This document shows positions 1-64,000 of a stretch of DNA of 64,000 nt, in pieces. The notes beneath the pieces were generated by a model. That model ran no database searches and was not told the origin of the DNA. It saw nothing but the letters and a program-made list of their open reading frames with translations. Position 1 is the stretch's first letter, and the number at the start of each line of letters is the position of its first letter. A program made the translations under genes and the position numbers. Source of the stretch: Gammaproteobacteria bacterium (GTDB lineage: Bacteria > Pseudomonadota > Gammaproteobacteria > Enterobacterales > Psychrobiaceae); NCBI GenBank assembly GCA_013214945.1, contig JABSRT010000008.1, positions 62,001-126,000 of the forward strand, in the 5' to 3' direction.

Positions 1-429
1 AATTACCCGAATATGCTGCTATTTAAGGATCACCACGTGTGTGTGACGGGGCTAAATTCGCCTTACTCGGGCAAGCGATATACGCTGAGTGAGCTGGCAA
101 TATTACCACAAATTATTGTGTCGCCATCACGCGCTAACCTTAAAGGCTCTCACGATGCCTGGTTTGCTAGCATGGGGTTAAGTCGCAATATTGTGATGTC
201 AGTTCCTAGTTTTGCCGCCGCTGCACCTATTATTGAGGCGACCAATAGTGTGTGTTTTTTACCGTCGCGGTTATTGCCCGACCCACGAGTAGTAGCGCTC
301 GACATCGCTGAGCAGCCACCGAGTTTTGACGTGATTGTCGCGTGGCATGCCCGTTCAAGCAATAACCCGTTACATCTGTGGTTGTTAGGTTTGTTTGAGC
401 AAATTTTTGCTAATGAAATACCGCAATAG
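1..429 (+). CDS. LysR-family transcriptional regulator, C-terminal part (5' end outside window)
   Basis: The frame is open from the first base, so the ATG at 13 is probably internal and the gene begins before the window. The visible 140-odd residues look like the effector-binding domain of a LysR-type regulator: a GLNSPYSGKRYTLSEL stretch, then strand-helix alternation ending in an HLWLLGLFEQIF helix, as at the end of these proteins. The N-terminal winged-helix domain is not visible, and the target genes and ligand are unknown. The family assignment comes from overall pattern, not from a diagnostic motif. Confidence 0.75.
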   Translation, partial: NYPNMLLFKDHHVCVTGLNSPYSGKRYTLSELAILPQIIVSPSRANLKGSHDAWFASMGLSRNIVMSVPSFAAAAPIIEATNSVCFLPSRLLPDPRVVALDIAEQPPSFDVIVAWHARSSNNPLHLWLLGLFEQIFANEIPQ

Positions 430-546
430 TCAATGACGATAAAAATAGCGCGGTCGGTTGCAGATAGTGCGTTGTAGGCTCGAGAATTTCAGCCAAATAG
501 AGTATGCTACTGATCATTGTCTTTGTTGTATTTGTTGTCGTTGTTT

Positions 547-837
547 ATGCCGATTGAAGTAAAAAATATCCCCGTTGTCGAAATTACATGTGCCAATTGT
601 CAGGCATGTTGTTGCAGTGCTGAAGTCATGATTATGTCAGAAACAGGCGTGCCTAGTCGGCATATTTATGTGGATGAGAACGGCAGTGAGTCGATGTTGC
701 GGTTAGACGATGGTTGGTGCTCAGCCTTAGATCGGGATACCTTAATGTGTTCTATTTATGAAAATAGACCTTGGATTTGCCGCGAGTTTGAAATGGGATC
801 TTATGAGTGTGCCGATGAACGCAATGAAAAAATGTAG
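547..837 (+). CDS. YkgJ-type cysteine-cluster protein (putative zinc or iron chelating)
   Basis: A 96-residue protein beginning at ATG 547. An upstream TTG at 517 would add ten Leu-rich residues but has no ribosome site. Cysteines at 15, 18, 21, 22 and 23 form the CxxCxxCC-type cluster of the YkgJ/UPF0153 family, followed by Cys58, 68, 78 and 88; the spacing RPWICREFE is also typical. Members are thought to bind a metal or Fe-S cluster, but no function is established. It stands alone, with no operon partner within 250 bases. Family placement is good; function is unknown. Confidence 0.75.
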   Translation: MPIEVKNIPVVEITCANCQACCCSAEVMIMSETGVPSRHIYVDENGSESMLRLDDGWCSALDRDTLMCSIYENRPWICREFEMGSYECADERNEKM

Positions 838-1051
838 CCATTTATTAATGCCGACAACACTATTTATTGGTTGTCGAGCCTGACCTATTATTTAGAATTA
901 AATCCTAATGTGTAGATCCTAGCAGCAGCGCAGCCCTGCTGCATTGACAACCACAGCCAGTTATTAGGCTAGCATCCCAAAATACGTAGTGAGCGCGAAT
1001 TAATAGCGCTATTGATTACAATCGTTCTCTGATTATCAGTGCCCTCACACA

Positions 1052-1093
1052 TGGGTTAAGTTGGTTTGCTATTAAACAAACCAACTTAACCCA
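1052..1093 (-). terminator. Long perfect hairpin after ohr
   Basis: Two 17-base arms (1052-1068 and 1077-1093) are exact reverse complements around an 8-base loop. The hairpin starts 7 bases beyond the ohr stop codon on the minus strand. There is no U-run, so it is either a hairpin that protects the 3' end or an atypical terminator. Confidence 0.6.
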
Positions 1094-1099
1094 GCCTCA

Positions 1100-1528
1100 T
1101 TACAACAACTTAATGGTTACTTCAATATTGCCACGAGTGGCATTAGAGTAAGGGCAGACTTGGTGAGCAGCATCGACTAAAGCCTGTGCCTGTGTTTTAT
1201 CCATATCGCCTAAAGAAATATTTAACTGTGCTGCGATGCCAAATCCGTTCTCGATCGGGCCAATACTGACCTTGGCGTTAACAGAGGTATCTGCAGGTAG
1301 TTTGATGCTCATTTTACCAGCGACAACTTGCATTGCGCCAATGAAACAGGCTGCATAACCTGCGCCAAATAGTTGCTCAGGATTAGTGCCTTCACCACCT
1401 AAGCCACCGAGTCCAACCGGGGTCGACAGTTTTACATCTAGGTTGTTATCATCTGATTGCGCGCTGCCTTGGCGACCGCCTGTTGAGGTGACATCTGCTG
1501 TATATAGAACACTTTGTAGTTTATTCAT
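1100..1528 (-). CDS. ohr: Organic hydroperoxide resistance protein Ohr
   Basis: 142 residues, the usual length of Ohr. This OsmC-superfamily peroxidase reduces organic and lipid hydroperoxides in the cytoplasm using lipoyl-protein electrons. The two reactive cysteines are in place: Cys61 in AGYAACFIGAM and Cys125 in HQVCPYSNATR. The early TSTGGRQG and LGGLGGEGTNPEQL motifs are also those of Ohr rather than OsmC. It is divergent from ohrR, with two palindromes in between, so it is very probably repressed by OhrR and induced by organic peroxide. Confidence 0.95.
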   Translation of the reverse strand: MNKLQSVLYTADVTSTGGRQGSAQSDDNNLDVKLSTPVGLGGLGGEGTNPEQLFGAGYAACFIGAMQVVAGKMSIKLPADTSVNAKVSIGPIENGFGIAAQLNISLGDMDKTQAQALVDAAHQVCPYSNATRGNIEVTIKLL

Positions 1529-1546
1529 TGTTTATCTCTAGTAAGT

Positions 1547-1564
1547 TAGTTTGTATGCAAACTA
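1547..1564. promoter_or_regulatory. Putative OhrR operator 1 (ohr-proximal)
   Basis: TAGTTTG-TATG-CAAACTA, two 7-base arms that are exact reverse complements, 19 bases upstream of the ohr start codon. It has the same architecture as the second site 47 bases away, with core TTTG-N4-CAAA. Confidence 0.75.
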
Positions 1565-1593
1565 TGTTAAGTTTATTTATCTGTCCTTGCAAG

Positions 1594-1611
1594 TACTTTG
1601 TGTGCAAAGTA
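1594..1611. promoter_or_regulatory. Putative OhrR operator 2 (ohrR-proximal)
   Basis: TACTTTG-TGTG-CAAAGTA, again exact 7-base arms with a 4-base spacer, 27 bases before the ohrR start. The two operators bracket the divergent promoters, which fits peroxide-relieved repression of ohr plus autoregulation of ohrR. Confidence 0.75.
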
Positions 1612-1638
1612 TAATTGAGCTCAAATATAGGAGAGAAA

Positions 1639-2076
1639 ATGAACAGCGATCACTTGCTACTTGAGGCGCAAATTTGCCATCGGGTTTATGTATTATCAAA
1701 TGCCATAACCAGAGCTTATAGACCATTATTGAACGAGTTAGATATTACTTATCCGCAATATGTAGTGATGATGGCGCTGTGGGAGTTTGATGACATTGTG
1801 ATTAATCAACTGTTGGAAAAAACCTTGATTGATCCCGGCGCGATGAGCTTGATATTGAAGAAGCTTCAAGCAAAAGAGCTATTAACGCTTAATAGTTCAC
1901 CGACTGATAAAAGAATTAAAGTAGTACGGCTAACACCACAAGGGCAATCACTCAAGCAGCGAGCACTTGATATTCCCGCACAATTAAAATGTCGCGCGCC
2001 ATCGTTAACCGATGAGGAAATTAGCACGTTTACCCGCTTAGCAGACAAACTCAATAGCGACTTGTTGGGTGATTAA
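1639..2076 (+). CDS. ohrR: MarR-family organic-peroxide sensor OhrR
   Basis: 145 residues from ATG 1639, chosen because AGGAG lies at 1629-1633; a TTG at 1615 in the same frame precedes that site. The winged-helix MarR fold is recognisable from DITYPQYVVMMALWE through the DKR wing (TDKRIKVVRLTPQG). Cys13 (AQICHRVY) matches the conserved peroxide-sensing cysteine, and Cys118 sits where two-cysteine OhrR proteins carry the resolving residue. Oxidation is expected to release it from the two palindromes upstream. It is divergent from its target ohr. Confidence 0.93.
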   Translation: MNSDHLLLEAQICHRVYVLSNAITRAYRPLLNELDITYPQYVVMMALWEFDDIVINQLLEKTLIDPGAMSLILKKLQAKELLTLNSSPTDKRIKVVRLTPQGQSLKQRALDIPAQLKCRAPSLTDEEISTFTRLADKLNSDLLGD

Positions 2077-2250
2077 ACATCGTGTCAGATAAAATAATTA
2101 TTGGTTTATTTTACCTGACAATACGGCTTACTAACTGGCTCAATATTTAGCAGCGGGGTACATGGCGCTCCCTTACGCGTAAATAATAAAGCCATCATGG
2201 CTAGGCACGATATTGCGCCTAGCAATAGTCAGAGTTGTACTTAGTCAGAG

Positions 2251-3411
2251 TTATACCTTATGAGGTCCTGAAATTTGCTCCATTAATTGGTTATTCCACT
2301 GCCCCTCAACTTTAACGTGAGCGGCAGCGCCCAGCAGAATAGCTTCGGTAAGGTTATGATTTACATAGGCGTAAGTGCCAGGTTGACGAAAGGTGTACAT
2401 TGCCGCAGCGGCACTACCACCGGCAACAAACCATGTTTCAAGATTGGTCATTGGTTTATTGGCAAATGATCCTCGCTCCCAAACTAAATCGCCATGTCCG
2501 CCAATTAGGTGAGGGCGTGTATCACGATTGGCTTGTGAATGAATAAATAGTACGGTTTCGCCAACATTTGCGGTCATCGAATTTTCGCCAGTGATCGCGC
2601 CTTTAGCACCATTAAAGACAATATGGGTTGGCACCAAGCCTTTCATCACTTGCATTGTGTCATTAAAACCGGCGAGTGCGCTATCGTAGTGCTTATAGTT
2701 GCCCTTGTTATCTTGCGGAATATAGAAGTCCTGTTCACCGATATAATAGGCTTTATCATAAGGTGCTGAGTTACCTATTTCATCAGTTAAGCCTTCACGC
2801 GGTAAGACCATCATGGCCCCATTCATGCCAGATACCACATGCCATGGGATCATCATGCCACCTGGGGCACAGTGATAAACAAAAACACCGGCTTTGATAC
2901 AACGGAACCGCACCGTTGCTTCTTCACCAGGATTAACGTGAGTTAGGTCGCCCGCCCCCATTGCCCCAGTTGCTGAATGCAGATCAATATTATGCATCAA
3001 CGAATTAGATTTAGGATTTACTAACGTAAGTTCCAAATAATCATATTGATGCACCACAATCATTGGGCCAGGCACCGAGCCGTTAAAAGTCATCGCCCAC
3101 GTTTTAACCCCAGGCTCTAGCTCAATAAGTTTTTCTTCAATCACTAAACGAACCTTAACCACCTTTGGCTTGCCCTTGGCAATTTGGTCGTGTTTAGGCA
3201 GTAAAGGAGGTTGAACCATTTGTTGCTCGATAACATCGAGTTGGTTCGCTTTATATTTCATCAAATCATCGTTTGATTTACTCGCTGACTTTTTAGTTTG
3301 AGCTGTTGCTGGGGCAGAAATCATGCTGGCGACCGCAGCAGCGGTTGCTGTTACTGCCGCGCCTTTGAAAAGTTTACGGCGGTCGATATTTATTTTAGGT
3401 TGGATAGACAT
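2251..3411 (-). CDS. nirK: Copper-containing nitrite reductase (NO-forming)
   Basis: 386 residues, reducing nitrite to nitric oxide in the periplasm. An N-terminal Tat signal is visible (RRKLFKG at 11-17, then an Ala-rich stretch to about residue 38). Two cupredoxin domains follow. Type 1 copper ligands are His140, Cys181, His191 and Met196; type 2 ligands are His145, His180 and His352; the catalytic pair is Asp143 (MHNIDLH) and His301 ([10 protein letters not shown]). All key residues are present, so it should be active. No norB, nosZ or accessory gene is next to it: a stand-alone nirK. An FNR/DNR-like box lies about 250 bases upstream. Confidence 0.95.
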
Positions 3412-3661
3412 AGTTAATCACTCTCTTGTTATATTTTCTAATTTAGATACAGCGGTCAAACATACGATAAAGATTGTGTTGCTGATCTATGTCGACAATG
3501 TAAGCACCTTGGCGCAATAGACTGTAAGTTCGATGCTGCCTGCTACGACTGATTGCTCAATTCCAATCAGGCCTGTATTAAATTAGTTGCTAATGAATGT
3601 AATCAAAACTCAGTAACTGCCTTGATGTAATTAACTTTATTCCTTATTCAGTGACATCAAA

Positions 3662-3675
3662 TTGACAAAAATCAA
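3662..3675. promoter_or_regulatory. FNR/DNR/NNR-like box upstream of nirK
   Basis: TTGAC-AAAA-ATCAA, one mismatch from the TTGAT-N4-ATCAA consensus of the FNR/CRP subfamily that activates nitrite reductase genes under oxygen limitation or NO. It lies 251 bases before the start codon, which implies a long untranslated leader if it is the activator site. Confidence 0.55.
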
Positions 3676-4051
3676 CCAATTGCGGCGCTGGTTGGGCTCA
3701 AGCCAAGGGTTTGCTTTTAATTCATTTAATTCAATAGCTTAAATGTGTTTGTGTTTTTTGCTGACAAATCTATTTAACCAAAGTTTGTTTCAAATCAACT
3801 ATGACAAATTTGGATGTTGTTTTTGTTTATTGGCGGCAAACAGCTGTCGTGTAATTCTACTCTGGCGTTAGGTTAGCTAAATAATCAGGTGGTATCTTGG
3901 GGGGACTTTAGGTATGGAATTACGATGAAACAGTCAGGTGAGTCTTGTGATTACGATGGAGGAACGAGGATCAAAATTGAAGCACAGTTATTAAATCATC
4001 CCGCTATATAAATTATCTAGCCGCAATAACGGTCAATAAGTAAATAATCAG

Positions 4052-4125
4052 CAGTGCCACAACTCTAGTATTTTATGACAGTGTCGCAACACTAGTTTAT
4101 GACAGTACCACAGGGCTAGTAACAG
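4052..4125. repeat. Three imperfect tandem repeats of about 25 bases
   Basis: Units at 4052-4078, 4079-4102 and 4103-4125 share CAGT-x-C-x-CA...CTAGT; the first two also share TTTATGA. They lie about 50 bases beyond the 3' end of the XRE regulator gene. Function unknown. Confidence 0.6.
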
Positions 4126-4175
4126 CGTTGTTGGCTAAATTTATCGGTTAGCAGCCAATATGCAGGCTGCTCTTA

Positions 4176-5039
4176 TCAGTCTAAATGCTTTGCCCTAAAA
4201 TGCCATTCACCTTGGGCCATATCATTTTTTATCGCCTGTTTTATTGAGCTATCAATTTCAGGAGAGTCAAGCGCGTAAAGGCCACAAAACGAAAATGCTT
4301 TTTTTAAGTTGATCGTCAGTCCTAAATACTCATAAACCACCCGAGTACAGCTCGGCATGCGCTCGCCGCTGCCACTGACGCCAATTTTTAAGCCCCTTAA
4401 TTGTGAAATACGGTTTTTAAAGGTAGGAAACAGGATCGTTTGAGAAATTTCATGGGCTGTTAGCGATTCGTAATCAACCATAAAAATCCGGTCGACCAAA
4501 AAATTAACCATGCCTAAATAAATGCCATGATATGCCTTTTTGTGCGGTGGTTCGACAATGCGTTCGGTTCGCTGGTAATAGACCTTTCCGCCTTTTTTTT
4601 CAAAACATACTAGGGTTCTCAGAATTTTACCAGGATGGGCCAGAGACATGTAATATTCAAAATAATAACCGAGGTATTTATCAAGTTCACTGGTACTCGA
4701 TTGTTCTAATTTTAGTAAATGGCTAGTCTCATGCGCCGTTGTTGTTTGATCATGCTGCGGGCGCGGCCTTACTTCAATTAATAATTTAAATTGACTGTGA
4801 GGCATCATAATTTCGAACTCTTCAACCCCGAAAAATTCACAAATTCGTAGCATGGTATTGGCGCTTGGCTTATGCCTGCCATTGAGATAGCGATTAAATT
4901 GGGCGCGATTAATTTCTAAGCGGCGGCACACTTGGGCAATTGATTTATAGTAATTGCACAGTAGCTGCAGGTTATTGGAAAAATTTGAATTGATTGGCAC
5001 CGATTTTCCTAGGTCACGAGTGAGTTGAGCATTCAACAA
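4176..5039 (-). CDS. XRE-type helix-turn-helix transcriptional regulator
   Basis: 287 residues. Residues about 20-80 form a Cro/C1-type helix-turn-helix (SIAQVCRRLEINRAQFNRYL followed by GRHKPSANTMLRICEFFGV). The remaining 200 residues are a domain I do not recognise, with no membrane segment. It is divergent from the aspA-ansA operon with 175 bases between start codons and a palindrome at 5088-5103, so it probably regulates those genes, itself, or both. Its ligand is unknown; amino-acid or nitrogen status would fit the neighbours but is inference. Confidence 0.8.
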   Translation of the reverse strand: MLNAQLTRDLGKSVPINSNFSNNLQLLCNYYKSIAQVCRRLEINRAQFNRYLNGRHKPSANTMLRICEFFGVEEFEIMMPHSQFKLLIEVRPRPQHDQTTTAHETSHLLKLEQSSTSELDKYLGYYFEYYMSLAHPGKILRTLVCFEKKGGKVYYQRTERIVEPPHKKAYHGIYLGMVNFLVDRIFMVDYESLTAHEISQTILFPTFKNRISQLRGLKIGVSGSGERMPSCTRVVYEYLGLTINLKKAFSFCGLYALDSPEIDSSIKQAIKNDMAQGEWHFRAKHLD

Positions 5040-5087
5040 ATAGCGCCATCATACGTTTGTTAGCTTGTTTAAACAATGATCCGAAAG

Positions 5088-5103
5088 ATGCGTAACGACG
5101 CAT
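5088..5103. promoter_or_regulatory. Palindrome between the XRE regulator and aspA
   Basis: ATGCGT-AACG-ACGCAT has exact 6-base arms. A further half-site CGCATC follows at 5108-5113, pairing with GATGCG at 5087-5092. This is a candidate operator for the divergent XRE protein; no known consensus was used. Confidence 0.45.
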
Positions 5104-5214
5104 AAAGCGCATCAACTAGCACCAATGTAAGCTAGAGTGTCAAATCGTGGTTACCTAACAATTTTGTTTTAATAGCACCAATATTTAGAGCACTAATAAA
5201 CAAGGGTAACAGCA

Positions 5215-6606
5215 ATGAAGACGCGTATTGAGCACGATTTACTTGGCACCATGGAACTATCTAACAATCTTTGGTATGGCATTCAAACACAGCGCGCGGT
5301 AGATAATTTTTCTATAACCGGCACCCCAATTGGCCACTATCCTGAATTGATTCAAGGTCTAGCAATGGTTAAAGCGGCGGCGGCTCATGCTAATGAACAA
5401 CTTGGTTTGTTACCATCAGACAAGGCGCAGGCGATTGAGGCTGTTTGTGGCGAGATCATCGCTGGCAACTACCATCAAGCATTTGTGGTGGATGTTATTC
5501 AAGGTGGGGCAGGCACGTCGACCAATATGAATGCCAATGAAGTGATTGCAAATTTAGCCTTGGTCAAACTAGGCTATAACAAAGGCCAGTACCAGTATTT
5601 ACACCCAAATGATGATGTCAATCGCTGTCAATCAACCAATGACGCTTACCCGACAGCTGCTCGCGTTGGCATTCAATTGGCGGGCGATACGTTATTAGCC
5701 GCGATTAAACAATTAAAAATTGCCTTTGAACAAAAGTCGTTTGAGTTTGCACCAGTGATAAAAATGGCCAGAACTCAGCTCCAAGATGCCGTGCCAATGT
5801 CGCTTGGGCAAGAGTTTAAAGCCTTTGCAGTCACAATTGGTGAGGAGCTTAGCCGGATAGAAGAAGCGGGTAAATTACTTTGTGAAGTTAACTTAGGCGG
5901 TACTGCAATAGGTACCGGCATTAACAGCCATAAAGATTACGGCACTCTTGCTATTGCCCATTTAGCAAAGCTGTCAAATAAACCAGTGGTGCAGGCGGGT
6001 AACTTAGTTGAAGCGACTTCAGACATGGGCGCGTTTGTTTATTACTCGGGTATTTTAAAACGCCTAGCGGTTAAATTGAGTAAAATTTGTAATGACTTAC
6101 GCTTGTTGTCTAGTGGACCACGCACCGGTTTTGGTGAAATATCTTTGCCAGCAGTACAACCGGGATCAAGCATTATGCCGGGTAAAGTTAATCCGGTTAT
6201 TCCTGAAGCGGTTAATCAAACAGCGTATCAAGTGATTGGTAATGATTTAGCGGTAACCTTAGCAGCAGAAGCGGGGCAGCTTCAGCTTAACGCAATGGAA
6301 CCTTTAATCATTTATAACCTACTTAATTCAATAAAAATGATGACTTCAAGCTGTAATATGCTTAACGAAAAATGTATTACTGGCATTACGGCCAATGTAA
6401 GTCGTTGCCAAGAACATGTCACTAATAGCATTGGCACCATCACAGCGTTAGTGCCAGTGCTTGGTTATAGCAATGCCTCAGCCATTGCGTCGCAAGCGCT
6501 GAGAGAAAATAAAACGATTAGTGAGTTGGTCCTGAGCCATGGCTACTTAAACCAAGAACAATTAGACACCTTATTAAATCCTCTCGCTATGCTTGAGGTC
6601 GGCTAA
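5215..6606 (+). CDS. aspA: Aspartate ammonia-lyase (aspartase)
   Basis: 463 residues; deaminates L-aspartate to fumarate and ammonia in the cytoplasm as a homotetramer. The superfamily signature GSSIMPGKVNPV is at 317-328. Aspartase rather than fumarase is indicated by Gln188 in ARTQLQDAVPMSLGQE (fumarases have His there) and by the downstream asparaginase. Note Gly in MPGKVNP where most aspartases have Ala. Its stop overlaps the ansA start (TAATG), so the two are translationally coupled: asparagine to aspartate to fumarate. Probably controlled by the divergent XRE protein. Confidence 0.9.
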   Translation: MKTRIEHDLLGTMELSNNLWYGIQTQRAVDNFSITGTPIGHYPELIQGLAMVKAAAAHANEQLGLLPSDKAQAIEAVCGEIIAGNYHQAFVVDVIQGGAGTSTNMNANEVIANLALVKLGYNKGQYQYLHPNDDVNRCQSTNDAYPTAARVGIQLAGDTLLAAIKQLKIAFEQKSFEFAPVIKMARTQLQDAVPMSLGQEFKAFAVTIGEELSRIEEAGKLLCEVNLGGTAIGTGINSHKDYGTLAIAHLAKLSNKPVVQAGNLVEATSDMGAFVYYSGILKRLAVKLSKICNDLRLLSSGPRTGFGEISLPAVQPGSSIMPGKVNPVIPEAVNQTAYQVIGNDLAVTLAAEAGQLQLNAMEPLIIYNLLNSIKMMTSSCNMLNEKCITGITANVSRCQEHVTNSIGTITALVPVLGYSNASAIASQALRENKTISELVLSHGYLNQEQLDTLLNPLAMLEVG

Positions 6607-7637
6607 TGACTACCAAACAGCCTAAAATATTATTGCTTTACACGGGTGGTACTGTGGGTATGGAGCCTTCACCTGAGGGTTATGTGCCGATGGCTAACTT
6701 TGATAACTTACTTAAAGACCGGCTCGAAGACAAGCTAGTGGCGCAAGTGAATCCGCAGTTACCAAAATATGATTTTGTTAGTCTTGATGTCTTGATTGAT
6801 AGTGCTAATTTAGTGCCACAAAACTGGACTGGCTTAGGTCAAAGATTGTTGGATAACTGGGACCAATATGATGGTTTTGTGGTGTTACATGGTACTGATA
6901 CCATGGCTTATACAGCATCTGCATTATCTTTTATGTTTCAGGGGTTAACCAAAGCGATTGTGGTAACCGGTTCGCAGATCCCGTTAGCGGTCGGTGGCAG
7001 TGATGCCTTAGGTAATATCGAGCAGGCCATGTTATTAGCGGCGTCGAACGAATTGCCAGAAGTGTGCATTTGTTTTAACGGCAGCATTTTACGTGGCAAT
7101 AGAAGTTCGAAGTTTAAGGCAACGGAGTTCGATGCGTTTAATTCGCCCAATTACCCGAATCTTGGGCAAGTAACCAAACAAATTAGTCTGAAGAATGATT
7201 TGCTCCTTAAAACTGAGCCGCGCTCGTTTTTAGTGCCAAAATTCAAATGCAATGCGGTGTTGGTATTACAAGTTTATCCGGGAATTTCAACTTTAATTCT
7301 TGACTCTATTTTTGCTCATAATGAGTTTAAAGCGGTGATCATTCAAACTTACGGGATGGGCAATACCCCGAGCATGGACAGCTCTTTAATTAGATTGTTA
7401 GAACAAGCTTATCAGCAAGATATCGTGGTATTAAATATCACCCAATGTGTGATTGGTAGTGTTAATCAAGGGATTTATTCAACCGGCGAAACAATGAATA
7501 AATTAGGTGTCGTTGCCGGACGAGATATGACATTAGAAGCAGCTTTTGCGAAATTACATTTTCTAATTGCCTCGGGTTTAACGCCAAGTCATGTTCGAAG
7601 AGAACTCAGCGTTAATCTGTGTGGTGAATTTAGTTGA
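6606..7637 (+). CDS. ansA: L-asparaginase, type I (cytoplasmic)
   Basis: 343 residues with no signal peptide, so the cytoplasmic low-affinity type. It hydrolyses asparagine to aspartate and ammonia. The nucleophile loop LLYTGGTVGM (Thr13 and Thr16) and the second catalytic element HGTDTMAYTASAL (Thr97, Asp98) are both present, with TGSQIPL after them. It overlaps the aspA stop by one base, and the product of AnsA is the substrate of AspA. The arrangement resembles the Bacillus ansAB operon with gene order reversed. Confidence 0.92.
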   Translation: MTTKQPKILLLYTGGTVGMEPSPEGYVPMANFDNLLKDRLEDKLVAQVNPQLPKYDFVSLDVLIDSANLVPQNWTGLGQRLLDNWDQYDGFVVLHGTDTMAYTASALSFMFQGLTKAIVVTGSQIPLAVGGSDALGNIEQAMLLAASNELPEVCICFNGSILRGNRSSKFKATEFDAFNSPNYPNLGQVTKQISLKNDLLLKTEPRSFLVPKFKCNAVLVLQVYPGISTLILDSIFAHNEFKAVIIQTYGMGNTPSMDSSLIRLLEQAYQQDIVVLNITQCVIGSVNQGIYSTGETMNKLGVVAGRDMTLEAAFAKLHFLIASGLTPSHVRRELSVNLCGEFS

Positions 7638-7940
7638 TCACTCACGCCATTTTGTTCAATAAGGTGGCGTAGATATTTGATGGTGAAATTGCTTATCTTG
7701 ATGATGTTTATGTAAGATTTTGGTCGAAATTAATGTTTTAAATTCGGGCTTACACTGTGCAGGGCTGATGGTATTGACGCTACGGGACAAATTACTGTGA
7801 ATTTTTGATCCGCACTGCGGTTGAGAACATTGATTGTCCTGCTGTTTTTACATTCGTTTTTCAGTGACATGTTAAAGTAATTTTTTTTTGTGCCGATAGA
7901 CTTATAAGGAACGATAATTACATTTTTTTGGGGATTTTAG
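7638..7940. other. 303-base noncoding stretch after ansA
   Basis: No gene seen. Its last 70 bases hold a sigma-28 promoter for the next gene. A weak imperfect hairpin with CGCCA and TGGCG arms lies just after the ansA stop and may be its terminator. Confidence 0.5.
7873..7899 (+). promoter_or_regulatory. Sigma-28 (FliA) flagellar promoter
   Basis: TAAAGTAA, an 11-base spacer that is mostly T, and GCCGATAG. This matches the enterobacterial FliA consensus TAAAGTTT-N11-GCCGATAA at 13 of 16 positions with the exact spacer. It ends 41 bases before the start codon of the FlxA-like gene. Confidence 0.8.
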
Positions 7941-8384
7941 ATGGAACTTTTATCAGCCAGCCAAGCTAGTGTTGGTGCTACCACCCGTGTGCAATCGCAA
8001 GTCCAGCCAGCCGAAGAGCAAACAAACGCACAGCAACAGACATCGGCTGGTGTTACTGTCTCGATATCCCAAGCGGGGCGAGAAAAGCAAGAGAGTGAGC
8101 AGGAACAAACTATAGCTGAGGTGAATAAAAAAGCCAGCGAGCAGCTGCAACAAGGCAGCGTAAAAGCGGATAAAAAAGAGCAGACTCCAGTAGAGAAAAT
8201 AGAACAACGTATTGAGGAAGTGAAACAAAAAATCCAAGAACTCAATAAACAAATCCAGGCATTACGCGGCAATGACAGTGAGCAAGCGCAACAAGAACTA
8301 AAATTGCTTGAGGGGCAAATGCAGGGGTTATTAAGTGAGTTAAACGGTTTGGTGGAGCAAAAACTCGAATTAGAGAAACAATAA
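7941..8384 (+). CDS. FlxA-like coiled-coil protein
   Basis: 147 residues; Gln- and Glu-rich and low in hydrophobics. The first 60 residues look disordered, and from about residue 70 (VEKIEQRIEEVKQKIQEL) there is a long heptad-patterned coiled coil to the C-terminus. It resembles the FlxA-like family; E. coli flxA is a FliA-dependent late flagellar-regulon gene, and here too a sigma-28 promoter precedes it. GGGGA at 7930-7934 serves ATG 7941. There is no signal peptide or membrane segment. The exact role is unknown and no other flagellar gene is nearby. Confidence 0.7.
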   Translation: MELLSASQASVGATTRVQSQVQPAEEQTNAQQQTSAGVTVSISQAGREKQESEQEQTIAEVNKKASEQLQQGSVKADKKEQTPVEKIEQRIEEVKQKIQELNKQIQALRGNDSEQAQQELKLLEGQMQGLLSELNGLVEQKLELEKQ

Positions 8385-8597
8385 AAGCGTTAAACTGAAC
8401 GGTGGCGCTACTTTAGCTGTTTCTCACATTGACTGGGCGTTTGGTTGAATTTGTATAAGACTGACAGTAATTGGTTGATATAGATCGCACCGCGACTGAC
8501 TTTGTTTGTCCCCTTATCATATGATAAAGCCACTATAACTTTTTCTGACGACACCAGCGTTATTTTATAACCCCACTTTGTCAATGATGACTTCGGC

Positions 8598-10967
8598 TTA
8601 GCTTATATTTGTTGAGTCTATTTTGTCTTTGCTTTGGATAAACTGATGCAACCTTTGGAGCAGATAATCTATTACCTGGATCGCGTCAGAATCGGTACTA
8701 AGGGTTAATATATAGCTAAAAACTTCATCGTATATACAGCGTCCGGTCGCATTTTCGCGTGATAGAAAACGGGTGATTTCTCGTTGCCAGTGTGTAACAT
8801 CATTGATAAAAGTTTCACCAGTAAGGCTAAGCAGTTGCTCTGGCAACACAAAATTAGGGACCTGAATTGCAATGGATCTTTTTGTCTTGATGAGTTGTTC
8901 AATGGTGAGATGCTGTGCGACTGGTTTTTCTAATATATTGTCGGCGCCGGTTAAAATACAAAAATCTAAAAGCGAGTTAACCGAACTTGCAGTGTAAGCA
9001 TAAATTGTTGTTGCGGTATTAAGCCCAAATAACCGGCATCGAGTGATGAAATCATATCCTTGCTCACCGTCAAACAGTTTCAAATCAACCAAGATCAAAC
9101 TAAAGCTGGTGGCCTTGGCTGCTGACATTGCATCATGAATATTATCAGTAACTAGAATGGTGTAATCAAGGCCAGCCATTTGGCGAATTGGCAAGGTATT
9201 GCTTGGGGTATCGTCTAGTAATAAGACATTACCCTGATAATGATGTTGGTTAGGCAAGTCACCAATAAGTTGTCTAATAATGTCAGGGGTTAGCTGAGTT
9301 ATATTTGATTGTTCATACTGTGGTAGCGTTTCAAAAGCTGTTGGATTAGACAGCTCGATTAATTTGACGTCTGACTGTGAGGCAACTTCCTTTACCTGAG
9401 TACTAAAGCGGTTGAATGTACCGTGGCTAACGATTAAATCGTAGCTCGGTTGTTCGAGGCTCAGGTGTTCTAAAAAACTGTATTCATCGACAAAAGAATC
9501 AATAAAAGTACCGTCGCCGCAAGATTGTGACAATGCGAGCCGGATCGGGCTTTTGTTGCCGATAAATGCGATGCTAGCACCAGTAATTTCAGCAATTTTT
9601 TCGTTGGTGTTTTTAGTTTGGCATTGCATTCTTACTTCAAAAATGGAACCTTGCGGGATCGCATCATAGACATTAATTGAGGCACCAAGCGCGTTGCATA
9701 TATTACATACAATATGCAGGCCTAAACCTATGCCCTCATACTCTTTGTTCTCATCAAGACAACCGCGCTCAAAGGCATTAAATATTTTTTCCTTAGTGTC
9801 TTGTGCTATTCCTTTGCCATAATCGCGGACTGTTAGGCTTAAATTGTCTGTTCTAGCAGGATCTACCGTAATGTCTAAATGAATGAAATTGCCGCCATAT
9901 TTCATTGCATTGGTCAGTAAATTGATACAAATTTGCTTGATCCGAAGAGGATCAGTTAAACACTCTAATTGAGCCGTGTTGTATGTTAATACCATATCAC
10001 GCGCATTAGAATTATGTGAAGTCGCTATATCGATAGCTTCTTGTGCAACGACACTTAAATTACACCAGGTTTTGTTGACACTGAAACTGCCGCTGTCACT
10101 TTTAGCCAATTCGATAAAATCGTCTAAAAACGAGCTTAAAAGTTGTTTGTTTTTAGTGATTTTTGAGCCGTGAATTTTCAGTTTTTGTGGATCGGCTACT
10201 TTAGTGAGCAGGGCATAAAGCGACGTCAGCGGGGTTTTGATTTCGTGGCAAAGGTCAGCCACAAATAAGCTTTTTCCGGCGCGTTGTTGTTTAATTCTTT
10301 GTGCTAACGCATCTTGTTCGTGGTTTAAATTGGTGATTGCTGCATTGAGCTTATTATTTTCGAGTTTAAGACTGTTATATTTATCGGTTAACTCACTTTT
10401 ATGCTTGTTTAATCCGCTGAGCGATCCCATTAAACGGTTGCGTTGTTGATCCAGAGTATTGAATTGGCGTTCGTGGGCGTTAGTGAGAGATTTTCGGTTT
10501 AACATATATAAAACGAAGTATGTGAGAAGCATCAACAGTGCCCACAAGTAAATGGGATTGATTAACTCGATATTTTTAAAGGTTATTGTCACACTTAGGT
10601 TATCTTGTTTAACTTCACCAAACGCCCACAGATCTGTTTCTGGTTTTATCACGATTGACAGGGTGGTCTGTTGTTGCAGATCTGTGTTTAGCTCGGCCGC
10701 CTGCGGCTTGTTAAACATTAATACCGTGCCAAACTTGTCTGTTACTTGCCACAAGTCAATAGTTTGAATACTGTGTAATTCCAGCGTGTTTTTAAGGCCG
10801 TTAAGATCTTGATATGTTGCGTAAGCAAGGGTCTGTAATATAATATTTTTATTGGTTTCTAACACGGAACCTTGCTGCTGGCGCCATTTTTCGTGGGCCA
10901 AGAGAATAACGATAAGCCCGGTTACAAAAAAAACAATCAGTAAACTATGGTATTTAAAATTTTTCAA
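8598..10967 (-). CDS. Hybrid sensor histidine kinase with receiver domain
   Basis: 789 residues. Membrane helices at about 8-24 and 138-156 enclose a periplasmic sensor of about 110 residues. A coiled-coil linker (170-230) leads to HisKA with His241 (LCHEIKTPLTSL), then HATPase_c with N-box, DYGKGIA and GIGLGLHIV. After a degenerate stretch comes a receiver around 590-705 with its acidic pair (LLLDDTPS), phospho-Asp (LILVDLKLFDGE) and Lys (EKPV). The last 80 residues are unassigned. It is divergent from the CPBP-TonB receptor operon, 99 bases between likely starts, so it probably senses something that operon handles. No lone response regulator adjoins it. Confidence 0.88.
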   Translation of the reverse strand: MKNFKYHSLLIVFFVTGLIVILLAHEKWRQQQGSVLETNKNIILQTLAYATYQDLNGLKNTLELHSIQTIDLWQVTDKFGTVLMFNKPQAAELNTDLQQQTTLSIVIKPETDLWAFGEVKQDNLSVTITFKNIELINPIYLWALLMLLTYFVLYMLNRKSLTNAHERQFNTLDQQRNRLMGSLSGLNKHKSELTDKYNSLKLENNKLNAAITNLNHEQDALAQRIKQQRAGKSLFVADLCHEIKTPLTSLYALLTKVADPQKLKIHGSKITKNKQLLSSFLDDFIELAKSDSGSFSVNKTWCNLSVVAQEAIDIATSHNSNARDMVLTYNTAQLECLTDPLRIKQICINLLTNAMKYGGNFIHLDITVDPARTDNLSLTVRDYGKGIAQDTKEKIFNAFERGCLDENKEYEGIGLGLHIVCNICNALGASINVYDAIPQGSIFEVRMQCQTKNTNEKIAEITGASIAFIGNKSPIRLALSQSCGDGTFIDSFVDEYSFLEHLSLEQPSYDLIVSHGTFNRFSTQVKEVASQSDVKLIELSNPTAFETLPQYEQSNITQLTPDIIRQLIGDLPNQHHYQGNVLLLDDTPSNTLPIRQMAGLDYTILVTDNIHDAMSAAKATSFSLILVDLKLFDGEQGYDFITRCRLFGLNTATTIYAYTASSVNSLLDFCILTGADNILEKPVAQHLTIEQLIKTKRSIAIQVPNFVLPEQLLSLTGETFINDVTHWQREITRFLSRENATGRCIYDEVFSYILTLSTDSDAIQVIDYLLQRLHQFIQSKDKIDSTNIS

Positions 10968-11066
10968 CTTTACCTCGTTAGAGTCTAAAAAATAAACAAA
11001 CTAAATATATAATTGACTTTTATTACTTCTGCACTAAAATGCAATTTTTATCACAAAGTTGTATCA

Positions 11067-11894
11067 ATGTATTTAATTTCTTTGGCTTATGTTACATTTT
11101 TTTCACTAAGCCAACTAAAGTGTTCAATCTTTAAACTAAGCTGTACTTTTGTTGTGTTAGTAGCACTGTTGTGGTTAGAAGGCGCAATAGCGTGGCAAAT
11201 CCCAGTTATTGTACTGTTATTAAACGGGTTTTATTTTCTAACAAGTGAAACTAGTTACTTTAAGAATCAATATGTAACCATTTTAACTGATAGTGTCGTC
11301 TTTTTCACTGCGGCCGCCTTATTTTTACACCTGATCCCAGGATTTAACAATGTATTGGTCATTGATAACTTGAGTATTGGCGCTACCAGTTCAATTCCTT
11401 ATTCAATGTATATTAATTACGATAAAGCATTAGCTGGGTTAATCGTTTTGTTACATGTTGCAAAAAATAAGCAAGTGATCGGCAATGTTAGCTCACATTC
11501 ACTTATTTTTACGTTATTGGCCGCGTTTAGCATTGTGGCATTGGCATGTTTTAGTTTGAATTTAGCGTTTGATCCTAAATGGCTCGGCAACGCCTCAATA
11601 CTGTTTGTATTGGTGAAATCCTTTTCGACGGCTTTTGCCGAAGAAATAGTTTTTAGAGGTATGATTCAAGCTAAATTGGCCCAATGGTTTTCGCCAACAT
11701 CGGGCTGGATATTAGCGTCGTTGTTCTTTGGCGCGGTACATGCAGGGGCTGGCACTAGTTATATGTTAACGGCGTTTGGTGCTGGGCTGATGTATGGTTA
11801 TATTTTTAAAAAATACCAAAGTATTTTATTAGCGAGCTTATGCCATTGTTTAGTGAATATTATTCACTTTAGTTTATTAACCTATCCGATGTAG
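11067..11894 (+). CDS. CPBP-family intramembrane metalloprotease
   Basis: 275 residues from ATG 11067; a TTG at 11013 would add 18 residues and no ribosome site settles the choice. Highly hydrophobic, with about eight membrane helices. The Abi/CPBP motifs are present: EEIVFRG (glutamate pair and Arg), FFGAVHAG (His) and CHCLVN (His near the end). The family includes type II CAAX-prenyl-protease relatives and bacteriocin-immunity proteins. It is 7 bases before the TonB receptor gene, so co-transcribed. Whether it processes the receptor, its neighbour or an imported peptide is unknown. Confidence 0.85.
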   Translation: MYLISLAYVTFFSLSQLKCSIFKLSCTFVVLVALLWLEGAIAWQIPVIVLLLNGFYFLTSETSYFKNQYVTILTDSVVFFTAAALFLHLIPGFNNVLVIDNLSIGATSSIPYSMYINYDKALAGLIVLLHVAKNKQVIGNVSSHSLIFTLLAAFSIVALACFSLNLAFDPKWLGNASILFVLVKSFSTAFAEEIVFRGMIQAKLAQWFSPTSGWILASLFFGAVHAGAGTSYMLTAFGAGLMYGYIFKKYQSILLASLCHCLVNIIHFSLLTYPM

Positions 11895-11901
11895 AAATTC
11901 C

Positions 11902-13992
11902 ATGAAAAAAATAATAATAGCTCAACTGGCTTTAGCGGTAAGTGTTAATCTGCAAGCGCAAGATTTATGGCAGGATGTAGAACAAAGCGATGCGGGCCCG
12001 ATATTTGAAAAGAGTGTGCTTGATAACCCGGTGCCGGTGTCGGTTATCACCGCTGAGGATATTGCAGCTTTTGGTATTGAATCGATAGTTGATGCTATTG
12101 CGTTATTTCCTGGCGTATCAATGGCACGTAATGAATATTTTGAGATTTCGTTTGGCTATCATGAACTGTCACCTATATCGCCTCGGCGGATGTTGGTATT
12201 GATTGATAATACAACGGTATTACAATCGGGGCTGGGCAGTGTGTCGTGGTGGAATTTACCGATTTCTATTGATGATGTTGAGACAATTGAATTGACCAGG
12301 GCCCCTGATGCCACTAATTATGGTTCTAATTCATTTAACGGCACCCTTCATATCAAAACTAAGCGCAAAACTGAGCGGCGCATTGCCTCAGCTAAATATT
12401 ACATTGATGGGTTGAGCGAGCGGTATACAGCACGGTATCAAGATAAGTTTGGTGATTCTTTAGTTGCTGTGACTGCGAGTAAACTGCAGTCAACTGGTTT
12501 TAACAATTTTAGCGATGATAGTGACAATACCGCTATTTCTTTATCGTACGATTACTCAAAGCAAGCTCTCGGATTGGGTGCGACCTTTAAACGTTCGCAA
12601 GGAACAAAACAGGGGCGCGCTGGTGAATACTCAGCAATGCCAGGTAAAACCAGTCAAGACATCACCCTATACGGTTTGTCGGCCGAGTATGCATTGAATA
12701 AGCAGCATAAAGTTCAACTATCTGTCAATATTAGTCAATGGCATCAATATGAAGAGCTAAATATAGTTTTTCCGTTGGTGGTATTGTCACCTGCCTTAGG
12801 TGATTTGTACGCATTAGATAGTCAAACTGCAACCGCTATTGTTTATAATGGTTATCGCCCAAGTGCCGATTATCGTTATTACTCATTATACCAAACCGTA
12901 CTGCAAGAAGGAGCCGCTACGGGCTTGTTTGCTGGTGAAGTTTATAAAATGAACGTGCCAGTTGAGGTCGATGAACAACGGAAATCACTGCAGGCTTCTT
13001 ATTATTTTGACAATGATACTTGGGCTTGGTCTTTAGGGTATAGCGTAGTCAAAGACACCATTTTCTCTCCGGTCTACTCACTTGATTTTAACCGACATCA
13101 CTTAACCACTCGGCAGGCATTTTCCAGTGTCTCTTACTCAGTAGGTGATACGACCCTGTCGAGCAGTTTTATGAATGAAACGACTTCGTTGCTCACTGAA
13201 AAAAAGAACAATCAGGCGCGGATCTCTGGTTTGCACCGAATCGGAGATTCATCATCGATTCGAGCTAGTGCTTCTTATTCGTTCCGTCGCCCAAGTTTAT
13301 GGGAACAAGAGGGTGGTTTTCGTTACTTTGTTGATGTTGAAGAAAATGATTATGATATCGAATCAGGTATCTGGTTTCAGGGGAAAACATCTCCTGGTGG
13401 ATTAAAACATGAACAAAATACTTACGCTGAACTAGGTTTTCATTACGCCAGTTTAGTCGCGCGGACCGAGTTTGACCTTAGTCTGTTTTTCTCTCGTTAT
13501 GAGGGACTAATTGTCGAAGAAAAGACCGTTGAGGTGTTTAACCCCCAGAATAAGCATTTTGTTGATTTATATGGCGTTGAAGCTGAACTTACCACGAAAG
13601 TTGCGGGTCATAACTTCAAAGTTTTTGCCAGTATCGCTGACAGTACAGTCAAGCAAGGCCCGGCTGTTATTGATCAATCTCGTGGCTTTTCATTAGAAAA
13701 TGCCGGTTTTACACCGCAATTAAAACTTAATCTTTTACATTCATATCAAGTCAACGACTTGTTAAGCCTTAATTCTGAAGTTGGCATTACTCACGGTGTT
13801 TCTGATCTCAATAGCCATTTCGTTAAAATTGGTTTTTCTAAAGCCCTAAAAATATGTGGTCAAAGCCAAATAAAGACGGCAGGTTTTGTACGATATACCG
13901 ACCAATTACTTATTGGTTCGCCATATATAAGAGGGCTGATTAAGTCGTCGAATAATCTAACGCTTGGTGGGTCGGTTAAAATTAGCTTTTAA
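11902..13992 (+). CDS. TonB-dependent outer-membrane receptor
   Basis: 696 residues with a signal peptide (MKKIIIAQLALAVSVNLQAQ). The plug domain covers about residues 40-155 (NPVPVSVITAEDIAAFG, then PRRMLVLIDN and IETIELTRAPDATNYGSNSFNG). The rest has the alternating Tyr/Ser-rich strands of a 22-stranded barrel, ending in KISF with a terminal aromatic as usual. I see no clear N-terminal TonB box. The substrate is unknown; siderophore, vitamin or peptide are all possible. It is second in an operon with a CPBP protease and a periplasmic protein, opposite a hybrid kinase. Confidence 0.88.
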   Translation: MKKIIIAQLALAVSVNLQAQDLWQDVEQSDAGPIFEKSVLDNPVPVSVITAEDIAAFGIESIVDAIALFPGVSMARNEYFEISFGYHELSPISPRRMLVLIDNTTVLQSGLGSVSWWNLPISIDDVETIELTRAPDATNYGSNSFNGTLHIKTKRKTERRIASAKYYIDGLSERYTARYQDKFGDSLVAVTASKLQSTGFNNFSDDSDNTAISLSYDYSKQALGLGATFKRSQGTKQGRAGEYSAMPGKTSQDITLYGLSAEYALNKQHKVQLSVNISQWHQYEELNIVFPLVVLSPALGDLYALDSQTATAIVYNGYRPSADYRYYSLYQTVLQEGAATGLFAGEVYKMNVPVEVDEQRKSLQASYYFDNDTWAWSLGYSVVKDTIFSPVYSLDFNRHHLTTRQAFSSVSYSVGDTTLSSSFMNETTSLLTEKKNNQARISGLHRIGDSSSIRASASYSFRRPSLWEQEGGFRYFVDVEENDYDIESGIWFQGKTSPGGLKHEQNTYAELGFHYASLVARTEFDLSLFFSRYEGLIVEEKTVEVFNPQNKHFVDLYGVEAELTTKVAGHNFKVFASIADSTVKQGPAVIDQSRGFSLENAGFTPQLKLNLLHSYQVNDLLSLNSEVGITHGVSDLNSHFVKIGFSKALKICGQSQIKTAGFVRYTDQLLIGSPYIRGLIKSSNNLTLGGSVKISF

Positions 13993-14004
13993 GGAAAAAA
14001 GCGC

Positions 14005-14787
14005 ATGAGGTTGATGTATATTTTAGTGTTTTTCAGCAGTATCACCTTCGCTAACAATCAGGTATTTGATGTTAGTGAAGGTAAAACAATTCAAAAAGTT
14101 ATTATTGGTTACCTTAAAGTTAATGCGAAATTAATGATGCAGCGTAGCGGTATTAATGACTTAAAGGTGGTGCCTTGTCACTATGATAATACTGTTAAAG
14201 TCATTCGAATTTGTGCTGAACATCACTTAAATAAACATCGAAATGGTATGTTGGTTTATAGTGTGCAACTACCGAGTTACGCTTACTTAATTAGTAAAGT
14301 ATTACCCAAAGTAAAGCGGGTCTTAGTCATTAACCAGTCACACAGTCAATTATCAGCTATTTTAAATGGCTTAGATATCATGACGACGTCAATCGATCAG
14401 GGCGATATGCGCAGCTTGGTCAAAGCAATGGACTTACCGGGACATTTTGACGCGGTGGTATTGGGAGTCAACCATGGTTTAACTAAAGAGCAATTGACCG
14501 CTAGTCTAACTTTTTTTGCGAAGCAGCGGTTGATTGTGTTTAGTGCTGACCCGACATATTTATCTTTAGGGGCCACTATTGCCATTGCGCCATCACAAGA
14601 TGAAATATTAGCGTCTTTTACTGGTATGCTGCAGTTTTACAAGCTAACCGGGTTGCTAAAAAATACGCCACCAGTATGTGTTGGATCAGTTAGAGTCAAT
14701 AAACGAGCGGCCAGAGCCTTGAACTTAGATCTGTCATCATCGAGATTAGCCACGTTGCACCAGCAAATAAATACGGCTTGCCAATAG
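14005..14787 (+). CDS. Putative periplasmic substrate-binding-like protein
   Basis: 260 residues with a probable signal peptide (MRLMYILVFFSSITFANN). The alternating strand-helix pattern (KVKRVLVINQSHSQLSAIL, FDAVVLGVNHGLT, RLIVFSADPTYLSLGATIAI) resembles the two-lobed ABC-transporter-type binding proteins that use Rossmann-like lobes, but the similarity is loose. Two pairs of cysteines may form disulphides. AAGGAA precedes the ATG, and the 12-base gap from the receptor gene shows one operon. It could hand a ligand to the kinase's periplasmic sensor; no ABC permease is nearby, which favours sensing over import. Inference only. Confidence 0.55.
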   Translation: MRLMYILVFFSSITFANNQVFDVSEGKTIQKVIIGYLKVNAKLMMQRSGINDLKVVPCHYDNTVKVIRICAEHHLNKHRNGMLVYSVQLPSYAYLISKVLPKVKRVLVINQSHSQLSAILNGLDIMTTSIDQGDMRSLVKAMDLPGHFDAVVLGVNHGLTKEQLTASLTFFAKQRLIVFSADPTYLSLGATIAIAPSQDEILASFTGMLQFYKLTGLLKNTPPVCVGSVRVNKRAARALNLDLSSSRLATLHQQINTACQ

Positions 14788-14805
14788 CTATTATCTAGGC
14801 GTTAA

Positions 14806-15261
14806 TTAGCAGCCGTTGCTGATAACTTCGTAGGTTGGAGGCGTTGACAAATTTTGTGCTTGGGTATATTTAACAAAGCAATTACCGGACTTAACGTTGT
14901 TATCATCGTTCCAGTCGTAGCCAATATAGGTGTAATCAATGCCTTCTTCTTCAATAGAGAACTCACTTGGGATATCTATTCGTTTGTAAATATCAGTATT
15001 GTCTAAATAGCGATACTTAAGCCTGACATCGACCCCATTTAGATCGTAAATACCGTCTCGATCCATATCAATATCGATCAAATCGTCCCTATTTGTTACA
15101 CCGCGCGCTGAATAGCTGGGCATATAAGATTTTAATCTTAGCAAGTCGTTAGCCGACTTTATTGACGTTGATAATTGAGTCAATACGCTTATTCTGGCGT
15201 CGCTCGATAAATTAATAAATTTTGGAACGGCAGCAACCGCTAATAGGCCAATAATTTCAGT
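14806..15261 (-). pseudogene. MSHA-type type IV pilin gene lacking its N-terminus
   Basis: The open frame runs from 15261 to the stop at 14806. Its beginning reads GLLAVAAVPKFINLSSDAR, which closely resembles mature MSHA pilin from about residue 14 of the conserved helix, followed by a soluble domain with Cys residues near the end (SGNCF and SNGC) like the pilin D-loop. The prepilin leader, the GFTLIEL cleavage motif and any ATG are missing; an in-frame stop sits five codons before GLLAV. A TTG at 15183 could start a 125-residue soluble fragment, but I think this is a remnant. No msh assembly genes are adjacent. Confidence 0.7.
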
Positions 15262-15331
15262 CTATTAGTGTATTAGTATGTTTTAAACTAGGGAATGAGC
15301 TCCTTAAGTTGATGCGAGCCCCATTTACTAA

Positions 15332-15366
15332 CGTATCGAATGTACTACCGTATCCGAATGTACTAC
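15332..15366. repeat. Tandem direct repeat overlapping the EAL gene stop
   Basis: CGTATC(C)GAATGTACTAC occurs twice head to tail (15332-15348 and 15349-15366), the second copy with one extra C. The stop codon of the receiver-GGDEF-EAL gene lies inside the second copy. Confidence 0.7.
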
Positions 15367-17030
15367 AACGGTAGTGGCTTAGCATATAAATAGCCTTGCG
15401 CGTATGGGCATGCGAGTTCGATAAGTATGCTCGCTATCTCTTGTGTTTCTACACCTTCGGCGATAACACCGAGGCTTAATGCCTTACCTAAGGCGATAAT
15501 GGCAGTACACAGTGCGAGATCTTCTTTAGAAGTTAATATATTTTGGGTAATTGATTTATCAATTTTTATTGTTGCCATTGGAAAAGCGCGTAAATAAGAG
15601 ATAGATGAATGGCCAATGCCAAAGTCATCGACAGAAAAGGTGAATCCTAATGCGGCTAATTTTTGCAGCCTATTTATGGTTGTTGTTGATACCACTAAAG
15701 GCTTGCGCTCTGTCAGTTCAAAGGTTATTTGTTGCGCTATATTAGGCGTCGCTTTGAGATGTTTGATGACGAGTTCGCTAAAATCGTCAGTTTCAAACTG
15801 GTTTGCTGAGACATTGATTGAAAGGTGACGATCATCGATTCCTTGTTCTGACCACAGTTTAAGCTGCAGACAGGCGTGTTGGAAAACCCAATCGCCTATT
15901 TGTAGAATTAAACTGCTCTCTTCAGCGATTTCAATAAATTCTTCGGTATTGCGAAAGCCCCCTTGATGGTCCGGCCACCTTAGCAACGCTTCATAGGAAC
16001 TGATTTTGGTCGTTGCTAATGAAACAATGGGTTGATAATACAACAGCAATAGGTTGTTATTAATCGCATCATTGAGTTCGACTTCCAATTGATGCTTAGT
16101 GATAGCCTCTTGATGTAATTGTTGATTATAAAAACTATACGTGTTGCGGCCGAGTGATTTAGCCTGATACATCGCTCTATCACTATGGTCTATTAATTCA
16201 TTGGCTTTTTTCGTATCATCGGGATAAATGGCAATGCCAGCGCTGGTTGTCACTGAGACTGATTTACTATCGATTTGAATCGGTGCTTGGAAAAGTGCCA
16301 TGATATTTTCGATTAACATCACGAAGTCAGAGTTGCTTTTTACATCTTTTAATAATAACGAAAATTCATCACCGCCAATCCTTGCCACGATGTCTGAACT
16401 GCGAGTCGAGTGCTTTAGTCGACGGGCAATCTTGGTTAATAGTTGGTCGCCAGCTGGGTGGCCATAATGATCATTAATGAATTTGAAATTGTCTAAATCC
16501 AAGGTGACCAGTGCAAATTTATTGCCTGAACGCTCACTGTGATGGATAGATTTAATCAGTAATTCATTAAATATACTGCGATTATATAAGCCAGTTAAAC
16601 CATCAAAATGCGCCAGCTTAGCCAATTTAGTTTCATAATCTTTACTTTTTAACGAATAGCGAAATGTTCTTTCAAGCAAGTGCGGAGTTAGTTCGCTTTT
16701 TATTAAATAATCATCGGCCCCTTTCTCCATTGCATCGAGATCAGTTTGGTAATCATTGACACCAGATAACATGACAATGGGTGGAGCTGTTTCATAGCGT
16801 TGCTTTATTTCGACAATTAATTCTAAGCCAAGCTCAGCACCTAAATGATTGTCTAAGAAATAAAAATCGAATTGCTCCGAGGCAATTTTTTGTTGCGCCG
16901 ACTTGAAATCTTCAGCCCAATCAATAGCGCCAATATCACCAACCGTCTCGACTAAAAGTTCTTTTAATAAGATGTAATCATCTTCGTCATCTTCAATGAT
17001 TAGAATGCTAAAATTCGAATATTTACCCAT
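15363..17030 (-). CDS. Response regulator with GGDEF and EAL domains (c-di-GMP turnover)
   Basis: 555 residues. The receiver domain is at about 7-125 with phospho-Asp60. The GGDEF domain is intact (GGDEF at 219-223) and has an RxxD inhibitory site (RSSD 210-213) five residues before it. The EAL domain is also intact: YEALLRW at 346-352, NVSANQF at 406-412, FELTER at 437-442, DDFG at 468-471, KIDKS at 489-493 and AEGVET at 524-529. Both synthesis and hydrolysis of c-di-GMP are possible, with feedback on the cyclase. It is the last gene of the kinase-receiver operon, 9 bases after the lone receiver. Confidence 0.93.
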   Translation of the reverse strand: MGKYSNFSILIIEDDEDDYILLKELLVETVGDIGAIDWAEDFKSAQQKIASEQFDFYFLDNHLGAELGLELIVEIKQRYETAPPIVMLSGVNDYQTDLDAMEKGADDYLIKSELTPHLLERTFRYSLKSKDYETKLAKLAHFDGLTGLYNRSIFNELLIKSIHHSERSGNKFALVTLDLDNFKFINDHYGHPAGDQLLTKIARRLKHSTRSSDIVARIGGDEFSLLLKDVKSNSDFVMLIENIMALFQAPIQIDSKSVSVTTSAGIAIYPDDTKKANELIDHSDRAMYQAKSLGRNTYSFYNQQLHQEAITKHQLEVELNDAINNNLLLLYYQPIVSLATTKISSYEALLRWPDHQGGFRNTEEFIEIAEESSLILQIGDWVFQHACLQLKLWSEQGIDDRHLSINVSANQFETDDFSELVIKHLKATPNIAQQITFELTERKPLVVSTTTINRLQKLAALGFTFSVDDFGIGHSSISYLRAFPMATIKIDKSITQNILTSKEDLALCTAIIALGKALSLGVIAEGVETQEIASILIELACPYAQGYLYAKPLPL

Positions 17031-17039
17031 ATTTATCAG

Positions 17040-17489
17040 TTACTCTTTTGGTAGCGAGACTAAATGAAACCAATAGTCAGTCACGGACTTGACCATGTCG
17101 ACTAAGCTTTCAAACGACACTGGTTTCATAATAAAAGAGTTAACCCCCATGTCGTAAGTTCGTGCAATATCAGCTTCTGCTTTCGAGGTAGTCAACACAA
17201 TGATTGGAATAGAGCGAAATCTTTCATGTTGCTTAATTTTAGCTAATACTTCTCGCCCATCCATTATTGGCATGTTCAAATCCAACAGAATTAATCCTGG
17301 CAATGGCTGATCAACCAAGTGGCTATATTTCCCCTCACGGTTTAAATACTGAAATAGCTCTTTACCATTATTGGTAAAGTCTATCGGATTACCTAAGCGG
17401 GCTTCCTCTAAAGCATCACTGACCAATAATTGGTCGTCGGGATCATCATCACACATGTGTATTCTTATTGGGGCTACTTTGTCACTCAT
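17040..17489 (-). CDS. Single-domain response regulator (Rcp1/CheY-like)
   Basis: 149 residues from ATG 17489, chosen because CGGAG lies just upstream; an in-frame TTG at 17507 is less likely. The acidic cluster is DDDPDDQ (14-20), the phospho-Asp is Asp70 (ILLDLNMPIMDGRE), and TTS and MKPVS supply the switch Thr and Lys. No output domain. The long beta1-alpha1 segment resembles Rcp1-type receivers that pair with phytochrome-like kinases, which matches the HisKA type encoded upstream. It probably relays phosphate or competes with the receiver-GGDEF-EAL protein. Confidence 0.9.
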   Translation of the reverse strand: MSDKVAPIRIHMCDDDPDDQLLVSDALEEARLGNPIDFTNNGKELFQYLNREGKYSHLVDQPLPGLILLDLNMPIMDGREVLAKIKQHERFRSIPIIVLTTSKAEADIARTYDMGVNSFIMKPVSFESLVDMVKSVTDYWFHLVSLPKE

Positions 17490-17507
17490 TATATTGCTCC
17501 GATACAA

Positions 17508-19172
17508 TTATGCTTCGAACAGCAAGATAAAGGATGTGCCTTTATCTAATACCGATTCCACGTAAATTTTACCATTGTGCTTTTCAACAATTCGTTTACA
17601 AATAGCTAGGCCAATGCCGGTGCCCTGGTATTGGCTACGGCCATGTAAACGCTGAAATATTTCAAATATTTTTTCAGCGTATTGTTGTTCAAAACCAATA
17701 CCATTATCTTGCACTGTGATTTGCCAGTACTGGATCTTATCCCTTACTATCTGTTGGCTGGTGACGTTAATAATGGGTGGTTGGTTGGGCTTGGAAAACT
17801 TAAGTCCATTGGATAATAGGTTTAAAAAAACCTGATATAACTTGTTATGCTCACCTGAGATCGTGGGTAAGTGGCCGATGTTTATCTGCGCTGATTTTTC
17901 ATCAATACTGATGTGCAAATCGTCAATAGCAGTTTTTAACACTTCATTAAGGTCGGTCTGTTTAAGAATGTAATCGTCACTACCGACCTGAGAGAATCTC
18001 AACAAGTCATCGATTAAGCTGCGCATTCGGGTTGCCGAATTTTGCATTCTGTTGATGTAGTCGACGGATTTCTCGTCATCACTATGCTCAATACGCTTAT
18101 GCAGGCGGTCGCCAAATGCTTGAATTTTACGCAGCGGTTCTTGTAAATCATGCGAGGCGATGTAGGCGAATTTTTCTAATTCGGCATTCGATTGGGTTAA
18201 TTGGTTATTAATTTTGTCTAACTCAAATGCCTTAGTGTTCAGTGTCTGGTGGGCTGCCATTAATTGTTCATGATGACGTTTTTGATTTTTATAGGTTTGC
18301 ACATAGTCTAATACCAGCCCAACCAAGGGGATTACGTAAGCAATGATTTTTAAAAAATGAGCGATATTAAAATCGCTATCAAATAGTCGTTGCGAGCCAA
18401 AAGCCATGTGCAATTCGACCGCTACTTCGGGCAAGGCACTCAATAATAACGCGGTCGCAAAAATACTCGGGTAACGTTTGGCAAAGAGGGGATAAACAAC
18501 TAAGCCAGCCAGTAAAAACAATACCAACGGCACTATGTCATAAGGACGGCGAATAATGGCGTCAGGAAATTGAGTTTGCGGTAAGTTATGGCTGGTTGCA
18601 GAAAAGTAAATCAGTAAATAGCCGATTGATGCAAAGATCAGGCTGGTTATAACAATAAACTGAAGGCCACTTTGAGGCTTTATTTTTCTTCCCGATAAAA
18701 AAACCCCAACCCCAGCAATCATAATAATTGCATTGAAAACTCTGGATAGGGCCCACGTAAACGGGATTAAATCGGTATTTGGGGCTACAGCACTGATTAA
18801 CCTTGTTGCGGCTAGGGTGTGAAAAGCGTCCATCGCACCAGCGCAAAATAAAGCGACCCCAATCACAGGTGTCGTTATATCGTTAGTGATTGAGTAATGA
18901 CAAAAAGCCAATAGCACGACGAAGATTGCAGCACTAAATGCTGTCCATTCAAGCAGAGCATGAGTAAAGCCGCCTGATAAACGATAAAACATCTCATCAG
19001 TTGTTATCTGGCTAAGTTCTGGCGCTTGACTAGAGGTAGCAACGGCAACTGAATTGCCAAAATCGATGCCGAGTAACTGTAACAGGAAAGGAACAATACA
19101 AAGCGCAATAACGGCGAACACGATAGTGCTTGGTAACCGAAATTGTTCTTCAATAGAAAATAGTTTAATCAT
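17508..19172 (-). CDS. Membrane sensor histidine kinase with MASE3 domain
   Basis: 554 residues. The N-terminal 295 residues hold about eight membrane helices with the MASE3-type motif CAGAMDAFHTLAATRL (110-125). A coiled coil (300-335) leads to a phytochrome-type HisKA with His341 (ASHDLQEPLRKI), then HATPase_c (NLLSNGLKFS, DNGIGFE, GTGIGLAIC). No receiver or PAS domain. It is first in a three-gene operon with a lone receiver and a receiver-GGDEF-EAL protein, so the membrane signal most likely sets c-di-GMP level. The MASE3 ligand is unknown. Confidence 0.88.
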   Translation of the reverse strand: MIKLFSIEEQFRLPSTIVFAVIALCIVPFLLQLLGIDFGNSVAVATSSQAPELSQITTDEMFYRLSGGFTHALLEWTAFSAAIFVVLLAFCHYSITNDITTPVIGVALFCAGAMDAFHTLAATRLISAVAPNTDLIPFTWALSRVFNAIIMIAGVGVFLSGRKIKPQSGLQFIVITSLIFASIGYLLIYFSATSHNLPQTQFPDAIIRRPYDIVPLVLFLLAGLVVYPLFAKRYPSIFATALLLSALPEVAVELHMAFGSQRLFDSDFNIAHFLKIIAYVIPLVGLVLDYVQTYKNQKRHHEQLMAAHQTLNTKAFELDKINNQLTQSNAELEKFAYIASHDLQEPLRKIQAFGDRLHKRIEHSDDEKSVDYINRMQNSATRMRSLIDDLLRFSQVGSDDYILKQTDLNEVLKTAIDDLHISIDEKSAQINIGHLPTISGEHNKLYQVFLNLLSNGLKFSKPNQPPIINVTSQQIVRDKIQYWQITVQDNGIGFEQQYAEKIFEIFQRLHGRSQYQGTGIGLAICKRIVEKHNGKIYVESVLDKGTSFILLFEA

Positions 19173-19702
19173 ACTAAAGGGGCTTTTAGTGATGAACAGT
19201 ACTAATTAAGTATAATGCACGATATTATATTTGGGAGTCTATTTATTGCGCGTTGATGTCGGTGCATAGTCAGTAGTAATGATTAACTTCTAACGCACTA
19301 ATAAATATAATATTCAATAGTACGATTTTATTGATCAATGTGGCGCGAACCTTTGGTGCGCTAAAGATATTCAGTAGATGATTAGCAAATACAGCGCACT
19401 CATTAGCGCGAGATTAATTGAGTGATTGATTGAATGAGTACTTTGACCGTTTGGTAATAATGAACACCGAATGACCTAAATATCGTTGCTGCATAAAAGC
19501 AGTAGACGCTAGGCAATAATCCCGTGATAGTGACGCCAATGCTTAATATTGCTAGTGAAGTTCTGGTAGCCCATCTATGGATATGAGGTTGTTTTTAATT
19601 AGTTGTCAGTACAATTTGGAACTTGCAGCGGTGATTGTCAGACAACACCCAAATAAGCGCATAACAATCTAGAGTAGCGCGCTACTCTAGATTGTTTGAG
19701 TG
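19173..19702. other. 530-base noncoding stretch before the ABC exporter 3' end
   Basis: Apart from the palindrome at 19663-19696 and the probable promoter area of the MASE3 kinase operon near 19173-19260, I see nothing: no gene-like frame and no recognisable element. Confidence 0.5.
19663..19696 (-). terminator. 34-base perfect palindrome after the ABC exporter gene
   Basis: Arms 19663-19679 and 19680-19696 are exact reverse complements with no loop bases. It begins 6 bases after the stop codon of the minus-strand exporter gene. There is no U-run, so it may be a hairpin terminator of unusual form or a 3' protective structure. Confidence 0.5.
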
Positions 19703-21532
19703 CTACTGCTCTCCTAAGAAATCCCCACTTTGGTGTGCCCACAGCTGAGCATAAACCCCTTTTTTAGCAAGCAGTTGTGCGTGGCTTCCTTGTTCTATAA
19801 TTTGTCCCTTATCAATGACGACTAAACGATCCATAGCGGCAATTGTCGATAAGCGGTGAGCGATAGCAATTACAGTTTTGTTTTGCATTAACTGCTCTAA
19901 ATGTTGCTGGATAGCGGCTTCGACTTCAGAGTCTAGTGCCGATGTCGCCTCATCTAATAGTAATATTGGCGCATCTTTCAATAGTACCCTAGCAATAGCA
20001 ATGCGTTGACGTTGACCACCGGAGAGTTTAATTCCGCGTTCACCTACTTGCGCGTTATAGCCTAAGCCGCCGTTGTTATCGTCAAGCTCTTGGATAAAAT
20101 CATGCGCTTGCGCTTGGATACACGCTTGGCGCATTTCCTCTTCACTGGCATCGGGGCGACCGTAAATAATATTGTCTCTTACGCTTCGGTGCAGCAGTGA
20201 GGTATCTTGTGTCACCATACCTATTTGGGCGCGCAAGCTCTCTTGTGTGACGCTTTTAATGTCGGTGTCATCGATGAGTATTTGACCAGATCCTAAATCG
20301 TAAAAGCGCATTAACAAATTTATTAAGGTAGATTTACCCGCGCCAGATCGGCCAACAAGGCCTACTTTCTCGCCAGCTTTGATCTGCAAGTTAAGATTGG
20401 TAATGAGCGGTAGTTGCTCACTAAAGTTAAAATTAACCTGATTGAATTCAATTTTACCTTGTCCGACGACAAGCGGTTGGGCATTTTCATTATCTTTTAC
20501 TGAGTGAGGTTTTGATAGGCTGTTCATGCCATCGATCACAGTGCCGATATTTTCAAACAGCGAGCTCATCTCCCACATGATCCACTGCGACATGCCGTTT
20601 AAACGCAATGACAAACTAACGGCGATTGCGATGCCCCCAGCTGAAACAGCTCCGTCTAGCCATAAATAGATTGATAAAGCACAGACATTAAAAACTAAAA
20701 TCAGGTTATTGTATTGGACAAAAAAACCGAGTTTGGTCACCAATCGCATTTGCATGTAGACGGTTTCTAAAAAACTTTGCATGCTGTTTTTTGCGTAAGC
20801 TTCTTCACGATCAGTATGCGAGAAGAGTTTAACCGTCGCTATGTTGGTATAACTATCAACCACTGCGCCGGTCATTTCTGCACGTGCATCAGCCTGTTTG
20901 GTCGACACTTTTTTTAATTGTGGAATATAGTGCAACTGAATGAAAATGTAACACGCTAACCATAGGCATAATGGGATTAAGAATAGGGTATCGCCTTGTG
21001 CGATTAAAAACAAAAGTGAGACGAAGTAGACAATAATATAGACAAATACATCGAGTAACTTGGTGGAAGCTTCACGAATCGACAAGGACGTTTGCATTAC
21101 CTTGGTGGCGAGCCGGCCGGCAAAATCATCTTGATAAAATGCCATGCTTTGCTTGAGAAGATAGCGATGCATGCTCCAGCGAATAGCCATTGGGTAATTA
21201 CCCAAAATTGTTTGATGTATCAATGCTGTGTGTAACAAAATAATGCAGGGCATACCGATTAATACCAGTAAACCCATCATGAGAAAATAGCTGCCGTGCT
21301 CTTCAAGCAACGCTTGGTCGGGTTTGCCACTCAGCCAGTCGACTAATTCGCCCATAAAGCTAAAAAGATAAACTTCACCCATGGCTAAAATGGCGGTCAT
21401 TAATGACATCATAATTAGGTACTTTTCAATACCTTTATTATAGTGTCTGAAAAAAGCAAATAAGGTGTTAGGCGGTTGCGAAATAGAAGTCTGTGGAAAT
21501 GGCTTGATGAGACTCTCAAAAAAATTAAACAT
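19703..21532 (-). CDS. ABC-type exporter, fused membrane and ATPase domains
   Basis: 609 residues. Six membrane helices lie in the first 330 residues, followed by an ATPase domain with Walker A (GLVGRSGAGKST), signature (LSGGQRQRIAIARVLL) and Walker B (ILLLDEATSALDSE), plus the H-loop (IAIAHRLSTI). It is a half-size exporter that would dimerise, of the multidrug/lipid-flippase (MdlB/MsbA-like) group. The substrate cannot be read from the sequence. It stands alone. About 30 residues before the first helix are cytoplasmic, longer than in MsbA. Confidence 0.88.
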   Translation of the reverse strand: MFNFFESLIKPFPQTSISQPPNTLFAFFRHYNKGIEKYLIMMSLMTAILAMGEVYLFSFMGELVDWLSGKPDQALLEEHGSYFLMMGLLVLIGMPCIILLHTALIHQTILGNYPMAIRWSMHRYLLKQSMAFYQDDFAGRLATKVMQTSLSIREASTKLLDVFVYIIVYFVSLLFLIAQGDTLFLIPLCLWLACYIFIQLHYIPQLKKVSTKQADARAEMTGAVVDSYTNIATVKLFSHTDREEAYAKNSMQSFLETVYMQMRLVTKLGFFVQYNNLILVFNVCALSIYLWLDGAVSAGGIAIAVSLSLRLNGMSQWIMWEMSSLFENIGTVIDGMNSLSKPHSVKDNENAQPLVVGQGKIEFNQVNFNFSEQLPLITNLNLQIKAGEKVGLVGRSGAGKSTLINLLMRFYDLGSGQILIDDTDIKSVTQESLRAQIGMVTQDTSLLHRSVRDNIIYGRPDASEEEMRQACIQAQAHDFIQELDDNNGGLGYNAQVGERGIKLSGGQRQRIAIARVLLKDAPILLLDEATSALDSEVEAAIQQHLEQLMQNKTVIAIAHRLSTIAAMDRLVVIDKGQIIEQGSHAQLLAKKGVYAQLWAHQSGDFLGEQ

Positions 21533-22008
21533 GCTAGTCCTAGATAAATAACAAATAAAATACAGAGTAAGGGCAGCAGTTTATCACCGAATGTGAGGTG
21601 CTGTAACTGTTCTAATGATTGCTTTTAAAACTTGGGTCAAGAAAGCTGGAATAAAGTGCTTTAGCGCTGCGATTTTATAAATTTCTGATTTTAATGTGGT
21701 AGATAGGGGGTCTCAAAGGCCAGTATAGAATTGAGCCAATTTTCACTCGCCTATTGATCTTATCCACTAACGCGTTCCAAATGTTTGGTCTAGATACCAA
21801 GCAATCTAAAAAATACGCACTAACAAGTGTGAATCTAGCATCTGTGCAGGGGTTGAGCTTTTAAGCTAATGGAGTTGTGTACATTGAGCTTAACTCTAAA
21901 GGTACATAGCCACTAAATAGGCTAACAGAACTAAGCCAATATAATTCAGTATATTAGTGTATTGTTTAAGCTCGCCGAGTACCAAGACTAAATTGAGTAA
22001 GGACTAAA
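21533..22008. other. 476-base noncoding stretch upstream of ltaE
   Basis: No gene seen. Bases about 21944-21970 (CAGTATATTAGTGTATT) resemble 15252-15290 (CAGTCTATTAGTGTATT) next to the pilin remnant. Nothing else recognisable. Confidence 0.45.
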
Positions 22009-23085
22009 ATGATCCGTAAAAGCTACCCGATAAACAGCACAACAATGTCACCTGTTAATAACCTGATAGATTTTCGCAGTGATACTGTGACTCGGCCCAG
22101 CAGTGAGATGCGTGCCGTGATGGCCAATGCCCCGGTTGGCGATGATGTTTATGGTGAAGATCCGACCGTTATTGCGTTGCAAGAGAAGGTCGCGACCTTG
22201 CTTAATAAAGAAGCGAGCTTGTTTGTACCATCGGGCACCATGAGCAACCTTATTGCCACGATGGCACATTGCCAGCGCGGCCAAGAGATTATTATCGGCG
22301 ACCAATACCATATCGCCAGTCACGAAGCGGGCGGGGCGTCGGTACTGGGCAGTATCGTGTTGCAACAAATATCAACGACGGCCAAAGGGTATATCAGTGC
22401 AGCGCAGGTTGAACAGGCTATTCGACCTAATGATCCACACTTTGCCGTTAGCCGCTTAGTTTGTCTTGAGAATACCGTGTCGGGTTTTGTCCAGCCGCAA
22501 GCCGAGCTTGACAATATTTGCACCCTAGCGCGCGATAACAAACTACAAGTTCATTTGGACGGCGCGAGATTAATGCATGCGGTGGTGCAATCGGGCGTGA
22601 GTGCCGCTGATTTATGTGCCAATGTTGACTCGGTATCTTTATGCTTGTCCAAAGGGTTAGGCGCGCCAGCAGGATCGGTACTTAGTGGTAGCAAGGAATT
22701 TATTGATAGGGCGATTCGCTTAAGGAAAATGCTTGGCGGGGGCATGCGCCAAGCTGGCATCATCGCAGCGGCAGGTATTTATGCGTTGGACAATAATATT
22801 GCACGCTTGCAACAAGATCATCAGTTAACGGGTTATTTTGCCAAGTCATTACAACAAATGGATCAAGTAGAGGTCGATTTAAGTGCGGTGGAAACTAATA
22901 TGATCTTCCCGACTTTTTCACACGCGCAGGGCGCTAATCGTGGCCAAGATTTAGCAAGTTATCTACAACTACATGGCATAAATATTGGTAATGCAGTCAA
23001 CCGTCGCTTAGTTGTTCATTTAGATATTAGTAAACGAGATATTGATCAGACACTCGCGTTAATCAACTCATATTACGCAGACTAG
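22009..23085 (+). CDS. ltaE: Low-specificity L-threonine aldolase
   Basis: 358 residues; a PLP enzyme cleaving L-threonine and L-allo-threonine to glycine and acetaldehyde. The N-terminal DFRSDTVTRP (21-30), GDDVYGEDPTV (44-54) and the PLP lysine Lys215 (CLSKGLGAPAGS) identify it; HLDGARLMHA holds the PLP-nitrogen Asp. AAGGA precedes ATG 22009; a second ATG at 22045 would give the length of most homologues. It is followed after 67 bases by an unrelated small gene and appears monocistronic. Confidence 0.92.
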   Translation: MIRKSYPINSTTMSPVNNLIDFRSDTVTRPSSEMRAVMANAPVGDDVYGEDPTVIALQEKVATLLNKEASLFVPSGTMSNLIATMAHCQRGQEIIIGDQYHIASHEAGGASVLGSIVLQQISTTAKGYISAAQVEQAIRPNDPHFAVSRLVCLENTVSGFVQPQAELDNICTLARDNKLQVHLDGARLMHAVVQSGVSAADLCANVDSVSLCLSKGLGAPAGSVLSGSKEFIDRAIRLRKMLGGGMRQAGIIAAAGIYALDNNIARLQQDHQLTGYFAKSLQQMDQVEVDLSAVETNMIFPTFSHAQGANRGQDLASYLQLHGINIGNAVNRRLVVHLDISKRDIDQTLALINSYYAD

Positions 23086-23152
23086 TTTATTTTTACGGTT
23101 ACTATAATCTAGTTAAAATATTGACTGTTCAATTAACCGTCTAGGGAGTCAT

Positions 23153-23512
23153 ATGGCCGCACTGTTATTAAAAAATATTAAAACTTTGCTGCTAGGGATA
23201 TCTGCGGTTGGTTGTGTCTCGACTGTACCGCCAATTCCACAGTCAATAGTACCGCCAAAAGCACAGAAAAGTGCGAAAATACCAGCGCCACTTAACTATA
23301 TGCCATGCACAGGGCCGTGGTTTTCTGCTGTTAACCACCACTTAGCTGTCTTAGACCAGCAAGGCCATGGTCCTGATAATGGTTCGGCCGAATGGCGCTC
23401 GGTGGTTGAATTTAAGCTTGAACTTAAGGACAAGCCAAATAGACCCGAACTATTGTCTAACTTATTGTCGAATGCATGGTGTGATTATATTCAAACAGTG
23501 CTTAAAGGGTAA
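23153..23512 (+). CDS. Small putative lipoprotein of unknown function
   Basis: 119 residues with GGGAG before the ATG at 23153. A hydrophobic start ends in GISAVGC, a tolerable lipobox, so Cys21 could be lipidated. It is followed by a Pro-rich linker (30-48). The mature part has Cys52 and Cys109 and a conserved-looking GPWFSAVNHH and WCDYIQT. I do not recognise the family. Confidence 0.5.
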   Translation: MAALLLKNIKTLLLGISAVGCVSTVPPIPQSIVPPKAQKSAKIPAPLNYMPCTGPWFSAVNHHLAVLDQQGHGPDNGSAEWRSVVEFKLELKDKPNRPELLSNLLSNAWCDYIQTVLKG

Positions 23513-23709
23513 TGGATGGGCGTTAATTAGTGCTAGCGGGTACTAGCGAAATTTTGAGCTATATTTAATCACGTTAGCAGCTTTAGTTTTTGATTATTAA
23601 GTTGTTTAACATCGTTGAATTTAAACTAAATACTTAAGTTACTGGGTGGTTAACATTAAAGATCGCTCAACACTTGAGGTTAGCATGATAAAACATCAAA
23701 AAGATTAAT

Positions 23710-23967
23710 ATGCAAGCGCAATATACCGCACCAATTACCCCTAAAACCCTGTTAGCTCCGTCTGAATTCAGTCAATTTAGACGGATGAATCGGCGCTGGT
23801 ACCTGCTACTGAATTTAATACTAATCGCAATTATTGTCACGGTTGCCGTGGCAATGAACGATAAAATAGTTGATTTAGCGATGTTTATTGGTGGGTTACT
23901 CTTCGTTTACTGCGTGCCTTTAGGGATTTTAGTGGCCAAAAATAATGGAATGTATTTTTATGGGTAA
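23710..23967 (+). CDS. Small membrane protein of unknown function
   Basis: 85 residues: a polar, basic start to about residue 30, then two hydrophobic helices (about 32-48 and 55-77) and a short tail. No Shine-Dalgarno is evident, so reality rests on the membrane-protein composition. Not recognised. A short frame of 27 codons (23973-24056) follows immediately and could be related or spurious. Confidence 0.45.
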   Translation: MQAQYTAPITPKTLLAPSEFSQFRRMNRRWYLLLNLILIAIIVTVAVAMNDKIVDLAMFIGGLLFVYCVPLGILVAKNNGMYFYG

Positions 23968-24035
23968 TATTAATGATCCTATCGACGCCAGTATTAGGAT
24001 TTGTATTGTCGCACGTGTTAATGACTCGGCTTGGT

Positions 24036-24068
24036 TTTAAAAATGAATGGCTTTAAAAATGAATGGCT
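24036..24068. repeat. Two tandem copies of a 16-base direct repeat
   Basis: TTTAAAAATGAATGGC at 24036 recurs exactly at 24052. It is a local duplication in the gap before ybiI. Confidence 0.7.
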
Positions 24069-24148
24069 ATAGGCAGCATAATATCAATTACATCTATGGT
24101 GTTGGTTTAACGCCCATGTTCAAATAGATAACAATTAGGGAGAAGCTA

Positions 24149-24415
24149 ATGGCTGGTGGATGGTCCCGTGATGGCGCGGTGCAAGACCAAATTGATGCAA
24201 GTGTTGCTGATGCGGTCAAATTAGCGCGCAGTCGACTTCATCAAGGAGAAAGCTGCAGCCATTGCCTTGAGTGTGATTGCGTTATTCCACTTGCCCGGCG
24301 TGACGCTATCGTAGGCATTGAACTTTGTGTCTCTTGTCAGACAGCGCTAGAGTCAGAGCAGGCTGTTACCAGTGGCATTAACCGCCGTGGCAGCAAAGAT
24401 AGCCAATTAAGGTAG
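24149..24415 (+). CDS. ybiI: DksA/TraR-family C4 zinc-finger protein YbiI
   Basis: 88 residues with GGGAGA before the ATG. The start MAGGWSRDGAVQDQIDASV and the zinc site CSHCLECDCVIPLARR...CVSC match YbiI of the DksA/TraR group, which lacks the long coiled coil of DksA. Its function in the cell is not settled; binding to RNA polymerase is possible by family. Confidence 0.85.
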   Translation: MAGGWSRDGAVQDQIDASVADAVKLARSRLHQGESCSHCLECDCVIPLARRDAIVGIELCVSCQTALESEQAVTSGINRRGSKDSQLR

Positions 24416-24519
24416 CATATCAGGGTGTTGATGGAGTTATTCGATTAAGAAAGCCAATTAACATAGTTAGCAAACTGATTGTTTAGAATAATAATGGATA
24501 AATTTTAAAGGAATAAACT

Positions 24520-25725
24520 GTGTTTAAACAATTAGGTCAAAGAATAATGGGAGTTAGGGATGGTTTATCAACGGTAGATAATCACCCAATTGGTAAAACG
24601 GTATTAATGATTGTGCTGTTGCTCGATTTGTTTATCTTAATCTCGATATTTGACGGCTTAGCTGATCATACTCAGCAATTAGGCAGTCCTTATCAACAGA
24701 TCCCGATGTCTTGTCGCAATATTTTGATCGCACAGCAGTGGCATAGTGACAATAGACTACAGCGGACCGCTAACATCATTGCGGGATATAATCGCAGTTA
24801 TTCACCTAACAATGATTTAGCCAAGATTGAGCAATTACATCCCATTTGCCAGCGCATTGCGCTACCACTGCAATTAATTGATAAAAATGAAGCGCTGGTG
24901 GTTCAATTAAACGCTTGGCTCGAGCTTAGAGAGAAAAGTGACCAAGTTACCCTTGAACTATCACGTTTTCGCGGCGCTTATGACACCTCACTGCTAGAAA
25001 AAATTGCCGAGATAGAGCATAACATCAGTGATCAAAATATGTTCAAGAAAAAAGTCGCGCAACTAACGAGCCAAATTAACAGCTTAGCCAGCCAACAATC
25101 ACTCGCGCAGGATGCGCTAAACTCGCACCAATTGATCCGTCAACTATTTAGTGCCATTGTTGCTATTGATCAGCCACAACGGCAACTGTTGATAACGGAG
25201 GTCGATCAATTAACCTTTTGGTTTCCGGTCAAACGTTTGGCGATGGAAATGTTGTTTTTATTACCTTTGATGCTGTTGTTTTATTGGTGGCACCACCAGA
25301 GCACAAAGGCTGAACGGCCGTATCAAAGCCTTGTATCATCACACTTGTTGGTGATTGTTTTTATTCCTGTTATTTTTAAAGTGTCAGAATTAGTTTACGA
25401 CATTGTGCCTAAAAAACTGCTAAGACAGGTTTTTGAATTACTCGAAAGCTTAAACTTGGTGGCAATTTGGCATTACTTAATGATGGTAGTCGCGATAGTT
25501 ACGGCGTTAATCCTGATTTATGTGATGCAAAAGAAGATCTTTTCACCAGAAAAACTCAGTCAAAAACGGATTGCGAAGGGCTTGTGTCAAGATTGTGGAA
25601 TAGGTATTGCTACTACAAATCTTGCCTGTTCTAGTTGTGGATTCAAACAATTTAGACAATGCCAACATTGTGATAGCAATACCTACGTTAAAGGTAAGTT
25701 TTGCCGCGCCTGTGGCCGGGATTAA
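24520..25725 (+). CDS. Membrane protein with C-terminal zinc ribbons, function unknown
   Basis: 401 residues from GTG 24520, set by AAAGGA at 24506-24511. One membrane helix near 22-42, a large probably periplasmic helical region (50-235) with Gln-rich coiled coil, then helices near 238-256, 273-292 and 308-335. The last 50 residues hold four CxxC pairs: CQDCG, CSSCG, CQHCD and CRACG, that is, two zinc ribbons in the cytoplasm. I do not recognise the whole protein; homologues would probably be annotated as zinc-ribbon hypothetical proteins. Confidence 0.65.
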   Translation: MFKQLGQRIMGVRDGLSTVDNHPIGKTVLMIVLLLDLFILISIFDGLADHTQQLGSPYQQIPMSCRNILIAQQWHSDNRLQRTANIIAGYNRSYSPNNDLAKIEQLHPICQRIALPLQLIDKNEALVVQLNAWLELREKSDQVTLELSRFRGAYDTSLLEKIAEIEHNISDQNMFKKKVAQLTSQINSLASQQSLAQDALNSHQLIRQLFSAIVAIDQPQRQLLITEVDQLTFWFPVKRLAMEMLFLLPLMLLFYWWHHQSTKAERPYQSLVSSHLLVIVFIPVIFKVSELVYDIVPKKLLRQVFELLESLNLVAIWHYLMMVVAIVTALILIYVMQKKIFSPEKLSQKRIAKGLCQDCGIGIATTNLACSSCGFKQFRQCQHCDSNTYVKGKFCRACGRD

Positions 25726-25907
25726 TAACAATAGCGGCAGTGGCTTTATCGACTTGATTAATATTTGTACGCCAAGAGGGTTTTTTGTTGATAAATTATG
25801 GGATTTCCCTTTTTTATCATTGACTAAACTAAAGTAGCGCCATAAAATACTAGCGTTGTTAAGGCAGTCTCTTGCATAACAGATTGCATAACAACAGGTA
25901 ATTATTT

Positions 25908-25983
25908 GGGGCTATAGCTCAGCTGGGAGAGCGCTTCGCTGGCAGCGAAGAGGTCTGCGGTTCGATCCCGCATAGCTCCACCA
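25908..25983 (+). tRNA. tRNA-Ala (anticodon GGC)
   Basis: 76 bases including the encoded CCA. Acceptor GGGGCTA pairs with TAGCTCC, the anticodon loop CTGGCAG gives GGC, and the T arm has GGTTCGATCC. It reads GCC (and GCT) codons. It is 16 bases from tRNA-Glu, so they are probably co-transcribed. Confidence 0.97.
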
Positions 25984-25999
25984 AATAATTTACCTGTGT

Positions 26000-26075
26000 G
26001 TCCCCTTCGTCTAGTGGCCTAGGACACCGCCCTTTCACGGCGGTAACAGGGGTTCGAAACCCCTAGGGGACGCCA
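26000..26075 (+). tRNA. tRNA-Glu (anticodon TTC)
   Basis: 76 bases including CCA. Acceptor GTCCCCT pairs with AGGGGAC, the anticodon loop CTTTCAC gives TTC, and the T loop is GGTTCGAAACC. Confidence 0.97.
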
Positions 26076-26278
26076 ACATTTCTTTGGTTTAAACACCTAT
26101 CTAGAAAATCTTAACTATTCACAATCTTAATACCCTATTCAAAAACTAAAATAGCTGACGGATTCATTGCCACTGTTGCCACACTTTGTGTTAATTTTAC
26201 TGTTAGTATTTGATGCCAGTAATGACCGGGGTGAACTCGCTTTATTATTGCTTTTATATCAATAAACGAGGAACATCT

Positions 26279-26914
26279 ATGGAACAATTTCAAATTATAG
26301 GTTTTGTACTTATAGCAACGCTACTAGTCATTTCACCAGGCCCTAATGGCTTGCTTATTGCAAAAACGGTTGCAACTAGCGGTAAAAAAGCCGGTTTTGC
26401 TAATATCGCAGGTTTTTTGGCGGCTTTTTATCTGCACGGAAGCTTGTCTGTGTTGGGGATTTCGGTATTGTTAACCAAATCTGCTGACGCATTTATGGTG
26501 GTCAAAGTCCTAGGCGCTGTATATTTAGGCTGGATTGGGGTTAAATCTTTGCTTAGTGCGTTTCGTACGACTGACAATCAACAAGTAACACTCACAAAAA
26601 ATAGCAGTCAAAGCGTGATCAAATCATTTAGCGAGGGTTTGTTAACCAATGCCTTGAACCCTAAGGTATCTATGTTTTATTTGGCTGCTTTTCCTCAGTT
26701 TATCCCAGTAGGTCAGCACAGCGTAACTTATGCGTTTGTGTTAGTGAGCTTGCATGCCTTGATTAATGTTATGTGGTTTTCTTCGATGGTGGTTTTATTC
26801 TCACGGTTTAAAACTATTGGTCAGAGCCATACCGCCCAGCGGATCCTTAAAACAATAACAGGCTTGGCCTTTATTGGCTTTGGTGGGAAATTGTTAGCAT
26901 TAGAGTCCAAATAA
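26279..26914 (+). CDS. LysE/RhtB-family amino-acid exporter
   Basis: 211 residues from ATG 26279, chosen for CGAGGA just upstream; an ATG at 26210 in frame would add 23 residues that do not fit the family. Six membrane helices are expected. The N-terminal signature SPGPNGLLIAKTVATSGKKA is the conserved SPGP loop of the family, with NALNPKVSMFYLAAFPQF as the second. It exports an amino acid or related metabolite, probably a neutral one; the substrate cannot be read. A bidirectional terminator separates it from metG. Confidence 0.9.
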   Translation: MEQFQIIGFVLIATLLVISPGPNGLLIAKTVATSGKKAGFANIAGFLAAFYLHGSLSVLGISVLLTKSADAFMVVKVLGAVYLGWIGVKSLLSAFRTTDNQQVTLTKNSSQSVIKSFSEGLLTNALNPKVSMFYLAAFPQFIPVGQHSVTYAFVLVSLHALINVMWFSSMVVLFSRFKTIGQSHTAQRILKTITGLAFIGFGGKLLALESK

Positions 26915-26969
26915 CTAAAACCTGAGATTGGTGTTAATTCAAATATCAATTCAGGTTCGTCATTGGCAT

Positions 26970-27005
26970 AAAAAAGGCTGTTCACTTGCGTGAACAGCCT
27001 TTTTT
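26970..27005. terminator. Bidirectional rho-independent terminator between the LysE-type gene and metG
   Basis: A-run, AAGGCTGTTCAC arm, TTGC loop, GTGAACAGCCTT arm, then T-run. The A-tract and T-tract make it work for both convergent genes. Confidence 0.92.
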
Positions 27006-27054
27006 GATCGGTCATTAAATCGCTGTTTAAACAACGATTTATCCGAGCCTCAGA

Positions 27055-29109
27055 TTACTTAACGCGCATGCCTGGTTGTGCGCCTTCTTCTGGGTTTAAT
27101 ATCCACAGCTCTTCACCGCCAGGGCCTGCGGCTAATACCATGCCTTCTGACATGCCAAAGCGCATTTTACGGGGTGCTAAGTTAGCGACCATCACGGTTA
27201 ACTTGCCTTCAAGTTGTTCCGGTTGATAGGCTGATTTTATGCCTGCGAACACCTGACGACTTTCGCCACCTAAGTCTAACTCTAGGCGTAACAACTTATC
27301 TGCGCCCTTAACGTGTTCAGCTTTGATTATTTTGACGATGCGAAGATCGATTTTAGCAAAATCTTCAAAGCTGATGGTATCGCTGATTGGATCTTTAGCG
27401 AGCGGTGAGTTTGGATCTAATACCGGAACCTGAACCGCTGGTGTTGCCAATAGGTTGTCTTTTGAGTCTTCAACCATTGCGTTTACTTTGTCCATATCAA
27501 CACGTTGCATCATGGCTTTAAACTTGTTGATTTTGTGGCTTGTCAACGGCTGGCTCACACCTTGCCACGTTAGTTCGTGATTTAGGAATGCTTCAACTTG
27601 CTGAGCCAATTCTGGCACAATCGGCTTAAGGTAAGTCATTAGGATTTTAAATAAATTAATACCCAGAGAACAAACTTGCTGCACTTCATTGCTGTTTGCC
27701 GGATCTTTAACTAATTGCCACGGTTCTTTATCTGCAATGTATTGGTTAGCTTTATCAGCGAGCGCCATAATAATGCGGATTGCTTTGCTAAAGTCACGGT
27801 TCTCAAAATGGGTGGCAATGTCTGATTCTGCCGCGATAAATTCAGCGATTAGTTCAGGCTCGCTAATTTCACTGGCCATTTCGCCGTCAAATTTCTTGAC
27901 GATAAAACCGGCACAGCGGCTGGCGATATTAATGACCTTGCCCACTAAGTCTGCATTAACACGTTGTGCAAAATCTTCTAGGTTTAAATCTAGATCGTCA
28001 ATTTTACTGGTTAATTTAGCACCGTAATAATAACGCAAGTATTCAGGGTTTAAATGCTCTAAGTAAGTGCGTGCCTTAATAAAGGTGCCCTTAGATTTAG
28101 ACATTTTTGCGCCATTGACCGTCACGAAACCGTGAGCGAATACACTGGTTGGTTTACGGAAACCAGCGCCTTCAAGCATCGCTGGCCAAAACAAGCTATG
28201 GAAGTAGATAATGTCTTTGCCAATGAAGTGATATAACTCAGCGGTTGAATCTTTGTTCCAAAAGCTGTCGAAATCAATTTCAGGTCTTTTATTACATAGG
28301 TTTTTAAAGCTGCCCATGTAACCAATTGGCGCATCAAGCCACACGTAGAAAAACTTGTCGGTAGTACCTGGAATATTAAAGCCAAAATACGGCGCATCGC
28401 GACTGATATCCCAGTCACGTAAACCGTCTTCAAACCACTCGGCCAATTTGTTGGCCATCTCTGTTTGCAATGAACCACTGCGAGTCCATTCTTTGAGCAT
28501 TTGTTCAAATTTTGGCAATTGGAAGAAATAATGCTCAGACTCTTTTAGCACTGGGGTGGCACCCGACACGACAGAACGTGGGTTTTTTAGCTCAGTTGGG
28601 CTGTAAGTAGCGCCACAAGCATCACAGTTGTCGCCATTTTGGTCTTCGCTACCACAACTTGGGCAGTCACCTTTGACGAAACGATCGGGTAAAAACATCT
28701 GTTTTTCGGGATCAAAAAGCTGCTCAATTACCTTGGTAGAAATTGAGCCACCGTCTTTCAATTTATTATAAATAAGCTCGGCGTAATGGCGGTTTTCGTC
28801 AGAGTGCGTTGAGTGGAAATTATCAAAACCGACCCCAAATTCAGAAAAATCTTGTTGGTGTTCTTTATTAACTTGATCAATCATTTGCTCTGGAGTTACG
28901 CCAAGCTGTTGAGCTTTAAGCATAATTGGTGTGCCATGCGCGTCATCAGCACAAACGTAATAACATTCGTGACCACGCATTTTTTGAAATCTTACCCAGA
29001 TATCAGTTTGGATATATTCAAGCATATGTCCCAAGTGAATTGGGCCATTGGCATAAGGGAGCGCACTAGTTACTAAGATTTTTCTAGTGTTGTTTGCAAT
29101 TTTCGTCAC
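27055..29109 (-). CDS. metG: Methionyl-tRNA synthetase
   Basis: 684 residues; charges tRNA-Met. The class I motifs are HLGH (25-28) and KMSKSKG. A zinc knuckle with paired CxxC motifs (CPSCG...CDACG) lies in the connective domain. The C-terminal 110 residues ([19 protein letters not shown] and on) are the EMAPII-like tRNA-binding domain that makes the enzyme dimeric. It is divergent from mrp with 172 bases between, as is common in gammaproteobacteria. Confidence 0.98.
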
Positions 29110-29281
29110 CGTGAAATACGCCTTTCGATAAAATTTTAGATAGTAAATTGGCGCTTATCTTAAACTAAAAGGAAATTAAGTTCACTGAAAATGGGTCTTG
29201 AAGCAGGTTTTTTTATATAAGAAATGATAGAAGTTAGGTACAATAGCGCCCAGATTAACGGGCGAGTCAGTTGGAGCATTC

Positions 29282-30373
29282 ATGGGTCTGTTTGGAAAAC
29301 GCGATAAAACACTGGTAAATGATATAAAACAACGCTTAGCCAAGGAAAATTTCCCAGGCACAAGTACCGCATTATTGGCGTTGTGTGATGTCGTTGATGC
29401 CAGTGTTAAAAAAGATACGTTACGCATTAATTTGACGATGAGTATCGCGTGTAAAGACCATTTGGCACTGTTAAATCAACGTTTAACACAAGTGTTAAGC
29501 GATGTGTGTCATTTTAGTCAACTTGAATTAGCGATGACGACTGACATTAAACAACTCAATCGCAGCGATAAACTCGTTGGAGTCAAACAAATCATCTTGG
29601 TGGCCTCAGGAAAAGGCGGGGTTGGCAAGTCGACGACCTCGGTCAATCTGGCACTGGCTTTGGCAAGTGCTGGCGCGACGGTTGGTTTGCTTGATGCCGA
29701 TGTTTTTGGTCCTTCAATTCCAATGATGTTAAATGGTGTTGGCATTAAACCGCAAAGTCATGATGGCAAGTTAATGGAGCCCGTTGAACTGGGCGGCCTA
29801 TTTACGATGTCGTTAGGCTTTTTGGTTGATGCTGACGACGCAGCAGTGTGGCGTGGTCCGATGGCGTCGCGTGCTGTGGCTCAGCTGATGTTTGAAACCA
29901 ATTGGCCAAATCTTGATTACCTCGTGGTTGATATGCCACCGGGTACTGGCGATATTCAGTTAACAATGACCCAGCAAGTGCCGGTGTCAGGGGCTATTAT
30001 TGTGACGACACCGCAAAACGTTGCGCTGGCCGATGCCCAAAAAGGCATTGCGATGTTTAACAAAGTAAATACGCCGGTGTTAGGGGTGATTGAAAACATG
30101 AGCTATCACCAGTGCCAGCAATGTGGTCATCAAGAACATATCTTTGGTCAAGACGGTGGACAAAAAATGGCGGCGGCAAATAAGGTGACGTTGTTGGGGC
30201 ATATTCCACTGCAAAGCCAAATTCGTTCAAACATTGATATAGGTCAGCCAAGTGTCCTGAGTGAGCCAAACTCTGATACGTCCGTTATGTATAAAAATAT
30301 TGCGCTTAATGTCGCTATTGCTCTCAATAAAACTGATTTATCAATCCCATCGATTGTATTAAATCAGCAATAA
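29282..30373 (+). CDS. apbC: Iron-sulphur cluster carrier ATPase Mrp/ApbC
   Basis: 363 residues; binds and transfers Fe-S clusters to apoproteins. The DUF59-like N-terminal region covers about the first 85 residues. The deviant Walker A GKGGVGKS is at 110-117, Walker B-type [14 protein letters not shown] follows, and the metal-binding CQQCG pair sits after ENMSYH. GGAG precedes the ATG. It leads a co-directional series with udk and dcd, 16 bases before udk. Confidence 0.95.
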
Positions 30374-30389
30374 CAGTTCTAGGAAAACC

Positions 30390-31022
30390 ATGAAAGATTG
30401 TATATTTATTGCCATTGTCGGCGCTTCAGCGTCTGGCAAAAGTTTATTAGCTCGTACTATTGTTGAAGAGCTAATAGATGAAGTGGGCAGCGATGAAATT
30501 GGCGTAATCAATGAAGATTATTATTACCGTAGCCAAGATCACTTGTCGATGGATGAGCGCGTTAAAACCAATTACGATCACCCAAGTTCGCTAGAGCATG
30601 AATTATTGCTTGAACAATTGTCATTGTTGCAACAGGGCGCTAGCGTTGAATTACCACAATACTGCTACAACACACATACACGATTGACTGAAACTAAGGC
30701 AATGGGTTCGAAACGCGTGATTGTGCTTGAGGGTATTTTATTGTTAACCAACCCTGAGTTACGTAAGTTTTTTCATGCGTCGATCTACATGGATGCACCA
30801 CTTGATATCTGTTTAATCCGCCGTTTATTACGTGACGTTGAAGAACGTGGCCGTACCATGGATTCAGTACTTGATCAGTATCAGGCGACTGTACGCCCAA
30901 TGTTTCGCCAATTTATTGAACCATCAAAGCAATATGCCGATATTATCGTGCCGCGCGGTGGCAAAAATCGCATTGCGATTGAAATGCTTAAATCAGAAAT
31001 TAATCGTTTATTAAAACGCTAA
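30390..31022 (+). CDS. udk: Uridine/cytidine kinase
   Basis: 210 residues; phosphorylates uridine and cytidine for pyrimidine salvage. P-loop GASASGKS near residue 10; [16 protein letters not shown] and [12 protein letters not shown] are characteristic of Udk. It follows mrp by 16 bases and precedes dcd by 25, suggesting one transcript. Confidence 0.96.
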
Positions 31023-31047
31023 TAGAATACTAAAAGGATCCCCGTTA

Positions 31048-31629
31048 ATGCGTCTGAGTGATGTCGATATAAAAAAACATTTACTGGAAGGTAAAATTAA
31101 AATTGTTCCCGCGCCCGATCCACTCAGTATTTGTGGGGTAACGGTAGATATCCGTTTGGGTAACAAATTTCGAGTATTTGAAGGTCATAATGCCCCTTTT
31201 ATCGACATTAGTGGCCCTAAGGCCGAGGTTCAAAAAGCACTCGATAAAGTAATGAGTGACGAAATTGTGTTAGAAAACGATGATCCTTTCATTTTACATC
31301 CGGGTGAATTAGCTTTGGCCATGACGATGGAATCGGTGACCCTGCCGGACAATATTGTCGGTTGGCTCGACGGCCGTTCTTCATTGGCACGCCTTGGTTT
31401 AATGGTTCATGTTACCGCACATCGGATTGATCCTGGCTGGTCTGGCAATATCGTTTTGGAATTCATCAATGCCGGCAAGCTACCGCTGGCGTTGCGTGCT
31501 GGCATGCCAATTGGTGCGCTTAATTTTGAAACCTTGTCTAGCTCTGCTGAGTTTCCTTATAACAAGCGGGCCAACGCTAAATACAAAGATCAAACTGGCG
31601 CGGTTGCAAGCCGGATAGGTGACGACTAA
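31048..31629 (+). CDS. dcd: dCTP deaminase
   Basis: 193 residues, the same as E. coli Dcd and alike nearly throughout; makes dUTP from dCTP for dTMP synthesis. The catalytic stretch [20 protein letters not shown] and the end GAVASRI are present. It is 2 bases before pabC. The all-alpha dUTPase at 37689 would supply the next step of the pathway. Confidence 0.97.
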
Positions 31630-31631
31630 TC

Positions 31632-32456
31632 ATGAGTCAAGGAAGTGTCACGACATGGATTAATGGTCAAGCGGGCAATCAAGTGGCGGTTACTGACCGC
31701 GGCTTAAACTACGGTGATGGTATTTTTACCACCATCTTAGTGACCCAAGGCCAATGTCAAGATCTTGTTGCCCATCTGGCGCGGTTGCAACAAGGCCTCA
31801 AACTGCTCAATATCGCTACTGTTGATTACGTGGCATTAGCAGCTCAATTAACCGAGATTGCCAAAGCACAAGCAATGGCGGTGATCAAAGTATTGATTTC
31901 TCGTGGCCAAGGCACTCGCGGTTATAGCTGTGTTGGCTGTGATACGCCGTTAGTGGTCGTTACCACGAGTGATTACCCCGCGCATTATCACACGCTACGT
32001 CAGCAAGGGATAAGTTTGGGTGTAAGTACAATAGCACTGGGGCTTAATCCACTGCTTGCTGGTATTAAACATCTTAATCGCTTAGAGCAAGTATTGGTGC
32101 GCCAGCAGATTGATGACAGTGATTATCAAGATGCCGTGGTGCTCGACTGTCAAGGCTTTATCGTAGAAACTGGCATTGCCAATATCTTTTGGGTTAAAGA
32201 CAATGTTGTATATAGCCCGAGTCTTGAGTTGGCAGGCGTTAAAGGCATAATGCGCGCTAAGGTCATCACTTGGTTGACCGAGGCCGGTTACCAAGTCGAC
32301 ACTGATCGTTACCGCTTATCGAGTATCATGAGCGCTGATGAAGTATTTATTACCAACTGTTTAATGACAGTGGTCCGAGTTAATAACATTGAACAGACGC
32401 ACTTTGATCAGCGCGAGATCTTTGAGCTGATTGAGGCAAAACTACAACATGACTGA
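31632..32456 (+). CDS. pabC: 4-amino-4-deoxychorismate lyase
   Basis: 274 residues; a fold-type IV PLP enzyme that releases pyruvate from aminodeoxychorismate to give p-aminobenzoate for folate. LNYGDGIFTTI, ISRGQGTRGY, and IKHLNRLEQVL with the PLP lysine are clear. The pabC-mltG-tmk-holB order is conserved in enterobacteria and relatives. Its last 8 bases overlap the mltG start. Confidence 0.94.
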   Translation: MSQGSVTTWINGQAGNQVAVTDRGLNYGDGIFTTILVTQGQCQDLVAHLARLQQGLKLLNIATVDYVALAAQLTEIAKAQAMAVIKVLISRGQGTRGYSCVGCDTPLVVVTTSDYPAHYHTLRQQGISLGVSTIALGLNPLLAGIKHLNRLEQVLVRQQIDDSDYQDAVVLDCQGFIVETGIANIFWVKDNVVYSPSLELAGVKGIMRAKVITWLTEAGYQVDTDRYRLSSIMSADEVFITNCLMTVVRVNNIEQTHFDQREIFELIEAKLQHD

Positions 32457-33588
32457 GACAGTAAGCGAGTCACTACCACCTATGCAAGCTCAAAACGACG
32501 CTAACACGGACAATACACCACCGATTAAGTCTCAGGTTAAATCTAAGTGGCGTTGGTTGACGCGAATTGTACGATTAATGGTGGTCTTATTGGTACTGGG
32601 TATGTTGGCAGCCGGTGGCGGGGCGTGGTGGTTACTGCAGTGGTTTAATGCGCCAATTACCCAGCTGCAGTCGCAACAGTTTAATGTGGTTAAAGGCGAC
32701 ACCGTCGCCAGCGTAAGCCGACGAATTCAGCGAGCGGGGCAATTTCCGGTGGTTTGGCCAATGCGCTTATTGGTGCTAAAAGAACCTCAGTTAGCCAAAT
32801 TACGTGTTGGTACTTTCCAGCTTGACGCTAGCTTGAGTCCGCGGGCGCTATTTACTGAATTAACCAGCGGCAAAGAAATTCAATTTTCAGTCACTTTTGT
32901 TGAAGGCACCACCTTTAAACAGTGGCAACAGCAACTTAAAAATGCTCCACAGCTAAACTTTTCGGCTGAGCAAATTAGCCAGTTTAAACAACAGCAAAGT
33001 AAAAAACATTCCTACTTTGTGAAGGGTTACGATAATAGTGCAATAGAAGGGCGCTTATACCCAGATACCTACAGTTATACGGTGGGGGCGTCAGCAAGTT
33101 CCATTTTAAACCAAGCGGCTAACAAGCTCGAGCAAGAATTAGCAATAGCTTGGAAACAACGTGCTAAGGGACTGCCTTTTACCACGCCTTATCAAGCGTT
33201 AATCTTGGCCTCGATCATTGAAAAAGAAACCGGTACCAGCAGTGAACGCAGTACTATTGCTTCGGTCTTTATTAATCGAATCAACAGAAAAATGCGCTTG
33301 CAAACGGATCCTACAGTGATCTATGGCGTTGGAATAGATTATCGTGGCGATATCACTCGGGCCCATCTGCGTCATAAAAACCCATACAATACCTATGTGA
33401 TCAACGGACTGCCGCCGACCCCTATTGCGATGCCTGGTCGGGCTGCAATTTGGGCTGCGCTGCACCCTGAAACTACTAAATATCTTTACTTTGTTGCCCA
33501 AGGAGATGGTAGTCACTATTTCTCACGCTCTTTGCGCGAACATAACAAGGCGGTAAGACGTTACTTACGCTCGCAAAGGAATAAATAA
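32449..33588 (+). CDS. mltG: Endolytic peptidoglycan transglycosylase MltG (YceG)
   Basis: 379 residues from ATG 32449, overlapping pabC. A disordered start to about residue 35 is followed by one membrane helix (about 45-70), then a LysM-like subdomain (FNVVKGDTVASVSRRI) and the YceG catalytic domain with the essential Glu in ASIIEKETGTSSER and RLQTDPTVIYG. It cleaves nascent glycan strands in the periplasm at the inner membrane. Confidence 0.95.
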   Translation: MTETVSESLPPMQAQNDANTDNTPPIKSQVKSKWRWLTRIVRLMVVLLVLGMLAAGGGAWWLLQWFNAPITQLQSQQFNVVKGDTVASVSRRIQRAGQFPVVWPMRLLVLKEPQLAKLRVGTFQLDASLSPRALFTELTSGKEIQFSVTFVEGTTFKQWQQQLKNAPQLNFSAEQISQFKQQQSKKHSYFVKGYDNSAIEGRLYPDTYSYTVGASASSILNQAANKLEQELAIAWKQRAKGLPFTTPYQALILASIIEKETGTSSERSTIASVFINRINRKMRLQTDPTVIYGVGIDYRGDITRAHLRHKNPYNTYVINGLPPTPIAMPGRAAIWAALHPETTKYLYFVAQGDGSHYFSRSLREHNKAVRRYLRSQRNK

Positions 33589-33594
33589 TCTCTG

Positions 33595-34221
33595 ATGGCT
33601 AAATTTATCGTAATTGAAGGCCTAGAAGGCGCCGGAAAATCTACCGCAATTGCAACAATCAAACAAACGTTGACCGATCACCACATTAGTGATTTTGTGG
33701 CAACGCGTGAACCCGGTGGTACGCCTTTGGCCGAAGCAATGCGTTGTTTGGTTAAGGAATCACATCCGACTGAAGAATTAACCCAAATCAGCGAATTGTT
33801 AATAATGTATGCCGCACGCAGCCAATTGGTGGAAGGGGTGATTAAACCAGCACTGGCTAATGGCCAATGGGTTGTTGGCGATCGCCATGACTTATCGTCA
33901 CAAGCTTATCAAGGCGGTGGGCGTGAATTAGCATCGGTGATAGCACCGATAAAGCAGGTAGTGTTGGGGGATTTTAAACCTGACCTAACGATTTATCTCG
34001 ATATTGATCCTAAGTTAGGATTGTCACGGGCCCGTGCTCGTGGTGAGCTTGATCGGATCGAACAAAACGCTTTATCATTTTTTGAACGTGCACGCGCAGT
34101 CTACCTTGAGCACGCGGCCAATGATGAAACGATTATGACGGTTGACGCCTCGCAGAGTTTGGACCAAGTACAGCAAGACATTAAAATCATCGTTAGTCAG
34201 TTTATCGAGCGTAACCTTTAA
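33595..34221 (+). CDS. tmk: Thymidylate kinase
   Basis: 208 residues; dTMP to dTDP. P-loop [33 protein letters not shown] and the [14 protein letters not shown] are present. Between mltG (6 bases) and holB (2 bases) in the conserved operon. Confidence 0.97.
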
Positions 34222-34223
34222 TC

Positions 34224-35231
34224 ATGTCACAATTGTCACAAAGCAGCGGTTTGTACCCGTGGTTAAAACCACTTTATCAACAGTTAACCAGCGGGTTTAC
34301 TGCGGGTAAATTACACCATGCCATGTTAATTCATGGCGTTAGTGGCCTTGGCAAGCGACAACTGAGCCAGTATTTAGCGCAATTTTTTCAATGTCGCAGT
34401 CCGCAAGCACATAACAGCTGTGGCCAATGCCAAAGCTGTCTGTTGCATAGCGCAGCCACTCACCCTGATTGTTACTTTATTGAGACAGCCGCGGACAAAT
34501 CGTCCATTAGTATTGAACAGATCCGAAAAGTTCAAGCGTCAATTATCAATACCGGCTTAACCAATCCCATTCGGGTGGTGGTGATTAATGACGCGCATCA
34601 AATGACCACGTCGGCGGCTAATGCTTTATTAAAGGTATTAGAAGAGCCACCAAAACATGTCTATTTCGTGCTTACTTGCTCGCAACGTAGTTTGTTACCA
34701 GCAACAGTAATTAGTCGCTGTTTGGCGCTTAATGCAGCAAGTGCGCCAGCAGAAAAGTTAGCCAGTTGGGTCAGCCAACAAGCGGGACTGACGTTAACCG
34801 CCAATCAGCTGGCTTTATTTAGTTACTCCCCCCTTGATGCACTCGCTGGGGTAACCAATGGGCAACTGGCCTATATTGAGCAGCTACGCTTGGCGGTGAT
34901 TGACGTTATTCTGGCAAATAGTGGTGTAACGACAGCACTTTATCCGTTAATTGATGTGGTGAAAACCAGTGATGTCAGCGCCGAACGCAGTTTAACCTTA
35001 ATCCATTTGTTGCTGATCGATTGCGTCAAAATTGCCAGTGGTCTTAGCAGTAAAACTGCGTTTGAATTAACAGCGGCCGATCGGCATGCAATAAGCCTGT
35101 TGTCACCACAGCGTTTATTGGGCTTTGAACAATCGCTCAATCAACTCAAGCAATTGTGTGTAAGTCAGCCAAGTACAAATAAAGTATTACAACTGCAACG
35201 TCTTATAGTAGAATTTATGGTTGAACCTTAA
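34224..35231 (+). CDS. holB: DNA polymerase III delta-prime subunit
   Basis: 335 residues; the clamp-loader stator. Its P-loop region is degenerate (GVSGLGKRQL), as in other delta-prime proteins, followed by the zinc site (CRS...CGQCQSC) and the SRC motif as VISRC. NALLKVLEEPP is also present. It lies in the tmk-holB-pilZ-tatD order. Confidence 0.95.
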   Translation: MSQLSQSSGLYPWLKPLYQQLTSGFTAGKLHHAMLIHGVSGLGKRQLSQYLAQFFQCRSPQAHNSCGQCQSCLLHSAATHPDCYFIETAADKSSISIEQIRKVQASIINTGLTNPIRVVVINDAHQMTTSAANALLKVLEEPPKHVYFVLTCSQRSLLPATVISRCLALNAASAPAEKLASWVSQQAGLTLTANQLALFSYSPLDALAGVTNGQLAYIEQLRLAVIDVILANSGVTTALYPLIDVVKTSDVSAERSLTLIHLLLIDCVKIASGLSSKTAFELTAADRHAISLLSPQRLLGFEQSLNQLKQLCVSQPSTNKVLQLQRLIVEFMVEP

Positions 35232-35246
35232 TATAAAGGATTGTTG

Positions 35247-35573
35247 ATGTTAGAGTTAGTTGCAGAATATGAAAACGTAAACCAGTTATATCGCGCTTAC
35301 ATGCCTTTTGTGACTCATGGTGGTGTTTTCATATCTACACGCGTTGAAATTAATATTGGCGAGCCAGTTAAAGTGGCGCTAACACTACCTGATGACCTAG
35401 AACCAACGGTATTTGAGTCTAAAGTTGTGTGGCTAAATCCGGCGGGTGTGCAAGGGGCAAGGCCGATTGGTGTCGGTGTCAGTTTACCCAGTGATAATAT
35501 CAAAATTAAAACGCTGATTGAGCAAGTATTAAATACCAAACTCAACGCGGTTGAAATTACAGCAACAATGTAA
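35247..35573 (+). CDS. PilZ-domain protein
   Basis: 108 residues from ATG 35247 with AAAGGA just before. It resembles the PilZ protein encoded after holB in Pseudomonas and Shewanella, which is needed for type IV pilus biogenesis. The c-di-GMP binding motifs RxxxR and D/NxSxxG are not evident; the loop reads GGVFISTRVEINIG. It probably does not bind c-di-GMP and acts by protein contact, as does the P. aeruginosa PilZ. Confidence 0.88.
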   Translation: MLELVAEYENVNQLYRAYMPFVTHGGVFISTRVEINIGEPVKVALTLPDDLEPTVFESKVVWLNPAGVQGARPIGVGVSLPSDNIKIKTLIEQVLNTKLNAVEITATM

Positions 35574-35733
35574 TCGCTATAATTACCGCTTACATTTACT
35601 GCTTATCAGCACCAGAACCCCTCGACACAACAATCTCCGTATCTTTTTATCAAGCTGGCATTGGTTTTGACCAAGGCGGGTTTTACAAGTTTAGGTAGTC
35701 GCGATCGCAATGGCGCCGCGCTAAAAAATTATT

Positions 35734-36504
35734 ATGCTTATAGATTCACATTGTCACCTTGACCGCCTCGATTTATCGCTTTATGACGGTAAACTATCGA
35801 ACGTAATTGCAAATGCTAGTGCCAACGATGTTAGCGAAATGCTTTGTGTCAGCGTGACGTTACAAACCTTTAGCGCGATGCTCGAGACCATTAAACCTTT
35901 CCCGTCAGTATATGCAAGTTGCGGCCAGCATCCGCTTAATCAAGAAGATGGCTTTAATATTGAGTTATTACGACAACTGGCCAACGATCCACGAGTGATC
36001 GCAATTGGTGAAACAGGACTTGATAACTTCTATGCCCCACAAACCCATGATATCCAACGCGCGAGCTTTATTGATCATGTTACGGTCGCAAACGAGCTCA
36101 ATAAACCACTAATCATCCATACCCGTGATGCGCGTGATGAAACCATCGCGATCTTAAAAGAAGGCCAAGCAGACAAAGTCGGCGGGGTATTACATTGCTT
36201 TACCGAAAGTTTAGCCATGGCCGAACAAGCGATGGACATGGGTTTTTATATTTCGATTTCTGGCATTGTAACCTTTAACAATGCGGGTGAATTACGCGAG
36301 GTGGTTAAAGCCTTACCGTTAGAGCGACTATTGGTTGAAACTGATTCTCCGTATTTGGCGCCGGCACCACATCGCGGCAAGCAAAATCAGCCAGCCTATG
36401 TGCGTGACGTCGCCCAATTCATTGCCGATTTAAAACAAGTGAGCTTAGAAGAGCTGGCCGAAGTAACCAGCAATAACTTTAGAAAATTATTTTTAGCGAA
36501 ATAA
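35734..36504 (+). CDS. TatD-family metal-dependent hydrolase/DNase (YcfH)
   Basis: 256 residues. Metal ligands of the amidohydrolase barrel are in order: DSHCHLD at the start, GETGLD, IHTRDA, LHCFTE and ETDSPYLAP. It is the last gene in the pabC to tatD run, in the position of E. coli ycfH. The substrate in the cell is unclear; relatives are 3'-5' exonucleases or D-aminoacyl-tRNA deacylase-like. Confidence 0.93.
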   Translation: MLIDSHCHLDRLDLSLYDGKLSNVIANASANDVSEMLCVSVTLQTFSAMLETIKPFPSVYASCGQHPLNQEDGFNIELLRQLANDPRVIAIGETGLDNFYAPQTHDIQRASFIDHVTVANELNKPLIIHTRDARDETIAILKEGQADKVGGVLHCFTESLAMAEQAMDMGFYISISGIVTFNNAGELREVVKALPLERLLVETDSPYLAPAPHRGKQNQPAYVRDVAQFIADLKQVSLEELAEVTSNNFRKLFLAK

Positions 36505-36580
36505 GCGCAGCAGGATAACGCGCTTGTTCGCACGCTAATCTCGAATGATTTGACTAAAAAGTTTAAACCCACTTGCATTA

Positions 36581-36596
36581 CTGTACGACTATACAG
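36581..36596 (+). promoter_or_regulatory. LexA box upstream of yebG
   Basis: CTG-TACGACTATA-CAG fits the CTG-N10-CAG SOS consensus with flanking TA and TA, and ends 35 bases before the yebG start. E. coli yebG is a known SOS gene. Confidence 0.9.
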
Positions 36597-36631
36597 TAAA
36601 ATCGGTTTATAATGACTAACGGAGCATTGCT

Positions 36632-36925
36632 ATGATCGAAATAGAATATATTGTTAAAGACCACAAAGGGGTAGAAAAATTGCGTACCGCAGATAAAAAA
36701 GCCGCCGATGCCTATGACAAAGCCTTAGATAATGCTGACATTTTACAGCAGTTATTTCGCCATGATCAGGTTTTACCGTCTTTATCTGATGATGATTTAG
36801 AAAGCCTAACAGTCTACCTTGCACTAAATGCTAAAAATGTTGAACGAGCGCTCAAGGGTAAAGAGCCTGAGTACGATAGCGCAGATGAGACCAGCAACGT
36901 TGCTGAGATTGCTGCAGTTAGCTAA
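36632..36925 (+). CDS. yebG: SOS-inducible YebG family protein
   Basis: 97 residues, close to the size of E. coli YebG. IEYIVKDHKGVEKLRT and the DKKAADAYDK helix are typical. The acidic tail is variable. GGAG precedes the ATG and a LexA box lies upstream, so it should be DNA-damage inducible. The molecular function is not known. Confidence 0.92.
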   Translation: MIEIEYIVKDHKGVEKLRTADKKAADAYDKALDNADILQQLFRHDQVLPSLSDDDLESLTVYLALNAKNVERALKGKEPEYDSADETSNVAEIAAVS

Positions 36926-36947
36926 TAATTAAATTGAAACCATTAAA

Positions 36948-37514
36948 ATGAATGAACAACAGAGCGACTTGACAGCCCCGACCATCATTAAGCAGTGCCA
37001 AAAATGGGTCGAGTCGGTGATTATCCGATTTAATATTTGCCCCTTTGCCAAAGCTGAAATTGAACAGCAAACTGTCGATTACCATGTCGTAAAACAGGGC
37101 TCGCTTGAGAGCTACGTTAGTGCGTTGCTTGAGCAATGCCAGCGACTTGATCAACAATCAGAGATATCGACTTCATTGGTGATTTACCCCGATCCTGAAC
37201 TTGATTTCGACAGTTACCTTGAATTGCTTATGATCAGTGAACATGTGATGGCTGATGCCGGATATGACGGTATTTACCAACTGGCCAGTTTTCACCCTGA
37301 TTATTGTTTTGAACAAGCAGATCAAGATGATGCCGCCAATTATACCAACCGGGCGCCATACCCTATATTGCATTTAATTCGCGAAGATCACATCACCAAG
37401 GTGCTAGCCGACTTCTTAAAACCAGAGCAGATCCCGCAACGTAACATCGACTTTACCCGCCGCAAAGGGCTAGAGCAGATGACCGCAGCGCTGGCGCAGT
37501 GTTACAAGGTATAA
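36948..37514 (+). CDS. DUF1415 family protein
   Basis: 188 residues. W-V-x-x-x-I-I-x-x-x-N-I-C-P-F-A-K near the start (NICPFAK) and SFHPDYCFE with NRAPYPILHLIRE in the middle are the hallmarks of DUF1415. Soluble; function unknown. 22 bases after yebG and possibly read from the same transcript. Confidence 0.88.
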   Translation: MNEQQSDLTAPTIIKQCQKWVESVIIRFNICPFAKAEIEQQTVDYHVVKQGSLESYVSALLEQCQRLDQQSEISTSLVIYPDPELDFDSYLELLMISEHVMADAGYDGIYQLASFHPDYCFEQADQDDAANYTNRAPYPILHLIREDHITKVLADFLKPEQIPQRNIDFTRRKGLEQMTAALAQCYKV

Positions 37515-37688
37515 ACATCTAGTCACTTACTTAGCTAGCTCGGCACTTATTTCATCTCTGGGCTCGTTAGGTATCAAAATTCGCTATTGAGTATGACTTT
37601 TATAAATCGATAGCGTAAAATCTGCCAATTATTTTGACGATCAGTTATTCACAATAAAATATTGTGGTTTAAATTTTAGGGAATTTGT

Positions 37689-38315
37689 ATGAAAGCTCAA
37701 TTAGTCCAAATGTTCACCATGCAGGACAAGCTAAATGCTGCCATTAATCCGTCTTGGATTACCGATGACAGCCAAGACTGGTTTTGTGCTGTATTGGTTG
37801 AGGGCAGCGAAATGATCGATCATTACGGCTGGAAATGGTGGAAACATCAAACGCCTGATCTTGATCAAGTAAAATTAGAGCTGGTTGATATTTGGCATTT
37901 TCTAATGAGTGCTGAAATTAAGCAGCAATCAGGTGCAACTACTGCTGCCTCAATTGACGCTGCAGCGGCTAAATGGCAACTGGTATTTGAACAAGCAACA
38001 GACAAACAAGCTTTCTTAGCCTTGGCTAAGCAGCTAGTTGGTAAGTCGGCGTTGGGTGAGATCCCATATCAGGAATTCTGCGCGCTGATGACCAGTGTCG
38101 ATTTTGACTTTTCTGACCTGTACAAATGGTATATCGGTAAAAATGTTTTAAACTATTTCCGTCAAGATCATGGTTACAAAGACGGTAGTTACCTTAAAGT
38201 ATGGCAAGGTCGTGAAGATAACGAGTACTTGGCCGATGCGTTAAGCGAACTTGATTGTGATGAGCAACTTGGTGATAAAATTTACCAATACCTCGCACAA
38301 GCTTACCCACAATAA
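37689..38315 (+). CDS. All-alpha dUTP diphosphatase
   Basis: 208 residues; hydrolyses dUTP to dUMP and pyrophosphate. It belongs to the MazG-like all-alpha NTP pyrophosphatase fold, unrelated to the trimeric Dut. Metal ligands are in VEGSEMIDHYGWKWWK (ExxxD-like) and ELVDIWHF, with NYFRQDHGYKDGSY near the end. Together with Dcd at 31048 it would complete dCTP to dUMP. Monocistronic, 174 bases after its neighbour. Confidence 0.85.
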   Translation: MKAQLVQMFTMQDKLNAAINPSWITDDSQDWFCAVLVEGSEMIDHYGWKWWKHQTPDLDQVKLELVDIWHFLMSAEIKQQSGATTAASIDAAAAKWQLVFEQATDKQAFLALAKQLVGKSALGEIPYQEFCALMTSVDFDFSDLYKWYIGKNVLNYFRQDHGYKDGSYLKVWQGREDNEYLADALSELDCDEQLGDKIYQYLAQAYPQ

Positions 38316-38410
38316 TAACCACGAATAGCGATTATATAAGATAGCGGGGTTGCCAATATCCTAATCCAGTGATAAAAAAGTTAACGCTTATTACTGTTTT
38401 AGGATCCCGC

Positions 38411-38896
38411 ATGTTAGATTTACTCCCCGATTTATGTGACAACTTTCCCAGCCAAGTTAAATTATTCCAACCTATTTTTAAGTCCTATGGTGGCCGAACC
38501 ATTTTTAGTGGCGAGATAGTGACGGTTAAATGTTTTGAAGATAACTCCTTAGTAAAAGAACTGGTTAATCAACCGGGTCATGGCCGCGTTATGGTCGTTG
38601 ATGGGGGCGGATCGCTGCGTAAAGCTTTATTAGGCGATATGTTGGCTGCTGCAGCAGTAGATAATGATTGGGCAGGCTTGGTTATTTTTGGGGTGATCCG
38701 TGATGTCGGCACGATTGCGACTTTAGATCTTGGTGTTCAGGCCTTGGGCACTTGCCCGGTTAAAACCGCAAAGCTTGGGGTTGGCCAGCTCAATGTCGAG
38801 CTTGAATTTGCTGGGCAAGTGATAAAGCCGGGGCAGTATGTCTATGCAGATCTCAATGGGGTTTTAGTATCAGAGAAAGCGTTAAGTCTTTATTAG
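38411..38896 (+). CDS. rraA: Ribonuclease E activity regulator RraA
   Basis: 161 residues from ATG 38411 with AGGA at 38401-38404; an in-frame GTG at 38369 adds 14 residues and is unlikely. It matches RraA in VKCFEDN, GRVMVVDGGGSLRKALLGD and GLVIFGVIRD. RraA is a trimeric ring that binds RNase E and slows mRNA decay. RraA-fold proteins can also be aldolases, but the length and motifs favour the regulator. Confidence 0.92.
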   Translation: MLDLLPDLCDNFPSQVKLFQPIFKSYGGRTIFSGEIVTVKCFEDNSLVKELVNQPGHGRVMVVDGGGSLRKALLGDMLAAAAVDNDWAGLVIFGVIRDVGTIATLDLGVQALGTCPVKTAKLGVGQLNVELEFAGQVIKPGQYVYADLNGVLVSEKALSLY

Positions 38897-38935
38897 CCGA
38901 TATTAATAGTATTGGCCTTGTTGTATTAAAGTGTT

Positions 38936-39069
38936 GCCATTTGAGCAGCAAGTCGCCGTAAATCCTTCCATGGAGGCTCTGGCGCAGCATCCATGCTGCA
39001 CAAGCTTGCTTTATCAAACACCAACACTTTCAATGTATTACGAAGCTAGTTACATTTAAGATGAACTGA
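38936..39069 (-). repeat. Dispersed intergenic element, copy 1
   Basis: Bases 39007-39069 read on the minus strand match 63502-63564 on the plus strand, sharing CAGTTCATCTTAAATGTA and AAGTGTTGGTGTTT in the same order. The part at 38960-39000 has short hairpins, including GCAGCAT-CC-ATGCTGC. It lies between rraA and iolE, which converge. Confidence 0.7.
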
Positions 39070-39095
39070 GCCGATATTATTGGAGCTCACAAGGA

Positions 39096-39998
39096 TTAAT
39101 CGATGGTTAATTGCAAACCAGCTTGCTCGGCAAGCGCGACGATATTATTAAATCCTAGGGTTGCGTATGTCAGTGGATCAGCAATCGCAGGATCTTGCTC
39201 AGCTTCTACCACTAACCAACCGCTGTATTCCAATTTGCTCAGCGCTGCAAAGATCGCATTATAGTCAATGCCACCATCGCCAGTTACGGTAAATACACCA
39301 TTTAATACTGAATCTAAGAAGCTTAGATTACGATTTTTAGCGTCTTTTAACACCGCTAGTCTCACGTCTTTAGTGTGGACATGCGCGATGCGTGAACCGT
39401 GTTTTTCGATAGTGGCTAATGGATCGCCGCCAGCATAAATAAGGTGACCACTGTCGAGCAGTAAACCCAGCGAATTGCCAGTGTGCTGCATGAGCAAGTC
39501 AATTTCATCGCTCGTTTCAACCACGGTGCCCATATGGTGGTGATAAGCAAGGCGCACGCCCTGACTTAAGCAATAGTCAGCTACCTGAGTTAAACGTTGG
39601 CCGAACTCTTGCCATTGATCCGCTGCCAGCTTCGGTCGTTGAGTTAACGGCGTATCTTGTTCACCATGAATAGCACCAGTGACTTCGCAATATACCATTA
39701 CTGTTGAGCCGCCTTGTTTGAGCAGCTGCAAATGATCTTCAATCGCGACTAGTTCTTCTTCAACACTGCGCTCAAGCAACTGACCACTAAACCAACCAGA
39801 AATTAATGCCAAATCATGTTCAGCTAACACGGCATTAAGCTGTTCGCTTTGGCGTGGAAATTTGTTACCAAGTTCAAAACCAGCAAAACCCGCTTGGCGG
39901 CCTTCGCTTAGGCACTGTTCTAATGGAGTATCGGCACCTAACGACGGTAAATCATCATTGGTCCAGGTTAGGGGATTGATCCCAACGCGTACTGTCAT
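39096..39998 (-). CDS. iolE: Inosose dehydratase IolE
   Basis: 300 residues; dehydrates 2-keto-myo-inositol to 3D-trihydroxycyclohexane-1,2-dione. An AP-endonuclease-like TIM barrel with GINPLTWTNDDLP at the start (the WTND motif of IolE), AGFAGFELGNKFP, YHHHMGTVVE, LLDSGHL and VVEAEQDP. It ends the iolC-iolD-iolE operon, 55 bases after iolD. Confidence 0.94.
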   Translation of the reverse strand: MTVRVGINPLTWTNDDLPSLGADTPLEQCLSEGRQAGFAGFELGNKFPRQSEQLNAVLAEHDLALISGWFSGQLLERSVEEELVAIEDHLQLLKQGGSTVMVYCEVTGAIHGEQDTPLTQRPKLAADQWQEFGQRLTQVADYCLSQGVRLAYHHHMGTVVETSDEIDLLMQHTGNSLGLLLDSGHLIYAGGDPLATIEKHGSRIAHVHTKDVRLAVLKDAKNRNLSFLDSVLNGVFTVTGDGGIDYNAIFAALSKLEYSGWLVVEAEQDPAIADPLTYATLGFNNIVALAEQAGLQLTID

Positions 39999-40053
39999 AA
40001 TATGTTTTCCAGATCAGGTGATGGTAGCGGCACATGACCGCTATCATCAAAAA

Positions 40054-41901
40054 TTAATAAGGTTGATTGTTTTTATGCTGTTGGTAATTCTGTTGTTGCG
40101 TTGCTACTTTGTCACTAACAGATACTTCTGGAATAGCAACATCCCACCATGAGTCACCATTATCGGTCAGAATATAAGGGTCGGTATCAATCGCAATTAG
40201 GTAGCTGCGATCTGCTGACTTAGCTCGCTTAATTGCTTGTTCTAATTGCGCGATTGAACTAACCGATTCAGCGAGCGCGCCCATTGCTTTAGCGTGCGCG
40301 GCGAAATCGAGTTTTGGTGCGCCTTGTTCAGCGGTATAGCAATCTTCTAACAAGTTATTGAAAGGTTCATTGCCCGTTTCCATTTGCAGACGATTAATAC
40401 AGCCATAGCCACGATTGTCGAGTGCGATGATGATAATTTTTTGACCCATCATGACTGATGTCGCAATTTCAGAGTTCATCATCATGTACGAACCGTCACC
40501 AACGACAACGAAAACGTCACGATCTGGACTGGCCATTTTAACCCCAAGACCACCGGCTATTTCATAACCCATGCAAGAGAAGCCATATTCGACATGGTAA
40601 CTTTTACTGTCATCACAACGCCATAGACGGTGCAATTCGCCCGGTAAACCACCGGCGGCGCATACCACGACATCACGTGGATCCGATTGACGTTTAACCG
40701 CGCCTAATACCTGAGCGTCACTTGGTAGCAGGGCATCAGAAGTGGCGGTAGCCACTTCATAAACGCCACGCCACAGTTGATTAACGTGATCAATTCGCTC
40801 GCTCCACTGTGGCGCTGACTCCCAGCCCTTTAACCCCGCTGAAAGTTGCTGCAATGCAGTTTTTGCATCGGCTTGCAGTGGCATTGCATTGTGCTTGTTG
40901 GCGTCAAACTGGCCAACATTAATTTGAACCAACTTATTTGGTTTATCGTTAATAAAGGTTCGTGATTGGGTGGTGAAATCTTGTAATCTAGAACCAATAG
41001 CGATAATTAAATCAGCTTCTGCAGCCAACGTATTGGCTGCCTGACTACCTGTAACACCGATGCCGCCAACAGCATAAGGGTTGGTCCAATTAAGACTACC
41101 TTTGCCAGCCTGAGTTTCGGCAACGGGGATTTTATGGGTCGTTGCAAATTCTGCCAACACCTCGGTGGCCAGTGAGTACTGAACACCACCGCCTGCGATA
41201 ATCAGTGGTTTGGTCGATTGACGTAATAAAGCAATAACTTGCTCGAGTTCAACGGCGTCAATACCAGGACGACGAATGCGATGAACACGTTTTTCAAACA
41301 TCTCAACCGGATAATCAAATGCCATCGCCTGAACATCTTGCGGCATTGCTAAGGTAACCGGGCCACAATTTACAGGATCGAGTAACGTCTGCATCACCAC
41401 TGGTAAGCTATTGATTAACTGCTCAGGGCGATTAATGCGATCGAAATAACGGCTGACTGGCTTAAAACAATCATTGACCGAAACTGTCGGGTCGCCAAAA
41501 CATTCGATCTGCTGCAATACCGGATCAGGCGTGCGGTTGGCAAATGTATCACCCGGTACAAATAACACCGGTAAACGATTTACATGCGCTAAGCCTGCTG
41601 CGGTTACCATATTGGTGGCACCTGGGCCGATTGATGTCGTACACATCATCATTTTCTGGCGGTTATGCTGTTTGGCAAATGCAATGGCAGCATGGGCCAT
41701 ACCTTGTTCGTTGTGCGCTCGGTATGTTGGGAAGGTTTCACGTTCCTGATATAATGCCTCACCAAGACCTGCAACATTACCATGGCCAAAGATTGCAAAA
41801 GCGCCGCTGAAAATTGCATCAACTTGGCCATCTGTTGCTAAGTACTGCTGTTGCAAGTACTTAATTAACGCTTGAGCGGCTGTTAAACGTATAGTCGTCA
41901 T
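40054..41901 (-). CDS. iolD: Trihydroxycyclohexane-1,2-dione hydrolase IolD
   Basis: 615 residues from ATG 41901, which has AAGGAAG upstream; a longer frame to 41940 would overlap iolC. A thiamine-diphosphate enzyme opening the ring to 5-deoxy-glucuronate. It has the three-domain acetolactate-synthase layout, with the cofactor motif GDGSYMMMNSE ... DNRGYG near residues 480-515. AHNEQGMAHAAIA carries the conserved Glu. It begins 13 bases after iolC ends. Confidence 0.94.
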   Translation of the reverse strand: MTTIRLTAAQALIKYLQQQYLATDGQVDAIFSGAFAIFGHGNVAGLGEALYQERETFPTYRAHNEQGMAHAAIAFAKQHNRQKMMMCTTSIGPGATNMVTAAGLAHVNRLPVLFVPGDTFANRTPDPVLQQIECFGDPTVSVNDCFKPVSRYFDRINRPEQLINSLPVVMQTLLDPVNCGPVTLAMPQDVQAMAFDYPVEMFEKRVHRIRRPGIDAVELEQVIALLRQSTKPLIIAGGGVQYSLATEVLAEFATTHKIPVAETQAGKGSLNWTNPYAVGGIGVTGSQAANTLAAEADLIIAIGSRLQDFTTQSRTFINDKPNKLVQINVGQFDANKHNAMPLQADAKTALQQLSAGLKGWESAPQWSERIDHVNQLWRGVYEVATATSDALLPSDAQVLGAVKRQSDPRDVVVCAAGGLPGELHRLWRCDDSKSYHVEYGFSCMGYEIAGGLGVKMASPDRDVFVVVGDGSYMMMNSEIATSVMMGQKIIIIALDNRGYGCINRLQMETGNEPFNNLLEDCYTAEQGAPKLDFAAHAKAMGALAESVSSIAQLEQAIKRAKSADRSYLIAIDTDPYILTDNGDSWWDVAIPEVSVSDKVATQQQNYQQHKNNQPY

Positions 41902-41914
41902 CGTACTTCCTTCC

Positions 41915-43831
41915 TTATGCTTTACGGTTGTGCCAAGCATTAACCAGGCGCAAATAATTGTGCTTCACTTGAGCAATAAACTCATTGTCATCGATATCGC
42001 CTTTGAGCCAATCTTTACTTGGGCTACTGAAAATTGAGCGACCCACTGCGAAACCCTTGCAAATTGGGAAGTCAGCGCTGGCTTTAAATGCCGCTTCAAG
42101 CTCGCTTAATGGCGCGTCTAATCCCAGTAATATCACACCACGACAGTGCGGAGCACGCTGCTCGATTAGATTTGTTATGTGTTGCCATGCCGAAGTGGTT
42201 GGCGCTGGTAATTTCCACCAATCGGGTTGAACACCTAAATTATAAAAGCGTTCCATGCCAAGCAATACGGTGCTGTCGTCTTGCGACATGTCTGCTGGCG
42301 GAATAATTTCAAGTAATAACTCATGACCACTAATACAACACGCTTTATATAATTCAATCACTTGGCGTTCTTGTGCTAAGCGCAGGTTGATTTCGTCTGC
42401 AGGGTGAAAGAACACTAAACATTTAACAATGTGTTCTTTAGGCCAGCTTTTAAGACGGCTACCAATTGAACGACCACCTTCAAGTTCGATTGGACGTGAA
42501 CTAGGCTGTTCAACCGGGCGACCGATCCACCAATTGCGACCCGTAACTTGGTTAAGCGCATCTTGACCGTACGTATCATCGATAAGTACACCGGCTTGGT
42601 AGTTATTAAAATCAGCACTTTGTGAGCCTTGTGTTGCGGCCGTTACTAAAAGCTGTTTTAGTTTACTGATCCGGGTAGGATCTGCATTAACTTCGCGTGC
42701 CATATCATAAAATTGCTTACGATGATCAAAGGCTAAAATACACAGTTCATCCCAGCGGGCAGGTGTTCTAGTGGTCACGCGATGCAAGTGATTAAGCTCA
42801 GGGTCTAAATCAGGGCGGGCAATCGTATGCTGACGTGCTAGATAATTGTCTAATTCTTCAGCTGATGGAATAGCCGGTGCACAGCCATGGCGTGATACGA
42901 CCAAGGCACCACAAGCGTTGGCATAAGCACAACATTTTTCGTAACTTTCATCACGTAACCAACCACGTAAGAAGCCACTTAAAAATGCATCGCCAGCGCC
43001 AAGCACATTAAGTACATCGACTTGCACGCCGTAGGTTGTATGCCCTTCATCTAGCGTATCAGGAATAGCAGCATCGAATACCGAACAACCTAATGCGCCA
43101 CGTTTAACGACTATTTCAGCATTACTTATTTCACGAATTTTTCGTAAACAGGCAATGGTATCGGTACTGCCAGCCGCGATATGAATTTCTTCTTCAGTAC
43201 CAACAATTAAGTCACATAAAGGTAAAATTGACAATAAATGCTGGGTAACCGAGTCGTTAGATACGAAGCGGTTATCACCTTCGCCTAAGCCAGTTAAGCC
43301 CCAAAGTACCGGGCGATAATCGATATCTAAAATGACCTTAGTACCTGCAGCTCTGGCGTATTCAATTGCTTTTAAGCTGGTTGCATTGGTTTGCTCGGTC
43401 GAAAAATGAGTACCGGTAATGAGTAATGATTTGCTTGATGCAATATATTCAGGGCTAAAATCGCTGGCATCAACCGCCATGTCAGCACAGTCATTACGAT
43501 AAAATAATAACGGAAAGCTGTCGTTATCTTTAATCGACAACAAAACCAGACCCGTTAAGCGCTTAGGATCTGTTACCACGTGGCTAACATCACAGCCTAC
43601 GCGTGCTAATTCTTCGCGCACGAAGTTACCCATCTGCTCGTCACCAACGCGCGTTAACATCGCTGATTTTAAACCCAAGCGCGCGGTACCAAATGCAATA
43701 TTGCCTGACGAACCACCTAATGATTTGCTAAACGATGAAATATCTTCAAGTTTACTGCCTATTTGTTCACCATAAAGGTCAACAGCGGCACGGCCCAGAC
43801 AAATGACATCTAAATGTTTTTCAGTTTGCAT
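41915..43831 (-). CDS. iolC: 5-dehydro-2-deoxygluconokinase fused to DUF2090 aldolase-like domain (IolC type)
   Basis: 638 residues, nearly twice a single PfkB kinase. Residues 1-325 are a PfkB sugar kinase (SLGGSSGNIAFG at 37-48; GAGD catalytic loop at 278-281). Residues from about 335 (WDELCILAFDHRKQFYDMA) form a DUF2090 class I aldolase-like barrel, thought to cleave the phosphorylated product to dihydroxyacetone phosphate and malonic semialdehyde. The fusion is the usual form in proteobacterial iol clusters and replaces a separate IolJ. First gene of the operon; a GGAA-N6-TTCC-like site lies about 100 bases upstream. Confidence 0.93.
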   Translation of the reverse strand: MQTEKHLDVICLGRAAVDLYGEQIGSKLEDISSFSKSLGGSSGNIAFGTARLGLKSAMLTRVGDEQMGNFVREELARVGCDVSHVVTDPKRLTGLVLLSIKDNDSFPLLFYRNDCADMAVDASDFSPEYIASSKSLLITGTHFSTEQTNATSLKAIEYARAAGTKVILDIDYRPVLWGLTGLGEGDNRFVSNDSVTQHLLSILPLCDLIVGTEEEIHIAAGSTDTIACLRKIREISNAEIVVKRGALGCSVFDAAIPDTLDEGHTTYGVQVDVLNVLGAGDAFLSGFLRGWLRDESYEKCCAYANACGALVVSRHGCAPAIPSAEELDNYLARQHTIARPDLDPELNHLHRVTTRTPARWDELCILAFDHRKQFYDMAREVNADPTRISKLKQLLVTAATQGSQSADFNNYQAGVLIDDTYGQDALNQVTGRNWWIGRPVEQPSSRPIELEGGRSIGSRLKSWPKEHIVKCLVFFHPADEINLRLAQERQVIELYKACCISGHELLLEIIPPADMSQDDSTVLLGMERFYNLGVQPDWWKLPAPTTSAWQHITNLIEQRAPHCRGVILLGLDAPLSELEAAFKASADFPICKGFAVGRSIFSSPSKDWLKGDIDDNEFIAQVKHNYLRLVNAWHNRKA

Positions 43832-44261
43832 AAAATATAAATTCCTTCTGAGATTTAATTAAGCGTTCACAAATCAATTAGTAAGCTTTGATCGTCAACT
43901 GAACTAACTATTCACGTTATCGCAATCATAGAATGTGTATTCCAGAAAAGCAACGTTTAGAATGTATATATTTGGTTAGGGGATTGTTTAATTTATCATT
44001 AAGGCCTAATTGTGCAGCGCCTGTGACGCTCAACAACACATTATCACGGCGATTGTTTTAACGCGAAATAATTAAATTATTCGTATAAACAATTAGTTGT
44101 AGTAGTGAGTGCTAGGGTGTAAATAAAAAAGTTAATGGCTGTCGAATTGTATTTTGATTAATAACGCGATGCCAAAAACATCGCGATAAATTGGAATATA
44201 GTCGCTTAATATATTTAAGCGTCGGTTATTTTATTGCAAAAATGGGTCTGAGCGGGCCGAA
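43832..44261. other. 430-base gap between iolC and the LacI gene
   Basis: It holds the iolC promoter region with one RpiR-type site at 43930-43943. No gene and no clear terminator for the upstream-lying LacI gene are seen. Confidence 0.5.
43930..43943. promoter_or_regulatory. RpiR/IolR-type site at iolC
   Basis: AGAA-TGTGTA-TTCC, flanked T and A, one mismatch from a perfect TGGAAT-N4-ATTCCA. It lies about 99 bases before the iolC start. Confidence 0.6.
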
Positions 44262-45320
44262 TCATCGTCGTTTAAGATGCGACGTTCGCACAATCAATTT
44301 ACCCGGCGCAATATATTTATCGTGATCTTGCTCGTCATTTTCGAGTCGACGAATAGCTTCAGCGGCCAATTGTGCGATGGGTTGCTGATAGGTCGAAAGG
44401 TTGTAGCTAGTCGACGCGCCAAGCTCGATACCATCGAAACCGACAATGGCGATATCAACTGGCTGCTCACAGTGACGAATCGCGTCAATTGAACCTACCG
44501 CAAGATTATCATTTTCACAAAACATCGCGTCAATCGTTGAGCCATGATCTGAACTTGTCAGATGATTAGTTAAGGTGTCGAAACCCGCTTGGCGTTGATA
44601 AGAACCAGCGTGTAATACCAAATCAAGCTGAAAACCATGGCGGGTAAGACCATCTCTAAAGCCGTCAATGCGTTCTAAATGCGTCGAGTCACTTGGCGGG
44701 CCTTGCATATAAGCAAATGTTTGGTGTCCCTGGCGTACTAACAATTCGGCAATTTCTTTGCCGCCTCGATAATCATCGGTATTGACCACTTGAATGCCGG
44801 CAATACCACTGTCGCGATACAACACGATGAGTGGGATATGACGAAGGTCTTTGACGGTATGGACAAAAGCTTCTGGCAGGTTTGCGCCCAAAAAAATCAC
44901 CCCATCAACCTGAAACTGATCAGCGAGCATTAACGCAGCATCATAGCTGTGATCAGCATTGATATTAATCAGCATGGTTATGTAACCTTTACGCTGAAGC
45001 TGACTCGTGACTTCATTTAGCACCAACAGTATGTTGGGATTAGTAAACTCATCAACCACTAAACCAACAATGTTAGAACGCTTTTGGGTCAGGCTACGGG
45101 CAAGTAGGTTAGGGCGATAACCGAGTTCTTGTGCGGCTTTTTTTACCCGCTTTAGACTTGCAGGCGAGATTGATGCCCCCGAGGTAAAAGCACGCGACAC
45201 TGTCCATTTTGAAACCCCAGCAAGCAGTGCAACATCGCTAGCAGTGACCTTGTTAGCACTCTTTGCGGGCATGGTATTTACTGCATTCGTTACATTTGTG
45301 GTATTGGTTTTTTTAGCCAT
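44262..45320 (-). CDS. LacI-family transcriptional regulator of the inositol genes
   Basis: 352 residues from ATG 45320 (an upstream in-frame ATG at 45389 would give 375; neither has a strong ribosome site). The LacI helix-turn-helix is VTASDVALLAGVSKWTVSRA with hinge GYRPNLLARSL. The remainder is a periplasmic-binding-protein-like sensor (VGLVVDEFTNPN, VDGVIFLGANLP, AIVGFDGIELG). It is divergent from hyi-iolG-binding protein and flanked by three similar palindromes, so it likely represses those genes and itself. The ligand is probably inositol or an inosose (inference). Confidence 0.9.
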   Translation of the reverse strand: MAKKTNTTNVTNAVNTMPAKSANKVTASDVALLAGVSKWTVSRAFTSGASISPASLKRVKKAAQELGYRPNLLARSLTQKRSNIVGLVVDEFTNPNILLVLNEVTSQLQRKGYITMLININADHSYDAALMLADQFQVDGVIFLGANLPEAFVHTVKDLRHIPLIVLYRDSGIAGIQVVNTDDYRGGKEIAELLVRQGHQTFAYMQGPPSDSTHLERIDGFRDGLTRHGFQLDLVLHAGSYQRQAGFDTLTNHLTSSDHGSTIDAMFCENDNLAVGSIDAIRHCEQPVDIAIVGFDGIELGASTSYNLSTYQQPIAQLAAEAIRRLENDEQDHDKYIAPGKLIVRTSHLKRR

Positions 45321-45403
45321 AAAGTTGTTTATTACTTGCCGTTTTACTGAGTTGTTTTCTATTCTAATTGCAATTAACACTAAATACATCTTTTTATTGT
45401 TTA

Positions 45404-45417
45404 TGCTCCCGGTTGCA
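45404..45417. promoter_or_regulatory. LacI-type operator 1 (near LacI gene)
   Basis: TGCTCCCGGTTGCA, differing from the palindrome TGCAACCGGTTGCA/TGCACCCGGGTGCA at few positions. It lies just upstream of the 45389 start option, which suits autoregulation. Confidence 0.6.
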
Positions 45418-45663
45418 AGCTATTTAAGCTTAGGTAGCGTTAGCAATGATCGTAATCGTTATAAATATTAAGCTTAATAAATAAGATGATTTTGTTGCTA
45501 CGAACAAGGAACTTAGAGAACGCCATATTATTGTATTTATCTTAGTATCAGTGGCTTGTAGGTGTGTCTTGTTTTTAAGTGTCTAGATAATAAGCACGTT
45601 GATGTGGGTCTTAGCCACAGATTAAAGGCTAATTTATTTTCTAAATATTAGATTGACACATTG

Positions 45664-45677
45664 TGCACCCGAGTGCA
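45664..45677. promoter_or_regulatory. LacI-type operator 2 (before hyi)
   Basis: TGCACCCGAGTGCA: outer TGCAC/GTGCA arms are exact reverse complements around a CG centre, the usual geometry for LacI-family sites. Confidence 0.65.
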
Positions 45678-45691
45678 TTATTAGCTCAAAT

Positions 45692-45705
45692 TGCAACCGG
45701 GTGCA
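45692..45705. promoter_or_regulatory. LacI-type operator 3 (before hyi)
   Basis: TGCAACCGGGTGCA, 28 bases after operator 2 start to start, and sharing its CCGG core and TGCA ends. Confidence 0.65.
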
Positions 45706-45894
45706 TAAAAATTACAACCAATAAAAGTATAAACTTTGTGGTTTTAACCAGCTGAATATAAGGCATTTGTTCAAGGTTGGTAACAGAAATGGTCAACATG
45801 GCATTGGCTGGCATTACACCATTAGTTTGTGACGGTGTACGTAGTCAAAAACTAAAACATAAAGCAATCACGTTAGATAACACTAAGGAAAGAA

Positions 45895-46707
45895 ATGAAC
45901 ACAATTAATAATTCAACCCAACCATTTACACTGGCGGTTTGTGCCGAAATGATTTTTCGTGATTATCCAGTTTTAGAGCGCATTAAACGTCTAGATCAAC
46001 TTGGATTCGAAGTCGAAATCTGGGATTGGACTAAGCATGATATTAAAGCGCTGGCGGGTAGCGGTGCTACTTTCTCGTCAATGACAGGTTACGTCACCGG
46101 AACACTCGCCGATGATGCAGGTGCCGATGAACTGTTACGGACAGCGAAACTGTCAATTCCAGTTGCCAAAGAGTTGGCTATTCCTCGGTTGAACCTGCAC
46201 GGAACTGGATTGGACAATAAGGGGTTACCTGTGCAGCCAATGCATGAAATGACTGGTGCGATGTGGATAAAGGCAAACGATACGCTTAATCGACTCGCTG
46301 ATTTTGCTGAAAAACACGATGTAACATTTGTACTTGAAAACCTCAATACTGCTGTTGATCACCCTGGAGTACCGTTTGCTAAAGCACAAGATACGCTGGA
46401 TTTAGTGGCGGGCGTTAATCGACCACAAATTCGGATGATGCTTGACTTATATCATGCTCAGATTGGCGAAGGTAATCTGATTGAGTTAATCGCGCGTTGT
46501 GCCCCGTATATCGGCGAAATTCAAGTGGCTGATGTACCTGGTCGCTGCGAACCTGGTACCGGTGAAATCAATTACCCAGCAATAGCGAAAGCACTGTTTG
46601 ACGTTGGTTACCGCGGCAATATCGGCCTGGAAGGTTGGGCATCTGGTGATGATGAACAAGCGTTAACGCGTTTCCGTAATGCATTCACTTTATCTAATAC
46701 GTTATAA
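45895..46707 (+). CDS. Hydroxypyruvate-isomerase-like TIM-barrel protein
   Basis: 270 residues with AAGGAAAG before the ATG. The end NVPGRCEPGTGEINY-like run (DVPGRCEPGTGEINYPAI) and the metal ligands in FVLENLN, MMLDLYHAQ and IQVADVPGR match the Hyi family of xylose-isomerase-like barrels. Homologues occur in proteobacterial inositol clusters, where an inosose isomerase (IolI-like) role is possible. It is first in an operon with iolG and a binding protein, downstream of two LacI-type sites. Family sure; substrate not. Confidence 0.82.
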   Translation: MNTINNSTQPFTLAVCAEMIFRDYPVLERIKRLDQLGFEVEIWDWTKHDIKALAGSGATFSSMTGYVTGTLADDAGADELLRTAKLSIPVAKELAIPRLNLHGTGLDNKGLPVQPMHEMTGAMWIKANDTLNRLADFAEKHDVTFVLENLNTAVDHPGVPFAKAQDTLDLVAGVNRPQIRMMLDLYHAQIGEGNLIELIARCAPYIGEIQVADVPGRCEPGTGEINYPAIAKALFDVGYRGNIGLEGWASGDDEQALTRFRNAFTLSNTL

Positions 46708-46810
46708 AACTAGATTTATTAATAACGCCTGACGACAAAGTTTGGCAATAAAGTCTAGTCATCAAATATAGCAATAAAAAAACAATAAAAATTATTGAAT
46801 TGGAGAACTC

Positions 46811-47827
46811 ATGAACACTAAAAAAATCATCAATGTTGGCTTAATCGGAGCTGGACGCATTGGTTCATTCCATGCTGAAACCATTGCTCGTCGCTTAGTC
46901 CAGGCTAATCTAGCGGCAATAGCTGACCCTTCACCGGGCGCGGCACAAGCACTCGCACAAAAATTAAATTGCCCGATAGCAACTACCGATCCAATGGAAT
47001 TGCTGAGTAATCCAGACATTGATGCGGTGATTATTGCAACGCCAGCACGTTTTCATACCAATTTAGTCAAAGCAGCTGCTGAAGCTGGCAAAGCCGTGTT
47101 CTGTGAAAAGCCAATGGCGCTGACACTCGAAGAGGCAGACAGTGCGATTGAAGCGGTTGAAAAAGCCGGTGTTATTTTACAAGTCGGTTTCAACCGCCGT
47201 TGGGATCAATCTTTTGCCGAAGGTTATGCCGCGATTGTTGATGGTAAAATTGGCACACCGCAGTTACTGCGCTCGGTAACGCGCGATCCGGGTCCCTTTA
47301 ATGGCGACCCCGCAAAAATTCCAAATTGGACCATTTTTTATGAAACGCTGATCCATGATTTCGACACCTTATTATGGTTAAACCGTGGTGCCAAGCCAAT
47401 TGAAGTACATGCGATGGCTGATGCGCTGATCCGTCCTGACTTTAAAGAGCAGGGCCACTTAGATACCGCTGTGGTGACTGTACGTTTCGACAATGGTGCT
47501 ATTGCGGTCGCTGAAGCAAATTTCAGTGCACTTTATGGTTATGACATTAGAGGAGAAGCATTTGGCTCTAAAGGCATGGTTAAAATGGGCGATGTACGTC
47601 GTTCAAGCATGACCCTCTATAATGCCGAAGGGGTTTCAAATGATACATGGCGTTTAGACGCTGATCATTTCATCGGCGCGTACACGGCGCAGTTGGCTAA
47701 TTTTGTTGACTCGGTAGGTGGTACTCAAGACAAAGGTGCAACGGGTGCAGATGCGAAAGCGGCGCTTGAAATTGCGTTAGCGTGTATTGAGTCAGTAAAA
47801 AGTGGACAAACAGTTCGCCTAGGTTAA
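46811..47827 (+). CDS. iolG: myo-Inositol 2-dehydrogenase IolG
   Basis: 338 residues; oxidises myo-inositol to 2-keto-myo-inositol with NAD. Rossmann motif GLIGAGRIGSFHAE (10-23), the catalytic Lys in FCEKPMAL (Lys100), and His182/Asp183 in YETLIHDFD are all present. TIFYETLIHD is typical of inositol dehydrogenases within the Gfo/Idh/MocA family. 103 bases after hyi, 62 before the binding protein. Confidence 0.93.
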   Translation: MNTKKIINVGLIGAGRIGSFHAETIARRLVQANLAAIADPSPGAAQALAQKLNCPIATTDPMELLSNPDIDAVIIATPARFHTNLVKAAAEAGKAVFCEKPMALTLEEADSAIEAVEKAGVILQVGFNRRWDQSFAEGYAAIVDGKIGTPQLLRSVTRDPGPFNGDPAKIPNWTIFYETLIHDFDTLLWLNRGAKPIEVHAMADALIRPDFKEQGHLDTAVVTVRFDNGAIAVAEANFSALYGYDIRGEAFGSKGMVKMGDVRRSSMTLYNAEGVSNDTWRLDADHFIGAYTAQLANFVDSVGGTQDKGATGADAKAALEIALACIESVKSGQTVRLG

Positions 47828-47889
47828 CAGATCGATTTTTAGTAAAAGTTATAACGTGTATATAATAATCACAATAAAGGAAGACTAAA

Positions 47890-48864
47890 ATGAAAACTAA
47901 AATCAAAATCAAAACTAAAATTAACACCACAATGAAAAAAGTCCTGCCTGCATTACTTACTACAATGATCACAGCAAGCCCAGTAATGGCAGATGAGTTA
48001 AGAATTGGGGTTGCGATGGCAACCTTTGATGATAACTTTATGACCTTGCTGCGAACCGGTATTTCAAAGTATGGTAAAGAAGCTGGAATTGAATTACAGA
48101 TAGAAGACGGTAAAAATGAGGTTGGCACCCAGTTTAACCAAGTGCAGAATTTTATTGCTTCAGAGGTCGACGCAATCATTGTTAGCCCGGTAGACACCGA
48201 TGCGACTGTTTCTATCAGTGAATCTGCTGCCGCTGCTAATATTCCATTGGTATATCTAAATCGTCAGCCGATTAATGTCGATTTCTTACCGGATAATCAG
48301 GCCTTTATCGCGTCTAATGAGGTTGATTCTGGCACAATGCAAACTAAAGAAGTTTGTCGATTACTAAAAGGTAAAGGCAATATCTTGGTATTGATGGGCG
48401 CTTTAACCGATCAATCTGGCCTGCAACGTACTAAAGATATTCACGATGTAATCGCATTGCCAGAATGTTCTGGGATGAAAATTGTTGGTGAAGAAAGTGC
48501 TAAATGGCAACGGACCCAAGCCAGTAATATCATGACCAACTGGTTGTCATCTGGCGTCCAGTTCGATGCTGTTATCGCCAATAACGATGAAATGGCGATT
48601 GGCGCAATTCAGGCCATTAAAGCGACTGGCCGTAGCATGGACGATGTGATTATTGCTGGGATTGATGCAACAGCAGATGCTTTAGCGGCAATGAAAGCGG
48701 GTGACCTTGACGTAACAGTATTTCAAGATGCAGCAGGTCAGGGCGCTGGCGCTGTTGATGCCGCGATTAAGCTTGCTACGGGTAAAGCGGTTGACCAAAA
48801 AGTGTGGATCCCGTTTGAGCTTGTTACGCCAAGCAATTACAAAAGCTACTTGAATAAAAACTAA
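47890..48864 (+). CDS. Inositol/sugar ABC transporter substrate-binding protein, copy 1
   Basis: 324 residues; a periplasmic binding protein of the ribose/inositol type (ELRIGVAMATFDDNF, DAIIVSPVDTDA, VIANNDEMAIGAIQA, IIAGIDATADAL). The signal peptide ends near SPVMA-DE. AAGGAAG precedes ATG 47890, at the same distance as before copy 2, so the start at 47890 is preferred. That gives a 14-residue Lys/Thr/Ile repeat (MKTKIKIKTKINTT) before the MKKVLPALL start that copy 2 uses. Downstream of iolG, thus likely the inositol receptor for the ATPase and permease at 53837-56573. Confidence 0.9.
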   Translation: MKTKIKIKTKINTTMKKVLPALLTTMITASPVMADELRIGVAMATFDDNFMTLLRTGISKYGKEAGIELQIEDGKNEVGTQFNQVQNFIASEVDAIIVSPVDTDATVSISESAAAANIPLVYLNRQPINVDFLPDNQAFIASNEVDSGTMQTKEVCRLLKGKGNILVLMGALTDQSGLQRTKDIHDVIALPECSGMKIVGEESAKWQRTQASNIMTNWLSSGVQFDAVIANNDEMAIGAIQAIKATGRSMDDVIIAGIDATADALAAMKAGDLDVTVFQDAAGQGAGAVDAAIKLATGKAVDQKVWIPFELVTPSNYKSYLNKN

Positions 48865-49006
48865 TTAGCGATATTTATTGGTTAAACAACCTAGGTGCTA
48901 AGCTCGTCTTGGCGCCTATTAAAGCACCATGCATAGCAACAAGCTACTGAGAGTAAGGTGGCTGTAATCTAAGATCTTTTTGAACGTTCACTAAATGCTA
49001 AATCTT

Positions 49007-49109
49007 AAATACTCTCTTAAAATACTCTCTAAAAATACATTCTAAAAATACTTTTTTAAAACACATTGTTAAAACATTTTGTTAAAACATTTTGTTAAAT
49101 CTTGTTGTT
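49007..49109. repeat. Degenerate tandem repeat, about eight units of 12-14 bases
   Basis: Units follow the pattern AAAAYA-CWTTKTT; two adjacent units are exact AAAACATTTTGTT. Earlier units read AAATACTCTCTT and AAAAATACATTCT. AT-rich and noncoding. Confidence 0.7.
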
Positions 49110-49310
49110 AACCTCATTTCGCCAAGCCATTGTTATTTTACCTGCTTACATCACAATTAATGCTCAAATTTAGCGCTAACTTGTCAGTCTTAACAGGCTG
49201 TTGTGGCGTGAATTACCCGACTACATGTGGATCAATTATTGATTCTACTACGCTATTTTTTCTGCTTGTTGAATATAACAAACAAAAAACAAGCCAATAA
49301 AATTTAATTC

Positions 49311-49324
49311 AGAATATTAATTCC
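49311..49324. promoter_or_regulatory. RpiR/IolR-type site before binding protein 2
   Basis: AGAA-TATTAA-TTCC, 215 bases upstream of the start codon; one mismatch in the left arm. Confidence 0.45.
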
Positions 49325-49538
49325 ATGTGTTGATTCTCTGGGTTTTATATTCTATATTGATGGTGAGAGATAAAGTTAGGGCCTCAATTATGGTCGGTAA
49401 AACAGTCAGTAGTATGCTTATACACCACGCATTAAAAATTGTTTTATGACCTGTTGTCGGCGCTAAATTTTTTAGTATGGCACGAATATTAGGTATGTAA
49501 TTAACTTTCAATAATAATCAAAATAGAGGAAGACTAGC

Positions 49539-50471
49539 ATGAAAAAATTGATCCCAGCATTGCTTACTACATTAATAACTACCACTCCAGTAATGGCTGA
49601 AGAGTTAAGAATTGGTGTAGCGATGGCTACTTTTGATGATAATTTTATGACATTACTGCGAACCGGCATTTCACAATATGCTAAAGAAGCGGGTATCGAG
49701 CTGCAGATAGAAGACGGTAAAAACGAGGTTGGTACTCAGTTTAATCAAGTCCAAAACTTTGTTGCCTCAGAGGTCGATGCAATTATTGTCAGCGCCGTAG
49801 ATACTGATGCTACTGTTTCTATTAGTGAATCCGCTGCAGCGGCTAATATTCCGTTAGTTTATTTAAATCGTCAGCCAATCAATGTCGATTTCCTACCTGA
49901 TAACCAAGCCTTTATCGCGTCTAATGAAGTTGATTCGGGCACAATGCAAACTAAAGAAGTCTGTCGATTACTAAAAGGTAAAGGCAATATTTTAGTCTTA
50001 ATGGGCGCTTTAACCGATCAAACTGGCCTGCAACGTACTAAAGATATTCACGATGTCATCGCATTACCAGAATGTTCTGGGATGAAAATTGTTGGTGAAG
50101 AAAGTGCTAAATGGCAACGGACCGAAGCGAACAATATCATGACCAACTGGTTGTCATCTGGCGTGCAATTCGATGCTGTTATCGCCAACAACGATGAAAT
50201 GGCGATTGGCGCAATTCAGGCCATTAAAGCAACTGGCCGTAGCATGGATGATGTGATTATTGCAGGTGTTGATGCGACGGCTGATGCATTAGCGGCAATG
50301 AAAGCCGGTGATCTTGACGTTACTGTATTCCAAGACGCTGCTGGGCAAGGCTCTGGTGCTGTTGATGCTGCAATTAAGCTAGCAATGGGCAAAGCGGTTG
50401 ACCAAAAGGTTTGGATCCCGTTTGAACTTGTCACGCCAGGTAATTACACAAGTTACCTAAATAGAAACTAA
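49539..50471 (+). CDS. Inositol/sugar ABC transporter substrate-binding protein, copy 2
   Basis: 310 residues with AGGAAG before the ATG. By eye it differs from copy 1 at about 19 positions in 310, mostly conservative, with several in the signal peptide (MKKLIPALLTTLITTTPVMA-EE). The ligand-contacting loops look the same, so the two probably bind the same sugar. The differences that stand out are Ala for Pro after DAIIVS, Glu/Asn for Gln/Ser after KWQRT, and Met for Thr in AIKLA. Followed by a hairpin at 50492-50525. Confidence 0.9.
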   Translation: MKKLIPALLTTLITTTPVMAEELRIGVAMATFDDNFMTLLRTGISQYAKEAGIELQIEDGKNEVGTQFNQVQNFVASEVDAIIVSAVDTDATVSISESAAAANIPLVYLNRQPINVDFLPDNQAFIASNEVDSGTMQTKEVCRLLKGKGNILVLMGALTDQTGLQRTKDIHDVIALPECSGMKIVGEESAKWQRTEANNIMTNWLSSGVQFDAVIANNDEMAIGAIQAIKATGRSMDDVIIAGVDATADALAAMKAGDLDVTVFQDAAGQGSGAVDAAIKLAMGKAVDQKVWIPFELVTPGNYTSYLNRN

Positions 50472-50491
50472 ATCTATAATAATGCTTATAC

Positions 50492-50525
50492 CACGAGATA
50501 CAGAGTAATAGCCCTGTATCTCGTG
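50492..50525 (+). terminator. Hairpin after binding protein 2
   Basis: CACGAGATACAG and CTGTATCTCGTG are exact 12-base arms around a 10-base loop, 20 bases after the stop codon. No strong U-run follows. Confidence 0.7.
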
Positions 50526-50756
50526 TGCCCCTTCATTGCCGTTTTATCTTGCTTATGTTAACTCAAACTCGATTCTTTTACTTGTCGATCATTTATAGCA
50601 AAAACGCGAGCCCTTATCCGCAAGCACTAATATACGACAGCATTACGCCTAGCTAAATTAATCCCAGAATAACTAGCAGTCATACTAGCCGTGTCCTAAT
50701 AACAGCCGACTAACATGTTGAGTTTTGTGCTGTTAAACCTTTATCCAGTATTAAGA

Positions 50757-51505
50757 TTAACTCACTTGGCAAATTTGCAAGAAGGCATCCGCTTTGAGCG
50801 AGGCGCCACCAATTAAGCCACCATCAATATCATTTTGAGACAACAAATCGTGCGCGTTGTTGGCATTGACACTGCCCCCGTATAGAATCTGCAAGCCGTT
50901 GGCAATATCAGGACTATGCTTGGCTAGTTGGGCACGGATTTGCGCGTGCACTTGCTGAGCTTGTTCTGGGGTGGCTGTTTTGCCGGTACCGATAGCCCAA
51001 ACTGGCTCATAAGCAATGACGGCATCGGCAAATCGAGCTGCACCAACGCGATCAATGATGACCTGTATTTGGCTTGATACTACAGCTTGTGTTGCACCAG
51101 CCTCGTACTGCGCTAGTGTTTCGCCGACACATAACACGGGGATTAATCCAGCATCGAGCGCCGCTTTAAACTTAGCGGCAACTTGTTCATTGTCTTCTAA
51201 CAAGATGCTACGACGTTCACTATGTCCGACCAGTACATAGCTGCATTCTAAGTCTGTTAACATAGTGGTTGAAATTTCTCCGGTATATGCACCCGCCTTA
51301 GCAGCACATACATTCTGAGCACCAATTTTTATCTTGCTCGATGACAATTGCTGACTGACTTGGCTTAAATAAGTGAAAGGCGGACAAACCACCACATCGA
51401 CATGCTCCATCTTGCTCGTTTCGTTGAGTAGTTGACTTAACAGCGCGCTATTTTGGGTCAAGCAGCCATTCATTTTCCAGTTACCAATAATTAAACGCTG
51501 TCGCA

Positions 51506-51506
<1 letters not shown>
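50757..51506 (-). CDS. tpiA: Triosephosphate isomerase (iol-cluster copy)
   Basis: 249 residues; interconverts dihydroxyacetone phosphate and glyceraldehyde 3-phosphate. IGNWKMNG holds the catalytic Lys, VGHSERR the His, and AYEPVWAIGTGKTA the Glu; YGGSVNANN binds phosphate. Its start overlaps the eno stop by one base (TAATG), so the two are coupled. Inside the inositol cluster it would handle the dihydroxyacetone phosphate released by the IolC fusion. A separate housekeeping tpiA would be expected elsewhere in the genome. Confidence 0.94.
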
Positions 51507-52825
<1,319 letters not shown>

Positions 52826-53060
52826 TTAAGGTTATTTTTAATAAACTTCGTACTGAACCTGTTCTGTAATTCTGGTCCTGTTAATAACTCGTTTGCTTAC
52901 GGTTTATTCGGGCCGACGCTTAAGTTGTTTTATTTAGGTATTAGTGGCATCACATTGAGCACTATTTGTTGTTCTGTTAAACAAATAGCACTGCTTTTTT
53001 ATTGCTGATGGATATTTTTTGGAATGAAAGTGGAATATATGTTTATATAATGACGCATAT

Positions 53061-53074
53061 GGAATAAATTTTCC
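53061..53074. promoter_or_regulatory. RpiR/IolR-type site before eno
   Basis: GGAA-TAAATT-TTCC, exact, inside the longer palindrome ATGGAA-N6-TTCCAT. Confidence 0.7.
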
Positions 53075-53388
53075 ATTTATAAGTTGATTGAATATTTAGT
53101 CTGACTTTATATATTCGGTTGTGAACTGTTACGTGACCACTATTAAGTTAGATAGTACTGCCAAGCTTTGACTGTAAAGCTGTGATTAGCCTATGAAATA
53201 CCAACAAAAGGAGCTTTAACAAGCTCTAATTACAAAGAAAGGTTATTAGTGTTGTTTAAATGGCTATTTTGTTTCACTTGCGCTTGATAAACTAAGATAA
53301 AAGTTTGATTTATGAGAACTACCTCACCTTTTTGTCCCTGTTTGTGGCTGCAAAAGTGGTTGACAAAGAGCTTTATAAAGTACAGAGT

Positions 53389-53402
53389 GGAATTATAATT
53401 CC
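53389..53402. promoter_or_regulatory. RpiR/IolR-type site C
   Basis: Part of TGGAATTATAATTCCA (53388-53403), a complete 16-base palindrome. It faces the ATPase-permease operon and lies 29 bases from site D, near three helical turns. Confidence 0.72.
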
Positions 53403-53417
53403 ATTTGAGGTTTATTT

Positions 53418-53431
53418 GGAAGTAAAATTCC
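53418..53431. promoter_or_regulatory. RpiR/IolR-type site D
   Basis: GGAA-GTAAAA-TTCC, exact. It forms a pair with site C on what looks like one face of the helix. Confidence 0.7.
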
Positions 53432-53836
53432 ATGTCGAGTTGGCAGATACAGGAAAGTAGCTAGGATTAGCTGCAATTTTAGTAAGTTCGTGACAGCTAG
53501 CTCGATAAATCAAATCGCCAGCACGGGGTTTGGCTTCATTAACTAATTTAGGGTCCGTCAATACTCATTTTTTAGGATAAAGAACTGAGCGTAATAGACA
53601 ATTATTCTAATTTTGTTACAGGTTTTATGATGGCTGAATAATTCTCAATTTAGCAGCTATTAATGTTAGCACGTATGTAAATGACATTTTCAAGCTTAAG
53701 AAATTAAAGTTATTCAAGATCAAAGGTTAAACAAAAAAGTTTTAAGCGCTTCGGATTAATGATTCCTGTAATTTTTACAGTAATTTGAAGTGAAATAGAA
53801 TCTTAATTTATTAACGCTTAAATGGGAGGTTACATC

Positions 53837-55375
53837 ATGATTAGCGGATCGGAAGTGCAAGCGATGTCAAAAAATACAGATAAGCCCTATGAGTATGTGC
53901 TTGAAATTGTCAATGCACGCAAGGAATTTCCGGGGGTGGTGGCTTTAGATGATATCTGTTTGAAAGTACGCCCTGGCACCGTACATGCGCTTATGGGCGA
54001 AAATGGTGCCGGAAAATCTACTTTGATGAAAGTAATCGCCGGAATCTATCAACCTGATGCCGGCGAAATAAAACTGCGGGGTGAAACGGTTACTATGTTG
54101 ACGCCACTGGACGCTCAAAATGCGGGTGTCGCGATGATTCATCAAGAATTATTACTAATGAACTCAATGACCGTGGCCGAAAATATTTGGATCCGCCGCG
54201 AGCCCGTTAACCGCTTTGGGCTAATCGATCATGCTGTGATGCGTCAACAAACGGTTGATTTATTTCAACTGCTTAATATTAAGCTAGATCCTGATGCTGA
54301 AATCTGTGAGCTCTCAGTTGCCAATCGACAAATGGTCGAAATTGCCAAAGCGGTGTCTTTTAATGCTGACGTTTTGATTATGGATGAACCAACGTCGGCC
54401 ATTACAGAAGCTGAAGTTGGCCATTTATTTGAAATAATCCGCGATCTTCGCCAACAAGGCATCGGCATAATCTACATTACGCATAAGATGGATGAACTAT
54501 ACGAAATAGCTGATGAATTCTCAGTGTTTCGTGACGGTCATTACATAGGGACTTACGCTTCATCAGAGGTAACCCGAGATGAAATCATTAAAATGATGGT
54601 GGGTCGTGAAATAACCCAAATGTTCCCTAAAGAAGAGGTTGAGCTGGGGGATACGTTAATCTCGGTTAAAAATTTGTCATTAGAAGGCAAGTTTCATGAT
54701 ATTAGCTTCGATGTCCGTGCTGGGGAAATATTTGGTATCGCGGGATTAGTTGGTTCGGGTCGCTCTAATGTTGCTGAAACAATTTTTGGTGTTACTCAGG
54801 CTACCTCAGGCACGATAGAAATTGCCGGCGAGCAGGTCAATATTACTGCCTCTCATGACGCCATTGCGCTTGGTATGGCATTTTTGACTGAAGATCGTAA
54901 GGAAACAGGCTGCTTTTTAGCACTTAATATTCAGGAAAATGCTCAACTTGCTGCCATTCACGATAACTATGTGACAGGGGCTGGTTTTGTTAAAGAAAAA
55001 GAACTTGAAGAAATGTGCGAACAGCTGTGCAAAACCCTACGGGTTAAAACGCCTAATATGTGGGAATGCATCGAAAATTTGTCCGGTGGTAATCAACAAA
55101 AAGTTTTGATTGCGCGTTGGTTACTGACCAACCCAAGGATCCTTATTCTTGACGAGCCAACCCGCGGCATTGATGTGGGTGCCAAAGCTGAAATTCACGG
55201 TTTAATTACTCAATTAGCCCATAAAGGCGTTGCCGTGATTATGATTTCTTCAGAACTGCCTGAAGTGCTGGGAATGAGTGACCGCGTTATGGTTATGCAT
55301 GACGGTCATATGACCGGAATTCTTGATCGCGCAGATGCCACACCACAAAAAGTGATGGACTTGGCAGCCCAGTAG
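53837..55375 (+). CDS. Sugar/inositol ABC transporter ATP-binding protein
   Basis: 512 residues from ATG 53837 with GGGAGG seven bases before; an ATG at 53822 overlaps that site and is rejected. Two ATPase halves as in RbsA/MglA: Walker [10 protein letters not shown], signature [15 protein letters not shown] and Walker B LIMDEPTS in the first; degenerate [27 protein letters not shown] and [11 protein letters not shown] in the second. It pairs with the permease 148 bases downstream and with the binding proteins upstream. Confidence 0.94.
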
Positions 55376-55523
55376 TAACCAATCGCTGTGTTATCACGAC
55401 GATTATAAAAATAATATTAGAAAAATAAATTGGCTAAGTTAGCTACAAGACTAATTGGCCTTAATATTGATGTGGTTTAAAAGCACTTGTGTGCTGATAA
55501 ATCCAACTTTGAGATGAATTATA

Positions 55524-56573
55524 ATGACTATAAATACGGAAAATTTAACCATAGCTCCCGATCTACCGGACCAAGCAGCGGTCAGAAAAAAACGTTACCC
55601 ACCTGAAGTTAACATCTTATTAGTATTAGTAGGCATCGCAGCATTATTTGAACTATTAGGCTGGTTTATCGTTGGTCAAAGTTTCCTTGCTAATACCAGC
55701 AGACTGCAAATTATTATTCTCCAGGTTTCAATCATTGGTATTATCGCTGTTGGGGTAACTCAGGTCATAATTACTGGCGGTATCGATTTGTCGTCTGGCT
55801 CTGTGGTCGCGATGAGTGCGATGATTGCTGCGACTTTTGCACAAGACGCTAATTGGCCTAAGATTATTAGTCCAGCATTGGTTGATTTACCTTTCGTTGT
55901 TCCATTAATTGTTGGTTTGGTTGTTGGCACGGCGGCTGGATTTATTAACGGTTGGTTTATCGCTCGCACTAATATTCCACCATTTATAGCAACATTGGGC
56001 ATGATGCTATCGGCTCGTGGTGTCGCGCGCTGGTATACTGATGGTAGCCCGGTTTCTGGTTTTACTGAAAGTTTTGCGATGATTGGCAATGGTATGAACC
56101 GGTGGGCGCCAGTGGTTATTTTTCTTGTTGTTGCGGTCGTCTTTCATATTGTGATGCGTTATACCCGCTTTGGTAAATTTACCTATGCAATAGGCTCTAA
56201 CCCACAAGCGGCCAAGGTCTCTGGTATTAATATTGGCGCTCATTTAATCAAAGTTTATATGATCGCTGGTTTGCTTGCTGGTTTGGCAGCAATGGTAGCG
56301 ATAGCTCGGATTAAGACTGCCCAGGCAGGTATGGGCATGATGTACGAGCTTGACGCTATTGCGGCAGCTGTAATTGGTGGTGTATCGTTATCTGGTGGCC
56401 GAGGCAGTATTCTGGGTACAGTCATTGGAGCATTGATTTTGGGCATTATGTTATCAGGATTCACCTTTTTACGAATTGATGCCTATTATCAAGACATCAT
56501 TAAGGGCGCGATTATTGTCTTAGCGGTAGTTGTTGATCAACATCGCCAAAGCAAAAGAGGTAAAGGTGCATAA
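55524..56573 (+). CDS. Sugar/inositol ABC transporter permease
   Basis: 349 residues with about nine to ten membrane helices, of the RbsC type. IITGGIDLSSGSVVAMS and AVIGGVSLSGGRGSILGTVIGA are the conserved family motifs. A strong terminator follows. It completes the transporter with the ATPase; the binding proteins are at 47890 and 49539. Confidence 0.93.
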   Translation: MTINTENLTIAPDLPDQAAVRKKRYPPEVNILLVLVGIAALFELLGWFIVGQSFLANTSRLQIIILQVSIIGIIAVGVTQVIITGGIDLSSGSVVAMSAMIAATFAQDANWPKIISPALVDLPFVVPLIVGLVVGTAAGFINGWFIARTNIPPFIATLGMMLSARGVARWYTDGSPVSGFTESFAMIGNGMNRWAPVVIFLVVAVVFHIVMRYTRFGKFTYAIGSNPQAAKVSGINIGAHLIKVYMIAGLLAGLAAMVAIARIKTAQAGMGMMYELDAIAAAVIGGVSLSGGRGSILGTVIGALILGIMLSGFTFLRIDAYYQDIIKGAIIVLAVVVDQHRQSKRGKGA

Positions 56574-56599
56574 TTAGCGCAGCTGGTTTAGATTGTGAT

Positions 56600-56628
56600 A
56601 AAAAGGGGCAGTAATACTGCTCCTTTTT
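56600..56628 (+). terminator. Rho-independent terminator of the transporter operon
   Basis: AAAAAGGGGCAG, TAATA loop, CTGCTCCTTTTT: a 12-pair stem with one G-U and a U-run, 26 bases after the permease stop. Confidence 0.92.
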
Positions 56629-56746
56629 AGTTAAAGAGAATACTTTCATTACGAGCGCTAACGGCTACTACGATATACAGTGACTTGTGGTGGGAACTCG
56701 TTTACCAAGATAAGAAAAAAACACCAATCTATCCTGATTATTAGTA

Positions 56747-56760
56747 ATACCAATTGGTAT
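56747..56760. repeat. ATACCAATTGGTAT palindrome
   Basis: A perfect 14-base palindrome. This motif is, from memory, a common extragenic sequence in Vibrio and Shewanella relatives. It lies before the small gene at 56810. Confidence 0.55.
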
Positions 56761-56809
56761 AATATATTTCACGATTAAAGTATAAGCTCAAGCTTAAAGA
56801 GAATAACTG

Positions 56810-57019
56810 ATGAAACAACAAGATATTATATTTTTTGAACCGTTATGGCGCCGAATCGCAGTAACCGCATTTTGTCTGCTATGGTCAGTGTTTGAATGGT
56901 TAAATGACGAATCATTTTGGGGAATGATTAGCGGAGGATTTGCGATATATTGTTACTGGTCATTCTTTAGAGATGGCATTGATCAAGACCAAGTTAACGC
57001 TTCACGCCCTGAGGATTGA
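56810..57019 (+). CDS. Small conserved membrane protein of unknown function
   Basis: 69 residues: IIFFEPLWRRIAVTAFCLLWS then a second hydrophobic stretch with many Trp (WGMISGGFAIYCYWSFF). Two membrane helices. It resembles small Shewanella hypothetical proteins by memory. Its stop codon lies two bases from the stop of the convergent IS110 transposase, so the insertion may have replaced its original 3' end. Confidence 0.6.
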   Translation: MKQQDIIFFEPLWRRIAVTAFCLLWSVFEWLNDESFWGMISGGFAIYCYWSFFRDGIDQDQVNASRPED

Positions 57020-57020
57020 A

Positions 57021-58267
57021 TCAACTCAATAAAGGTGAACCACGCTTTTTTAATGCGTTGAGGTATTTCACTTCATCATAGGGTTTTCGGTCTTTCCAGC
57101 ATCGGTAAACTATCCTGATCCATTTGAACGCTAAAGCCCTTACTGCAGCCTGATGTGAGGAGCCTGATTCGCGTTTTTTTTGATAAAAAATGTTGGCCCA
57201 ATAAGAACTGTAAATTGAATGGGCTGCCCATTCAACAAAGGTTTGACGTAAAAATTTTGAGCATTGCCAACGCCAGTGAACCCAACATTTATTGCCGCTG
57301 CGTTCTGTGACTGGTGCAATACCAGAGTATTGCTGTACCTCGTTAGCAGAAGAAAATCGATCCCGTTGTTCACCAAAGGCTACGAGTAAACGCGCAGCAT
57401 AGCAAACACCTGCCCCAGGTAAATTTTCAAACAAATTAGCATCTGGTAATATTTTCATTAACTCTGCAATCTTTTTATCAAAACATTTTATGTGTTTCAT
57501 TAGAATGGAAATTATTTCCACTAAAGCCAAAACAATCATGGAATGTGTCTCAATTACAGCTTCATCATCGGTTAATGGTAATGCGCTTTTAACCTCATTG
57601 ATGCGCTCTTTAACTTTATTATGGCTACGGATATGGTTGTCATTAAAAAAGGATTTTAACGTCGCTCTACGAGCTTTTTGTGCTTGTTGAAGGGTTGGCC
57701 ATCGCGATATAAAGTTACAAAAAATATTAGTCTCCTTTTTAGGAAACCAGTCGATTGCTTGCGGATAATACTGCTTTAAATTATTGATAATTTGATTAAC
57801 GAAACGTTGTTTGTCGTTAACTAATTTCTTTCTCTTTTCAACGAGGTACATTAGTTTTCGTATATTTAAACTCTGGATTTTTAATGGAGTAAATATTTCT
57901 GGATATCTGAGCATTAATTCAAGAGCAATCTCGGCGTCGGTCGGATCGTCCTTGGCTTTACTAGGCTTAAAAGCGCTTCGATATTTAGATAAAGTCGTAG
58001 GATTTATCGGTACAATAACCAAAAATTCATACCGTTGTAGAGCATAGATGATTGGCCCTTTTGTTAGCTCCACAGCAACTGCGATTAAACCACCAAAGCG
58101 TTTTTTCAGGTAAGAGCCCATGTTTCAATATCTTCAACATTATGCTTTATAATAGAAAACTCTCGCTTGTTATTGATCGGATCTTGTAAACAAATATCAT
58201 GTTTATCATTCGCCCAATCTATACCGACAAAAGCACTGTATTGATTTGTTTCTAGATGAGAAGCCAT
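57021..58267 (-). pseudogene. IS110-family transposase with a single-base frameshift
   Basis: The start is ATG 58267 after TGGAGG. The first 50-odd residues (FVGIDWANDKHDICLQ) carry the first acidic residue of the DEDD RuvC-like domain and stop at 58106. The second frame (58121-57021) supplies KAKDDPTDAEIALEL with more acidic residues, a coiled coil, and the C-terminal Transposase_20 domain with LPGAGVCYAARLL and VQQYSGIAPVTERSG. Adding one base near 58112 (CTTAC to CTTTAC) joins the frames as ETWALYLKKRFGG, a natural IS110 reading. No slippery heptamer is visible before the first stop, so a mutation is likelier than programmed shifting. Confidence 0.85.
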
Positions 58268-58297
58268 AAAACCTCCAATATTAAGTGATTGAGGCAT

Positions 58298-58500
58298 GTC
58301 TTTTCAGATCCTTCGAAGGCAATATAAAGAGCACTGTAGGCAAGCCCTGAGTATTCGTTAGTGAATCTGAGGTACTCATTTTGTCGAAAGCAAAGCGTAA
58401 ATCATCTAATGTTTAGGGGCACGATTCGTACAAAATGAGCACATGCCTACTTGCTAGTATCAGCTATTTTGTAGACAAGAGATATTATAAAGGGGCAAGA
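58298..58500 (-). ncRNA. Possible bridge RNA in the IS110 left end
   Basis: Upstream of the transposase, nested complementary segments are seen: GTAGGCA (58336-58342) with TGCCTAC (58444-58450), and inside them CTCATTTTGT (58375-58384) with ACAAAATGAG (58430-58439). An additional small ATTC/GAAT hairpin lies between (about 58352-58365). IS110-group elements express a bridge RNA from this position with two target- and donor-binding loops. The fold is only eyeballed; extent is approximate. Confidence 0.4.
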
Positions 58501-58719
58501 CAGTGTTCAAGAGAAAGTGCAGGGAAATGTTCAAGATAAAGAAAAAGTTGAACACAAATAATCTAGCCGACTTACCTTAAGATCACAGCCCTAGCATAGC
58601 AATGGTATTAGAGACGTCAGAATTTTAGAGATTTAGTGCTGATAATCCCATGATTAGTGGCGTAATTTACGCCACTAATCTCTAGGTAATTTACATCGTT
58701 TTAAAACAAAAACATCAGT
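58501..58719. other. Gap between the IS110 element and the RpiR gene
   Basis: 219 bases with the RpiR-gene hairpin at 58652-58680 and otherwise nothing recognised. Confidence 0.4.
58652..58680 (-). terminator. Hairpin after the RpiR regulator gene
   Basis: GATTAGTGGCGTAA and TTACGCCACTAATC are exact 14-base arms around a single base, 39 bases beyond the stop of the minus-strand RpiR gene. No long U-run. Confidence 0.65.
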
Positions 58720-59550
58720 TCAATCATCTTTGCTTTGCAGTGCCATTAGCGTGGTGAGTGTCTGTGCGATACACATCGATGATGTTAACGAGCGGAAACT
58801 ATGAACCTCGGCATCAAGTACTTCAAAGTAAATCTTAGCGCCTGTTGCGATTGGGCTAAGTTTACTGTCTGAAATGACTATCACGGGTACATTCATTTTT
58901 CTCGCATTTTCCACTACTTTGACCGTTTCTGGTGAATAAGGCGGGAATGAGATTGCAATCAAAACATCGTTAGCCCGCATGTTATTGGCGACTTCAAACA
59001 GCATGCCCCCGGTACTACTGAGCAGATGAGTCCGGTAGTTAGCATGATTTAATGCATAATTGAGATAGTTTGCGACCGCAAATGAACGACGTTGCGCCAT
59101 GATATAAATATTATCCGCACCCTGGAGCAACTCGATAGCTTGCTCTAGACTTTGTGGAGTGATATTTTTTTCTAGCTCTTGCAACGAAATTATATTTGAC
59201 TGGCAATATTGCTGCAACAGCGAATGATGGGCGTTAGTATCACTTATTGCACCGTTATCAACCGTTCTCAGCCGCTCTTTATAACTGGCTGAACGTTCGA
59301 CTACTCGCGATTGAAAGGCCTTTTGCATTTCACTAAAGCCCGAATATCCAAATATTTTTGCAAAACGGATCAGTGAAGACGGCTGAACTTCTGCGCGTTT
59401 AGAGATCACTGCGACCGTTTCAATTGCCATATCGGTCGGGTGTTCAAGCGAAAATCTAGCGATGACCTGAAGTCTTTGACTAAGCGTGTTATAGCGAGAG
59501 GAAATTTCTTCGCGCAGGGTTTCGAAATCTTGTGCAACATTGCCAGACAT
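58720..59550 (-). CDS. RpiR/MurR-family transcriptional regulator (IolR-like)
   Basis: 276 residues. The N-terminal HTH_6 domain (ISSRYNTLSQRLQVIARFSL, then VQPSSLIRFAKIFGYSGFSE) is followed by a SIS phosphosugar-binding domain from about 120 (IYIMAQRRSFAVANYLNYAL, VLIAISFPPYSPETV, VIVISDSKLSP). RpiR-type IolR proteins control inositol genes in Salmonella and rhizobia. Here sites of the form GGAA-N6-TTCC lie near iolC, eno, the transporter operon, binding protein 2 and this gene. The effector is probably a phosphorylated inositol intermediate (inference). Confidence 0.9.
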   Translation of the reverse strand: MSGNVAQDFETLREEISSRYNTLSQRLQVIARFSLEHPTDMAIETVAVISKRAEVQPSSLIRFAKIFGYSGFSEMQKAFQSRVVERSASYKERLRTVDNGAISDTNAHHSLLQQYCQSNIISLQELEKNITPQSLEQAIELLQGADNIYIMAQRRSFAVANYLNYALNHANYRTHLLSSTGGMLFEVANNMRANDVLIAISFPPYSPETVKVVENARKMNVPVIVISDSKLSPIATGAKIYFEVLDAEVHSFRSLTSSMCIAQTLTTLMALQSKDD

Positions 59551-59978
59551 AGTTTATCCAATAATAAGAGGGGGGTAGCGACGGGTAGGTGAAACAACGT
59601 CCTGTCACAGTAACCTACTAAAGAATGGAATTTACATTCTACTCGTAGAATATATTAATAGTCTTTTTAAGACTAGTTTTATTTAATATTGTTATATCAA
59701 ATGCATATTGGTTTTGATTGAAGAGAACAAATTAGAGCGCGCGGGATTAACTGGTGTTGTAAGTGGCTTAAATGTCGGTGAAAGCATTGTTAATATTGTG
59801 CCAACATTGCTATTTTTAGGCGTCTAACTTTGCATGTCTTAGTGTATTTGGAGACACAGCACTATATTAGTACGACTAATCAAATGTGAACCGTTAAAAT
59901 TAAATGCTATTTTTAGATTATTACTTTGCATAATAGTTTACAATTTTATCGTTAAATCAACGTTTAAAGGGATCTGGA
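59551..59978. other. 428-base gap between the RpiR gene and the AsmA gene
   Basis: It contains the RpiR-type site at 59627-59640. Otherwise no gene or element is seen. Confidence 0.5.
59627..59640. promoter_or_regulatory. RpiR/IolR-type site at its own gene
   Basis: GGAA-TTTACA-TTCT with flanking T and A, one mismatch from the exact palindrome, 77 bases before the start. It suggests autoregulation. Confidence 0.5.
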
Positions 59979-61874
59979 ATGAAAACATTTTTTAAGGTAT
60001 TAGCGGCATTCGTGGTGCTGTTAATTCTCGCTGTCGTCGCCGTGGTAATGGTGGTTGACCCAAATGAATATAAACCGCAAATACAAGCGCAAGTAAAGCA
60101 AGCTGTTAATCGTGACTTGTTATTAAATGGTAATATTGGCTGGAGTATCTTTCCTACGCTGGGAGTGACAACCAGTGAAGTTTATCTCCAGAACCCCCAA
60201 GGTTTTAATCGCGATAATTTACTCGAAATTAAACAAGTGTCAGTCGCGCTTGAGTTGCTACCTTTATTGTCTGGCCAAATCAAGATCGGCTTGGTTACGC
60301 TCGACGGTTTTCGTCTTAATATGATCACCAAGGTTAATGGGCGCACAAACTTAGACGGCATGTCGGCTAAATCAGCACAAACCGAGTCTAGTGTTCAACC
60401 AACGGATAACGAAACTGACCCTAGCGGCCCTAAACAATTGAGTCTTGGCGGCGTAGCCATTACTAACGCCGTGATTGAAATTCAAGATCTCGCTGCGAAG
60501 ACTCAAACGTTAGCGACGATCAAACAATTAACGCTCGGCGAATTTGTGCTTGGCCAACCAACCGAGTTATCGATGTTGATTGAACTGGCTTTGGCTGACC
60601 AGTTGGCAGGTACAGTGAGCTTAGACGCTAGTTTGCTTGTTGATCAGGCAATCAGCATAGTTAAACTCAATAACATGAAACTTAACGCCGACTTTAGTGG
60701 TGCCAGCTTACCTAATCAGGCGATATCTGCTGCATTAAACGCTAATGTTAGTTATACCTTGGCCAGCGGCTTGGCAAAATTATCTGAGCTAGAGTTTAAA
60801 CTTGACCAACTTGAATTAGCCGGTTGGGCCAGTGTTGTACCAGCAAAAACAACTAAGATACGCTTTGACTTAGTGGGTAATGTTTGGGATCTGCAACCTT
60901 ACCTTGGTGACGAATCAGCTACAACTGCTGACGATACATCGACCAGCAATACCAACACGGGTGATGCTGGCAATGCTGAACCAGATCTTAGTGCATTATT
61001 AGGTCTTGATGTTAAAGGCACATTCGCTTTAGCCGGTCTTAAAGCTTCGGGCTTAACGCTAAATAAAATAACCAGCAAGATTATTGTTGCCAATGGTAAA
61101 GCGCAACTGTCGCCATTGACGGCTAATTTGTATCAGGGTCAAATTAAGGTCACCGCATTAGTTGACCACGCCAACGGCCGTAATAAATATAAGGTGACTA
61201 AAAAAATATCAGGCATTCAAATTTTGCCTTTGATGAAAGATATGGCGCAATTGGAAATTGTTAGTGGGGTAACGGCACTTAATCTGACGGCACAAGGCGC
61301 TGGATTATCTCCAAATAAACTAAAAACAGGTCTAGTGGCTGCCGGTGAGTTTAGCATTAGCGATGGCGCGTTATATGGGATTAATATTGCGCAAAAAATT
61401 CGGTCGGCCAAAGCGACTCTTACTGGTAAGTCTGACAGTAATCAGGCTGACGAACAAAAGACTGATTTTTCTTCGTTAACCGGTACCTTTAAAATCAACA
61501 AAGGTGTATTTAACAATACCCGTTTAACGATGTTGTCGCCGTTATTACGCTTAAAAGGTGCTGGCACAGCAAACATTATTAAAGAAACCATTAATTATAA
61601 ACTTGGTGTCACTGTTGTCGGCTCGCTGAAAGGTCAAGGTGGCGCGACTGATGATCAATTATCTGGCTTAAATATTCCATTGAAAGTGACAGGTACCTTT
61701 GCTAAGCCCAAGTTCGGGTTAGACACCAGTGGGGCGCTTAAATCTAAACTCGATGCCGAAAAGAAAAAATTAAAACAAAAAGCGAAAGACAAACTTAAAG
61801 AAAAACTTGAAGGCAAGCTCGGAGATAAACTTGGAGACAAGCTTAAAGGCAAGTTAGGTAGCTTATTCGGATAA
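59979..61874 (+). CDS. asmA: AsmA-family protein
   Basis: 631 residues; an inner-membrane-anchored periplasmic bridge-like protein of the AsmA/TamB/YhdP class, thought to help lipid transport to the outer membrane. One membrane helix (about 6-27) precedes VDPNEYKPQIQAQVKQA and the conserved NGNIGWSIFPTLGV motif. The middle contains a low-complexity Thr/Ser/Asp linker (about 308-330). The C-terminus ends in a Lys-rich amphipathic run with repeated KLGDKLGDKLKGKLG. Followed by a hairpin. Confidence 0.9.
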   Translation: MKTFFKVLAAFVVLLILAVVAVVMVVDPNEYKPQIQAQVKQAVNRDLLLNGNIGWSIFPTLGVTTSEVYLQNPQGFNRDNLLEIKQVSVALELLPLLSGQIKIGLVTLDGFRLNMITKVNGRTNLDGMSAKSAQTESSVQPTDNETDPSGPKQLSLGGVAITNAVIEIQDLAAKTQTLATIKQLTLGEFVLGQPTELSMLIELALADQLAGTVSLDASLLVDQAISIVKLNNMKLNADFSGASLPNQAISAALNANVSYTLASGLAKLSELEFKLDQLELAGWASVVPAKTTKIRFDLVGNVWDLQPYLGDESATTADDTSTSNTNTGDAGNAEPDLSALLGLDVKGTFALAGLKASGLTLNKITSKIIVANGKAQLSPLTANLYQGQIKVTALVDHANGRNKYKVTKKISGIQILPLMKDMAQLEIVSGVTALNLTAQGAGLSPNKLKTGLVAAGEFSISDGALYGINIAQKIRSAKATLTGKSDSNQADEQKTDFSSLTGTFKINKGVFNNTRLTMLSPLLRLKGAGTANIIKETINYKLGVTVVGSLKGQGGATDDQLSGLNIPLKVTGTFAKPKFGLDTSGALKSKLDAEKKKLKQKAKDKLKEKLEGKLGDKLGDKLKGKLGSLFG

Positions 61875-61883
61875 CTCATGGCC

Positions 61884-61912
61884 ATTAGCACTAAGCACTG
61901 CTTGGTGCTAAT
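61884..61912 (+). terminator. Hairpin after asmA
   Basis: ATTAGCAC-T-AAGC, ACT loop, GCTT-G-GTGCTAAT: 13 pairs including one T-G, 9 bases after the stop, followed by an AT-rich run. Confidence 0.7.
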
Positions 61913-61938
61913 AATTATTTATTGATGACGAGGGAAAC

Positions 61939-62829
61939 ATGATGAAAATTGCATTTATTGGTTTAGGGGTCATGGGATATCCAATGGCCGGCTATCTTAA
62001 ACAAGCGGGTCATGACGTTTGTGTCTACAACCGCACGGGCAGTAAAGCGGAACAGTGGCGAATTCAATATCAAGGCCGGGTGGGTAAAACGCCATGTGAT
62101 GCTGCCGCAGATGCTGAAGTGGTGTTTGTTTGTGTCGGCAATGACGACGATTTACGTTCAGTAGTGCTGGGCGAATCTGGCGCGCTTGCCGGCATGGTCC
62201 AAGGCAGTATTTTGGTTGATCATACAACGGCATCGGCCGATGTTGCGCGTGAACTGGCGTTAGTTTGTGCGCAGCAGGGTGTAGATTTCCTTGACGCACC
62301 GGTTTCTGGTGGTCAAGCTGGGGCCGAAAATGGGGTGTTAACTATTATGATTGGTGGTGAACATAGCGTTTTTCAACGCGTTAAGCCAATTATTGGCGCA
62401 TACGCCCGTTGTGCCGAGCGGATCGGCGAAGTTGGCAGTGGTCAGTTGGCTAAGATGGTCAATCAAATTTGTATCGCGGGTGTGGTGCAAGGGCTTGCTG
62501 AAGCCGTTCATTTTGCTAAATGTGCCGATCTCGATGTTAATAAGGTGATTGATGTCATTTCTAAAGGCGCTGCGCAATCGTGGCAAATGGACAACCGCCA
62601 TCAGGCAATGATTGATAATAGCTATGAATTTGGCTTTGCTGTGGATTGGATGCGTAAAGATTTAGCCATTACGCTCGATGAAGCGCGTCGTAACCAGGCT
62701 AAATTACCGGTCACTGCCTTAGTCGATCAGTTTTACAGTGAAGTGCAGGGCATTGGCGGTAATCGCTGGGACACCTCGAGTTTGCATGCACGGTTACAAA
62801 AATTCGATTGTAATAACCCTAAAAAATAA
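61939..62829 (+). CDS. Beta-hydroxyacid dehydrogenase (3-hydroxyisobutyrate dehydrogenase family)
   Basis: 296 residues with AGGGAAA before ATG 61939. Rossmann motif GLGVMGYPMAGYL, substrate motif DAPVSGGQAGAENG, and catalytic Lys in GQLAKMVNQIC identify the family; it would oxidise a beta-hydroxyacid or reduce a semialdehyde with NAD(P). The exact substrate (glyoxylate, tartronate semialdehyde, methylmalonate semialdehyde) is not readable. It stands 64 bases after asmA. A role with malonic semialdehyde from inositol breakdown is only a guess. Confidence 0.87.
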   Translation: MMKIAFIGLGVMGYPMAGYLKQAGHDVCVYNRTGSKAEQWRIQYQGRVGKTPCDAAADAEVVFVCVGNDDDLRSVVLGESGALAGMVQGSILVDHTTASADVARELALVCAQQGVDFLDAPVSGGQAGAENGVLTIMIGGEHSVFQRVKPIIGAYARCAERIGEVGSGQLAKMVNQICIAGVVQGLAEAVHFAKCADLDVNKVIDVISKGAAQSWQMDNRHQAMIDNSYEFGFAVDWMRKDLAITLDEARRNQAKLPVTALVDQFYSEVQGIGGNRWDTSSLHARLQKFDCNNPKK

Positions 62830-62836
62830 TTGGCTC

Positions 62837-62868
62837 AGGCTGTCGGCTTAGCAAAAAAATGACAGCCT
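62837..62868. terminator. Hairpin between the convergent dehydrogenase and ArsR genes
   Basis: AGGCTGTC and GACAGCCT arms of 8 bases around a 16-base loop. On the minus strand the loop supplies a U-run. Confidence 0.5.
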
Positions 62869-62890
62869 AACCACGACCGATCTTAACCGG

Positions 62891-63220
62891 TTATTTATGT
62901 GCTATTTCGCCAGTGTCAGCATCGCAATATTGATGATGCAATGCCTTAATAATAGCGGTGACTTCAGCGCTATCTAATGAATAATAAATTGTTTGTGAAT
63001 CGCGCCGAGTAGTAACAAAGCCTTCGCGGCGTAACCAAGCTAAGTGTTGTGATAGCGATGATTGTGCCACAGGGATTAACTCATTAAGTTGCGAGACCGA
63101 TAACTCTTTATCCAATAACATACACAAAATCATCAAGCGATGATTATTGGCCATTGCTTTAAGCAGTGTCACGGCCTGATCAATGTTTTCTTGCATTTGA
63201 GAAAAATCGAGCTTCATCAT
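62891..63220 (-). CDS. ArsR-family repressor, BigR/SqrR/YgaV-like sulphide/persulphide sensor
   Basis: 109 residues. The winged helix is clear (HRLMILCMLLDKELSVSQL, QSSLSQHLAWLRREGFVTTR). Cys33 and Cys99 are 66 residues apart, the same interval as Cys41 and Cys107 of SqrR, which form a polysulphide bridge. ILCMLL and YYSLDSAEV match the BigR/YgaV group, not metal sensors such as ArsR or SmtB. It would derepress sulphide-oxidising or redox genes; none is next to it. Confidence 0.8.
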   Translation of the reverse strand: MMKLDFSQMQENIDQAVTLLKAMANNHRLMILCMLLDKELSVSQLNELIPVAQSSLSQHLAWLRREGFVTTRRDSQTIYYSLDSAEVTAIIKALHHQYCDADTGEIAHK

Positions 63221-63603
63221 TTAACCTTAAATTATAATAATATTTTTTAGCTGAGAATAATCGCTAACACAGCCCGAAGCTAGTGATTAATCATTGTTTT
63301 GCAACGAATGACAATTTTTGATGCAAATCGATTGTTAGTTGCACTGTTTTGGTGTTTTTCAGCGTTCAAATGCTACCACCTACGAATAATATTATCATGA
63401 AATTGGCTAACTCTCAGGATTATCGAGCAAGCTACTCGCGTGTAGCTTAGGTTTTGCACGGCTATATATCTGTTTTATTTCCTTAGTAGTCACTCCATTA
63501 GTTCAGTTCATCTTAAATGTAGCTAGGGTCACAATTGATTTAAAGTGTTGGTGTTTAATAAAGCGCCCTCTGATGGGGTTACCCTGTCTTACTGTTGAGT
63601 CAA
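63221..63603. other. 383-base gap holding the second dispersed element
   Basis: No gene is seen. It contains the element copy at 63502-63564. Confidence 0.5.
63502..63564 (+). repeat. Dispersed intergenic element, copy 2
   Basis: Bases TTCAGTTCATCTTAAATGTA and AAAGTGTTGGTGTTT here match the reverse strand of 39007-39069 with a variable centre. The two copies are 24 kb apart and opposite in orientation. Confidence 0.7.
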
Positions 63604-64000
63604 TTACTGCATAGTTAGCCGATTATCTACGACCGTAACAGTCTGCTGATGGGGCTGTTGACCATCATAGCGCCAGATTTCAATTAAATACTCACCTTGC
63701 TGTTGTAAACCAATAAATGAATGGTTAATTTTACCATCGGTTAGCGCACTTGCGAGGATCCTACTTGCCGGATCGGGATAATATTGTCCCGAATCGAGTA
63801 ATTGGTAACTGCGATATATATTGAGGTAGGCACGCTGATCGCTGTATTGCGCAAGATCAATTTCAACCTCAATGGTGCTTTTTGTCGTGAAAGAGAAATC
63901 ATTGGCGGCAACTAATTGATTAATGTCTAGCACAGCATCGGCAGACTGCTCAGCGCTGCTAGAATTAGCAGCGCTGTCGTCCGAGCCGCCACAGCTAATT
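63604..64000 (-). CDS. Putative lipoprotein, C-terminal part (5' end outside window)
   Basis: A GTG at 63933 could begin a 109-residue protein, but the frame stays open to the window edge and reads ISCGGSDDSAANSSSAE upstream. That is a lipoprotein start: Cys just after a hydrophobic stretch that lies outside the window, then a Gly/Ser/Asp linker. The rest has the beta-sandwich-like pattern of a small extracytoplasmic domain (TIEVEIDLAQYSDQRAYLNIYR, GEYLIEIWRYDG). Function unknown. Confidence 0.7.
   Translation of the reverse strand, partial: ISCGGSDDSAANSSSAEQSADAVLDINQLVAANDFSFTTKSTIEVEIDLAQYSDQRAYLNIYRSYQLLDSGQYYPDPASRILASALTDGKINHSFIGLQQQGEYLIEIWRYDGQQPHQQTVTVVDNRLTMQ

Follow-up and report, generated by a model that had tools for sequence, protein, structure and literature searches.

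Does the left end of an IS110-family element, upstream of its recombinase gene, encode the RNA that guides the recombinase to its donor and target DNA? The locus is a single element on the minus strand of the window, by which we mean the whole 64,000-nucleotide stretch of DNA that was analysed, and the original prediction had placed a candidate bridge RNA in its left end. The bridge RNA or seekRNA class was published in 2024 (PMC11208160, PMC11208158, PMC11187229), and the text of PMC11208160 reports thousands of predicted left-end RNAs, so that one more is expected. We conclude that the region very probably encodes a bridge RNA of the IS110 group, as helix covariation and loop matches to both flanks and ends indicate. 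Judged by its sequence, the RNA is a well-supported further example of the known bridge-RNA recombinase class; the proposal that it would add to the guide-RNA recombinase family thus stands for a further member, the class itself having already been described in 2024 in the texts of PMC11208160 and PMC11187229. The features are collected in Table 1.

Table 1. Features of the IS110-family element and of its predicted bridge RNA (positions in the window)
Feature	Position	Strand	Remarks
IS110-family element	57002..58489	-	1488 bp with the GA junction dinucleotide counted once; TATAAT... to ...CTCAGGGCGTGA
Recombinase, N-terminal part	58106..58267	-	53 codons, then stop (MASHLET...GIDWAN...WALT); start codon 58267
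Recombinase, remainder in another frame	57021..58121	-	366 aa
Left junction dinucleotide TT	58490-58491	-	Window; junction model
Bridge RNA region	58290..58489	-	Upstream of recombinase gene; predicted; 3' limit an estimate just past the outer stem
5' hairpin, 5' arm TTGTCTAC	58471..58478	-	Present in the minus-strand fold
5' hairpin, 3' arm GTAGGCA	58444..58450	-	Overlaps the outer stem at 58444-58447
Outer stem, 5' arm GGCATGT	58441..58447	-	Two-stem comparison
Outer stem, 3' arm ACATGCC	58293..58299	-	Two-stem comparison
Target-binding loop, 5' arm	58424..58440	-	Helix 1; ends in the ACGAAT collar
Target-binding loop, 3' arm	58372..58389	-	Helix 1; starts with the TTTCG collar
Donor-binding loop, 5' arm CAGATTC	58363..58369	-	Helix 3
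Donor-binding loop, 3' arm GGATCTG	58305..58311	-	Helix 3
Left target guide (LTG) CGTGCCCC	58416..58423	-	7/8 match to left flank CTTGCCCC
Right target guide (RTG) ACGCTT	58393..58398	-	Complementary to right flank AAGCGT, 6/6
Left target CTTGCCCC in host DNA	58492..58499	-	Flank match to LTG
Right target AGCGT in host DNA	56997..57001	-	Guide pairs also with A57002
Left donor guide (LDG) CTCAGGGC	58344..58351	-	Same letters as the right end; nearly invariant
Right donor guide (RDG) TTATA	58323..58327	-	Complementary to left end TATAA
Right-end donor sequence CTCAGGGCGT	57004..57013	-	Followed by the GA junction dinucleotide, 57002-57003
TATAAT, -10 box of joined-end promoter	58484..58489	-	Predicted from sequence
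TTGATT, -35 box of joined-end promoter	57019..57024	-	17-bp spacing; predicted from sequence

The ends of the element were placed by analogy with an ISEsa2-type relative for which both empty and occupied sites are available (the junction model). Empty plasmid sites read TTTGAGCGA-GA-AGCGGACAT in two loci (L040 and L041) and TTTGAGCGA-TA-AGCAGACAT in a third (L039), and the occupied site L038 reads TTTGAGCGA-GA-TATAGTC...CTCAGGGCGT-GA-AGCGGACAT; insertion in this one relative therefore adds no duplication beyond one dinucleotide. Three plasmid flank joins were tried, of which that of L038 gave 4 records and those of L033 and L036 none covering 80%. By the junction model the element of the window has 222 nt of non-coding sequence at its left end and 19 nt at its right end, the long left and short right ends being a trait of the IS110 group. 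The IS1111 group differs, its RNA lying in a long right end, which the 19 nt found here do not provide. The left end had been proposed to span 58298-58500; this holds as far as 58489, whereas 58490-58500 is target DNA by the junction model. Four Colwellia loci and L003 all begin to resemble the window at one common base, 58497, eight bases outside the assigned left end, because the target TGCCCC is common to all five.

The own genome contains a single full copy of the element and elsewhere only a 125-bp stretch at 74% identity. Neither flank of the window copy was matched in 8 other genomes of the genus when its own empty site was sought, and the pattern TGCCCCNNAGCGT had no match in the own genome. 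The element lies at the end of a small ORF (56810-57019), whose final residues are now right-end sequence, and the other flank (58490-58537), which carries an imperfect 24-nt tandem repeat, could have been the tail of this ORF. When the flanks are joined, the interrupted ORF grows to 87 aa. Shortening the join by one base yields 93 aa instead, and the tails of homologues in two other genomes differ; for both reasons the frame was set aside as evidence. Just outside the element, a perfect 14-bp inverted repeat with a 1-nt loop (I5, 58652-58680) is possibly a terminator beyond the gene at 58720-59550.

Nested complementary segments are present in the left end as had been reported, with an outer 7-base pair GGCATGT/ACATGCC and an inner pair CTCATTTTGT/ACAAAATGAG that lies inside repeat I7 (58372-58384 with 58430-58442, 13 nt, 92% complementary). 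The nesting is thus as described, and the outer arm begins at 58293 instead of 58298. Folding of the minus strand from 58268 to 58510 yielded -56.2 kcal/mol, compared with -46.6 +/- 4.1 for shuffled sequences (z -2.35; 2/200 shuffles equal). This single-sequence signal is modest on its own, and it is the comparative evidence that carries the case. Rfam had no match in the window between 50000 and 64000, and among four relatives it matched only a tRNA in L005; an RNA family was therefore built from the relatives. When the left end of the window was aligned with those of 16 relatives, a conserved block emerged. RNAalifold, applied to 18 sequences, predicted two hairpins with large internal loops, so that the one internal hairpin of the original prediction is replaced by two guide-bearing loops, both framed by an ACGAAT...TTCG collar.

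Over the 18 relatives, 17 of the 31 pairs have changed on both sides with pairing kept (11/17 in helix 1 and 4/4 in helix 3), and 95.3% of the cells are paired; the covariation that had been proposed as a check was thus found. The covariation score was reached in 0/500 shuffles, while further pair types, one of five measures, were not above shuffles (113/500). Sliding the partner lowered pairing to 31-45%, a control that deals with relatedness, which the shuffles do not; the structure itself was derived from the same 18 sequences. These, like the 20 used in the two-stem comparison below, were hand-picked for diversity. The covariation of the helices is strong. Chance inverted repeats in an AT-rich left end could have been suspected from a single-sequence fold that beats its shuffles only modestly, but the changes on both sides of the pairs, set against the slid controls, refute this explanation, whose probability we regard as negligible.

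The segment preceding the target-binding loop can pair with either of two arms, an upstream one forming the 5' hairpin or a downstream one forming the outer stem. Among 20 representatives, the mean energy with the own partner versus shuffled partners was -12.3 versus -8.1 kcal/mol for the 5' hairpin and -13.7 versus -10.6 kcal/mol for the outer stem, with 0/20,000 permutations in both cases, relatedness being uncorrected. L055 and L048 have only a weak outer stem. Since both arms compete for the same segment, we infer that the two stems may be alternative states of the RNA.

The first loop was compared with the DNA surrounding each copy. Guide scoring started from 71 sequences (L001-L070 and the window), from which 11 were excluded at the outset (window copies or flanks, L029 duplicates and fragments). 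Of the remaining 60, 38 entered the scoring; the other 22, including 4 empty-site loci, failed the loop or TATA anchors. Anchoring relied on CTCAGG(G) within the RNA together with right-end CTCAGGGCGTG and left-end TATA, and made no use of matches between guides and flanks. For the tests on distinct guides the first locus per guide was retained, and all guide permutations treat the loci as unrelated.

A variable segment following the first ACGAAT(A) resembles, in the same sense, the DNA just outside the left end, and this left guide matches the flank at 6/8 positions or more in 33 of 38 loci; the fit is poor (4-5 of 8) in the other five (L019, L023, L048, L063 and L064). For the 21 distinct left guides the mean match was 6.76/8 compared with 3.57 +/- 0.31 after shuffling of the flanks. 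When the flank window was slid, the mean fell to 2.3-2.9; offsets of -1 and +1 kept higher values (4.2 and 5.7), since the score allows two registers and these overlap there. The six-base segment before the TTCG collar is complementary to the DNA of the right junction at 5-6 of 6 positions, G-U pairs counted, in 20 of 24 loci, the misfits being L007 (2 of 6), L013 (3), L044 (4) and L063 (4). The mean for the 8 distinct right guides was 5.75/6 versus 3.55 when shuffled, and telling cases include CAATTT/AAATTG in L015, TAACAA/TTGTTA in L029 and TCGCTT/AAGCGA in L047. In the window copy, which belongs to the set from which the guide registers were read, the LTG match has a chance probability of 3.8e-4 per register (equal base frequencies, two registers allowed) and the RTG match one of 2.4e-4. 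One genome with two copies (G274) presents a crossed case, in which L063 has a right flank (AACCGA) that agrees with the right guide of L067, TCGGTT, but not with that of L063 itself, GCGCTT; mobilisation in trans or guide drift may be the cause.

These matches bear on the proposal that the structure serves solely as a cis-acting leader of the mRNA, controlling translation of the recombinase, and contains no guide. Its position upstream of the start codon at 58267 would suit such a role, and a regulatory leader could explain two conserved overlapping stems. It offers no reason, however, for the loops to track the flanking host DNA, as the 21 distinct left and 8 distinct right guides do (0/20,000 permutations each), and we consider a leader devoid of guides highly improbable. 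A leader role and a guide role are compatible and do not exclude each other. The loop comparison put forward with the original prediction thus favours a bridge RNA: each flank and each end of the element has its match in the loops, and the target guides change with the flanks across relatives.

In the second loop CTCAGGG is present in 17/17 aligned left ends, and its right-end counterpart CTCAGGGCGTG occurs within about 100 nt after the gene in the window and 10/16 relatives, and further downstream in L013, L014, L023 and others. As this motif hardly varies, the LDG gives no covariation, and the evidence for it is the identity of a near-invariant motif, which also served as anchor on both sides, so that donor matches and joined-end letters at the anchors hold by construction. 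The RDG is CTATA or TTATA, complementary to left ends TATAG or TATAA respectively, and its free base agrees with the left-end partner in all 36 readable loci among the 38 (27 G-C and 9 A-T), a support that amounts to one varying base with few independent changes. Outside this count, L016 has the left end TATGG and the loop CCATA. By these letters the second loop appears to match the joined ends of the element.

Joining the ends of the window copy gives TTGATT-17-TATAAT, and a spacing of 17 or 18 bp between TTG and TATA was seen in 22 of 25 joined loci, as scanned over 15-19 bp and without a shuffled control; the spacing is absent in L009, L044 and L053. A promoter across the joined ends is described for IS621 and ISEc21 in the texts of PMC11208160 and PMC11187229. 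By analogy with the work on these two elements, the element would excise as a circle, and the joined ends would make a promoter. The window copy would have used a site like TTGCCCC-NN-AGCGT. The sequences show pairing within the RNA, target guides in step with their flanks, matches of the donor guides and a joined-end promoter, together with, in one relative, an insertion lacking further duplication.

The recombinase frame is broken after 53 codons, at 58106-58121. The GIDWA motif is in the N-terminal frame, other than that of the 366-aa part, in which PF01548 (DEDD RuvC-like; profile 49-155) and PF02371 (Transposase_20) were found above curated cut-offs. Both parts can be aligned to intact relatives. 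Programmed frameshifting seems less likely than decay or a sequencing error, because the A-run comes after the stop of the first frame. Given this break, the window copy is probably immobile; any movement would require enzyme from another copy. It is somewhat probable that the RNA, a bridge RNA by descent, has decayed, the copy being a dead remnant whose RNA is no longer made or used; the frame break, the single full copy in the genome and the left-end remnant in another genome of the genus (see below) point this way. Against it, the window copy shows no sequence damage in its guides, loops, helices or ends, and the frame break may be a sequencing error. This possibility concerns activity and not identity, and is compatible with the bridge RNA of our conclusion.

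The genome scan yielded 22 loci, the nearest being four Colwellia copies with 69% amino-acid identity. Matches to the covariance model were obtained in 19/394 genomes of the order and 4/369 of the class, the own genome being included in both counts and weak matches being dropped by the strict filters. A second predicted bridge RNA, of another subgroup, is located in the own genome (L064 1501-1654, G000:C53:4258-4411); downstream of it, 271 codons stay open and carry the recombinase start motif. In a genome of the same genus, L003 (1501-1554) is a 54-nt left-end remnant, 94% identical and with the left flank ATGTGCCCC; no other part of the element was matched in that genome. L058 and L060, which match the whole RNA model weakly and over only 106-107 nt, are perhaps decayed bridge RNAs with their loops missing.

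Plasmid relatives include ISEsa2-type elements, IS110-like according to the plasmid annotation, which at 54.6% amino-acid identity are the nearest named relatives found. Their RNA block, guides and ends can be aligned with those of the window, but their target is TTGAGCGA instead of TTGCCCC. No description of the RNA was found in the portions of the literature seen that name ISEsa2. As the texts of PMC11208160 and PMC11208158 describe IS621, the window shares with it an RNA encoded ahead of the recombinase gene in a long left end, the succession of a 5' hairpin, a target loop (LTG, RTG) and a donor loop (LDG, RDG) in equal order and strand sense, and, likewise by published description, a joined-end promoter and RuvC-like DEDD and Transposase_20 domains. 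The recombinase itself is only distantly similar to that of IS621 (E 2.7e-4, residues 209-352 of the 366-aa part), and likewise weakly similar to the other solved recombinase, ISCro4 (E 1.1e-4). Compared with IS621 by text and not by figures, the branch of the window differs in the collar on both loops and in an outer stem that encloses both loops and overlaps the 5' hairpin; the terms 'three-way' and 'alternative structure' are absent from the text of PMC11208160, figures aside. The ISEc21 seekRNA, as PMC11187229 describes it in its text, is also encoded upstream of the transposase gene, with the bottom-strand match 5' of the top-strand match, a circle with a joined-end promoter and target bases that are not duplicated. 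It differs in the short 74-nt form to which the target matches were mapped, the likeness being one of description and not of sequence.

The junction dinucleotides also set the branch apart. At the right, 23 of 25 loci have GA and the other 2 GT; at the left, 13 different dinucleotides occur among 38 loci, CT in 7 of them. The left dinucleotide is not simply that of the target, since L033 has TC where the empty site L042, with the same left flank, has GA. In the text of PMC11208158, CT is the core of IS621 and its relatives, with GT, AT and TT accepted too; the branch of the window, with GA (or GT) at the right and a variable left dinucleotide, differs from this preference of IS621 for CT. The window copy, with TT at the left and GA at the right, has no CT core at both ends, and was hence filed in the IS110 group and not in the IS621-like CT-core subset. 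A more far-reaching reading combines these dinucleotides with the overlapping stems: in a distinct IS110 branch with differing dinucleotides at the two junctions and no shared CT, the bridge RNA would be a conformational switch, the conserved 5' hairpin and the loop-enclosing stem vying for one segment so that the RNA would alternate between leader and guide forms. We regard this reading as rather unlikely.

A bridge RNA accounts for one insertion and its site in this genome. Beyond it, the analysis adds a well-resolved branch, distant from IS621 in protein, in which 21 distinct natural left guides could be read against their flanks. It provides natural evidence on the guide register in a lineage with a non-CT junction dinucleotide, which is relevant when recombinases with different core rules are to be chosen.
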